A stretch of DNA of 64,000 nt from Anas platyrhynchos (taxonomy: Eukaryota > Chordata > Aves > Anseriformes > Anatidae). Of the stretch, positions 1 through 64,000 are shown one piece after another. The stretch is from positions 20,680,001 through 20,744,000 of the forward strand of contig NC_092593.1 in the NCBI RefSeq assembly GCF_047663525.1, in the 5' to 3' direction. A program made the translations under genes and the position numbers. How positions within the stretch are numbered: the stretch's first letter is position 1; each line of letters opens with the position of its first letter. The notes under the pieces were generated by a model, which saw only the letters and a program-made list of their open reading frames with translations, made no database searches and was not told the origin of the DNA.

Positions 1-946
1 CCCTGCTTATGGCACGGTGCCATGGCTGCTGAGTGTGGCCCACAGCAGTGCTGCTTGTGGCATGTGTGGCTGCTGCGGGTGCCGGAGGGGCAGCAGGCTG
101 TCTGGGGATTTTTTGTGAACGCGCAGTGAAAGCAGGTGGACACGTGTGTCAGCAAGGACAGGAGTGAAGGGAAAGTAGGAGACCATCAGCAGGACTGCGT
201 TCATTTGACCCTCTCACAGAGCAATGGCACTTGAGGAAGTTGGGCGTCCTGTGCTGTCTGCTTTCCTGTGCTCCAAAACATTACGAGCAGTATGTACTTT
301 CTTGAGCAGCTGTAGTTCATGGTCCCAGGTGTAATAATAGAAAAATTCTTCAGGAGAACGGGCCCTACCTGAGGCTCGCACCCATGGCCAGAGGGGTGAG
401 CAGCCTTCTCAGCCACTGACACCGAACCTGACAGACTGCAGAAATCAATCTGGTTAAACATTTTGAAACACAGTTGTAGAAAGTTGTTTGAGTGTGCTTT
501 CTGGTCTCAAAGCTGACTTTACTTTCTTTTCCTCTGATACTTACTTTACCTTGAAGATCCAAGCATTCTAGGAGTTGAAAATTTTAGGTGATTACCTAGA
601 AAGCAAGAAGACTTAAAGCTTTTTTTATCCCCTATACAATACAATATCTTCTTGTATTTTCTCATCTGAAGTATGTTACTGAAATTTAAATTCAATACTG
701 TTGCAACAAACCCAAATGAAATGACTCATTTGGGTCTACAAAATACAAAAATAGCCTAAAATGCATAGCGCTTCCTTAATCCTTTTAACTACTGGTTTGC
801 TAGCTGTTTCTAAGGTTTTCTTTTATCTTCTCGGCAGTTTTTATTGTCTTCATAAAATCTTTGACATTGAATTATTCGGTTTCACTATGGGAAAAGATAA
901 ACTCAATTTTATTTGTATTATTTACAGTATTTAAATTTTTGAAGCC
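1..946. other. Non-coding sequence upstream of the PPIG start codon
   Basis: I see no coding exon here. The first 550 bases are moderately GC-rich and the rest is AT-rich. A splice acceptor (TTTACAG) ends at 927, so 928-946 is the 5' UTR part of the first PPIG coding exon and the bases before it are probably intron. In other vertebrates FASTKD1 lies head-to-head upstream of PPIG, but no FASTKD1-like exon is visible, so the promoter and non-coding first exon are probably outside the window. Confidence 0.6.
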
Positions 947-3900
947 ATGGGAGTGAAGGTCCAGAGACCTCGTTGCTTTTTTGACATAGCCATCAACAAT
1001 GTACCTGGTAAGAAAATGAAAAAAAAAATCAATAAGATACTGTTCTTAAATATTTTATAGGAATATCATAAATGCCAGTCAACTTCATAACAAATATGGC
1101 TTTTTTTTCCAGCTGGAAGAGTGGTCTTTGAACTGTTTTCAGATGTGTGTCCAAAGACATGTGAGAATTTTCGCTGCCTTTGCACAGGTTTGTATATTTT
1201 TAAAATGTATTTATAGCTTCTGATGTAATACCATGTTTGACATCTGTTACTTTTTCCTGACATTTTCTTACGTATAAACTAAGTGTGAGTACTGAGTTCT
1301 TGGTATCTCTGGAGGTTTAGCAAATGGCTCATACACATCTGATGCAGACACCAAGTGGTGGTAGTTCTTTGGCTTAGGATGTTGCAGAAGGCATGTACTT
1401 CAACTTCAAATGATGATATAATAAGTTGACTTTCTTGTACTAGCATGGTGGTTACTGCTCATGTTGTGTATCATCTAAAGGCAGCCAATAAGTCAAGCAT
1501 GCAGGCTTGCTTTTCATTCTTATGATACCTGGAGATATTTGAAAGGTGTTGCTGGTATTCATCAGCATTTTTGCTTTTGCTGTAACTTACTTGTAGATGG
1601 AGAGTGGTGATTTCCATTCCTAGTGAAATTCAGGTTATTTATTGAACAAGTACTTAGAAGACTCTCTCCAAGAAGCATTTCCAAGTAGAGTTATTTCCCA
1701 GTGCGATACCTGCTTTTGTTGAAAATGCTGACAGCTTAGCAAAACTTACACGTTATCACAAGAATGATTCTGTGAATACATAAATCTGTGTTCTGTGTCT
1801 TCAGCATTTCCTGCTTTATTTCTTTCCAGCTCTGTTGTTTGTCAGGTCAAGATTTGTAGCTGTTAATACCAAATCAGTCAAGAGTACTAATACAATCTGA
1901 ATCAGGTGTGGGTGCATAATTGCATTCATGTTAAGTTAGCTAGAACAGTTTGCAGTCAGCGTGAATGCTGCACTATGAATGTAGGCATTATCTGATTTAG
2001 GTGTGCTGACTCAGAATCAGGTTATCAAAATTAATTGACAAATTTAAACCCTAGAATTACTCTTCTTAATGAATGTGAGTGTGATTTCTTATGACCATGG
2101 CATTCTTGATGTGCTATCAAAAGTTAGATTTACAGTGGAAAGGTGTTCGTTCTCACTACTGCTTTAACTTTTTGACTTGAAGGCTTTGAACAACATTTCA
2201 GGTTAGAAGCAAGTACTGATAAGAATATACTGCTTATGTTCAAAATCACATTGAGGCTGAAAAACTTTTCTGCTTTACCATATTTAAGAATTGACCATAT
2301 TTTACCATATTTAAGAAAGTATATTGACAAAGCATTTATGATATTGATCATAAGCAACTTAATTCAAAATTGTGGGGTTTTACATTCCTTTCTTTTTTTT
2401 TTTTTGGTAGTTTTGAAGAGGGTATGCTGCCGTCTTAAGACAGTGGTCAGCACCTCTGCTTTTTACTGGCAATACCTTTTTCAGTCATATGCCAAGCCAG
2501 TGGAATATATAGCTGCACGTGTCCAAGTTTCTACTGGAAGTGTTTTTCCTACTTAGATCTGTATGGAAGCAGCAGTCTATTACAGGTAAATTCAGAGGCA
2601 ACTGCCCTTGACAAAAACTGCCAGTTTCATGGCTCAGGAGCTTGTCTAATGGTTTGCCAACATGGAAAGGAAGAATCCTTTTCCTTCCAGTATAGTCCTG
2701 GTCCATACTGTTACCTTAAGGTTGGTTCTGCCATTCATGGGACCATGCCATGAGCCATTCATCTTGCTAACTTAGAGACCTTATTTATTTGAAGCTAGTG
2801 GTGAAAGTGGGTAGTGTTTTAGCTGAGGCAGAGAGCCTGGTTATGAGTCTGAAGAGCACCAGAGCTGATGTGAAGGAGGATGGCACAAGACTCTTTCAAA
2901 ACTATTTCTCATTCCCCTCTACTCTTTCCTTACGATGTTGTTTGTTTAATTTTTGATTATCAACTTTTATGCTGCTTCTAGTCCTGCAGTGTTGTAATTG
3001 AAGATCTGAGTTCCTCACCTGATTTTGGGCAAACATGTTTAAGTTAAACTAAACAGTTTAATTTCAGTCAGTCCATGTAGAAGAGGCCTAGAATGGATGA
3101 CTCAGTAAAAGCAATTTGAGTTATGTCTATAGGTTTAATGTCCTCTCAGCAGTAATAGTAATATATTTCCCCCCTTAGTTGTTGAAGCTTTTCCGGGTAG
3201 GTGGCTTAGGTGACTTTTCCATTATCTGAGTTCTTAGTTTACCTTTCTGTGAATTAATTGTAGCTGTCCTGACAAAAACAGAGAAGATGATTATCTTGTT
3301 GTATACTAGTGTCAGTAAGGAGTTCTTTTTGTTACAACTGTAGAGATAGAAGGTAGTTTCTGTGCTTTCTTACACGTGAGCTTCTTACTGGTATTACAAG
3401 TATGTGCCTGCCTCACAAATTTTTCAGAGTTTGGTAGATGATTTTGATTAAATACTTACGTAACGCTTTGTGCCTGTAGAATCTCCACGGTAAAGAGAGT
3501 CACTTTGTTTTTTCTCCCCCTCCTTTAGGTGAAAAGGGTACAGGAAAATCCACCCAAAAGCCATTGCATTACAAAAGTTGTCTGTTTCACAGGGTAGTGA
3601 AAGATTTTATGATCCAAGGAGGTGACTTCAGTGAAGGTACGATGTGAATCTTTGAAGAAAAATGTAAGGCTTATGCAATGGAATGTTGCGGGAGTCCTGT
3701 GTAAGATCATTCACTTCAATTATGCGATTTAACTTTGCTTATGCTGAAAATGGGTAAAAAGCTTTAAATGGAAACTTGCGTAATAAAATTACATCAATTT
3801 ATACACACTTTCTGCTCTGTAACCTCACAACTAGAGCGCTAAGTACTTATGGAAAGTTGTAAATGGAAGGGTAAAATATATCTGCTGCTGAGAAATAAAG

Positions 3901-6900
3901 AAAACAGGGAGTGTGTAGCAGAACACGTGGGAAAACTTTCTTGTTCACCAAGTTTGCTTCTGCTTAATGGGACTATAAAGATGTGTCCTAGTCTTTTTTG
4001 CATATCTTGAAGAATAATGTTACTGACTTGGATGCAGTTAAATCAGTATTTCCTGTTATGAAGCATTGCTCATGTAATGAGACTTTTTGATCACTACTTT
4101 AAGTTGTAACTCATTTCTTCTTTCAAGGAAATGGCAGAGGAGGAGAATCCATTTATGGTGGCTTTTTTGAAGGTAAGAGTTTTATCGGGCTGTTCTGTTT
4201 TGGTGTTACTATAAACCATTACCTATACATCCTGTAGTTTTAATTGGTAAACCTGAATTCCATTGTTTTTGTTAAGGTTTTGTCTGGTCTTACAGGCCTT
4301 TGACTTAACAGTTTAGGTAATATTTCATTTTAAAATAACCTTTTTAATTACTGAAAAATTAATACCAAACACTTTCATATTTGTTAGCTTTACAATTTGG
4401 TAACTGTTGCTAAACATGGCAGTCTGATTCTGAACCTACTATTTGGCTTCAGCAGCAAGCTTTAAGTTGGGGAATACCTTTTCTAGTCAGAAGGAGCAAG
4501 TAGTAATGGAGTCGGGTCTTCTTGCAAATCTTTATTTATAAGGAAGTATAAAGCTCTGCTTTCTTGAACTGAAGAGGAGTTAAGTATAAAGAGGCCATCA
4601 GCTTTCTCACACTGCTGGTTGTATCTACTTCAGTCTGTTGCATAAGTACTTCTCTCTCCAATGTGCTTCTCATCCTGTTTGTCCAGAATGTACTGGAGCA
4701 TCTCTGTGTTACTTGGAGCAGTTTCACATTACACCTAAACCCATGTGATGGCTAGCCGCCCTTGGCAAAGGTGGTTATACTTCTTCCCGTTCCCTGACAT
4801 TTTTAACATTTGCTCTTGTCTGAACTTGTAGCAAACTATCAAAAGAATTATTCACTATTTTACTAGGGTCAATTTGCAACTGCCAAAGGGGAGGTTATAC
4901 CTTGCACTGGCTGTTACTCTGTTCACACTGTAAGCTGATTCAGTTTGCTAAAATGCCTAAAGACTGTTAGGGCAAAAAGTTCATTAGTAAATGTATCCAA
5001 GTCAGTAGTTAGGCGAGCATCATTACCAGCAAAAATGAGTAGCTATGGGAATGTATGGTTGGGTGAGGTGGGAGAAGCAGCAAAACTTCTGCCTACCTTC
5101 TGTAAGTTGCAAGGTGTTTTTTTCAGCTCAGTGACAGCATGAAATGATCCACAGGAATTTTTCCTTGTACTGGCACCCTTAACCAACTAACTTAGTCTAG
5201 GATTAGGTAGGATTCTCAGTCCTGTGTAACACAGCAATGGGCTCTCCATAGCACTGCCATACACAGTGTAATATGAAACCATAGCTTTACAGATTGTGTA
5301 CTTTCTTAATTTGTTAATGCTTGCTCCTGCTATTTATATCTAAAGAATATTAATCAAACTTCCTGTGAGCAGTTTGGCTCCCCCTACAGCCTTGATGCTG
5401 TTTTGTGGAGGGAGGAACGTAGAATGGTCTCTTACAGGTGTCTTAAGTGAAGAATGGTGATTACTTTTAATGGTTTCATTGAGATTTAACCTGAACTGTC
5501 AAAATTATTTACTTACCAGAAGTGAGATTCACTCAAGTTCAATTTATTTTCTTAGTGGCAGTTTAGGTAAGTTCATTTGTGTAGGTGACCAACACAGAGA
5601 AGTATTTTGGATTTGTCATCAAAATGGGTATCCGTGTATATTAAAAAAGAACAACAAAAAAAAAAAATCCCGGAGGTGACAAGGTTTAATAGTGCACAAC
5701 TGAAAACTTTTTTTTTTTTTTGCTTTAAAGAGGTAGTGATTGGCATGTGCAGAATAAAAAAGAGCAACAGCTGAAAAGAATGAGGTCTCTGTTAATCCTG
5801 GTAGGAAAAAAATCTCTTGAACAAGATCCCATTTTTTTAGTTTTTCTCTGGGTATAAGCCATTAATTCTTAAATGGCATTATTTAAAATGAAAAGAATAA
5901 TGTATTTGAAAAAAATACCTATTTTTAATCTAATTCTAATGCAACTTTTTACAGAAGTGTCTAAGCAAATTCACCCATGTTAAGTAAATCTATTAGAGCA
6001 TTTATCTAAGCACATGTGGTGTATTTAAAGTAATTGAAAACACTTTTTTTTAGATGAAAGCTTTGCTGTAAAACACAACAAAGAATTTCTTCTCTCAATG
6101 GCCAACCGAGGGAAAGATACAAATGGTTCACAGTTCTTTATGTAAGTATTGTTCTGCAATGTGCATGTGGTTTGCTGTTTGTAAGCTGTAAAGGTAATCC
6201 TTTTAAATATTGTAGACTACCTCCTGTGCAACCTAAATGTCTTCTTTTTACAGAGTTCATGGAAATAGCCATTTTCCTAATAAGCTGTTTAGGGAAACTG
6301 TTGTTATCACTTCTGTGTATCTAGTGCTTATTGTCTGTGCAAAAGAGTTTTTGGTAGTTTTCGGTATCTGTATTCTAGCTCAGGCAGTAACATACACCTG
6401 TTTGCTCCCTGTAGAGCTGTATCACTTTCTTCTAATATGTGTTGTCTGGAAGGAAGCAAAACAGCTCTAGAGGTTCTCTACCTCAAAGCAGTTTAGAAAT
6501 TTTCTGTCAAAAGGTAACTTCCCAATGCAGTCTCATTTATAGCTATGTCTAAAGCTTTCTATCTTAGAAGGTAACTGCAGTAGACCTTTCTTTAATTTAT
6601 TTGTAGAAAACATTCTTGAAATCATGAATCTTAGTTAACATGGTAAGTTATACTTGTCACCATTAGACCTTTATTTTGGGATTTCTGGAAAATCATTACT
6701 GTATTTATCTCAGCTTTTGATTTCTGCCATGGTTGACATCTGTACGCATTAGTAATCCTACTGTAGGGGAAGACTGCTGCAAACTGCTTAATTGTCTAGA
6801 GATATAAAGAGAAAGTCCTGATGTCAAATATTCTGTATATTCAGATATTTTTTCTTCCTTTGATTACTCTTTTATTTTCTAATGAGGTTATTTTCAATTT

Positions 6901-9900
6901 TGCTTCTTTGACCAGTTGCCTTTATTTTTTTAATCTGTTCCTGGTTCCTATTACTTCAATACATAAAATTCTTACGTTTTCTGAGAGGATGCTGTCTAAA
7001 AATTTCTGTACTTTTTCTTGTTTAGTAAAATGTGGTAAAAGATTTAATAGGTAATTTGCATGAAACAGGAAATATCTTTAACTGTACACAAATTTACAAT
7101 AATATATAGTGCTTGTATTCCATGTTATTAATTCACTTAAAATAACTTTTATCTTCATATGTACGTATGCTTCAAATGTTGACTGCCTTCCACTAAAATT
7201 GACCTGTTTTTCTCTTGAAATTAAATCATCTGGAAACAACAGAACAACTAAACCTACACCTCACTTAGATGGGTAAGTATCCCATATCTTCTGATGTTTA
7301 TTGTTTGGGAACTACTTTAAAAATAAATACTAAGAATTCTTATTTTTGCTTAAATTCTCCAGACATCATGTTGTTTTTGGACAAGTCATCTCAGGGCAGG
7401 AAGTTGTGAGAGAAATAGAAAACCAGAAAACAGATGCATCTAGTAAACCATATGCTGAAGTACGCATACTGAGCTGTGGAGAGCTAATTCCAAAATCCAA
7501 AGGTAAAGTTTATCTGTCCATCTACATATATGTGAACCGAGGTCATTTTGCTAATTTGCTCAAGCTGGCAAGCACTTCTTCCAAAGAAGGTGCTGTGTTA
7601 AGTGCATTGATGGCATTGATGACACTGATGACTTGATTCATTAATTGCTGCTTTTTTGAGCTTATTTCAAGTTTCAGGTAAGTCTTAAGGGCAAACTTTT
7701 ATAGTAGCCTGAAATTTCCCTTTAGCAGAAATCCTTTTCATGTGGCTATAAAGTACATTCATGAACAGGAATGTGACAGAATTTGCCTTGGCTTCTGGGA
7801 AATGAGCTCTTGCTGTGCCATTCCAGAGCTGTATGTGGTCTTCCAGATTGGATCCTGCTTCTCTTAGCAAAGAAAGGGTCAATCAAAGATGCTGCTTCCT
7901 ACAGAAAATCTCAGTGGAGGACACCGATGATGCATGTTTGGTTGGAACTCTGATAGAGATTGTTATGCTCTTTCATTCTTAGTGCCTTCAGTGGATAAGT
8001 ACTGTGAAGGGTTGAACCAAGGATTTTGAGGCACAAGTCAAGGATAATTGTTTCTTTGGCCTAAGGAAAATGCAGGCATTCAAACTTGAGCTTCTTGGTT
8101 GTTTTTTTTTTTTTGTTGTTGTTGCAGTTCTCTGTTTACCTGTTGTGATGCCTAGGAGAATGACCTTGAAGTCTGAAGTGATCTTTTCAGTCCCTCAAAA
8201 TTCCAAGTAAAGTTATCTTATGGCTCATGACTTCTCTACAACTTCTTAGATTAATTCACGAGTCATCCTGCATGTTAGAACATAATTTTATCTCAGGACA
8301 AAATACACTAGTGCTGTTAGTGTTAGAAAATGAAGGGGATGGTACATCAGATTATATAATACCTTTATAGTATGGATGGAAGCTAGTGGGGGAGATGCCT
8401 GTCCTGCGTGTTTTCCTTGGTTTGCCATGCTCCATTTTAAGCCACTCGAGGAGGCTTGAAATTGAATGACTAAATTAAAGTTTTAGTTTGAATTACACAG
8501 TTGGAGGACTTAAAGCTGTTGGTTAGGGGCTTAATGTCCTCATCAAAGGACTGAGGAAAACAAAATACAAAAAAACATATTTTTTTTCTTTAACTCTTCC
8601 TCAAAGAGAAGAGACTTCTGGGGATATCTGACTGTCTGGTCTTACTCGTTTGTCTGTGTAGTCCTACCTCTTTGCTTCAGTACTGCTAGGATGGTCTGGT
8701 GTGCCGGGGAGAGAGGTTGCTGCCAGCGCATTGGGGAAGGACGCTCAACTGACTGCAAGGCACAGTACTAAATACTAGGAGTGTTTGGAAAACAGCAAGT
8801 GTTACCCACCAGGGTGGGCAGACAGAGAGCAGAATGAGTGCAGGGAGTAATATTGGCCCTAATGGGCACTAATGCAGTGCCAACCTGATGAAGGTGCTGC
8901 CTTGTAGACCATGATGGAGATCCTGGTGAGCAGAGAATTCTGCTTTTGAAAGAGAAGAGTTTTCTGTAGGATTTGCAGAGGGAAATTCACTGCTATGATG
9001 AGAGATGATGGCATGGCTGGGATTGTTTGGTACATGTGTAACATGGAACCACTGAGCTGTGTTGGGGTGAGGTAGTGGAGTTGGAAGGAAGACTTTGTCA
9101 TCACGTCAGCAGAAGGAAATTGGCCAAGCTGCTGTCCAAAGCTGAGAAGAGGAGAAGGAGGGGCCCTTTGACCTGCCAGTATAAGGAAGAGGCCAGGGAG
9201 TCCAGATGGGAGGAGCAATTCCTGGGAGCTGAGCAGCATCACGGAAAATCATAAACAGAGAATCATCAAATGGTGGAACTGTTTGTAGCACTTCAAAACA
9301 GTAGAAAGCAAAAGAGAACTGATAATGTGAAATGTGAGGCAGTTACCAGAGTAGACTGCTTCTGGGAATTTGTTGTTTAAGACAAAGGGATAAGGAGGTT
9401 GCCAGGGATGGCAGGAGAATGTTGGTGAATTTTTGTGGGAGAGTATATAATGATAGTAAGGGAGGCTTAGACTAAAATCTTCATTGTATAGGCTTGTTGG
9501 GTAGGCAGCACAAAGGAATTGGGCAAGTCTTCATAGATTTAAATTGAGCTAATAATTCTTGGGCTTGACTGGGAAGCCAAGATGGTACTACCAGAAGGAA
9601 TCATAGTAGAGGTTAAGTGTGTAGTTTGAATGTTTGGGTTGAACTTGAATAGGGTTTGGATTTTAGAGTATTGGCATGAGTATCCAGATGAAGTGCTTTA
9701 TGAAGGAAGCAAATCTGTGTTCGTAGAGAAGAACTTGATTTGTATAGGGATGAAAAGATGATAACCTGACTAAGTTAACTTAATAGATCATATGTAAATT
9801 GAAGGATTCAAAGATCCAAGTTTAAGTACAATATTGCAGAGGCCTAGAGCAGAAACTTTGCCTTAGGGTTAGAGAGGATGATCATGTAGAAAAGTGCAAT

Positions 9901-12900
9901 ATTTGTCTTTTCCTTGTTTATTTTCTCTTTTTTCCTTTAAAATGGAAAAGTGACTTAGTAAAAATGAATGAGAGAAGACAAGTTTTTAAGGAAGAATCCA
10001 TGGCCAAGTGGTGTTATTTTAAGAAAATCTTAAAGTGTGTGGAAAATTTCTGGAAGCTGTTCTAAAAAATAAAAATCCACCACAACTGTAGGAACCCACT
10101 AATATTATGCCAGTGTTTAGAAAGGACATTATGAACTAGCTAAGCTACTATCATTCTCAAGAAAACTTATGGAACAAGTAACACACTTGATTTTCTTTAA
10201 GATAAGTGGGAATTTGATACCAGTTCATGAAATTTTGTATCAGGCAAACTTGGTTATGTTTTTCTTGGTCATACCTTTGATTAACCAAAGGCATATCTAA
10301 AACTCTTTTAAAGAACAAAGAAGCTTATTTTAAAATGACATTCTGATTCAAAACCAACCAAACAAAAAGAAACCTATGGCAAATAACTGAAGCAAGATGT
10401 GCAAAATTAAAAAAATAAAAAATAAAAAAAAATACTCTGAACAGCAAGGTGATTAAACACTGGAAAAAATAATCAAGGGAAATACCTGTCTTAATGTCTC
10501 GAAGTAGACATGTCCTCTTCTTGGAGAGTATGCTGTAGTCCCGCACAAGTTATTGGACTTCATATAAGGTAACTGTATTGATGTCATTGCTGTGACTTGC
10601 AAGATGAGATCTCTTCTGACTTACATGCCCGAACCTGACTGTTTCTGGACAGGTCATTTTTTCATTTCAGGTCCATGAGCCTGATACCATGGCACTAACG
10701 ATCTGCTACATTTCAGAGCAAGCTGAGATGTGGTGATTGCTCGCTCAGCTGTGCTATGCAATACAATCATGTAATTCACAAAATCTGGCAAATACTGTAC
10801 ATCACAGTGAATAGAGTAGGAAGCGAGGCATCTATTTCAGATGTGACCATAAGCTGAAATCTAATCCTGAAGTTAATGAGCTGGAAAAGTTGAACTGTAA
10901 ATAGAAGTCTATTTCCTTCTCACTGACCTTCATGCTACAGGAGTGTTTTTGTTTATTTTGATCTTTAATTGGCCAGAACCACGTTGGTTCAGTATTCAAA
11001 ATAATATTTGCTGCTGGACAGAGCTAGTGAGTTGTCACTACAAAGTATATCCAAAGGCTTTTGCCCGATATTCTGCCTTTGCTGAGTGAACAGTTTTTCT
11101 GTTGTTGCCCTCTCCACCCTAACGGGATTTCCTAAATACATAAATCTGATAGTGAAGCTGCTTTCTATCAGTGGAGAATCACATTGTTAGTTCTTGTAAT
11201 TGCACACTAACTCACTTCCACTTGTAGTTACTATTTGCCCAGTTTAAGGTAGTAATATACCTAAACTTGTTGCAATGATGCAAGTAAAAATGTGGTAGGT
11301 GGCCTTTGGCACATTTAAAATGGATGCTGGACGGCAAAAATACATAAAATAACTACATTTATCGACTTCTTATTCAGACATTTTGGGAATTGAGCTTGGA
11401 GACACCTTATTTTTGCCTGAAGACTTATAGGAAGCAATATAGTGTGTTGTTTTTTTTTTTTTTAAATGGGCCAAAACCAGAAGTGTAGCGTAGATGATAA
11501 GCACGTAAGTGTTTAGAGATGTAGAAACTAGTTTATTTCTTTAGTACTTCTTGCAGTTGTGGTGTTTTAGACATCAACAGAGCTTATTTTTGTTTGTCAC
11601 CTGTATGATAACAGGCTCCTTTGATTGAAATACATTTGGAAACAGTTCAGTTTTCTTTATAGAGATTTATTTGTTACACTCTGACCAAGTATATATGTTT
11701 AGACAATCTAAGGCTAATATAAAATGTTAACAGCAGACTTTTTATTAAATATAGTGCTTTAATAAGAATATTGAGCAGAAGTTTGAGAAAATAGACCAGG
11801 TATCTTTGTCTGGACCAATATGGCAAGTTAACAGTGTAGTAAGGGACCCATCTGTTGGATGCAATTTTGCCAGAAGCTCTTTTCAGATAGTTTTTACATC
11901 TGATGGTAACCTCAGCTAATTTCAGTTGATAGGCTGATTTAAATGGTTAGGTAGCATACTAGTTTATACTGCACACAGAAGTGACCAGAAGAGTAGTTTA
12001 ACTTATGAAGTACAGGGGTTGTATTTCAGTTGGCTCTCTGGCTTTTGTTAGTCTGTCTATAATGAGTGTTGTGAATAAAAACACCATGAAGAACGTTGCT
12101 CTGGAAATCATACAGCTATGACATGTCTGCCATGCTTATCTGAAAAGTTAATGCAATTTAGTGCACTGGGATTATGCTTCAGCTGCTGTTCCAATGTGGA
12201 GATTCAGGAACATTAGAAGGAGAAAATCTGTTTTAAAAAAAAAAAAAAAGTATGACTGAAAAAAGGGAGGCCAAGATGCCATACTTAGTTGTTTCTGTAG
12301 AGATTTTTCTGCACTGTGTATCTAGTCCACTGTGAATTAACTCTCGGCTAACTTGCTGTTACCCAGATTTTTCATCTCAGCCAAGTCTTCCAGAAGCAAG
12401 TTCTCTGCACCACTATGAAGAGGAAATCTTTTTGCCTTGGTATATATCACTGATATATAGAAACTTGACCAGCATTCTGAATGAGATACCTGACAGAATA
12501 GGGTATTAGGTTCCAACAGAAGAGGTATTGACTTATGCAGGTGATATAATACTACTACCTGTTACTTTGCTGAAGATCTAAAAAATAAATAAAAAATGGC
12601 AGAAATATATTACAACTCCTTTAAAAAATGTCTTGAAGTACTTGTTTTCATTATTTTACAAAAAATGACTGATACGACGTAAGTAGTATCAGCTATTACA
12701 TCTTGTTTGGCACAAGTGGAAGTCAAAAAAAGAAATGCTTGGCTAGACTAAACAGTTGAATTTCTCTATCTGTAATAGAAAATATATCCTGCTCTATTGA
12801 GGGAGACACCTCTATGTTTTCTGTTATGTGGAATCTGAATAGTTTTGAGAGGCAGACAGGCTGCGTAGTCATAATGCTGTCTTTGGTGCCTGGTGTTTGC

Positions 12901-15900
12901 CTTTTCACTTTGCTGCTTTGTGCAGAAAGTGGTTTGGGGATGGGGGGTTGCCTTTAACTGATTCTGCGTTGGTGTAGATTAGATAAAAACCTGTAAACCT
13001 TGAATTCTTTGGCTGCAGTAACTTACTATAACTTGTAAAATAGGCTAATGCTTTCGGTTAAGATTGGTGTGCTATGTTAAAATTCATTCCTTTGACCTGC
13101 AGCCTGTTCTAAGGCCTTAAAAGTTGTTCTAAAATATACATTGTTTCCTTGCCAAAGAAAACAGACTGTTCAGACATTAATATTTATTTTGGTGTAGTTT
13201 TCTTCTGTTTAATGTTGAAGGTTCAGTTTCTTCTGTCTGCAGCTGTACTGTTAGTGTAGTTTGATAAGATGTCTTTGCAGTTTCCAATGGATATATAAAA
13301 AAAGACTTGATGCTAATAAGAAAACTCTGGAGTAGTAGTCCATAAACAGCTAGTGTGCCCTCCTGGAGTTCTGGCTAGGACTTCTGATTTTGTGGATTAA
13401 GAGTTTATGGGAATTTCTTAACACATTGGAGAATGTTCATGCCATTTAATTAATTTACCTAAAGTGTGTTGACTCAGAAGCCCAGACTTCCTGTAGTGAA
13501 GTTCTTAAAGTACTTTTTTATGGTTATATTTTTTTTTCAAATTATCACAACTGACATACTTGCATCTCTTTTAATAGTCTCAGATCAGTTAGAGGGCGTA
13601 AAAAGCTGTGTGTGTCCCTGTATTATTTCCTGCTGGACTATTATAAGGTCCAATGAATGAGGGTCCAATGAATAAGGCCCTCGAATGAGGGTGGAAAGGC
13701 CTTGCAGAGGGATCTGGATAGGTTGGAGAGCTGGGCGATCGCCAACCGCATGAAGTTCAATAAGAGCAAGTGCCGGGTCCTGCACCTGGGACGGGGAAAC
13801 CCTGGCTGCACGTACAGACTGGGCGATGAGACGCTGGAGAGCAGCCTAGAAGAGAGGGATCTGGGGGTCGTGGTAGACAGCAAGTTGAATATGAGCCGGC
13901 AGTGTGCCCTGGCAGCCAGGAGGGCCAACCGTGTCCTGGGGTGCATCAAGCACGGCATCGCTAGTAGGTCGAGGGAGGTGATTGTCCCGCTCTACTCTGC
14001 GCTGGTGCGGCCTCACCTCGAGTACTGTGTGCAGTTCTGGGCACCACAGTATAAAAAGGACATGAAACTGTTGGAGAGTGTCCAGAGGAGGGCTACGAAG
14101 ATGGTGAAAGGCCTGGAGGGGAAGACGTACGAGGAACGGCTGAGGGCACTGGGCCTGTTCAGCCTGGAGAAGAGGAGGCTGAGGGGAGACCTCATCGCAG
14201 TCTACAACTTCCTCGTAAGGGGGTGTCGAGAGGCAGGAGACCTTTTCTCCATTAACACCAGCGACAGGACCCGCGGGAATGGAGTTAAGCTGAGGCAGGG
14301 GAAGTTTAGGCTGGACATCAGGAAGGGGTTCTTCACAGAGAGAGTGGTTGCACACTGGAACAGGCTCCCCAGGGAAGTGGTCACTGCACCGAGCCTGACT
14401 GAATTTAAGAAGAGATTGGACTGTGCACTTAGTCACATGGTCTGAACTTGGGTAGACCTGTGCACTGTCAAGAGTTGGACTTGATGATCCTTAAGGGTCC
14501 CTTCCAACTCAGGATATTCTATGATTCTATGATTCTATGATTCTAAGGTTGCTAGTAAATTGCTCATTTGGAGCTCCAGTTGACAAACCAAGAACTGGTG
14601 ACTTGTGTAATTAAGAAATAGCCTGCTCTTTAGCTGGGTTCCTTTCCAAACCGGATGGCTTAGTAAGCAATTCCTATCTTTCTGCAGAAAAACGTGTAAA
14701 ACATGCTGAGCTGGGGGATTAGAGTTGTTCTCTGAGCATCATTTCACGTAGTAGTAAGGTTGGTTATCTGAGTCTTCCCTCTGTTGGGCTGACTTTAATG
14801 GGTAATCAGTTCAGTGTATGCTAAACTAGTATCTCTTTTGTTTTAAAACTTCCCTTGTTGGTGGTTTGAGTAGCTTTTATATCAAGTCAGATTACACCTG
14901 AAGTAATTTATAAAAAAAAGTTAAAAACATTTAGATTTTTAATTATTCTTCATACATAGGTGATGTTATATAAAACATCATCTGTAAACATACACAGCTA
15001 TACAAATTTTTGACAGTACAAATTTAGTACTTTAGATCTTCTTCATAGGCATAAAATGTTTGAAACTTTTCTACCTACTTCCAGACACATGCTGTGTTTT
15101 GCTTGGGAGAAAGTATTTTTCCAAAGTTGATTTTTCTGAGATGTATTTATAACTGTTTGATATCTAAATCTTTGTTGTTCTGACTTATAGCCAAGAAAGA
15201 AGAAAAGAAAAGACACAAGTCGTCTTCCTCATCCAGTGACTCGGAAAGTTCAAGTGATTCAGAATCATCTTCGGATTCATCATCGGATTCTGAGAGTGCT
15301 TCAGAAGAGAAATCGAAAAAACGAAAAAAGAAACACAAGAAAAATTCTAAGAAACACAAGAAGGAAAAGAAAAAGAGAAAGAAGAGCAAGAAAAGGTCTG
15401 TATTGAGATCTGTGTGTATGCTGTGTGGTGTAATTTTCTCTTGTAGCTACACAAAATTGTGTTCCGTATCTAGTGAAGTAGACAAGTTTAGTTGTTTTTT
15501 TTTTTTTCCTGATTTGATGGTAAAGGACAGTGTCCGTGTACAAACATGCTGCAGCTTGTAAAGGAGTGAAAGAATGGACCAAGAATTTTGCATACTTTCC
15601 AAATCGAGTTGTGGGAATGCTTGGACTGAAGTGGTGGTTGTGGTGATAGCTTGTTTACCTAAATTCATTTCTGTACAACTCAATGTACATATATCCAGTG
15701 CGACTTAGGAGAATATAGTTTTGCTTTTATTCTCGTATACTAAACAAAATATTACAGATAAACATACCACTAGTTCTGTGTAATATACTGAAAGTCTTGC
15801 AGTTTCACTGGAAGATGATAAAACTCAGTCTTTTGCTTCTGAAAGTGGTATTTCTAATCTAATAGTTTGTCTTTCAACATGAGATAAAGCTGTGTCAGTC

Positions 15901-18900
15901 CAAGTTACATTTTTCCAAGCTGGCAGTAAAATATAAGAAATACTCATTTGGTGCTGTCAGGCATTATTTCTGTGGGAGTAAGCCACTTTCACACAATTTT
16001 GTTGTTTTTACCAACTACTTGGAGCTACAGTAGTTTTTAGTCAGTTATATGCAAGTGTAAAATATTTCAAGAAAGCTGTATCTAACCATAGAATAAATGT
16101 ATGTTCGGTGTTGCATCATTGGAACCAGAAAAATATTGGGTAAGAATCTATTGTAGTTGCATGTTTTGGAGTAAAGATATGGGGGTGAAATGTTTCTGAA
16201 ATGGTTATTTGTTCCCCACGTTTCTTACTTTATTACTGTGTACTGAATTAAGCGAATTTTTTTTAATTTTACTTAAATAGATTGAAAGGGTTTTTTTCTC
16301 ATCCAGATAACTCATCTCAAGTGTAAATATTTATTTTTATACAAAATATAAAGCTCATCCAGTGAAAGTGAAGATGAAAACCCTGAAGCACAGCCATTAT
16401 CTACTGTCCGTCCTGAAGAAATTCCTCCTGTTCCTGAAAACCGGTTCCTGATGAGGAAAAGTCCTCCTAAAGCAGATGAGAAAGAAAAAGAGAGGAAAAG
16501 CAGAGAGAAGGAAAGAGAAAGGTAATATACCTGTTTGATGAGACACTGACAGTCATATTGCTGTTTTAAGACTGAGTCCTTTCCCTGTTAAACAATTGCA
16601 TGTTTCTGAGCACAGGTGGATAATTTTTTTTTGCAGTTGACAAGTCTTTTTGTTCCTAGAACAAAAGGTTAATGTTTGGAAATAGTTTTAGTGAATGAAA
16701 AATGTAGAATGAATGATTCAAGAAAAAGCAAGTGAAATGGAGTGTAGTTTAATTTACAATTCATTACATACAACTGTCTGATATGAATTTACAACTTTTT
16801 TTTTAAAACAAAATACCTGGAAGTCGTGAAATATTCTCTGGTCATGAAGTCTGAAGCATTCATGGGGAATGTTAGAGGGGGACAGGGAAGGGAACTATTT
16901 GATCAGTACCAGTTGGGGTTTTGTCTCGCGCTTGTTTAAGAGATTTAACCTAAACGTAGTTAAGACGAGATTGCCTACTCCCTTTATTATAAAGACTTGA
17001 TTGAAAAAAAAATTAGAAGGAAAAAGAAAGGTAAGGAGGAAATGTGACAACTAATTTTTAGGTACAGTTCTCATTGGAAATTGAGAGGGATGGCTGCTTT
17101 TGGGAGCTACCTAGAGATTATCAATATTATTTTGTCCATTAGTTACTAACCCAAAGTGGAAATTTCATGTGGAAAGCTAGTACTGTGTAACAATTACTAC
17201 ATGTGCCCTTGTGACATTTTATAGGTTCTGTGCACATCTCTTAAGCCTGTTTTATAAAACCTAAACTTGAGATGGCACAGGTGTTGCAGTTATTCCATGT
17301 AGGATTTTGTGATTGTCCACTGTTGTTTCTATCTGTACTAGAGAGGTTGAAATGCAATTAAATTTAAACTTTACTGCTTGGGTTTCTTCTCTTACAGTAA
17401 CAGTTTAAATGGACCTCGCAAATGAACCTCAGCTGTACTCATGAAATGAACTGATAATGAAGGGTGGCTTTGTATTGTCACTGCCAGAACACAACAGTGC
17501 CTTTCAGAGCTGTGTGAGGATATTCACTTTTCTCATCTGTGAATAAAACCTCGCACAGGCAATCAGTGCGTTGCAGCTTTTCTCCCATACGTGTACAGAT
17601 CTTCTGTACATTTAAAAAAAAAAAAAAAAAAAAAAGTTAAGCTAGCCACTCCTGAAAAAGTGAAGTATCAGTTTAAATTTATGGTGTGTCATTACTTTGT
17701 CCTGGCATGTGTGGTCATCAGGCTCCAAAATGTAAAATAGTTAACAACAAATTTGAAGGAAAAGGTGGACCTTTTCTGATATCAACAGTTTATTTTTTTT
17801 GTTCTGTTAATGCCGCATACAAAAGCAAAAGGCATGTGGTGTGGTTGTTACTGTGCCAATAATAAAGGATAACATTTAATGTTTGTTTTCTTTTGATTGT
17901 ATTTAATTTCTGAAGAAGATATGAAGCTGTTTTTATCTTCTTTTCATTCAGTGTTACAAACAATATCACTTTACTTTTAGTAATCTATCGAATTCCCAGT
18001 CAACATACCAGAGAAGATTGTTGGTGACCAGATCTGGAAGGAAAATAAAAGGAAGAGGACCACGGGTAAATGTTTGCAATCCCTTCCCCAAAAGAAACAG
18101 GGTGGCAGCCTGCTCTTACTGAGCCTTTTCATTAGGATGGTCAATTTGGGGGGTGGGAGGATGCACGTGTAATTTATGGTGCATTATAATTGATCAGCGG
18201 GCTAAAGCTTGAAGTAAGACAAAGAAAATTAGTTTACTGTTTGCGTACTGAGTTGGAAAGGAGGAGGATGCAAAACAACAAACGCTTTCATTGTGTTACT
18301 GTAGTAGTTTGTGAATCCGTGAATCTAGCTCAGAAATTGTTCTAGTGAACACCAGAATCTGTAAAATGTCACTAGAAGGAATATGGGGGAAGACTGCCCT
18401 TATTTTCAAAGGTGAGCTTAAGGAAAAAAAAAAAGTGTTGTTTTGGTGTTGCTTGTCAAAGCTAAGAATTTTCGTTGTCAGAAAAGTAACTTGTACTAAT
18501 TAAAAATGGACAGAAGACTTCCACATCTGGATGTTGTACCAAAAAATTGCTGAGAAGTTACCTTAAATAGTTACTTGATCAGACATTTTGTATTCCTGCT
18601 GTAGCTGAACATTAAATACGTTTTTTTTGGTGAATTACTAACTTGGAAGCATAAACCTGATACATACATCTAAGTGTAATGTTAGGTGCTGTGGAGAATC
18701 ACCCACTGGGGATAAAATACTGCTTTGAATTTCACATGCAGTTGATGACTAACTTATACCCATATTTTTTTCTTCTTTTCCTGTCAAGCGTTACCGGACG
18801 CCTTCCAGATCCAGGTCAAGAGATCGATTTCGACGCAGTGAAACTCCTCCACATTGGAGGCAAGAAATGCAAAGAGCTCAAAGAATGAGAGTGTCTAGTG

Positions 18901-20323
18901 GAGAAAGATGGATAAAAGGGGACAAGTAAGATTATTTCTTTTTGGACTGTGTGCATTTAAATTTTTGTATATATCAAAGTAATAGGCACTTCAGCTATAG
19001 TTACTTTGAAGAAAAAGGGACACTGACTTGATTATTCCAGCGCTTAACTGTCAGAATTCAATCATGCTAATTTGTGGCTACCATAAATATATGGGTTTTA
19101 ATACAGATGGCCTGGTGTGACTTCGTTTTAGTCTCACTTCTGACTATTTTTCAGATTGGAGGGGATTCACAATATTTTTAAAATGTAATTTTTCTCTCTC
19201 TCCAAGGAGTGAAATAAATGAAATAAAGAAAGATAATCAAAAAAGCCCAGGAAGAGGAAGAGAGAGAAAAATATCAGACCACAGACAAGCTTCTGAAAGC
19301 CCAAGCAGAAGAGGGGAAAAGGAGAAGAAAAAAGATCACAAATCCAGCAGTAAAGACAGGGAGACAAGAAGGAATTCAGAAAAAGATGACAAGCATAACA
19401 AGAGCAAGACCAGGAAAAGAGGTAAATCTAGAAGCCATAGTAAAAGCAGAGAGAAATCAAGAAGTAAAGAAAGAGACTCCAAACACAGCAGACATGATGA
19501 AAAGAGAGTAAGATCAAGAAGCAAAGAGAGGGACCATGAGAAAGGTAGAGAAAAAGAAAAGCGCTATGATTCCAGAGGGAGAGAGAAAGAAAGAAGTAGG
19601 AGTAAAGAGAGAAGCAGAAGGGCAGGTTCAAGAAGTAATGACCATGACCATAGGAAGAGTAAAGACAGGGAGAAACATAAGTCAAGAAGCAGAGAGCGTG
19701 ATCATGGTAGAGGAAAACATAGTTCCAGTAGTAGAACAAGGGAACGAAGCAAAAGCAGAGATAGGGGTAGGAGAGCAAGATCAAGAAGCAGAGACAGAGA
19801 TCGCAGTAGAAGTAAAGACTACTCAAGGAATAGAGACAGAGAAACAAGAAGAAGAAGATCAAGAAGCAGAGAAAGGAGAGGTACGCCAGATAGATACAGA
19901 GGAAGAGAAAATAGAAGAAGGAGAGACTCAAGAAGCTCAGAGAGAGAGGAAAGTCAAAGCAGAAACAGAGAGAGGTATTCAAACAGAGAAAGTAGAAGCT
20001 CATATAAGAGAAATGATTCTGAAAGCCAAAGGAAGAGGCGTTCAAAAAGCCGTGACAGTAGCAGTCCTGAATCCAGTAAAGATAAGAAGTCTAGTAGAGA
20101 TCAAGATAGAAGTCCAGACTCAAAAAAGAGACCAAGTAGCAAAGAGAGAGATTCAAAAAAATCATACTCACGCAGGAGTAATGAGAAGGAAAAGACCAGA
20201 TCTTCAACAGAGAAAGAAATTAACCAAAAATCAGAGAGTCAGGAAAGAGATCATGCCCCTAGTAAGGATAAAAAGTCCGATCATGAAACAAGTCCTGGAA
20301 CAGATGACGACAGGCATGGATGA
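947..20323 (+). CDS. PPIG: Peptidyl-prolyl isomerase G (cyclophilin G, SR-cyclophilin)
   Basis: Nuclear cyclophilin that isomerises X-Pro bonds and, by family knowledge, works with SR proteins and the RNA polymerase II C-terminal domain in splicing. Thirteen coding exons join in phase: 947-1007, 1113-1187, 3529-3636, 4128-4172, 6054-6141, 7243-7272, 7363-7502, 15191-15395, 16354-16521, 17981-18065, 18789-18925, 19207-20323 (12 listed pieces, plus an alternative end at 17398). Total 2259 nt, 752 aa; human is 754 by memory. Residues about 8-175 form the cyclophilin domain with [15 protein letters not shown] (catalytic R67, F72, M73, Q75). His133 replaces the Trp of cyclophilin A in PHLDGHHVVFG, as in human PPIG, which is expected to weaken cyclosporin binding. 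Residues from about 183 on are Ser/Lys- then Arg/Ser-rich. The last exon (1117 nt) carries most of the RS domain and ends DDRHG. The donor after 15395 is weak (GTCTGT). Confidence 0.96.
10030..10320 (+). mobile_element. Possible old LINE (CR1/L3-like) reverse-transcriptase fragment in a PPIG intron
   Basis: The run through ATTATGCCAGTG, then GAACTAGC, then CTTATGGAACAAGTAA, and later CAGGCAAACTTGGTT resembles the stretch of old CR1/L3-type LINEs that encodes the region around the RPISLTS motif of reverse transcriptase. It is heavily decayed and has no open frame. The call rests on remembered consensus phrases. Confidence 0.4.
13647..13676 (+). repeat. Two tandem 15-bp units at the 5' junction of the CR1
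   Basis: GGTCCAATGAATGAG is followed at once by GGTCCAATGAATAAG, one mismatch apart, right before the CR1 sequence begins. It may be a local duplication formed at insertion or chance. Confidence 0.5.
13677..14545 (+). mobile_element. CR1 LINE, 5'-truncated, with intact reverse-transcriptase C-terminal frame
   Basis: About 870 bp in sense orientation inside the large PPIG intron (7503-15190). An uninterrupted 247-codon frame (13702-14445) encodes the end of CR1 ORF2: [15 protein letters not shown], then [14 protein letters not shown], then [13 protein letters not shown], ending LTEFKKRLD. The element finishes with GGACTTGATGATCC, CCCTTCCAACTC and about three copies of the ATTCTATG octamer (14516-14543), the typical CR1 3' end. 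It is GC-rich against an AT-rich intron. The open frame suggests a fairly recent insertion. Most of ORF2 and the 5' UTR are absent, so it is dead. Confidence 0.93.
17398..17425 (+). CDS. PPIG: Alternative PPIG terminal exon (short isoform lacking the RS domain)
   Basis: A good acceptor (polypyrimidine stretch then CTTACAG) ends at 17397. The reading frame left by the exon ending at 16521 continues here as SNSLNGPRK and stops at 17423-17425. Joined to the upstream exons this gives 315 aa: the cyclophilin domain plus the Lys/Ser-rich linker without the RS tail. AATAAA follows at 17542-17547 and again at 17861-17866, so the exon has its own 3' end. Short PPIG isoforms exist in mammals as far as I recall; use in this species is inferred from sequence only. 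Confidence 0.55.
17542..17547 (+). terminator. Poly(A) signal of the short PPIG isoform
   Basis: AATAAA lies 117 nt after the alternative stop codon. A second AATAAA is at 17861-17866. A genomic run of 22 A (17614-17635) sits between them and could cause internal-priming artefacts in oligo-dT cDNA. Confidence 0.5.
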
Positions 20324-20455
20324 GTTTGTGGACTTAATGTTTCCATTGTCTCAAAGTTTTAGAGACATTTTGGGGAACGCCTTTTTATAAGATGTGGACT
20401 CCAGTTTGGTCTTTTGATAATCTAAAACCTGGATCATTTGTACTGCTAAAGTTTT

Positions 20456-20461
20456 AATAAA
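20456..20461 (+). terminator. Poly(A) signal of full-length PPIG
   Basis: AATAAA 133 nt after the PPIG stop codon, in an AT-rich 3' UTR. This is the first canonical signal after the coding region and is the likely main 3' end. Confidence 0.65.
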
Positions 20462-23400
20462 CTTGAAATGAAAAAACAAATTCTATGTGTAATACAGTGT
20501 GCTGTGTTTTAAATACTTCATTGTTTTATGTATCCTTCTTGTGTGTTGGCAGCTAGGGAAGGTACCTTCAATGCCATATTTAGTTTCTACCTGATGAACT
20601 TAGTCTGATGCAAACAATGACTGCCTGTGAGGAAGCTTTCTTCATGTGTGAAGAAAGCTGCATGTATACTGTGTCATCTTAAAGCTAGGAGGTTTTTGCA
20701 AGAGGTCCATCATTCCAGTGTTGGTATATCTGTAATTCAGTAGGTACAAATCCTAAAGAAATTACTTATTTTGGGAGGAAAATTACTTTTTTTAATCACC
20801 AAGTGAGATAATTTATTTAAATCTTCACTATTAGTACTTTTCTCACTATCAACAGTAGAATTCATTCATGTTTTAAGGCAGCCATCTACGCTTGAGATTT
20901 TTCTTTTCCCTAAATATTTCTATAGAAAAATTATTTTTTGAAGTGCTCATCTACATAATTTTCTGTAACCTCCCTTTCTCTGTTCCACGCTTTCATCTTT
21001 GTTTACTGTGGAAAACTGAGCCTGGATGCTCTGACTGCCCTGCTTCAGTCACTAGTTAGTGGATGTGCAGAGATGAAACAGTGACGAGAATTCATAAGGT
21101 GTGTCTTCACCTCTTGGAAGTGGTAGTCACTGATCAGAACAAGGAACCAGCAAATCATTCCTATTTTTGTTGCTTAACAGTTAATGGGGAAACAATTGCA
21201 GTTAAGACAGTCCCTTAAATTTTTTAAACCAAGATTTGCTTTCTTCCTTAAATCCCCACATTATAAAGACTGTATTGTGAATTCCTCCACGTCTTCTACA
21301 TGTGTGCCTTCCTCAAACTAATTCCCTCCCTTTTCTGCTTTCCTGTTCTGCCTATAGGACCTTACTCTGTTTTGTTTTTTTTTTTTTCTTGCCATCATAC
21401 CTTCATATACAAGAGAAGGAAGTTGGTTTGTGTTGCTACAGTACTGCCCACATGTGTGATACCCAAGAGCAGCTGGTATAACTATAGTGGGCTGAAAGGG
21501 CAGATTTGGTACAAACCCCAACGCTTCTTTAAGCCCTTGGAACTACTTGCATTGAAGGCTGGCAAATGTTAATTTCTAAAGTGATGGGCATTAATGTAAA
21601 CTGTGTCCAAGTACAACAATGTTTCAGTTGATTTTACAGCAGTATTTTTGATTGTTTGGTTATAACTTGTTTTTACCATCTTTGCCGTTATTTTTGTAAT
21701 ATTATAACCCACTTTATGATTTTTGTGTGTCCACAGCAGATTAGCAGAATTGCTGAACTTGGCTTGGTATTGTGATCCAACAGTTGTTCTGAAGGAAAAT
21801 AACAGATATTTATGTATTGAAAGCAAAAGGGAATATAGAACTGTGAATAACGTTGAGGAACCCTTTAACAGAACGAAAAAACTAGAAGTTAGTGCCACAA
21901 GCTCTTCTACTGAAAAGTAACATTATCAAATACGGGCTATAAACTTTTTTTTCTGTTTTTGTATGTATTCTGTATTGCAGTTGCAATTCTGTGCAGAACA
22001 TGCAAAAATATTTCACAAGCATTTCTTGGGTAGATGACATGGCTGTTACTTAAAAGGGCTTACATGACTGAATGGAAGACTTGTAGTGGACCTGTTCTGT
22101 GTGTAGCAACTCTGGACTCGGAAGCTCTAGCGCAATCTTGAGGGCTGTGTTAAAAAGTTAGGTGTAAGAGAATTGTATGGCAGGTCAAAGGCTTCCTCAG
22201 TGCATTTACACTGCACTATGCATGCAGTGTGCTTCAGAGTCTCATTTAAAAACTGCAGTAGAATTTCATCTTTTTTTGTGGAGCTGCTACACACAAAAAG
22301 CCAACTTTATATTACTTGAGAGGTATGTTTGCACTACTGAGAATATTCTTGCCAATACCACTGAAGGCCATATAAGTCTGTAAACAACAACCCTCAACTA
22401 ACTATATCAACTCCTGCTGTAGAAAAGGGTAAAAATAAAACCAGTCAGCAATAAGGAAATCCATATGAGATAATTTACAAAACTGTAATGGTTTACAAAG
22501 TCTTGAATGTACTGAATTAAAATTTTGAAATGGAGACTATTCAGTTGTAGTTTGCAGCTGTCTGTAACTAGTTGTTTCAAAAAATGCACTTGTATATCTT
22601 CAATATGGATTAGTTTCCTCATTATAGTTCAGTAAACTACTTGTACAGATCAAGTGAGCTCTAATTCTTTCATAGCAGGTTAAAATTCATCTGAGTAAGT
22701 CGTGCAAAGCTCGTTTTATTTTTAATGCAGCGTGTAAGAAGTTGGGCACTTTTAATTGCACATGGTGGGATACAGTTAAACTCCTGATGTATGCATGCTT
22801 TGTCTGTATTGTATTTGGCGAGTTGTTTTAGTGCTGATCGCTTCCATTTGCTAAAATTGAAATACAACAGTTGTGGTCTTGTAAGAGGGAGGATGTGCCA
22901 GATTTGTGCTTTTCTTTATCCAGAAAATGAGTATGCTGGTACAAATTCAGTGGGACTGAAACACGGTCCTTTGGACTGAAAGATGTCCCCAAGCACCGCT
23001 GAGCTCTTTCCACCTTGTGAGCATGTGGTTCTTTCTTTGCCGGAACCACTTCTTCCTTCAGTGGCAGAGTTATCCTGTTCTCAGCCTCAGGCTAACTGTG
23101 TTTGGTCAGCGTGGAGCTCAGTGCCATCTTTGGCTGCAGTGTCACAGGTTATTGGCCTTTGGCTTGGAGAACAGAACGGGGAGCGTATTTCAAAGCAATA
23201 CTTACATTTACTGGAGGTGATGAAAACAATGCTTGTGGTTATCATCTCTTGTGGGTGGTGGTGGCATTGTATCTGGAAGGCAGTTTTTTCTGTCAGCACC
23301 CCAAAACCGACCTTTTAATGCATAATGCGTTTTAATGCACTGTGAACTTTGCAAGTATATGGTTAAAGTGAATGTACTGACATGAAATAATCTCCAAGGG

Positions 23401-23980
23401 TTAGACACGTATTCTCTGTCATACTGGCAACAGAAACTGACACTTTACTAATACGTTACAGCCTATATGTATGTAAAATGCTGAAGAATATTGTATTGGT
23501 AAGAGCCTTGCAAACTTAACCAGAAACAGACCGTATTTGATGGATTTTCTGGCTACTGCCATCAGCTCTGAAGCACAAATTCTTGGTGGTTGGTGATAAC
23601 AAGGTTGTGTAGACACTACTGGCTGTTAAAGATGTACTGCTGTCTGATAATTCTTTGGGTGGCACATTGGACTTCAGTTCATGTTTTTTTTTCTTTTGAT
23701 TTTTCAAAGGCTAACAGTTAAATTTTACCTCTGTTCTATTTCGTTGATAAAACTTTATCCTGAAACTTTTCACTTGCTACTGAAATCCCACACTGTAGAC
23801 TTCTCTTGCAGTGATCTTTGTCAGATGCCTGGAAGAATTTGCTGTGTTCCACTGAACAATGTCTGATTTGTAATAGTGTTAGCCTGGCAAATGAATTTTA
23901 GATTAATGTAAACATAAAAGAAGCAGTCCTTCATCTTTCTTTCCTGGAATTGTTGATTTCTTTGTTGCTTTACTGAAGCA

Positions 23981-23986
23981 AATAAA
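23981..23986 (+). terminator. Candidate distal poly(A) signal downstream of PPIG
   Basis: AATAAA in a T-rich setting about 3.6 kb past the PPIG stop. No gene on this strand lies between, so a long alternative 3' UTR is possible. The hexamer alone is weak evidence. Confidence 0.25.
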
Positions 23987-26900
23987 GTATTTTTGGGCAT
24001 AGTAGACTCATCGCTTCACTGACTGGCAAAAACGTGTAGCCCTGCTTTTGGGACTTAAAATAGGAAGCCTGAAGGTAATTATTATGCTTTATCAAAAACC
24101 CTTATTTTAAATCATTTTTTCCCTTTTATACCTGAATAACTTTATGAGAAAAGGCTCAAGTATTTTTCAGTGGTACCCATAAGTTAATTTTTGGTCAACC
24201 CACTTGGAGTGACACAGTTAATCTTCATTTTTCTAGAGCTGATGTGATGCAAATGTTAAGAACTCTTATCTGCTGCTTTCCTCCTTTTGCTGGAAATAGT
24301 AACTTTCCTTACGCAGCATTTAACCAAATTATTCAAGAAAGTGCGTTATCACAATCCCTGTGAACTCGGCACTTTGCAAAATTTGAATTTGGTATAATTC
24401 TGCAGTTTCCTAGCATAAAACTTAAGCTTTCCATTTTGTTGCATGTGTACTTTTAGTGTAGTACTTATTACCTTTGAATTACTCACATTAGGAACATTGC
24501 TGTAACAAAACTTGTAATCCATAATAGAAGCATAAAGTAATATCCACTTAAAAAAGCTATGCTATCAAAGTAAGTTTAATTTCAGTAATCAAATGGAGAG
24601 TTTGGATAGTAAAACTATGCTAAGGTAAAGGTATATCCTTTCATAATCAAAGTAATTGTTCATGTGAAATGAGTAAGGCAGTTAACGTGAACAAGTTCAG
24701 AGGACAGATGTTAGGTAGCTTAAACACACATCTATACCTGATTGATTTTAAACATTTTTGTATTCATAAAAGCTCTAACAAAATAATCAAATAGGCTAAA
24801 CTGAACTAATACAGCACCCTGACTTTGATTAGAAACTTTGCAACAAGTAAAGCCCTTAAGTAAACTTCCTATTTTTGGCAGTTAGTCATTTCTGCCTGTC
24901 TTGTATATATGCCTGTAACTGTATATAAAAACATACTGTGTCACTAATCAAGAACTGGTAATTAAAAGGATGGGTGGAAGGATTTGAAGGAATTGAGGCC
25001 TGTTTATAATCTCTTGTAAGATCAACTCGGTAGTAACTGATTTCCTTCACCAGCTAAAAGAATTGTGGTCAATTATTTAAGTAGTGATGTGCACATAGTA
25101 CTTCATGAAGTATATGGAAATCTGTCCCTTGAACATTTTGTAACCTGTAGTTCTCAACTGGGAGAATTAACCCTTACAATTTAATCCACAAATTGTGCAT
25201 TTCATTACTTTCCAGTAATATATTTTTGCATATGTTAATATAGTCACTATATCTGCAAAGTGTGCCTCTTACAGTATTACTTAGCTTCTGTACATGTATG
25301 TAACTAAGAGTATTGTTCATTTCTACTTCATGTGGTTTAACTGGTGCATTTAAATGTGCTTGAGCATTTTAAAGTGGTTTTAGTATTTTTACACTTCACA
25401 GGCTGTTGTGATTTAGCATCAGAACACTCTCCAGTTGAGCCAAGATTTATACAGTCTTACTGAAGATGTGAATACTCAGGTTTTTGTTCCATGCTAAACT
25501 GGATGAGTTATAGAAAACTGCAATTCCACTACAGACTGACAAATGACAGGCTATTCACACTCTAACATGAATGCAGCTGTGTAATGAAACTGATCTACTG
25601 TCTTACTATCATGTTTTTCCTACTTTCACACTTCTGATCTTGTATTTCAATACATTCTTTTGGGAATGGGTCTGTGAGGCAGAATAGTTCTCACCACTTA
25701 CAGGAGATGTATCTGTCTGATGTTATGAAATTAAATACAGCAATAGGACAGCTGACAGACATCTTAAAACCAAGCACAGGGATGAGCTTTGATCACAAGG
25801 GCCCCTAGACCAGTATCCCCTCCTAGTAACCTGGCTGTGCCAGCAGCACTGTTTAGGAAACTGCAGAAAAGCATACTGTACCTTTCTTGCATTTCCTACA
25901 GTCAATTAAGAAACTTGAGTGCTAGACAGACAACGGCCTTGCTGCAGGCACCTCCTTCCTAGAAAGGAGTAGAGATTCAGCCACTGGTAATGTAGGCTTC
26001 CTGTTTTCCATTGCATTCTCCACAGTAAAATTAAGTAGAAAACTGTTAAGAAGAAACACACCCAGCATTGGTATTACTGCTACTATTTTAAACAATTTAC
26101 TTAATTTTATTATTTGCTGATTTTTTAAAGCCAAAATGTAAAGTTTTAATTAAGCTTTGAGGTTTAGTAACACTCAAGGAGTACAGCACATCCAACATCA
26201 CAAGTGTTCAGATACATGTGTAGGTTGTTACCTCTTAACTTCCTAGAAAGTGAATCTACTGCTTTGCTTCATAAAAGAATACTGTATTTGCTGTATAGCT
26301 GTAGCTATGGTACTTGAGCTGGATATGGGCAGATCCTGGCCAACTGCATGCCTTCCACCATATTCCAGAGTTAGTTTCAGCTATTAGGCACCGATAGATT
26401 TTCTACAGGCACGTGGGTTTTTAGAAGATCGTGGCTAGCTTCTTATTCTGTAGTGGATGCTTCTGTACTTGTCCGATGGATTTCTGAAGAAGAAAGAAAC
26501 AGAGTTAAGTCCTCCTTTGTCATTAGTAATCCTTATTCAATGAAAAATTAAGTGAGGGGCTGTAATTGAAACAATAATCATCCTAAAGCAGTAATGGCTT
26601 CATTTTCCCCCTTTCACTGTATCAGTTGCAGGATGTGTAGTTTTTAGATCTTGGTAGCCTGATCCTGGCTCTGGTCAGCACAGTAACTATTGCTTACTTC
26701 CAGTAAATGTTGCCATGGGCGAGGCTTTACCTCTTTTAAAAGGAAAAAAAAATATGACCAAAACAGGCCAAATCAAGTGCTACTCATTTGGAAGGGGAAA
26801 AATTACTAACTTATCTAGTATTTAATTTCATTGGGCCTGCAGTTATGATGCATGAGGCCTTCAGTATATAAAGGAATTGTACGTTTCTCTGGATAATGTA

Positions 26901-28369
26901 TTGGAGATAAGAAACTGAGACAAAAACAACACTACCATTCTGGCTTATACAAGATAGTATCAAGCAGCTATGAACAACTACGCTTTAAGGCTGTTTTTGA
27001 TCTTTTTAAAGATTGGTTTAACAGATTAAATGGTGGGTTTGAATCACATTTCTCCTTAGGTGTCTAGCACATATTTCCTTTGTGGGCTCTCATTCTTAAT
27101 TGTGAAGGCCACAATAGACTAAACTTAAAAGCTTAGATTGTACTGACGGTGCTGCAAGAATGCCAAGGGAACGACTAGATAGATGGCACTGCCAGAACAA
27201 GGAGAATTCATCAGAGACAAGGCTGCATTGCCAAGAACAAGGAAGAAAATTGCATATTATTTATATCTTTCTTCTATTTCAAGAGATATCAAACATGTGA
27301 GTCAGTAACAGGACTCTGGGAAAAAAAAAAATAAAACAGAATGAGTTCTTTGGCCTAAAACCAACAGAGATTTAGAAAATGGTTTCAGGAGTAACAGTCA
27401 GTCTCTGTTGGCACCTGAAAATGTCAGTCATTAATCACCCCATGCTGTCAACTCTACTCTTCAGCAGTAGAATATTTCCAGTTGTGTCCTCTTCAATCTT
27501 CCTCTGAGCTGAGCAGTAGCAGACTGTAACATTCAAGAACTTGAATGGAACTAGTAACTCTACCCTACGGAATGGTACCTGACAGTGAAGAACTGCACTG
27601 TGAGCAAAGTCACACCAACCTAGGACGAGACATTTTTGAAAACTTCTCTTCCATTTCCTATGTCAGAATTGCATTAAATCTGGAGAGTCAATACTGCTAA
27701 TAGCTATGCAGTGATCAGAGTTGTAGTACTGTTGAGAACATCATGCTTGACCCTGGAAGCTCATGTCTTCACACATAAGTTGCCAGTTTATTTCCACAGA
27801 GTTGAGTGACAGGTTTGGAAAAAAGGCAGTGGGATTTAAGGTATCTGGTTCAGTCCCCCAAGGAGACTTGCATTTCTAAGATCCTAGCCTTCTTATAAGA
27901 CCACTACCTATGAAATTACACATGCTATAACCCGAAGCAAGCCAGCACCCCACCAGAGAGGGTAAGATGTTAACCCAATTCAAGTTTAATAGTCACTTCT
28001 CAGAGCATATTCTGATTTGATAGCTGTTAGTTAAAACTTCAGCTAATAGCCCCTACCAGTAATGACACTAGGTAGTAGAGTACGTCCTGCTTTGCAGATT
28101 CTCTCTTACCAGCTGTATTTTATCTTCCTGCATTTTGTTACCATCTTCAAATAGTGGCTGAAAAGTACCCCTGGTGGTCAGCCTCCTGCCTTACATGCTA
28201 CATCTTCAGAGCCTTCCCAGGTGAGGACTACCACCTTTTTGGCCAGTGACCATGTTCCTGGCCAAAGGGGAATTTTCATGACATTATCTGATCTCCCACA
28301 TTACTGTGCTATATCAATCACCTGATGCTACTGAGATGAGTTTGGCTCTGCTGTATTTGTACTACCCTT

Positions 28370-28560
28370 CAACCAGCTGCAGGCTGTTCTAGATCCTTAG
28401 CTGCCTCCTTGGCAGACTGAACAAGCCCAGCTTTCTTAGTTTCATTTATTTCTTATCTCAGGCTGTTCAATAGCTTTCATGTTTCTACTTGCACAAGGAG
28501 CTGTTCTCTCAGTTTCTTCCCAGTCCTTTTTTCTTCCTTTGTGTTCTTCAACACATCAAA
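28370..28560 (-). mobile_element. Probable old CR1 fragment, antisense
   Basis: GACTGAACAAGCCCAGC followed by a decayed TTAGTTTCATT and, further on, GGCTGTTCAATAGCTTTCAT resembles the reverse complement of the CR1 region encoding GLFSL..RRLRG. It has no open frame and lacks the 3' octamers. Seen by eye only. Confidence 0.4.
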
Positions 28561-30350
28561 CATAAAACTGACTTAAGTCTTCTGTATTACTCTTGCAAGA
28601 GGCTTTCCATTCTTGCTTTTCAGGAAGGAAAACTGTGAAGAACAATGAAATGTTACCAAAATGTTTTGTCACTAAAAATTCTAGAACCTCAAGTTAAGTC
28701 CATGATCTAAAAACACTTCTTTGCAGTTTTACAGGGATCACCAACTAGAGTTAGTCATTTAAAGCAAGCACACAAAGCATATGTATCTTTGGAAGTCAGT
28801 AGTATGTGATCAATTCATGCCCTTTTTTTTCGTGCTGAACGTGGTCAAATGAATCAACACTTAGTGCATTTAGAAAATACACAGGATTCCTACTTCACTT
28901 TATGTATAGTGAAAGGAAGAATTGTTTCCTGGTGGCTGAGTTTGGTATTTCTGTAGATGCTCAAAGTGAAAGGGGTATAAGGCCCGTGGAAGCAGGCTGT
29001 AGATTTAGAATGCAATCTACAGAACAGGGCTTTTTTCTTTAAAAAGCTGAGCAGGAAGTGAGGCTGCAATCCACCTTGCTTCTTGCTGCTGTGGAAGTAG
29101 ACTAAGACCCATTTAACTCACCAATTACACAGTGGTCAGCACATGCAAATGTTCACTTAGCGATGCATTTGGAGCATTATCAAGCTCTGCAGACTTCCAG
29201 CATAACTCTTACTGTAGTCAATGATTCTTCTTAAGGCTTCAGCTTTGCCATCCAAAAGCTTTAATAAAAGTTTGCATTGTTTGCTTGCTGGAAAGAGTTT
29301 GAAGTAATAAAAGAGCACTGGCTCAGAAAGAAGGGAAATAAATTTTTCATTAGTGAAAAAAAAGAATTTAGAGACTATTTCAGAAACTAATTGCCATGCC
29401 CTCTTAAAAAATAATTTCCACTCAAGTCAATTACTCAAATATAATTGGAAAGAACCCTGCATGACTTTTAGCTAATAGTGCAGCTGTGCTAGCATTTGTT
29501 CAGATCAGAAGAGAGTTTGAGATAGGTCTTGATTGTTCCTACTTACTGTGCTTTTGTTCACATTCTGGAGTGATCACAAACTAGATCCTTTTGGATAAAA
29601 CTTCAAGATGTGCTCCTACCAGGATGGGTACTGAGCCGCAACACCAGCTGAGCACTATTCTGGGCAAGCTGCCCCAGACATGCATGCGCGTCAAGTTCTC
29701 AGTAGCAGGGTCCTCGGTCCACAAACAGGGCCTGTTTGGGCCACGCTAATTGAAGTGGGTACAGAGCATCAGCTGCACCTAGCCAGGCACTGCTGTCCAA
29801 AAACGGCTCAGCAGCCCACACCACACCAGGTCTGAGCACTTGAGACAGCCCTTGGGTCTGTGCCAGCTTTGAGGAAGTCTTGGCCCTGTTCTCAGGCAGG
29901 GCTTTGAGGGCCGTGCAAGCTGCAGCACTCCCACACAGTTCCAAGCATTCACTCAGCGTGAGTGAGATGAGAGCTCATATACGTTTGTAAGGAGGAGTGG
30001 GGATAGTGTTATACCAACCAACCTTCCCCTCATACACTTTTTATTTTAATGTATATTTTATGTAGATTTACTTCTCCACTTCTACAGGTGTCTATTTAAC
30101 TGAAACTAAATTTGTAGGTCACTAGCTGATATTTCACAACATCCCTACTGCATAGCTTCCATGTTCTTTCAGAATTTTCTGAAGCAGTAGTTCAGCTGAG
30201 TCCTGACAGTATCCTGTGCTATCTTAGAGAGAAAAAAGGAGAACTAAAATCTGCTTAGAAAGCCCACATCCACATTGTTTTCCCTCTTTGGACATTTGGA
30301 CAGGATAATAAAAGTTGTGTGTGTTCATGGCATTCAGTTACTTACTGTCT

Positions 30351-33300
30351 TTATCTCCAAAATTTTTGCTCTTTACAAAAAGCAGCCTCTCTCTGAGCAT
30401 CATAATCCAAATCCGCTTGTTTTTCCTGCTCTTTTTTTGCCTTCTTTTCTGCCTGAGAAAGAAGACAGAATAACAAAGCTTTTTGTTTTACTTTGCTTTT
30501 TAAAACACCTTTTGTAACATGTATTGTGAATTCATATCACTTTCAGCACTAGAAGACATGGAAAAATGCAAACAAGTTTCCACAAAAACAGCATTACCTT
30601 ATACAACACCCCTTGAGAAGAAAGGCTTTGTATGACCAGCTCCCACACTGGGACAGTGACGCCACATGGACTTGAAAAATGGGGTCACAAGCTCAGGGGA
30701 AATTCAAATGCAGAAGGGGGATCTGCATTCCTGAGTGGGGTCTCCTGAAGCCATAGCTGCTAAGGGCTGATCTCTTATCGCCTGCCCTTCCAGGTCATCC
30801 TCCCTGACCAACAAGGGTTGAGAAAGCCCAGAAGAGACTTCTGTGCCACTGCTGAGATGTGGCTGGTCCCAATGCCAACATCTGCAGAGCATACAAGATT
30901 AACAAAAACCACAGCATGCTTCCTCTCCTAGCCCCTCAGCCTCTCATACTGTTGCTTTAGATGCATGCTACTTTCTGAAGGGGCTGACAGGGTGCAGCAC
31001 TTCTATTTACCATCTGCTGGAGCTGAATCTTCTGTACTTCCACACTTGCATCACGTTGTCTCTGTTTCTTGGCTTCTTCCCCTTCCAAGTAGATGCGGTT
31101 CTTTTCCATGAATGCATGGCATTCTTTTTCATTTTCTGCTTTATCTTCTATCTCCTTCTCCAGTTTCATCTTCACCTGAATTTTACACAAGAGAGGTTAG
31201 CCAAGTAGCTACCCTGCCAGTTTGAAGAGTCATGTATCGCCACCAGCCATTCTGCAGGCCAGATACAAAAGCAATGATGATGCAGCCCTGTATCAGCACT
31301 CGCTGGTAAGCACAATCATCGTAGCTGGCCAGTGTCCAAGCCCCGAGTTTCCAGCAGCACCAACAGATGTGTGCCCAGCATGAGGTGGGAGAGGGAGAGA
31401 GGACCCCAGGAAGATGTCAGCAGACCTGATGCAGCATGCTGATCTCTTGCAAGAGGATCTTCCCACGTGCCACTTACACCCAACTCCTTAAGCAAGTTGC
31501 AAGTAAGAGGCAGCTGCTAAGTGAGAACATGCACAAGCATCCCACTAACAATTGCTATGCTAAAACCCACAATGTATCTAAAAGGTATTTGGAAGGATAG
31601 GAGAGAAAGAGGGATAAGAATGATTTATTATTTTTTTACCACGGTGGCTCTGTGTTCAGCAATAGATTCAATGGCAGCCTTATTTTTTGCTTCTCTCTCT
31701 TTGGTTTTCATTTGGTATTCGTCTTCTACCTCTGCAGCTCCTCGAGCAAAACGTTCAGCTTCCATCCTCAATGTCTGATTCATCTGTCCAGCTAGTTGTT
31801 GAAAAGCTTTGTCCTGATGCTCTTGAACTAGCCTGCAGTAGAACATGAGCTACCATAACATACCAGCATATCCAATATATGCTCAGCTTATCTGAGGCAC
31901 TGCCCCAACTAAAGCCAGCAATCCTGCTTCCACCCTTCTATCTTCTCTTGCCACAGAGGCCCACCCATTCAGCTCTTTGACATCCTTTTACTGACGTGGC
32001 AAGTAAGCACTCCCTATTTTTTTGGCATGCTTGCTTTTTGTCGCTATAGTGAAATGGATCACACAGGGAGGAGTCCACCTAACCCACTGTCACTGCAGGC
32101 AAATGCTGGGAGCATTGGCTGGAAGCAGAAAGCAAAGGGTGCTTGTTGCATTGGCCCTCTCAGCTACACAAGTAAACAATATTTCTTCTATTACTGTAAG
32201 AATATTAATACTGTTGCCTAGTTAAGTCAAACATGTTCCTTCTTTCTCAGAGAAAGACAGGCAACACACTGATGCAGAGATTTGCATTTCAGCATCTAGG
32301 CAACTTGAAGGCTTGAGAGTTTACCTACCCCCCACAGCACCAATTTCTACTAAAACATAGGGTTTCAGCTGAATTGTCTACTTTTTGTTAAGTTCTACTC
32401 ACAGAAAACCTTCTTGCATCAGTTTGGATTTTGCTGATGTAAAAATTCACAGTAACATTTGTCACAACATTAAGTTGAATCTTAACACTGAAAATACCTC
32501 AACCTACCTACTGGTCTCTGCATCTGCTTCTCTTCTCAGATCAGCCATCATTTCTTTTCCTCTAATGTAAGCCCTAATCCGATCATCATCTTGGTCTTCT
32601 CTTTGTTTCTCTTCATCTTTAATTACTTTCTGTTCAGCTACATGCTCCTGTTTAAATAGAAAATAACTACTATTGTCACACAGAATGAGATTTTAGAAAT
32701 ATTGAATGGTTAAGAAAAATCTATCAGAGACTTCACGCCTAAACTATCATAGCAGTTCTTTGATTGTACTAGCGGAGAAGATACTGAACAGAAACAGATG
32801 GAAGAGAATAATCAGGACCCAATTATCTCAAGCAGCTCTTGGGGGAAGGAGGTACAGAGAAGGGAAAGATAGGTGTGGTGAGTAGGTCTTCACAAGTTTT
32901 CTAAGCATCTCTAATCAGAAAGAGAAAGACATGGAAAAAAAAAAAAAGTCATGTTCACAGACTCAGACTACTCCCTCCTCCTGACCAGGAAAAATGGGCT
33001 TAAAACAGAGTAGGTACATGGAATCGAAATCCAGGTATCAAGCCAAGAATACTCCCTGATGTCTACAGCAGACTTTTTCATTGTAGTCCAGTTAAAGTTC
33101 AGGTGTCACATCAGGACTTTCAAGAGGCCCTTCCCAAAAACAGACAAAAGAAAGGCCTATCCTGCAGCTCTCAACATCGGTATGCAACTTAACACTGCTA
33201 ATGAAGCTACCAACAAACCTCCTGTTGCCATCAGGCCCGTTTATCCATCACCCTAATACAATTGTTTCATTCTAGACACCTACAGTGAAGCAAGCACCGA

Positions 33301-34165
33301 ACTCTCTGACTTCCTGTTACTTACATGATGCTGCCTCTGGAGTTCAAGTTTTTCCTCCTGTTCATTTTCCCTTCCTCTCTGAATTTCCAGTTGGTACAAC
33401 TGGTTGAGCCTTTGTATTTCTTCCCCTTCTCTTCTGGTTTCCAGCTTGGCCAGCTCTGCCTGATGCTTGTGTTCCTGTATTCTGAAACAGGCAAGGAATG
33501 GAGTAAGTGGGCTGGGGATTCCGGGACGTGAGCAGGTCGGGATCCTGCATGTCTGCAGGTACCTGAGCACGGAACAGCCCGGTATTTTGAAGTGAAAGTA
33601 GCGCATCGGACCAAAATACAACCACGGGTTTTTAAGTGGTGGCTGCAAATCCTTCCGCCAGAGTTGACTTCTGGCATAAAGAAGCACTGAGAAATTTCCC
33701 AGTTAAGCCAGTACTAGCAAAAGCAAACACGACCAGCAGATGGGTTTGAGTAAGCGATCCCATTTGAGCATCTCAATTGTCAGCCCCCTGCCCGCACGAG
33801 TCCGGCCTTTCCCGGCTAGCAGCGAGCTGCCACCTCCGCGCAGTGCCAGCACTAAGACAAAGCGCGGCCCTCAGCCCACGCCGGCCGCACGGATGACTTA
33901 TTATGGGCTGGCAGAAGCGGCGAGCACGCGGTGTTTTGCCACAGGGAGCCCACGGCGCGGGGAGGGCCCGACTGGAGCCGCGCCCGGAGCCCCGCTCCCC
34001 GCTCCCCGCCGCCCGCCCCGGGCCGGGCTCGGTCCCGGTGCCGGTCCCGGTGGCGGCCCCGACTCACTGCGCCAGCTGCTCCCTGGCCACGGCCCGACGC
34101 TCCGCGTAGCGCCCGCGCTCCCGCTCCGCCTCCCGCTCGGCGGCGCCCGGTTGCTGGTGCTCCAT
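30351..34165 (-). CDS. CFAP210-like protein, tandem truncated paralogue of CFAP210
   Basis: Six exons on the minus strand join in phase into 855 nt, 284 aa: 34165-34068 (start exon), 33481-33325, 32647-32508, 31832-31640, 31175-31011, 30452-30351. Exons 2-5 have exactly the lengths and phases of CFAP210 exons 5-8 (157, 140, 193, 165 nt). All borders are GT/AG. The product is an Arg/Glu/Lys-rich coiled coil: MEHQQPGAAEREAERERGRY, then IQEHKHQAELAKLETRREGE, ending in CKEQKFWR. It lacks the CFAP210 N-terminal 220 or so residues and ends about 70 residues earlier. The start exon lies in its own CpG island and matches the end of CFAP210 exon 4 (RYAERRAVAREQLAQ against RYMDRQAICRDQLEQ). No break was found, so it looks functional. 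A role inside ciliary microtubules is inferred from its parent. CFAP210 exon 4 could also splice to 33481 in phase, so a shared transcript is possible. Confidence 0.75.
30602..31703. repeat. Near-identical tract, downstream copy (CFAP210-like gene)
   Basis: Matches 36000-37101 in the same orientation at an offset of about 5398 bp. It runs from the intron before the last exon, through exon 8 and the next intron, into the 3' third of exon 7. I counted 7 differences in about 407 intron bases on one side and 2-3 in about 464 on the other, but 11 in the 165-base exon. Outside the tract the copies are visibly diverged: exon 7 loses similarity abruptly after the part encoding EAKNKAAIESIAEHRATV. Confidence 0.9.
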
Positions 34166-34510
34166 CGGCGGCTGCCTCCGCTACCGCCCGGCTCGGCCCG
34201 GCCCGTCAGGGAAGCGGCGCTGCCCGGCGAGAAGCGCCCAGAGCGCGGCGGGAGGCTGGGGCTGGGGCTGAGGCGGACACGGCTCCTGGCAGGGCGGGAA
34301 GAGAAAGGAAGAGCAGGGCGGCGGCTCTGGCAGCGGCCTTACAGCGGCACCGCCCCGGCCCGGCCCGACGGCTGCTGACGGCCCCGGGCGGCCCGGCCCC
34401 GGGGAGGAGCGCTGCGGAGGGTGGGGGAGCGCTGCCCCCGGCCGGCTCCGCGCCCCCGCCCCGTCCGAAGCCTGCCTCGGTCAGAAGCCGGGCTCAGAGT
34501 CTCGAAGGCA
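33780..34510 (-). promoter_or_regulatory. CpG island over the start exon of the CFAP210-like gene
   Basis: Very GC-rich and CpG-dense, in contrast to the AT-rich flanks. It covers the predicted start codon at 34165 and the first donor. The matching place in CFAP210 (exon 4 and its flanks, about 39.1-39.3 kb) is AT-rich with no island. It is the only promoter-like sequence between CFAP210 and its paralogue. Confidence 0.7.
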
Positions 34511-35375
34511 CCCACGAGGCCGGTTTTCCACAGTAAAATATTATCAGGCACCCTTTTTAGGAAACTCTCCTAACTTCTTAGAGCTTGCGGCATTCCCCGG
34601 TTTGGCCCGGAGAGCTGGGCGGCAAAGGCCGGCTGAACCACAGCTCGCACCACTGTCGGTCTGTCTGAAAGGCTGCCCAAACCGCGCTGTTTCTTGTTGC
34701 CACAGTGTTTTTGCAGTAGCTACTTACAGCTATATTGGGGTGTATAATGCCTTTTAGATGACCTTTAAGGGCTGCGACCAAACCACGTTCATATTTTCAC
34801 ATAACTGATTTACAGCAAGGCATTAATTTTATGGAGGTGGTTGCAAAACACTATAAAAACTGCAGTACTATAAGTATTCTAGCTTCTGTGTGTATTTAGC
34901 TGCTCTTTCTTGTCCTGCAGGTTCTGTAAATGTTTTATTTATTTTTTCTTTATGGGGAATACTGAACTGGAAATAGGCTAGTGAATAGTGTGACTTTTTG
35001 CACCTGTGTAGGGAATTTGTATTGCATTAGTAGCCCACAGGGCTGAAAAACCTGGGACAGTGAATTTTTAGAAAAATCATAAAAACGTAGCAGCAATAGT
35101 GAGCCTTTGGCGGGAATGGGTTCTGTTGACCGTCAGTTCTATGTAACACACTGCTGCCTCTAGTTAAATAAGCCGACTTTCATGAAATACAAGCTAGTGA
35201 CTTTTGAGAATACACTCAATTCTCTGGTATTTATTTTTTCAAATGTCTTCCAGATTCGTAAGATATATTTAATATAGATCTGTTTGCAGTCTTGACTCTG
35301 CCCATAACGTTCAAAAAGGTATTTTTTTAACCACATGAAAACTATTCTGTCTTTCCTTGCTGTATAGTCTCAGTG
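34166..35375. other. Spacer between CFAP210 and its paralogue
   Basis: Contains the upstream part of the CpG island (to about 34510), then AT-rich sequence with the likely CFAP210 3' UTR. TTTATT at 35230-35235 (AATAAA on the minus strand) lies about 140 nt past the CFAP210 stop; two more lie at 34934-34943. No gene is seen. Confidence 0.6.
35230..35235 (-). terminator. Candidate CFAP210 poly(A) signal
   Basis: AATAAA on the minus strand about 140 nt downstream of the CFAP210 stop codon. Confidence 0.4.
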
Positions 35376-38300
35376 TTATTTCATATTTTTATCTTCCTGT
35401 GCAGTAGTACAGCTACAAGCAGGTAACTGGGTCTCAGCAACATCCTGTTCGTGAAAACTAAGATTTATTCCTTTGCTTCCTCTGGAAAATGGCCCACATC
35501 CAAGTCCTGTTATATTTCTGGATGCTTTGAGGAGAGGATAGAGATTGTGTGTAGTCTTGGACTCTGATTCAATAACTTGCTTGGCATACTTCTGAAATTC
35601 ACGCTCCCTACAAAGTGCAATAAGCTGTTTCTGAGCATCGTAGTCCAAGTCTGCTTGCTTCTCCTGCTGTTTTCTTGCTTGCTTTTCTGCCTGAAGAAGA
35701 AAAGGGAATGACAGCTTGGTATTTCTTTCACAACATAACAAGCTGTGGAGTCTTCAAGAGGGTACATTTACAAGACATTTGAAGTAATGCTAAGTAGTTG
35801 ATATTTGTCAAATAACATCCCTCCCAAGTTCTGTTCCACACTCACCACAAAAAAAGAAGGGGTACATTGAATAGCTGAGTGAATATCAGCATTTGCTGCT
35901 GCTCTTTGGTAATCTGCCCAGAAGATACAAGAGACCAGCAGCAATACATAATAACACAGGACAAGAAGTGATGTGTCATTGCAAAACAGCCTTGACATGC
36001 ACAACACCCCTTGAGAGGAAAGGCTTTGTATGACCAGCTCCCACACTGGGACAGTGACGCCACAAGGACTTGAAAAATGGGGTCATGAGCTCAGGGGAAA
36101 TTCAAATGCAGAAGGGGGATCTGCATTCCTGAGTGGGGTCTCCTGAAGCCATAGTTGCTAAGGGCCGATCTCTTATCACCTGCCCTTCCAGGTCATCCTC
36201 CCTGACCAACAAGGGTTGAGAAAGCCCAGAAGAGACTTCTGTGCCACTGCTGAGATGTGGCTGGTCCCAATGCCAACATCTGCAGAGCATACAAGATTAA
36301 CAAAAACCACAGCATGCTTCCTCTCCTAGCCCCTCAGCCTCTCATACTGTTGCTTTAGATGCATGCTACTTTCTGAAGGGGCTGACAGGGTGCAGCACTT
36401 CTATTTACCATCTGCTGGAGCTGAATCTTCTGTACTTCCACACTTGCATCACGTTGTCTTTGTTTCTTGGCTTTTTCCCCTTCCAGGTAGATGCGGTTCT
36501 TTTCCATTAATTCATGACGTTCTTTTACACTTTCTGCTTTATCCTCTCTCTCCTTCTCCAGTTTCATCTTCACCTGAATTTTACACAAGAGAGGTTAGCC
36601 AAGTAGCTACCCTGCCAGTTTGAAGAGTCATGTATCGCCACCAGCCATTCTGCAGGCCAGATACAAAAGCAATGATGATGCAGCCCTGTATCAGCACTCG
36701 CTGGTAAGCACAATCATCGTAGCTGGCCAGTGTCCAAGCCCCGAGTTTCCAGCAGCATCAACAGATGTGTGCCCAGCATGAGGTGGGAGAGGGAGAGAGG
36801 ACCCCAGGAAGATGTCAGCAGACCTGATGCAGCATGCTGATCTCTTGCAAGAGGATCTTCCCATGTGCCACTTGCAACTTGCTTAAGGAGTTGGATGTAA
36901 GTAAGAGGCAGCTGCTAAGTGAGAACATGCACAAGCATCCCACTAACAATTGCTATGCTAAAACCCACAATGTATCTAAAAGGTATTTGGAAGGATAGGA
37001 GAGAAAGAGGGATAAGAATGATTTATTATTTTTTTACCACGGTGGCTCTGTGTTCAGCAATAGATTCAATGGCAGCCTTATTTTTTGCTTCTTTCTCTTT
37101 GTTCTTTTTTTCTTCTTCAGCTTCTTTTTTTGCAATGTCTCTAGCAATACGATCATCTTCCATCTTCAATGCTTCACTCATTTGGGCAGCCAATTGGGTA
37201 ACAATTTTGTCCTGACGTTCCTGTGTTAGTCTGCAGAAGCACATGAGCTATTGTAACATACGCACCTGGTCTACCTGAAGCATTGCTGCTACCAAACCCA
37301 TCAGTCTTCTCTTCCTGCCACACAGCTTGCACTTCTGTAAATCTTTGTACTTTGAAGAGGGGAGAGGTGACACACACACATAGACCTATAACTAATGAAC
37401 CTGTGAAAGAACTTCCTTTTTGTCCTGAATTCTCCTCTTCCCTATGAGTAGAATTTAATTATAGAATAACTGTGATTTTTTTTTGTTGTTATATCATCAG
37501 CTTGAAGAACTTGAATGTGACAACTGTATAATTCTTAAGTTTGATACATTTGATACTCAAACTTTGTACCTACCTACGCATTTCAGCTTCCTTCTCTTTC
37601 ATCAGCGTGGCAATCCTTTGCTTTGCTTTGAAATGAGCTCTAATCCGATCATCTTCTTCCATTTCTTTTTGTTCCTCTGCTGCCTTGATTATTTTCTGGT
37701 CAGCTACATGCTTCTGCATAGGCAAAACAGTCCTGGTATAACAGATGAAGTTCAGAAAATCTAGGCCTTTGGCTGCAACTTAAAAGAATCACTTCCTCTT
37801 CTGTTTTCTTTTCACATTTTTTCAAAGAGAGCAGAAAGGAAGGGGATTCTTCTTCTTATGGCTCAAACATGCATGAAGGAGATGGTGGATAGGAGAAAGG
37901 AGAAGGGGAAATGAGCATTAAACAGCTACTCCTCCAACCCATTATGCAGGTCAGCATGCAATGCAGGGAGCATTATCCCTCGCTGCCATCCACACACGTG
38001 GGAGAGGGGAATGTAGAGAGGAATGGAACTGCGTAACCCCACCAATACTTACACAGACTGTGCTACTCCTGGCCCACCTCATCCAAAACTATCCCAGTTT
38101 GAGCTTAATCCAAATCCTAGCTGACGAGGAGTTTTCTAGAGTTCTATGTAAAAAAATTTACTGTCTTTTGCATGCTGGCCAAAAGCGTTGTGAGGCGTGT
38201 CTGGTTTGCATTTAGCAAGGTGCCTTTGAAGGTGAAGAGGGAGGGCAGCAGATCTTGACAATTTTCTAAACATATCTAATCATAAAGGGAAAGACAAGTT

Positions 38301-40915
38301 AAAGAGGTATTTTCATGTTCACAGACTCAGACTACTCCCTCTTCCTAACAAATGAAAATGGGCTTGAAACAGGGCAGGTACACGGTACCCAAATGCCGTT
38401 TTCAAGTCAAGGAGACTGTTCCTTGATGTCTACAGCAGACCTTTTCATCATACACCAGTCAGAGCATCAGGTGCTGATGTCACCCCTTCAGACAAGAGAA
38501 GGGACTTCCACCCAAGAGGCCCTTCTCAAGAGCAGACAGGGAAGACATGGCCTGCAACCAGCAATGTGACCTAACATTGGTAAAGTTGTCAGCAAACCTC
38601 CTGTTGCCAGCAGGCCCACTTAGATAATATTAACGCTATTGCTTCACTCTGAGAAGACAAGGTAAAACAAGCATTTTGAACTCTCTGCTTTCCTGTCACT
38701 TACATGATACAGCTTCTGGCGTTCAAGTTTTTCCTCATGTTCCTTTTCCATTTTTTTCTGCATTTCCAACTCATACAGTCGACTTAATCTCTGTATTTCT
38801 TCTCCTTCTCTTTTGTCTTCTAGCTTGGCCAGATCTGCCTGACGCTTGTGCTCCTCTATTCTGAAACAAACAAACAAAAAAAAAGGGTTAAAAAAATGGG
38901 TTAGGGACCAAGTGAAGTAATGAACAGATAGAGATTCTGCTTGCCTATGAAATTTAAAAAAAAATCTGACATTTTGAAGTGAAGTTGGGTATATTGTCAG
39001 ACGTAAAGAACAGCAACATTGTGTGCAACTTTCTGTAAAACCTTACAGGATGTATTTGTGAGAAGAGAGTTTAAATACATAATTAATCACAAGTAACCCT
39101 ATTTTACTACTACTTACTGTTCCAACTGATCTCTGCATATTGCCTGTCGATCCATATAACGCTGATGTGCCTTTTCTTGCTCTCTGAGAATAGCTTCTTT
39201 ACGCTCACGTTCTGCTTCTTCTTCCTTCTTTTTGTTAACACTTGGCTTGAACTTTTTAAATTCAATTTGAGCATCTCTTTCCTTTAGGACCTCAGTAAGT
39301 AGCAGTGCACTCTACAAAAAAACATTTCAATTAATTTGCATGTTCAGAGTGTTAAAAGAAATTCAATACAATTTTAATTTAAATATTTTAAGTTGTCAAC
39401 AAACATGCAACCCCTTCACTCTTTCATTCTGATAGTATAGGTAAGTTTTTGCTTGATCAATAGCTTCCTTCCGTTTTGCTGCTTGGAACTGTGCTTCTTC
39501 CAAATCAACTTTCTTTCTTTCTTCCTCTTCCTTTTCTTCACGTAATTTTTTGGCTTTAAGTTTCCTTTGTGCCTGGCCCTATAATGCAGATAAAAATTCA
39601 CTTTTTTAGAAGTCACATTCAAAACTATGGAATAAAAAATGTATAAACCATTCTGAAGGTGATGAATCACTGAGTGATTTTTTTTTTTAATTTTGCATCT
39701 TAGGTTTAATTTGACAATTAAACTATTTATACGTAGCTTAGTTAAAATACATATTTAAAAGCAGATGTTAAACTAAGGGAATACACCTAGAAATATTGTT
39801 GTGTTTTTGCCTACATGCATCACCTAGTTTACAGATGTGTCTTGTATTTACCATAATGGTATTGGGCCAGTCTTTTACAGCCGCTTTGGAGCGTCGGTGC
39901 ATTTCCTCACGTTCTTTCTTCTCAGCAAGGATGCGTGCTGCTTCCCTACTAATGCTGCCAAGATTGTCCTGCATCCTTTCCCATTCCGCTTTTGGCAATA
40001 TAATTACTTGACGGAGATCTACTCCATTTGGAAGAAAACATCCATCCAGAAGACTATTTTGTACAGAACTGTGCAATGCTAGGTAGAGGGAAGAAAAGAT
40101 ACTGAGGTTACTTGGAATCACAAAATCCTAAATTCAAACCTGCAGCAGGATTTCAGTCCCTGCATATTATCAGTACTGAGTCGTCCTGACAATAACTCTC
40201 CCTGTCCCAGTACCCCAGAGCTGTGATGGCCGATCTGTGCCTGTGTTCTGAGTGCGGGCAGTGTGTGTAGTTGGGCCGTGGCGCTGAGCAGTGTAACTGT
40301 GCGCGTCCCTGTACCCGTGTGTGCGTGCAGGTTCGGCCTGTGGTAGCTGATGCCTCGCAGACGGTATTTGGCCATGGGGGCCAGGAAGCATTCCCGGCAG
40401 GGAACGACTGGGGAATGGCGCTGCAGGTGGTGCTGGGGGTGGGTGCGGCAGCAGCGGGGGCGCAGGCCGTGCCTCGCCGCCCCTCTCAGTGCGCGCCCTG
40501 CACCTCCTGCAACACAGCGGGCGCGGCAGAGCAGTGCCTTGAGCCGCTGGCAGGACGCGCAGCGCCTTGTGTCGGGCGCACACACACATGCGGGCACTCC
40601 CACAGCCGCCAGGTCACCGCCGCGCTTCGAGCAGCGCCCTGTGTGTCCCCAGCGGCACTCCCGAGGGGAACGGCGCCGAGCTGCGCGCTGCCAGCGGGGG
40701 GTGCCCAGCCACGGGCGGCCGCGGCGTTCACCGCGGGTCGCGCTGCTGCTGCTGCTGCTGCTGCTGCCCTCAGCCCGTTTCCAGCCGCGCTGCCTGGGGG
40801 ACCCCGCCTCGCTCCCGCTGCCCCCGGGTAGGACCCAGGGACGCGCCCAGCGCCCCGCGCACTCACGGGGCAGCCGCCCCCTCCCGCTGGGCCGCCCGTG
40901 CCGCGCCGCCGCCAT
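35376..40915 (-). CDS. CFAP210: Cilia- and flagella-associated protein 210 (CCDC173)
   Basis: Filamentous microtubule inner protein of ciliary doublet microtubules by family knowledge. Nine exons join in phase to 1614 nt, 537 aa (human about 550 from memory): 40915-40867, 40078-39852, 39578-39405, 39311-39118, 38860-38704, 37713-37574, 37230-37038, 36573-36409, 35690-35376. The start codon is set by the 49-nt first exon in the CpG island (MAAARHGRPSGRGRLP), whose phase fits the next exon (VDLRQVIILPKAEWERMQDN). The rest is one long charged coiled coil with landmarks VKGLHSALLLTEVLKERDAQ, IEEHKRQADLAKLEDKREGE and ADLDYDAQKQ. The exon 3 donor is GTTTGT, below consensus. PHOSPHO2 starts 518 bp away on the other strand. 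Exons 5-9 are tandemly duplicated downstream. Confidence 0.92.
36000..37101. repeat. Near-identical tract, upstream copy (CFAP210)
   Basis: Partner of 30602-31703. The sharp edges at both ends inside a more diverged tandem duplication fit gene conversion better than a second duplication, because the spacing equals that of the neighbouring duplicated exon 7. Confidence 0.9.
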
Positions 40916-41330
40916 GTCCCGGCGCTGCCGCTGTTGCCGCGCAACCCGGCGGCGGGCGGGGCTGGCGCGGGGCGCCACGGGAGCGGCGGGGCCGGGGCCG
41001 GGCCTGGGCCTGTCCCCTGCGGGCCTGGCCGCGCCTGGCGGAGGGGCCCTGAGGCGGCGTTGAGGCGGCCCCGCCCTGCCCCGCGGCGGCAGCGCTGCCC
41101 GGCTGCGGGAGCCCCGCTCGGTCGCGGTGGCGGTGGCGGCGCGGGGCCCGGCCGGTGCCGCAGCGCGGCTCTGGGATGCGGCGCCGGGCCCGGAGCTGCC
41201 GCGAGCTGCCCGCCTCGGCCTCGGCCTCGGCCTCGCGTCCTGGGGCTGGAGCGGCCGCAGGCAGCGCCCCCAGGTTGTGTGCTTGTCGTAGCGCCCTGCC
41301 CTCGCGTCGTGTTTGTCACCTGAGCACAAG
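40440..41330. promoter_or_regulatory. CpG island, bidirectional promoter of CFAP210 and PHOSPHO2
   Basis: Dense CpG and GC boxes lie between divergent start codons at 40915 (CFAP210, minus) and 41434 (PHOSPHO2, plus). CFAP210 exon 1 lies in it. The non-coding first exon of PHOSPHO2 must also be here, since an acceptor precedes its coding exon, but I could not fix its donor. Confidence 0.75.
40742..40767. repeat. (GCT)8 trinucleotide repeat
   Basis: Eight perfect GCT units plus two bases, inside the CFAP210 side of the CpG island, within intron 1 of CFAP210. It does not encode part of either gene. Confidence 0.9.
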
Positions 41331-41433
41331 ATCGGGGTAGGAGCTGAGTAGTTTCTTTTATATAAGTATTTCTCTTTTTTTATTATTATTTTTTTCTTTT
41401 CTTGTTTGTTCTGTAAACCGACCCTGGGCAGCT

Positions 41434-42159
41434 ATGAAATTCCTGTTGGTTTTTGACTTTGACCACACGATCGTAGATGAAAATAGCGACACCTGGATCG
41501 TGAAGTGTGCTCCTGGGAAGAGGCTTCCTCATGGACTGAGAAACTCCTACCAGCCGGGGCACTGGACCGAATACATGGGCAGAGTGTTTGTCTACCTGGG
41601 AGACAGCGGTGTCAAAGAGGAGGAGATGAGAAGGACTATGACAACGATCCCTTTCACCGCGGGAATGGGAGATCTTCTGCGTTTTATTGGCGAGAACAAG
41701 GAGCTTTTTGACTGCATAATTGTTTCAGACTCTAATACCGTATTTATTGACTGGATTCTAAAAGCCGCTGACTTCCATAAGGTGTTTGATGAAGTGTTTA
41801 CAAACCCTGCAGCATTCAGCAGTACCGGCTACCTAACTGTGCAGAACTTTCACGCTCACCATTGTCCGAAGTGCCCTAAAAACCTTTGCAAAAGGAAAGT
41901 TTTAAAAGAATTCCTAGATAAACAGTTGGAGCGAGGAGTAAGTTACACACAAGTTGTATATATAGGTGATGGTGGGAATGACCTATGTCCGGTAATGTCT
42001 CTGAAGAAGAATGATATTGCTATGCCCAGGCATGGGTATACCTTAGAGAAAAGGATTTCTCAGCTTTCCCAAGATCACAGTCCTGTAGAGTGTTCTGTTC
42101 TGGTTTGGTCAACTGCTGTTGAAATAGCGTCTTATCTGAAGCTGCGTATAAAGGAATAA
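41434..42159 (+). CDS. PHOSPHO2: PHOSPHO2, HAD-family phosphatase
   Basis: Single coding exon of 241 aa, the same length as the human protein from memory. HAD motif I is FDFDHT with nucleophile D8 and acid/base D10 (human has DNT at this place), motif II lies in CIIVSDSN, and the late motif GDGGND binds Mg2+. The protein belongs to the PHOSPHO1/PHOSPHO2 family; the mammalian enzyme prefers pyridoxal 5'-phosphate. The Cys-rich segment HHCPKCPKNLC is typical of the family. A splice acceptor ends at 41431, two bases before ATG, so the 5' UTR is spliced from the CpG island. In human, transcripts reading through from PHOSPHO2 into KLHL23 are known and the same order is kept here. Confidence 0.96.
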   Translation: MKFLLVFDFDHTIVDENSDTWIVKCAPGKRLPHGLRNSYQPGHWTEYMGRVFVYLGDSGVKEEEMRRTMTTIPFTAGMGDLLRFIGENKELFDCIIVSDSNTVFIDWILKAADFHKVFDEVFTNPAAFSSTGYLTVQNFHAHHCPKCPKNLCKRKVLKEFLDKQLERGVSYTQVVYIGDGGNDLCPVMSLKKNDIAMPRHGYTLEKRISQLSQDHSPVECSVLVWSTAVEIASYLKLRIKE

Positions 42160-42712
42160 TTCAGATGATAAAAGGAAACCAATATAGTTACGCCTTTTTC
42201 TTCCCAGGAGAGAAACACTACGTGTGCATAAAAGCACAAAACTAGAACTGTGATGTGCTCTGAACCCATGTTTTTTAAACACGATACAAAACTGTATGTT
42301 CACTTTTGGCAATAGTGGGAAAGTGATGTTAAAATGGCTTTCTAGCATATTACATGTTCCAACATCAGTGAAAAAGGGGGTGAGAGGGTTGCAGGAGGAA
42401 TCACCGTTAATCTTCTTCTGACCCCGAAGGGTTACTGACTGCATGTGAGGTCTGTTCCGTGTGCTCAGGGAAAGTAGTGGGATTAGTGCACAAAAGAAAG
42501 AAATAATTCTTATAAAGAACTTAAATTCTTAACATTTTTGGAGCATGGTTCTGGAACCATTGGCTTTGAATACTATTTAATCAGGGTAAATGTTTAATTT
42601 GTAAATGATTTGGTATGCCTCTAATCTTGTTTGATCTGAAGATGCATTTATATTTTTAATACACTGAATGTTTACCAAACAAAACTCCTTTTTAAGAGTT
42701 TTAATTAAAGAC

Positions 42713-42718
42713 AATAAA
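42713..42718 (+). terminator. PHOSPHO2 poly(A) signal
   Basis: AATAAA about 550 nt past the stop, next to an ATTAAA, in an AT-rich 3' UTR. Confidence 0.55.
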
Positions 42719-45690
42719 AGTTACTGTCAGTGACAAAAGCAACATACATGATTTGTATAATGTGTTCTGCTGGCCTCTGTGTTGTTAGTTAGGCACCTGT
42801 TTTTGTCAGGGCCTGGGGAGAGCGAACACAAGTCTGGGTGTCAGTCTTTGGGTACCACTGTTTACATTGTCAGTCAGACCCCTTGTCTTCTGGAGAGCAG
42901 TAAGAACAGTGTGGTGCTGTTGACAGGAGAGCCATTCTCCTATTCCCTTGACTATCACCCTGACCGTGTGCGTAGGGCTGCTGCTGGTTAGATCTTCCCT
43001 GCTGACCCCTCGGAGCCAGCCGGGTGCTGTTTCCTCAATGGGTTTCTGCTGCAGTGTGTGGGCCCATGGAACGGTGCGTATGTGCATGTGTTTGCACGGT
43101 TCTGCCCGTTCACTCTTGTGCACCACATAGCCCTCTCATGGGCTGCAAGGGAGCATCTGTGTCCATTCTAACTTTTTAACAGAATTCACCTGCCTTTCAG
43201 TAGTTTCAGGAACCGTCTGTGACCAGGGAGTCTTTCTCACTCACAGCGAGATGAGCCCTAAGACTTCGTGCTATGCATACTGAAGTATGTCTCATTAAAG
43301 TCACACTTTTTCATGCCAAATGTTTTCTCAGTCTCCCAAAGTAGGTTATAATCTGCTATTGAACTGATGTCTGTTCTCTACCCGTACGTGTCTTAGCTGA
43401 GAAATTGGTCTAACTCGCAGTAGTTCAGTTGCAGATGTCTAAGTTGTAGCTCAGCAACCTGCAATTGCTGTAGCTGTTGTCTTCTGTGTTGTCTGGCAGC
43501 ACTCTTCTCATTTTCTTATGGACACTTGATGTTGTCACTACCTTCTTTCTCTAAGTTGAAGGTTTTTAGGGGTGGTCTTCCCCATTTTGAGCAGAAATCT
43601 TGAAATGAAGATTTCCTTTGAGTACTGCCTTGTACTGGGGTTTAGTCCTTCACCTATTTTAACTAATTACAGCAGGTTGCTTTAGCAGTTTGTTACCTGA
43701 GGTGTCTCAAATAATATACTTGACTTACTAGGTGCACAGCTGACAGATAGTTGATAGCTGTCTGAGGTGTTTATACTAGAGATTTTAACGTGTCTTGTGC
43801 AAGGGCACAAAGATGGCATCTTGCTAACTGGTGGGCCTCAACAGTTTTGAGTCTTCTGATTTGCGTGTTGTACAAAAGTGCTAATGACTGTAGCATTGCA
43901 CAATATTGTGTGGTTACTTCTTAAAGTTGTGTATTCCTGCATTCTGGATGTGCTGCTGTGTTAACAGGTACTGTGCCAATTTCTTCTGTGCTCTTCGTAA
44001 CCTACCTGCAAAACAGTTTGCCTTCTGTTTGTCCAGTTATTGTCCAGATCTCAGTTATTGCTTATTTAAAAAGCAAAGAAACAAACAAAAAAGCCCTAGC
44101 CACCTAGTATATGAATATTCTTTTTTTTTTCTTCCACTTAAATTAGGTTTCCTAATATTCTTCAGCCATAGGAACCTTATTTTGTAATTTGCTATATTGC
44201 TGAATCATTAAGACATTAATCTCCATAATCAAAAAGGGATTGTTTTTATTTTTTGTGATGGAGTACAGAAGTGGGAGATGAGAATAGATTAAGCAAAGAA
44301 AACTAATTGAAAGATTAGCTATTATGATTCAATCACTTCAAGTACAGGGTAGAGCTGATGCTATTTCCTGGACAAATTGTGTGTTAGAGACAGAAGGAGC
44401 TTTTCCATTCCAGTAGGTAAGCCATTAAGCAATTAATGAGGTCTTGTGTTATTTTTTTTCTCCTCTTCTGAAAATAAAAAAATAAATCAGTTTTCTGAAG
44501 CACCACAATTACCACATTTTTCCACATTTGGGTATAAGGGAGGGGAGACGTGTACCTCCAGACTGTGAAGTCAGCTTCAGCTGGTAACACAACCAAAAGA
44601 GAAAAGGAGTAGACAGAGGAGATCCTTGAAAGGGTACATGTTCTGTACTTAGTGTTGCTGACCTGACTTGCTGGGTGGCTAAAACAGCATGCCCTCTGAG
44701 AGGGGCGGGGGGGGAAATGCCCAGCTTCTGGGGAAATGTGGTAACTTAGGTAAAGATATTAAGGAATGCATAATGGGAGACTGCTGAGCGTATGGGAATT
44801 TTTCTGTATGGTAACAGATCTGGTATTATACACAGGTTACTGTAAAGAGTATGTAGCTGTAATCCTATGTCCTGACCTTATGTGCTAGTAGGGTGACCAA
44901 GGGCTAAGAGAAGTTCATGCATATCCATAGGAAGCTGATGAAACGGAAGGTGAAAACCAGCAGCAAAACAAAGCTGTTGGCTTGGGGGCATACAAACAGA
45001 CTTGGGGCCCTACAAGGGAATGCTCCAGAGAAAAAATAAAAGTGGAGTAATGTAGCTGTGGGACAGGCCCTGGTGAGCCTACTGCTAATGCCTGGGTTGC
45101 ACCACAAAACACATTCCCTGGGCTAACAACGCAACAAGAGTGTTTGGAAGAAACAAAACCAAGAAAGTCAAAGATGCGTGAAGGATTTGTTAGGTATTTT
45201 TGTTTGTCTTGCACTGCTACATAGAGGGCAAGGGAAAGTTTGAGTCCTGTCGCAGCCTGCATGTGAGCAAGCGTGGTAGAGGAGATGTCTGTATACACCT
45301 CCCCACTCAGATTCCTTCTTCCACCCATGCTTTTGGTGGGAATTAGGAAGTACCACCGGTAATGCAAAGAAAATAAAATGATGCTTTTAAATCTGTGCAG
45401 AGCAGCAGCCCTCCTAATTTAAGCTTGGGGTTTGCAGGCACTTGGCTAACAAGAACCTTCCCTCTGCTTGGTGAAAGGCGCCCTTGCAGCGCAGGGCAGG
45501 GAGCGCCCAGCTGGTGCATCCGAAGGACCCAAGTCCCACTGCTGCTGAGGGAGCCCTGGCCCTGCCTCTGCCCTCAGGGCCTGCTCCAGATGTGTGCAGG
45601 GCATCCGCTGCTGAAAACACCGCCAGAAGAGAAGGCTGAAATAGCGAACCGCATTTTTGGAAGCCGTATAAATTAAGAATAATTTGCTAC
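42719..45690. other. Intergenic, no gene seen
   Basis: Mixed base composition with only short chance frames. A stretch at about 44880-45400 has an AATAAA-like signal and GC-richer composition that made me consider a solo LTR, but no matching ends were found. Confidence 0.5.
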
Positions 45691-46250
45691 AGTCGGAGTC
45701 AGCGCAGTTCGCGACTGTCTCTTGCCCCTCTCAGGCTGAGGCGCTGAGGGGAGCCCTGTACAATTTTGGGGCGCCCCTGACCTCGTTCCCCGCACGCCTG
45801 AGGCAGGGGCAGCCCCGGGGCAGCGGGAGGCGCTCCGGCTGTGCGCTGCGGCCGGGAGGCGCTGCCCGCGCAGCTGCCGCCGTCCCTCAGGGCGGAGGAG
45901 CCGCCTCAGCCCGCCGCGGCCTCAGGCGCCCACCTGGGCGCTGCCCGCGCGGCTCCGCCTCCCGCGGGCCCCGGCGGCCCCGGGCGTAAGGAGCGGGCGG
46001 GGCCGGGGCCGGGCGGGCGCCACAAAGCCGCCGGGCGCTGCGGCCATGGCCGTGTGCGGGCAGGGGGCGGAGGCGGAGGGGTTCGCGTACGAGTACGAGG
46101 ACCCCGCGCACCCCGCGCGGCTGCTGGGGGCGTTCCGCGGCTTCTACCTGGACGGGCTGTTCACCGACATCGCGCTCCAGGGCGCCTCGGGGGTCTGCCT
46201 CCGCTGCCACAGAGCCGTCCTGGCGGCTTGCAGCGGTTACTTCAAAGCCA
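45690..46250 (+). promoter_or_regulatory. CpG island at the KLHL23 5' end
   Basis: CpG-dense sequence with GC boxes (GGGGCGG, GGGCGGGG) leading into the KLHL23 start codon at 46046 and over the first coding bases. Confidence 0.75.
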
Positions 46251-49200
46251 TGTTCACGGCCGACATGAAGGAGAAGGCTAAAAGCCAGATCAGGCTTCCC
46301 GAGCTCAGCCACGCCGTGCTGGAAGCCCTCGTGAATTACGCCTACACCTCCCAGATCCAGATAACAAAGAGAAACGTCCAAAGCCTGCTGCAGGCGGCCG
46401 ACCTCCTCCAGTTCGCCTCGGTAAAGAAAGCCTGCGAGCAGTTTCTGGTCAGGCACTTGGACACCGACAACTGCATAGGGATGCACGCCTTCGCCGAGTA
46501 CCACAGCTGCTCGGAGCTGGAGAAGGAGGCGCGCAGGATGCTGCTGTGGCAGTTTGAAGACGTGTGGAAGCAGGAGGAGTTCCTGGACATCGGCAAGGAG
46601 AAGCTCGCGTTCATCCTCTCCAGAGAGAACCTGAATGTCTGGAAGGAGGAGGCAGCCATCGAAGCGGTGGTGAAGTGGGTAGCCCACAACGTGGAAGAGA
46701 GGATCGAGGACATCTATGAACTGCTGAGTTGCATCCAAATAGACCTAGATAACGTGTACTTGAGGTCAGCTTTAAGCCTACAAAAAAAATGCCGACTTAA
46801 CGATAATAAAATACGGTCACTCGTATACAACGCCCTGAATCCCAGCCCCAAAGGCCTTTCCAAAAGACCTACGGCCACCATGTATGTGATCGGAGGGTAT
46901 TATTGGCATCCCTTATCAGAGGTGCATGTTTGGGATCCCTTAACTGACACATGGGTCCAGGGAACAGACATGCCAGATCATACCCGGGAGAGCTATGGGG
47001 TCACAAACTTGGGACCTGACATATATGTGACGGGAGGTTATAGAACGGAGAGCATCGAAGCCCTTGATACTGTGTGGATATATAACAGTGAGAGAGACGA
47101 GTGGACCGAAGGCTGCCCCATGCTCGACGCGAGGTATTACCACTGTGCAGTTTCCCTCAGTGGCTGCATCTATGCGTTGGGTGGTTACCGGCAGGGAGCT
47201 CCAGTGCAAGAAGCTGAGTTCTATGATCCTTTAAAAAAGAAATGGGTTCCTATTGCAAACATGATCAAAGGTACGTAAGGTTTTGTGTGGTGTCTGCTTC
47301 AATGTCAGTCCTTCCACTTTTGCCACACAGAAGTGCCACTGACACGTTTAGGGGTTGATCCAAGTTCTACTGAAGTGCATGGGAAGCATCCTGGTGGTTG
47401 TGGTGGGCTTTGGTTCAGGTCTTTACTAGCCAAACTGCTGCAAGCATCCAAACACTGGGCTGGGCTGAGCCATGGAACACAGGATGAACGAGCAGGTGGT
47501 GGTGTGGTGGTCTCTTTTTAATCTTGTCTTCCTTCAGGAGCTCAATTTATGTTCAGTTTGGAAAGAAATTAGAAACCTACCTGGGATTAAAGTCTATTCA
47601 GCGTATCCTCAGAGTGAATAAAGGGATCATATTATAAATAATTGTACAGAAATAATCTGAATTTATACCAAAATAAGTGTCTTCACTTAAACTTTCTTGC
47701 ATGAAGCTTGCTCGTATTTCAGTGTATCATCTGTTCAGGTTCCTTAGTTTAATCTTCAGCGTGAGGGTTAGGAAAAGCACTCATACCTATTTTTAGCAGC
47801 CAAAATAGTGATCTATTAAAAATTTATGAATTTGGATCACAACCTCACTCAATTATATTATTTGGTTATAAAAATTATAAATAATCACACATAATATTTT
47901 TTATAACTTAATGTAATTATTTTCAATTAGAAATAAAATCTTTTGTGAGATTTTATTTTAAGTTAATACAACATGGTATTTTTTCAGAATTTTTTAAGAT
48001 ATCTAACAGGAAAAATGCTAATCATGCTTATGCAATTGTTTCTTTAATGTTTAAATCTTTCCCACAATCACTGCTATTATTCTCTTAATTTAAATCCAGG
48101 AAAGCTGTGTTAATGCTGTGAGCAGTTACATGTTCTGTGCAGGCATTTTGTCACATTTTCTTCCTGAAGCTTTTTAGATACTTAAAAACACACTAATTTG
48201 CTAGGTTTTGCCTGTTTTATCTTGCAGTTCCCTTGTTTTATTTTTGTTTTGTTCTCCTGGAGACGGAGTTAACATGGCTACATTCTATTTGTGTCCTTGT
48301 TTGTACAGCAGTGTTGTTAATAATATGAGAAAGACTAAAAATACCCTGAGACACTGAATAATCTCAGCTCCCACTGAATTTGTTCTTTCCACGTATGTGA
48401 GGCATAAAAAAATCACTGAAACTTAGTGAAATATTTAAAGTAATTCCCTATTTCAAAACCAGCATGACCGTGTCCCTAATGACGATAAGGATTATGTGAA
48501 TTTTTCTATGGCCATATTACATGCAATACCTGTCGGTTACTGCATGTTTATTTAATTGCTCATGACTTACAGTACTAAAATAAGGTGTCTTGACAGTTTA
48601 TTTAATTTAACATTCACTTAAATACTTGCAAATATAATTTCATCCTATGTTAATTAACAAGCCATTTAACTTGGGGTTATCAGTGGAAGTGCCAGTGGGT
48701 GTTGTATGCAGTCTGAAGGTGTGTTGTGACTTTCACACTGTGTACAGGTGTTGGAAATGCCACCGCCTGTGTCCTGCATGAAGTCATCTACGTAACCGGA
48801 GGTCACTATGGCTACAGAGGAAGCTGCACCTATGATAAAATCCAGAGATACCATTCAGGTAGCAATGAGTGGAGTATAGTCGCCACAAGTCCTCATCCAG
48901 GTAAACAATAATTTTTGTAATGAGCATAGAGTTTGATTTGTTTAATCCTAAATCTTTAAGCCCACTTAAGAGTTTCTGACTAGGTCCTAGTAAGATGTGG
49001 AAAACTTCTAGGGCAGCAAGGTTCAGAGTGGACGCTTGTCCCTGTGGGATGATCTACTATTTCCAGGCTTGGAGAAGGGAGGGAAAGGCCCCCCTCAAGT
49101 GTCTGCTGTATAGAAATCACCTTATAATACTCAACTAAGGAATGGCTGTACTTTAGTAAATAACATAGTAAGCTAACTTCCCATAAAATCCGTCTATTCA

Positions 49201-49772
49201 TAATTGTTTGGCAAAGGTCTTCTATATGAATTTTCAAAAGACTTTCTCTATTTTCTACATTTGGTAACAATAAGTTTCTAAAGAGATTGTCACTAAATAC
49301 TGGTGCTCGTCTATGTATGTCTAGCAGAAATTCCTGAGGGTGTTTACCAAGTTCACTGAAGAAACTCAGCTGGCATCAGTGGTGCCCAATGTTTGTTGTG
49401 TAGCTGCAGTTTAAGATAACGTTATCATGCTGAGTTGAATTGTATTCCTTTCTTCCCGAAGAATATGGATTGTGTTCAATTACATTACAAAACAAGATCT
49501 ATTTTGTGGGTGGACAGACCACGATCACGGACTGCTATGACCCAGAGCAGAATGAGTGGAAGCAGATGGCTCACATGATGGAGAGAAGAATGGAGTGTGG
49601 TGCAGTGGTCATGAACGGATGCATCTATGTAACAGGAGGATATTCCTATTCAAAAGGAACATATCTGCAGAGTATTGAGAAATACAACCCTGAACTGAAC
49701 AAATGGGAAGCAGTAGGTAATCTTCCCAGTGCTATGCGTTCACACGGCTGTGTCTGTGTGTATAATGTATAA
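46046..49772 (+). CDS. KLHL23: Kelch-like protein 23 (BTB-BACK-Kelch)
   Basis: Probable substrate adaptor of a Cullin-3 ubiquitin ligase, by family. Three exons join in phase: 46046-47270, 48748-48900, 49462-49772; 1689 nt, 562 aa (human about 558). The BTB domain spans about residues 36-140 (GLFTDIALQ, CHRAVLAACSGYFKAMFTAD), BACK about 145-255, and the Kelch propeller about 278-560 with repeated GG-Y...W signatures (YVIGGYYWHPLSEVHVWDP, YVTGGYSYSKGTYLQSIEKY). The C-terminus SHGCVCVYNV matches human as remembered. The start is the first ATG of the frame in good context (GCGGCCATGG), though the first 25 residues differ from mammals. It lies downstream of PHOSPHO2 on the same strand. Confidence 0.95.
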
Positions 49773-50431
49773 ACACTTGATTTTCATATTGCTGCTACAG
49801 AAAACAGCAGATGCAGTACTCCTAGTAGTACTGTTTACCTCAGGAGTGAAATGTCAGGTGCAGTCTCTTAGCAGACATTCATTAAAAGCTATATGGTTTA
49901 TCTTCATTTTAAACAATTCAGAAGCATAAATGTGGGAAAAATATTTCCATATATTTTCAGTTCATTCACTGTCTGACATGAAAATTTTCATATGACTTCC
50001 TTATAATACTTTGCACAGCTATACAGGAACTACTGTGAAAAACTTGTTTTCATTAGCCACCAGGTGGAACTCTAACTTGGTGCTAAGTTGAGTAAAACCA
50101 AAGTACTCTGCATTGTTGTGGACTACTGGGTTTATGATAAAATCTCTGATACACTGAATATAGCTGTAGAAATGGTTCATTGCCATTAGCTAGGTGTGTG
50201 GTATGTATAGAGCTATAGTATTAGGAGAACTAGGTTACACATCCAGAAACTGTGGGCAGTTGCATGGTGCCTCTAAATCCACCTTCAACTTCCAGAGTGA
50301 AGAAGAGCACAGGGTGAGAAAAGGGGAAGAAATGTGACCTGGTAGCCCAGGATTGCCAACAGAACGTGCACTAGTTTTCCAGAACTCTGCATGGCTTTGC
50401 AGTGGGCTTTTTGGCTGATTTGTGGTTGGTG

Positions 50432-50466
<35 letters not shown>

Positions 50467-51480
50467 CAGAGAAAAGCCTTACTATGATAACTGTTTTTGA
50501 AATGAAATTTGACATGTGTCTTCCTGAAATACAAGGAGAGAGACTGGACAGTCCAGAATCCCTCCACCCTGTTTCTTGAGCTGTGGCACTGCAGCTGCTG
50601 TGGAGCTGCATGCAGCCTGACAGAAGTGATCCAAATAAAGAATTAGGCTGGGGGAGCAGAGAGACTCTTTTAGCCCCCTTTGGTTCTTCAATCCAGCTTA
50701 TAAAATGACAGCAGGGACGGCTGTTAGATGTTGGTGCAAAAGGGAGGGACAGCAGGGGACTGTGATAAGTTGTGGTGGGAACTTCTTGCAGCAGCAGTGC
50801 CGCCTGCCATGAAATACTGATTTTATTGGATTTACCAGGTACCATCCAAGAACTCTGCAAGAAGGTGAACTATTTCTTCTTAATCATAAGCACTGTCAAC
50901 ATATTTTTGTTATTTCACATTGTTGTACTACTTTGTCACTTGCATTTGGTAGTAACAGTGTTCACTCAACTCTTGAGGTTTGCTGTAAAGTTCTGTGCTG
51001 TGTGTGTAGCTCACGTTTTGATGTCCGACTGTCACTGACGGTGGGTTGTGCTCTGGTTGGTTAGCTGGCCCGCTGAGACCTACGTGGGGATGCAGCCAAA
51101 TGCGTTTAAAGATTCTTAAATGCAGAGAGGTCTGAGGAACCAAACCCCGTGGTGCTGTTTGAAACGCACGGGCCAAGTGAGTTAGCAAGAGAGTTAATTT
51201 ATTTATCCTGGAAATCCCCACAGCAGAGAACGATTTAAAAGCCAGGCGGGGATCTGAAGCGTTTCTGCGAGTGGGGAGAGGCCTTCGGCTCTTCTGTGGG
51301 GGGAGGGCAGCGCCCGTACTGCACAGCCCCAACCCCAACCCAGAGCCATCCTCGTTTTGGGGAGATTTTGGGATGCTGGAGAGCCAGGGGAGCGCACGGG
51401 TTCAGAGACTCGCTGCTCCGCTTTCACTGGTGCTATTTTCACATTAAACTTTCTACACGACCAGCACAGGGCTGCCCAGG
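49773..51480. other. Interval between KLHL23 and the SSB promoter
   Basis: KLHL23 3' UTR and intergenic DNA. AATAAA at 50634-50639 is a possible distal 3' end. A run of 34 T lies at 50433-50466. No gene is seen. Confidence 0.55.
50433..50466. repeat. Poly(T) run of 34 bases
   Basis: Uninterrupted T34. It could be the tail of an antisense retroposed copy, but nothing recognisable flanks it, so it is listed as a simple repeat. Confidence 0.9.
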
Positions 51481-51489
51481 GCCGGGGCT

Positions 51490-52210
51490 GTTCGTTGGCG
51501 CCTTCCTTGGTGCCATTGCAGCGCCGCGCGGCCCTGAGGCGGCCGCCCCCAGCGCACCGAGTGCCGTGGCTTTGCCTCACAGCCGCGGCCCCGCCCCACG
51601 CCCCGGAAGCGGCCCCCACGTGAGGGGCGGGCGGCGGCGCGGAGGCTGCTGGGCCGGGCCGGAGCGGAGCCGAGCGGAGCCGTGCGGGGCGCGCCGCCTG
51701 CAGAGCGGGGCCGGTGCGGGGCGCGCCGGGCGGGGCCGCCGCAGGTTTGTGCGCGGGGCCGCCGCGCGCTGGGCTGGGGCTGGTGCTGGCGGGCGGGAAG
51801 GGGCCGGAGCGGAGGCGGCGGCGGCGGCGGCGGCGGGAAGCGCTTCCTGCGGCGCCCCGCGTGGAGCAGCGCTGCAGCACGCGGAGCTGTGCGCGCGCCT
51901 CCCGCCACCTGGCGCAGCGCCGCTCCCGCCGCCCGGCTCCCTGCCCCCGGGGCGCGCGGGGCCCGCCCGCCGGGGCCCTGCTCCCGCTGCTCGCGCCGCG
52001 CTGCTGCTGCTGGGGGCTGGGGGCTGGGGCCCAGGTGCCCGCGCCAAGGGGCTGGCAGAGTGTGCGCAGCGCGCGGAGCGCCCCCGTGCTAGGAGGCGGC
52101 GGCTGCCTCGGGGCATGGGGGCCGGGGCACCGTCAGCGCCCGATCCGTGAGAAGGGCCCGAGGCTGCCATGCGGGGAGTGATGGGGCCTGCGGAGCGTGG
52201 TGCGGGTGTT
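51490..52210 (+). promoter_or_regulatory. CpG island, SSB promoter and non-coding first exon region
   Basis: Extremely GC- and CpG-rich. It lies 1.6 kb upstream of the first SSB coding exon, which is preceded by an acceptor (53771-53772), so a non-coding first exon must lie upstream, most likely here. It contains (GGC)7 at 51814-51834. Confidence 0.7.
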
Positions 52211-53772
52211 CGGGTGGGCGCTTTCTGGCAAAACTGCTCTGCTCACGAGACTCAAGCTCCCTGGTTTGCTCGAGGTCTCGTGTTGCTCTAACCTTCTGCA
52301 CAGTGTTTCTGCTTGCACAGGAGGGTTTGCAAGGCTATAGGAAGGTGGAGGAGTTGAGGCAGCAGAAGCCAGGCAGAGACAAGAATGTCTCATTTTTTCC
52401 ATAGCACTTGGTAGCCCTATCCCCTTGGCATTTAGGGGCTCCTTGGGTACCCAGCGGTGAAACAAGGGCATCCTGCGCACTGCAGAGCGGGTTTGGGGGC
52501 AGGCTAGGAGAAGCTGGTTACCCTAGGCAGGCTGAAGGGGAGGTCGCTCCAAATGACAAAGCCAAAGCCTAGGCAGTGGCCGTGCTGCACTGATGCGCTT
52601 CTACCCATTATCTCAGATGAGCTGCATCTCCTTAGTCCTTGCCTGTAACAGAGCTGCGGGTAGTTTGGCAGCACGCAGCCACAAGGTCCTGGGTTTTATT
52701 TTAACAAAAACCTGTACGAAGAGACAGCTTGCTCCAACAAACCCGTGCACCATTCAGTGTGATGTGTGGAACAGCAAGGCCAGCTGAGGGCCGAGCAGCT
52801 GCAGCCTGCATCAAGGCTTGGCCTGGGGTAACTGAGGAGACATCGGTCTGCTTTATTTTCTGCAGCTGGATTTGACGAGTTTGGTAGTGCGAGAAGGGAG
52901 AAAGTAGAAATCTGTGGTTCACAGCCAAACACTGAATTCAGACTGGTTTCTGACAGGTTAATAAAGCTGCTTTTTTCCTCAAGAATAACTCTATTCCATC
53001 TGTCCCAAGAGCAATTTGATGAGCAGCATCTGATCTCCATTAATTTGTTGTCCAGTAGCCCCTTCCTTACCAATCTCCTACTGCATATAGCAACTGTATT
53101 TGATATACAGGAACCATAAGCTTAATACTAGTTAGGAGAATAAATTGCTTTCAACTTAAAACAGCGTGTCCTCTCAAAGATGGTTGATGCCGTATTCAGG
53201 CAGAACTGCAGTGAAAGCAAATCCATAAAAGGGAGAACTGGACATCTTTAGGATGTACTAGTAAAGGCAGATGTCTTTGTTCTTTCCTCCAGTAAGTTCC
53301 TTGAACTCTCAAGGATTAAGTACAATGTGGAAATGTCAGAAAATTTATAATTATACTTACTAGGAATATCAAACAATTTTTGTTACTCATGTTTTGCTTA
53401 GTGATGAGGGATTGGGTTCGACCTGATAAACGTTGGCTATTGTTGGCTCAGATTTGTTGCTGTTAGGTACTGAGGATCTGTGACTAGAAAAAGGTAAATA
53501 ACAAATGCTTTAAAATGACAACATTTATTTACTTATCTCAAATGTTAGAATGCCAGATGCTGGTTTAACAGCTAAGTAGTTGTTTCTTAGTTTCAGTTTC
53601 CACTTGGAATTCTGCAGTCATATTTAGAGCTGACTCATAAGCATAAACGTGTGGCTGAAGAACTTGCCTGTTACCTTGTTTAAATGTAGTTAAATGTGGT
53701 GCTATATGAATATGTCTGTAGAAGTTGGTATTCAATACTTAGTGCCTTTGCTCTAAATTCTCTTCACTGCAG
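52211..53772. other. SSB 5' intron, no other gene seen
   Basis: Composition falls from GC-rich to AT-rich away from the island. Only short frames are present. It ends at the acceptor CACTGCAG before the first SSB coding exon. Confidence 0.6.
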
Positions 53773-53781
53773 CTAATGAAA

Positions 53782-56700
53782 ATGGCTGAAAATGGAGATG
53801 GTGAAAACATGTCTATCTTGGAAAGCAAGATCTGTCAGCAAATTGAAGTAAGTTCAATTTATAGTTTTCGATCTAGACTCATGTAGTTTTTGGAGACTAA
53901 TTACTAAGAATTTGGCTAATGAGAAATTAACATTATAGAGTTAACTTAAATATTCAGCTCTGTTAAAAAAAACAGTCATAGACTTGTGACAGACTTTAAT
54001 ATGTTATAATCATTCATAGTGGTAGTCTAAGCTGGAAGTTACGTTTGTCAAAGGTTGCTTGTAAGACTACTGCTTAAATACAAAACATTTAACTTGATAA
54101 CATTTTAGGTATTACAGCAAGTGAATGTATCATTGAACAATTTGTTAATTGTGTTCATTTGGGTTATTCTTTGTATGCAATTGGGGAAAAAATCCTATTT
54201 GGGAATCTGTGCTGTTGAAAATATTAGCATGCTGCATAACTTGCTATTATGATTTACTGCTCTGTAATTTATTGCTACAAATTACGACTAAATTTTAATG
54301 CCCTACTTTACATTCATTATTTCTTACTCGAGAGGCTTGGAGGGTTACACTACAATGGATAACCGAACACACCACTTAAAATAATATCCAGAACAAAACC
54401 TTCTTTCTGAAGGACAAAATTATGTGAATCTGTATGTGAATCCGTCAGCATATGAAGCCATAGTCATTATTTATGAAAATAACTGAGACTGGGGATAAAT
54501 AGTTGACAGAGCTAGCCATGTGGTAATGTGAACTTGAGGTATGCTAGAGGGAGACGTACTATTGTAAAACTTGAGCTGGCTCTTCCTAAAGCATAGTGAT
54601 CCTGGTGGAAACACTTCCACTTACCCTATGGCTTCATGTATTTGACCCTTGCTAGGTGACTGCTAGCAAGCAAAAGAATCTGATGAACTTGTCTACTTTG
54701 TGCTCAGTTAAACAATTTGTCACCTGTGTGACACTGCTCTTTCCAAGCCAGGCACAATCAAAATGAGCACACGGTAAATGAACACTTAAATACGCATGTG
54801 TAAAGATACTATTCTTGTCTCGTGCATCACTTAAATAAGGACTAAAATCTAAATCTGTTGGTGATAAATTTCATTGGTGACCCTGCAGATCTTTATCACC
54901 TTGATGAATTATGTTATATGAATACACAATGTCAGGAATGTTAACAGAGTGAGCCTCATGCCTCTCCTAAACAAATCTGCAGCCTCCTAGTTTTGCCTGA
55001 TTACGATCCCATTGGATGAAGCAGGGTTTTTTTAACTGCTTACTTGTTGCAGCTAACTTTTGGAAGTGTCCTGTTAAAGCAGGAAGTAGTAATTTGAGAA
55101 CTTTGTTGATCTGGTAAAAATAACAATTAGAATTTCAAGTATTTCCAAGACATTTTTTTCTTCTTTTTTTGCAGTACTATTTTGGAAATCACAATCTACC
55201 AAGAGACAAGTTCTTAAAGGAACAGATCAAATTAGATGATGGCTGGGTGCCTCTAGAAGTTATGATCAAATTCAACAGGTAAAACATAGTACAGCTAATA
55301 TGGACGGAAGGGTAATTTTTAGCTACTTAAATCTGTTTGGGCCAAATGTCCCTGGTCTGCACATAAAATTCTTGTTGGGATTTTAACAGTTGGCTTCAGC
55401 TGTGCCTGGATAGTTTTAATGACCTGTGTCTCTTTACTCAATAGGTTAAGTCGTCTGTCTAAAGATTTTGGTGTTATAGTAGAAGCACTAAGAAAATCCA
55501 AGACTGGTCTAATGGAAATAAACGAAGACAAAACTAAAATCAGGAGGTCTCCAAATAAACCCCTTCCTGAATTGAATGACCAGTACAAGGCTGCAATTAA
55601 AAACAGATCAGTATATGTTGTAAGTAAAGCTCTTCCTTTGCTCTGTGCTGTTCTGAATTACTTGGACTGAGAACCATTTAACCAAACTAAAGCTTGAATT
55701 AACTCATGCTAGATGGTCAGGTGGTTATATCTGATAAAGTGTTGCAATTTGTCATATATAATTGAAGTTTTGTGCTGTCTTGCAGAAAGGCTTTCCAGTA
55801 GATGCAACTCTTGATGATATCAAAGAATGGCTTGAAGATAAGGGTCCAGTTGAAAACATTCAGATGAGGAGAACTCTGCAGAAAACGTTTAAGGTAGCTT
55901 TTGGCAATGAACAATTAAGACCTGGAGCAGGGATGCCTCCTGGAGAACATTCTGTTGATTACTCTGACACTGAACGTCTCTTATTTAACAGGGATCAATA
56001 TTTGCGGTTTTTGATAGTGTTGAATCTGCTAAGAAGTTCACAGAAATCCCAAACCAAAAGTACAAAGACACAGAGTTGATAGTGCTTTTCAAGTAAGTCC
56101 ACTTAACTGATATATGAACCTAATAATAATGGTCGAGGGTGGATGTAAATTTCTATACTGTTGTACAGATACCAATAGCACAAGTGTTTGCAGACCAGCA
56201 TCTCAGCTGCTACAGATGGTCTCAGTTACTTACTGGCTTCTCCTGTCTTATAAAGTAATTGTAATGGGATAATCTAATCGGCATTAACTTAGTTTACATT
56301 CTGTTGAAGGGAAGAGTACTGTACAAAGAAGAATGAAGAAAGGAAACAAAACAAAGTAGAGGCCAAAGCAAGAGCTAAACAGTAAGTCCTTATCAACAGA
56401 AGTGCCTGGTTTTGATCACCTGACCACATGTGAACCAACTCATAACTCATGTTAACTTCTCTACAGGGAAAAAGAAGAAAAGCTGAAAAAAGCAGCGGAT
56501 GCTGAGATGGTATGGGTTTTTTAAATGTCTACTTAAAAACTATTCAGTTTGTGCTTTCATGCGTTTTCATTAACGTGCTACTGCAGCTATGTGTTCCTTT
56601 CAGCTTTTACAACTAACCTACAGTAAGACTTCGTTTTGTCATTGTATTGTCTTATTTGTCAAGAGACTGATTTTGTTTAAAGGAACATATCCTGGATTTG

Positions 56701-58874
56701 AATTGCTAGGTATGTTTACCTGTTCAGAAGTGATCCTAAATACATCAATAAAATAGATAATCATTCTTCTGTGCTAATTATTAAATCCTTACAGGATCAT
56801 ATCAATAATTAGGAATTTTGAATTTCAGGTCAGCCTTCAGGAAATTGTTTTATAAAATTTCAAGAGTGTTAATTATCTTAAGGGAAAATCCTAAATTCTA
56901 CATAGATGTATCCGTAGTAGGCAAAGGAAAAAGAATAAGTTCAAGGTTATGGGGCACTGTGTGAGACTTGGGTGTCAGCATAAGTAAGTTCTGTAGCGAG
57001 AATGGTTGGGTTACTAATGGCATTAAGAGGGTTGACTTCAGTTGCTAATTAGTTACTGTCATGTTTTAATATTATGATGGGGGGAGGGAAAGAATATTCA
57101 AAGCTTGACTCGTTAATAAAAATGTCTTCAACTTTTATTTAGAAATCTCTAGAAGAAAAGACAGGATGTCTTTTGAAGTTTTTTGGTGATCTAGATGATC
57201 AAACGTGCAGAGAAGATCTCCATACAGTATTTTCTGATCATGGAGAAATCAAATGGATACACTTTGTAAGAGGTGCAAAGGAGGTCAGTATAATCTTGGA
57301 CTCTGAGTAAAGATCGTAGTATTAGAGTTTGAAGCTTAATAATTAAATGCATGTGCTCCTATATCAAGTAAATAATTCTTTTGTTTTGTTTAATTTGACT
57401 TGTGGAACTGCAGAATATTTAGAGAATGAAATCATTCACTTGAATTCTTTCAAAAGCACGGGTAAAGGTTCCAGGTTCATCAGCTGATCAGCTCAAAAGT
57501 GAGACTAGGAATTTTTGTTACAACAGTCTCAGGGTTTTGTTTCAGTCTGGATTTTTCACATCATGCAAGCATAATGAACTTGCTGAGGTACCTAGCAGGA
57601 TATGTTGTTCATCATTCTAGCGGAGTGTTTTCACAGTAAGACGTAAAGGCCTTCTTTCTTTTTAAGGGAATTATCCTATTTAAGGATACTGCAAAAGAAG
57701 CTCTGGAAAAAGCCAAAGAAGCACATAATGGAAACTTACAGCTTCGGAACAAGGATGTTACTTGGGAGTTGCTAGAAGGAGACGAAGAGAAAGAAGCTCT
57801 GAAAAAAATAATGGAAGAGCAGCAGGAACTGCTGAAACAGAAAACAAAAGGTCCTTCTTTCATTGAAGCATTTACAATGTCCCATGAGTGGCATTTTGTG
57901 AAAATAAGATAGTGAATACATAATAATTACTTTTTATAAAGCATTCTTTTGAGCTTGCCAATTAAAAACACAAATGATACAAAATTCCTGTTATCTTATA
58001 TTCCAACAGGACGCAAACTCAAAGGAAAAGGAAGAGGGGGAAAGATACCTCAAGGCGCACAAAAAGGGAAAGTACAGTTTCAGGGCAAGAAAATAAAGTT
58101 TGAGGAAGAAGGTGAAGATGATACTAAAACAGGTATGTTAACAGGGTATAGATTCTTTATTGCACAGGGCTATTTTATGGAGAAGTTTTTGTTTACTAGG
58201 GCCAAGCTTTGGCCCTCTATTGTAGTATTTCTGTCCTCTGTCAATATGTTATTACCAGTAAAATAACTTGAAGGGTCCTCTGCATGACTCCTTCCAGAGG
58301 CTGAAACTGTCCAAAATGCATAATAAAAGTATGTTGAGATAATTATTAGATGGCTGTGGCTGTACTGCAGCACTGTTCAAAGCATTCTGTACAGTAAGAC
58401 CAATTCTGGATAGTGGTAGAGAAGAGGAAGAGCTACTCTTTCTGTTCATTGGATACAGAACCTCCTTGTAACAAAACCCATTCAAACCTACTCCTGTTAG
58501 ATTTTTTTTTTCCTTCATCTTCTTACCTGCCTTAGAACAGGTAAGAACAAGTTCTTTAAAGTATTTTGGAACACCTCAAAACTTCAAAGTCGCATAATAA
58601 GTAAACCTTCTATCATAGCAATGGCTATGGATTAACTAGGACCCATTCTGGGGCATGTATACTAAGAACACTTATAAGAGTATTTTAGTTGATCTTTTTT
58701 TTCCCCAGAAGATTTGTGGTAATACTGAAAGGGCTTTCCTTTACCGTAAATGACTTATATGTATTCAATCTTGCAGAACCGGCAAGTCCTAAGAAGAGAC
58801 CACTAGAGGAAATGGAAGAAGAAGAACCTGCACCAAAACAACTGAAAACAGAAAATGGAGCTGGAGATCAGTAA
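53782..58874 (+). CDS. SSB: La ribonucleoprotein (Sjogren syndrome antigen B)
   Basis: RNA chaperone that binds the UUU-3'OH ends of RNA polymerase III transcripts. Eleven coding exons join in phase: 53782-53847, 55175-55278, 55445-55619, 55786-55893, 55992-56092, 56310-56381, 56467-56509, 57143-57283, 57667-57850, 58010-58132, 58777-58874; 1215 nt, 404 aa (human 408). The La motif spans about residues 10-100 ([19 protein letters not shown]), RRM1 about 111-187 ([25 protein letters not shown]), RRM2 about 228-325 ([19 protein letters not shown]). A basic, Gly/Lys-rich tail follows and ends [11 protein letters not shown]. An in-frame ATG six bases upstream (53776) would add Met-Lys; I chose 53782 because MAENGD matches mammals. 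The donor after 57850 is weak (GTCCTT). The stop lies 67 bp from the METTL5 stop on the other strand. Confidence 0.96.
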
Positions 58875-58880
58875 TACTAA

Positions 58881-58886
58881 AATAAA
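58881..58886 (+). terminator. SSB proximal poly(A) signal
   Basis: AATAAA only six bases past the SSB stop. A distal AATAAA is at 59210-59215, inside the first METTL5 intron counted from its 3' end. Confidence 0.6.
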
Positions 58887-58898
58887 AATAACTTTGTT

Positions 58899-58904
58899 TT
58901 TATT
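58899..58904 (-). terminator. METTL5 poly(A) signal
   Basis: AATAAA on the minus strand, 38 bases past the METTL5 stop. Cleavage 10-30 nt further would fall at the SSB stop region, so the two 3' ends should overlap. Confidence 0.6.
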
Positions 58905-58941
58905 AGTCCATTTTAAATAAGTTTTAAAGACATGCTTCAGT

Positions 58942-62240
<3,299 letters not shown>

Positions 62241-62329
62241 CAAATAACGTGTCAGCAGCTGCGATACAACAAACAGATACAACAAACGCCGAATGCCCTC
62301 ACGGGGTCGTTCTCTGCTTTCCCCCCCCT

Positions 62330-62770
62330 GCACCCTATGGCAGCTCCCAGGTGCCCTCAGGCAGCCCGGCCCGGGGCCCGCTGCCGCCAGGACGCCGCGG
62401 CCCCGCCGCCAGCCCCGCGCCTCCCTCACGCTGCTCCCGCCGCAGCCCGGGCGGCAACGAGCGGCTCGCAGCGCTTAGCGGCGGGGCTGCGGCAGCGCGG
62501 GGCCGACCCGAGCACCCCCCAGCCCCTCCAGCCGCTCACCGCAGCCCCAGCCGAGACCCTCCGGGCGCCGTGAGCCGCCGCGGGGCCAGCACCGCCCCGC
62601 CCCGTCCCGCCCCGGCGCCAGGCGCAGGCCCCGAGCCGCCGCCCCGCCCCGGGCAGGCGGTGCCTGGCCCAGTGCGCCCGGCTGTGGCGGCGCTGTGTTG
62701 CCAGGGGTTAGCGCGGGCTGCCCGGCGCTGCGTGCGGCTGGGTGGGGGGCACGCGGCGCCGGGCAGGCAC
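62330..62770. promoter_or_regulatory. CpG island upstream of METTL5
   Basis: CpG-dense sequence 150-600 bp upstream of the METTL5 start and about 0.9 kb upstream of the UBR3 start. It probably supplies the METTL5 promoter and part of a divergent METTL5/UBR3 control region. Confidence 0.6.
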
Positions 62771-62774
62771 TGGG

Positions 62775-63288
62775 TGCTCTGTACCCTCACCTCGAGCACC
62801 GTGTGCGGGTCTGGGCACCACAGCACAAACAGGACATGAGGCTGTTGGGGAGTGCCCAGAGGGGGGCTGCAAAGACAGTGAAGGGCTTAGAGGGGAAGAT
62901 GTACGAGGAGCGGCTGAGGGCACTTGGGCTGTTCAGCCTGGGGAAGAGGAGGCTGAGGGGACACCTGCAGCTGCCTCACGAGGGGGAGGCGCCGATCTGT
63001 TCTCTGTAGTGTCCAGTGACAGGACCTGAGGGAATGGTGTCAGGCTGTGACAGGGGAGGTTCAGGCTGGCTGTCAGGAAGAGGTTCTTCACCGAGAGGGT
63101 GGTCACGCACTGGAGCAGGCTCCCCAGGGCTGTGGTCACAGCACCGAGCCTGTCAGAGTTTTAGAAGCGTTTGGGCTGCCCTCAGCCATACGGTCTGAAT
63201 CGCTGGGCAGAGCTGCGTGGTGCCAGGGGCTGGGACTCCACGATCCTTGTGGGTCCCTCCCGACTCGGGACATTCCGTGGCTCTGAAC
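62775..63288 (+). mobile_element. Older CR1 LINE fragment between METTL5 and UBR3
   Basis: It encodes a decayed CR1 ORF2 end: [50 protein letters not shown], then frame breaks, and it ends with GGACTCCACGATCC, GGGTCCCTCCCGACTC and CATTCCGTGG in place of ATTCTATG. It is more diverged than the copy in PPIG and has taken on the CpG-rich composition around it. Confidence 0.85.
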
Positions 63289-63601
63289 TCGCGTCCCGTG
63301 CGGGGCGGGGCGGGGCGGCCGGCGACACGTTGCGGGGTGACGGCCACACGCTGCGGGGGGGACGCGTTGCGGGGCGGCGGCGGTGCCCGCGCACCTGCGC
63401 GCTGCCAGTGCGGCGGGGCGGGCAGAGGGAAGGGGAGGGCTCAGTGTCAGGGGAGGGGAGAGGCAGCGCCGGGAGGGCGCCGGTTCCGCGGCTATCGCGA
63501 GAGGGAGGCGCCGCTGGGAGGGGAGCGAGGGGAGGGACGCGAAGGGGGAGCCCCGGAGCCGGGAGCCCGGCGCAGCCGTAACGGCCCCGCGGTGCCCCGT
63601 C
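63289..63601 (+). promoter_or_regulatory. UBR3 promoter region and 5' UTR
   Basis: Very GC-rich, with tandem GC boxes (CGGGGCGGGGCGGGGCGG at about 63301) and short direct repeats of the type GTTGCGGGG, leading to the UBR3 start codon. Confidence 0.6.
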
Positions 63602-64000
63602 ATGGCGGGGGCCGGCGCCAGCGGCCCGGACAAGCAGAGCGAGGCGAGGCAGCTGAAGGAGGATCTGAGCGGCGAAGGCGGCGCGGCGAGGGCGGCGAAG
63701 GCGGCGGGCAAGCTGCGGGAGCTGCTGGAACGGGTGCTGGCCCCGGCGGCGGGCCCGGGCGGCGGCGAGGCGGCGGGCGAGGCGCTGGAGTGGTGCCGCT
63801 GCCTGCTGTCGGGCGGCAAGCCCTGGGACAGCTTCGTGCAAGCCGTGCGGCTCTACGACCCGGCCACGCTGTGCGGCCTGGTGTGGACGGCCAACTTCGT
63901 GGCCTACCGCTGCCGGACCTGCGGCATCTCGCCCTGCATGAGCCTGTGCGCCGAGTGCTTCCACCAGGGCGATCACGCCGGGCACGATTACAACATGTTC
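63602..64000 (+). CDS. UBR3: E3 ubiquitin ligase UBR3, N-terminal part (cut by window end)
   Basis: The first 133 codons of a gene running off the window. It begins [20 protein letters not shown], has an Ala/Gly-rich stretch, then [16 protein letters not shown], and enters the UBR-type zinc finger at about residue 101 ([20 protein letters not shown], then [14 protein letters not shown]) with the Cys and His ligands in place. By family, UBR3 is a RING E3 whose UBR box does not bind classical N-degrons. The start is the first ATG of the frame after the CpG-rich leader (GTCATGG). No stop occurs before the end. Confidence 0.94.

Follow-up and report, generated by a model that had tools for sequence, protein, structure and literature searches.

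The 64,000-nucleotide window of the Anas platyrhynchos genome analysed here contains a full-length gene for CFAP210, a protein that follows a 48-nm repeat in the B-tubule of ciliary doublets near protofilaments B06-B09. The gene lies on the reverse strand at 35376-40915 and comprises nine coding exons (40867-40915, 39852-40078, 39405-39578, 39118-39311, 38704-38860, 37574-37713, 37038-37230, 36409-36573 and 35376-35690), which have GT/AG borders and form an open frame of 537 codons. The first 378 residues of its product match four CFAP210/CCDC173 chains, which we take to be mammalian, with E-values of 6e-83 to 2e-70 (phmmer), and the full protein contains a Pfam TPH match of 68 bits; as expected, no relative was found among viral contigs. 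A CpG island at 40201-41400 (G+C 0.73, CpG observed/expected 0.88) is located between this gene and a PHOSPHO2-like neighbour on the opposite strand (Put_Phosphatase, 303 bits; a search for a solved relative of this neighbour found none), and is probably a promoter common to both.

A second, shorter and intact-looking CFAP210 gene lies 1.2 kb downstream on the same strand (30351-34165). It consists of six coding exons that form an open frame of 284 codons, and each of the ten splice borders (five of five donors and five of five acceptors) conforms to GT/AG. It arose by partial tandem duplication, as a preliminary description had recognised, including its start, end and the junctions 34068/33481 and 30452/31011. 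In line with that description, there are two sets of exons 5-8, which agree exactly in length (157, 140, 193 and 165 nt) and phase, and exon 9 recurs in a shorter and diverged form. Compared one exon at a time (a joint alignment of both genes misaligned exon 6), exon 2 of the short copy (33325-33481) is identical to exon 5 of the full gene at 124 of 157 nt, exon 3 (32508-32647) to exon 6 at 97 of 140 nt, and exon 4 (31640-31832) to exon 7 at 148 of 193 nt. The similarity between the two genes is far above chance, with blastn alignments of 1282 columns at 93%, 640 at 73%, 151 at 73% and 84 at 81%. The intron stretches 32945-33100 and 38315-38470, previously noted as alignable by eye, align in two blocks of 105 nt (81% identity) and 52 nt (79%), and a longer stretch of the same intron pair is identical at 330 of 454 aligned nt.

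The first exon of the short copy (34068-34165), initially regarded as a start exon of its own, in fact derives from the 3' end of ancestral exon 4, which has diverged and now contains a start codon. Its splice phase is unchanged, and 10 of 24 residues are identical to those of exon 4 when the alignment is anchored at the splice site, a score reached by none of 20,000 shuffles. In the following intron, similarity to intron 4 is limited to a 13-nt match. A pyrimidine occupies position -3 relative to the start codon, and no relic of exons 1-3 was identified upstream by tblastn. At the opposite end, the last exon (30351-30452) corresponds to the beginning of exon 9; the alignment has a 3-nt gap that preserves the frame, and the exon closes with an early stop (30351-30353). 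One scoring scheme (four of 12 settings) replaces this gap by three, of 1, 4 and 1 nt, ahead of the stop. The former C-terminal coding sequence behind it (30150-30350) has decayed. Its homology to the rest of exon 9 beats all 2000 dinucleotide shuffles under two of three scorings (with the third, 79 of 2000 shuffles score as high), and it contains gaps not divisible by three under all 12 alignment settings; because of these frame-breaking gaps, constraint seems to end at the stop of the short copy. The predicted product is the middle of CFAP210 with both ends gone, including the N-terminal part with the elbow helix, and the earlier view of it as only the C-terminal coiled coil was wrong, as the alignment shows ~183 residues to be absent at the N-terminus and ~70 at the C-terminus. 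A second splice route via the donor-like sequence ACA/GTAAGT just after the stop was considered and dismissed, since the stop comes first and only the 3' untranslated region would be affected.

A second CpG island (33701-34700; G+C 0.71, CpG observed/expected 0.90) covers the first exon of the short copy and is probably its own promoter. Within it, no X-box-like motif was found at 33900-34600. A loose RFX X-box pattern has 78 matches in the window, of which one lies in 40700-41500 and none in 33900-34600, and a strict pattern has no match anywhere in the window; these counts speak neither for nor against ciliary regulation. The same-strand position of the two exon sets, their proximity and the shared entry phase of the exon 5 copy, which would allow exon 4 of the full gene to splice to 33481, are also what would be expected if the downstream exons were alternative 3' exons of a single gene with two C-terminal halves. 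We consider this very unlikely, as the copy comes with a separate CpG island and with a start exon that shows homology to exon 4, and the full gene ends in a separate terminal exon followed by AATAAA at 35235 and 34943, before the short copy begins.

The protein encoded by the short copy contains a TPH domain (PF13868) spanning residues 1-279 (Pfam, 53.7 bits, cut-off 27), and its residues 10-281 form an ungapped alignment with residues 198-469 of the CFAP210 chain 7ung_o (phmmer, E 1e-29). CFAP210 is its closest solved relative: of the five distinct sequences matched with E-values no higher than 0.001, four carry the name CFAP210 or coiled-coil domain containing 173, and the fifth is a TPH protein (8snb). 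No short CFAP210 paralogue is described in the titles or abstract openings of the papers retrieved by literature searches for the gene, in agreement with the preliminary description. Over 245 aligned residues the net charge is -11 in the short copy versus +2 in the full copy, and the short branch is 3-4 times longer than the full-copy branch in the protein tree. The aligned part lacks prolines, which is weak evidence, as 10% of neutral simulations also have none. Full-copy residues are kept by the short copy at 46 of 72 sites shared with human versus 52 of 99 elsewhere (p 0.16), and at 29 of 49 sites common to four mammals versus 69 of 122 other sites (p 0.86). Family-conserved residues are not preferentially retained, and free change at such sites argues against a simple substitution for CFAP210. 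The competition with CFAP210 in some cilia or sperm that the preliminary description envisaged is a conceivable role.

Silent divergence outside the conversion tract described below is ~0.3-1.2, depending on the estimator, and hence the duplication is not young. The proposal that it is not as old as vertebrates is favoured by the pairing of the two copies in the best protein tree (bootstrap 85-90) but is not proven, as the AU test leaves an older split unrejected (p 0.09-0.17). An origin before the bird-mammal split, with loss in mammals and a young appearance kept up by conversion, would be compatible with the same AU result and with a codon-model dS of ~1.2. This older origin is nevertheless improbable given the tree and the fact that intron 5, outside the recent tract, can still be aligned.

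Outside the tract, 132 of 501 coding nucleotides differ between the copies, with no stop, no frameshift and all splice sites preserved, and as this would otherwise be unlikely at such divergence, the frame appears to have been kept by selection. In simulations of a neutral short lineage with 0.15 changes per site, no stop arose in 637 (kappa 2.8) or 874 (kappa 4.7) of 20,000 runs; at the same level of change, the 14 splice nucleotides would stay intact with a probability of 0.12, and no indel would occur with a probability of 0.0001-0.007 (three gap rates). The suggested dN/dS comparison was carried out and yielded support that depends on the estimator: a codon model of the pair gives an omega of 0.28 and rejects an omega of 1 (2dlnL 14.3), but does not reject an omega of 0.5 (2dlnL 2.7-3.3), the value for a full copy that is frozen and a short copy that is fully neutral. 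The NG86 estimates are 0.32 on 171 codons and 0.28 on 167 codons, and on the latter set 288 of 20,000 bootstraps reach the bound for a neutral short copy. Silent change at conserved codons of the unconverted exons is low (24 of 87), which pushes the omega of the short branch towards 1. Pairwise dN/dS alone was therefore rejected as proof of selection. A decaying, unselected pseudogene, with a frame left open by luck and by conversion replacing damaged stretches, would account for the long protein branch, the indifference to family-conserved residues and the unrejected omega of 0.5, and conversion clearly took place. We regard it as unlikely in view of the undamaged frame and splice sites, the frame-breaking gaps found behind the stop, the rejection of an omega of 1 and the CpG island over exon 1. 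The short copy is probably an old, fast-evolving and functional CFAP210 paralogue, perhaps a variant without docking ends.

Between 30610 and 31694 the short copy is nearly identical to 36008-37092 of the full gene, with 20 single differences besides a micro-inversion over ~1.1 kb. In 60-column windows the flanks are 67-74% identical on one side and, on the other, 46-56% beyond a window at 82%. This pattern reflects recent homogenisation by gene conversion, as proposed in the preliminary description, which has wiped out most differences in two introns. The tract includes the last 55 nt of the exon 7 copy (31640-31694), and 44 of the 45 differences in that exon are located at 31704-31832. The exon 8 copy (31011-31175) forms an island of divergence between homogenised introns, as 11 of its 165 nt differ (seven replacement and four silent changes) compared with 2 of 665 nt in the adjoining intron (Fisher p 8e-7; a near-flank comparison picked after the data were seen) and 9 of 836 nt in the wider flank (p 8e-5). 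Silent sites alone (4 of ~28) also exceed the adjoining intron (p 3e-5), and this silent excess led us to discard post-conversion positive selection on exon 8 as an explanation.

The island may instead reflect two separate conversion events whose ends happened to flank exon 8, a reading which we hold to be a serious possibility, though not the one we favour. It would fit the patchiness of the tract, with seven differences within 30619-30780 and none within 30781-31010, and the scarcity of silent differences at conserved exon-8 codons (2 of 42, versus 24 of 87 in unconverted exons), as exon 8 may itself have been converted earlier. Contrastingly, the gap in homogenisation coincides with a coding exon, and none of 100,000 random placements of the 20 differences put 11 in exon 8, a test that assumes independent sites, which conversion tracts do not provide.

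The duplication, the intact frame, the decay after the stop, the conversion tract and the exon-8 island are observed in the DNA. We suggest, with a probability of about 0.6 for the explanation as a whole, that an old partial duplication gave rise to a selected short CFAP210 gene with exon 8 kept distinct against conversion. The duplication would have extended from inside exon 4 to beyond exon 9, and the second gene would have gained a CpG-island promoter, a start codon in what had been exon 4 and a premature stop in exon 9. Under selection it would then have retained an intact frame and splice sites, with amino acid change at 3-4 times the rate of the full copy. Parts of it have been homogenised by gene conversion, most recently the ~1.1 kb around exon 8, the centre of which most likely stays distinct through selection against converted exon-8 haplotypes. 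The short gene would be transcribed in multiciliated cells or spermatids, and its helical TPH product could lie in the tubulin groove occupied by the middle of CFAP210. Without the N-terminal elbow, which steps around CFAP52, and the C-terminal end, which contacts CFAP106/ENKUR, it would behave as a fragment-like CFAP210 variant outside the 48-nm register. More tentatively, and with the odds against it, birds or a larger archosaur group might possess an undescribed second CFAP210 gene for such a register-free middle fragment, which selection against continuing conversion of exon 8 would keep functionally distinct and which would provide a second B-tubule lining in cilia or sperm flagella of this lineage.

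Judged from its gene, the short copy may thus encode a working form, so far undescribed, of a protein that builds cilia or sperm tails. It shares the TPH coiled coil with CFAP210 (CCDC173, FAP210), a filamentous microtubule inner protein of the ciliary doublet, but lacks ~183 N-terminal and 70 C-terminal residues, is more acidic and evolves faster. CFAP210 is one of three core filamentous inner proteins helping to set the 48-nm period of the doublet (PMC7617938), and its geometry there underlies the fragment model (PMC10663601, PMC7617938). If the model is correct, a long-lived natural CFAP210 without docking ends would show which part suffices to line a protofilament groove. Inner-protein paralogues also occur in trypanosomatids, where CFAP106A/B and RIB72A-D alternate along the doublet (PMC7617938); these were placed by cryo-EM, whereas the short copy is known from its gene and is truncated. 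The red/green (L/M) opsin genes of catarrhine primates likewise form a tandem pair with converted introns and a divergence peak in a coding exon, exon 5, as paralogues kept apart by selection (PMC3924837, PMC3213168). The opsin exon differences have a known function and are backed by population data, in contrast to those of the CFAP210 pair, which are seen at the sequence level. If selection likewise maintains the exon-8 peak, the paralogue pairs that selection visibly shields from gene conversion would gain a structural-protein example, one that also points to the residues involved.

CFAP210 lies on the minus strand from 40915 to 35376 and comprises nine coding exons and 537 codons, with GT/AG borders at every intron. 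Its residues 1-378 match four solved CFAP210/CCDC173 chains (E 6e-83 to 2e-70), which we take to be bovine, human, pig and mouse, with the assignment to pig the least certain. A short copy, a downstream partial duplicate (34165 to 30351, minus strand), begins about 1.2 kb after the stop codon of the full gene and has six exons, 284 codons and GT/AG at five of five donors and five of five acceptors. Residues 10-281 of this copy match residues 198-469 of the CFAP210 chain 7ung_o (E 1e-29), and a TPH domain is present in both proteins. No description of a short CFAP210 paralogue was found in the titles and abstract starts that gene-name searches of the open literature returned; annotation databases may hold an automatic 'CFAP210-like' entry. 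The neighbouring genes, whose order presumably resembles that in human, encode a Put_Phosphatase protein (PHOSPHO2-like; plus strand, starting at ~41.4 kb), a BTB-Kelch protein (KLHL23-like) and a UBR-box protein (UBR3-like); the names PHOSPHO2, KLHL23, UBR3 and PPIG are our assumption. A CpG island at 40201-41400, which separates CFAP210 from the divergently oriented PHOSPHO2-like gene, is probably a two-way promoter. A 257-codon open frame at 13672-14445, to which Pfam assigned no family, resembles the end of a CR1 retrotransposon that encodes reverse transcriptase.

The preliminary description had regarded the first exon of the short copy as its own. Instead, it corresponds to the 3' end of CFAP210 exon 4: when aligned at their splice sites, the two share 10 of 24 residues, and none of 20,000 shuffles scored as well. 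The intron behind it shares with intron 4 only a weak 13-nt exact match (score 26 versus a best of 25 among 500 shuffles), and tblastn found no counterpart of exons 1-3 upstream. The short copy has an in-frame 3-nt gap in exon 9 and then stops within that exon. Beyond its stop, the rest of the C-terminal coding region is still recognisable by homology, with a local score above those of all 2000 dinucleotide shuffles under two scorings and reached by 79 of 2000 under a third. Because this homologous sequence carries frame-breaking gaps under all 12 alignment settings (e.g. 5, 3, 5, 2 and 7 nt), the frame appears to have been preserved only as far as the stop; under one scoring scheme, which accounts for 4 of the 12 settings, the in-frame gap upstream of the stop was also broken up into gaps of 1, 4 and 1 nt. 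Given the start inside exon 4 and the early stop in exon 9, the predicted product is the middle of CFAP210, without ~183 N-terminal and ~70 C-terminal residues.

Positions 30610-31694 of the short copy are nearly identical to 36008-37092 of the full gene, and identity drops on either flank of this conversion tract. Excluding a micro-inversion, the tract contains 20 single differences, 11 of which fall in exon 8 (31011-31175), where 11/165 sites differ versus 2/665 in the adjoining intron 7 and near intron 8 (Fisher p 8e-7), or versus 9/836 intron sites when the comparison is widened to intron 8 out to 30610 (p 8e-5). Since silent sites of exon 8 are also raised (4 of ~28), the exon 8 differences are mainly older ones that the last conversion left in place rather than new change since. 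Exon 8 is not as old as the rest, as 2/42 of its conserved codons differ silently versus 24/87 in the unconverted exons. Seven of its 55 residues differ between the copies; at R205I and K230E (short-copy numbering) the full copy agrees with all four mammals, whereas at E217A it is the short copy that does. A divergence peak of this kind occurs at exon 5 of primate opsins, where it has been interpreted as selection against conversion (PMC3924837, PMC3213168). Possibly, two conversion tracts ended by chance beside exon 8.

The tract is a patchwork of ages, with seven differences in 162 nt of far intron 8 (30619-30780) and none in the 230 nt adjoining exon 8 (30781-31010). The micro-inversion spans 31 nt of the otherwise near-identical intron 7 (31473-31503 versus 36871-36901), has inverted, CTTAC/GTAAG-like ends, and shows one difference as reverse complement versus 15 when compared directly.

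A protein tree built from columns outside the tract for seven sequences (the two window copies, four mammals and the 8snb TPH row, presumably sea urchin) paired the window copies with bootstraps of 85-90 and gave the short copy a branch 3-4 times longer; AU tests did not reject older splits (p 0.09-0.17). At silent sites the copies have diverged by about 0.3 to 1.2, which under bird substitution rates from the literature would place the duplication at least tens of millions of years ago. The copies of intron 5 (32850-33324 and 38220-38703) align at 73% (330/454) with 12 gaps and a K2P of 0.35, and as this is lower than the codon-model silent divergence of 1.2, an older conversion may have affected this intron.

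Outside the recent tract, 132 of 501 coding nucleotides differ between the copies. In neutral simulations of the short copy, 637 of 20,000 runs remained stop-free at 0.15 changes per site and 1781 of 20,000 at 0.10, and the probability that all 14 splice nucleotides outside the tract survive drift at 0.15 per site is 0.12. For zero indels, the neutral probability is 0.0013 at half the intron 5 gap rate, and 0.0001 and 0.007 at two gap rates taken from behind the stop. Together, these probabilities make neutrality of the short copy unlikely, the rates being rough. A codon model yielded an omega of 0.28 (NG86: 0.32) and rejected omega 1 (2dlnL 14.3); it did not reject 0.5, which is what a neutral copy paired with a frozen one would give. 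Silent change at same-amino-acid codons is lower (19/65 twofold and 5/22 fourfold sites), so omega may come close to 1 on the short branch. The short copy kept full-copy residues at 46/72 sites common with human versus 52/99 elsewhere, with no preference. Our reading of these sequence comparisons is that selection has preserved the frame, while its demands on the sequence itself were strongly altered or relaxed.

The N-terminal elbow of mouse sperm CFAP210 leads from B07 to B09, making room for CFAP52, and the protein beyond it lies between protofilaments B06 and B07 (PMC10663601). The CFAP210 C-terminus binds CFAP106B in trypanosomatids (PMC7617938). Knock-down of FAP106 in T. brucei led to the loss of FAP45 and of a density resembling FAP210; its authors therefore propose that stable, periodic binding depends critically on contacts with FAP106, those with tubulin being relatively weak (PMC10460401). 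The short copy possesses neither of these ends. If it enters cilia, the short protein would be expected to occupy the B06/B07 groove with no fixed register, or else to work in places that lack CFAP52 and ENKUR.
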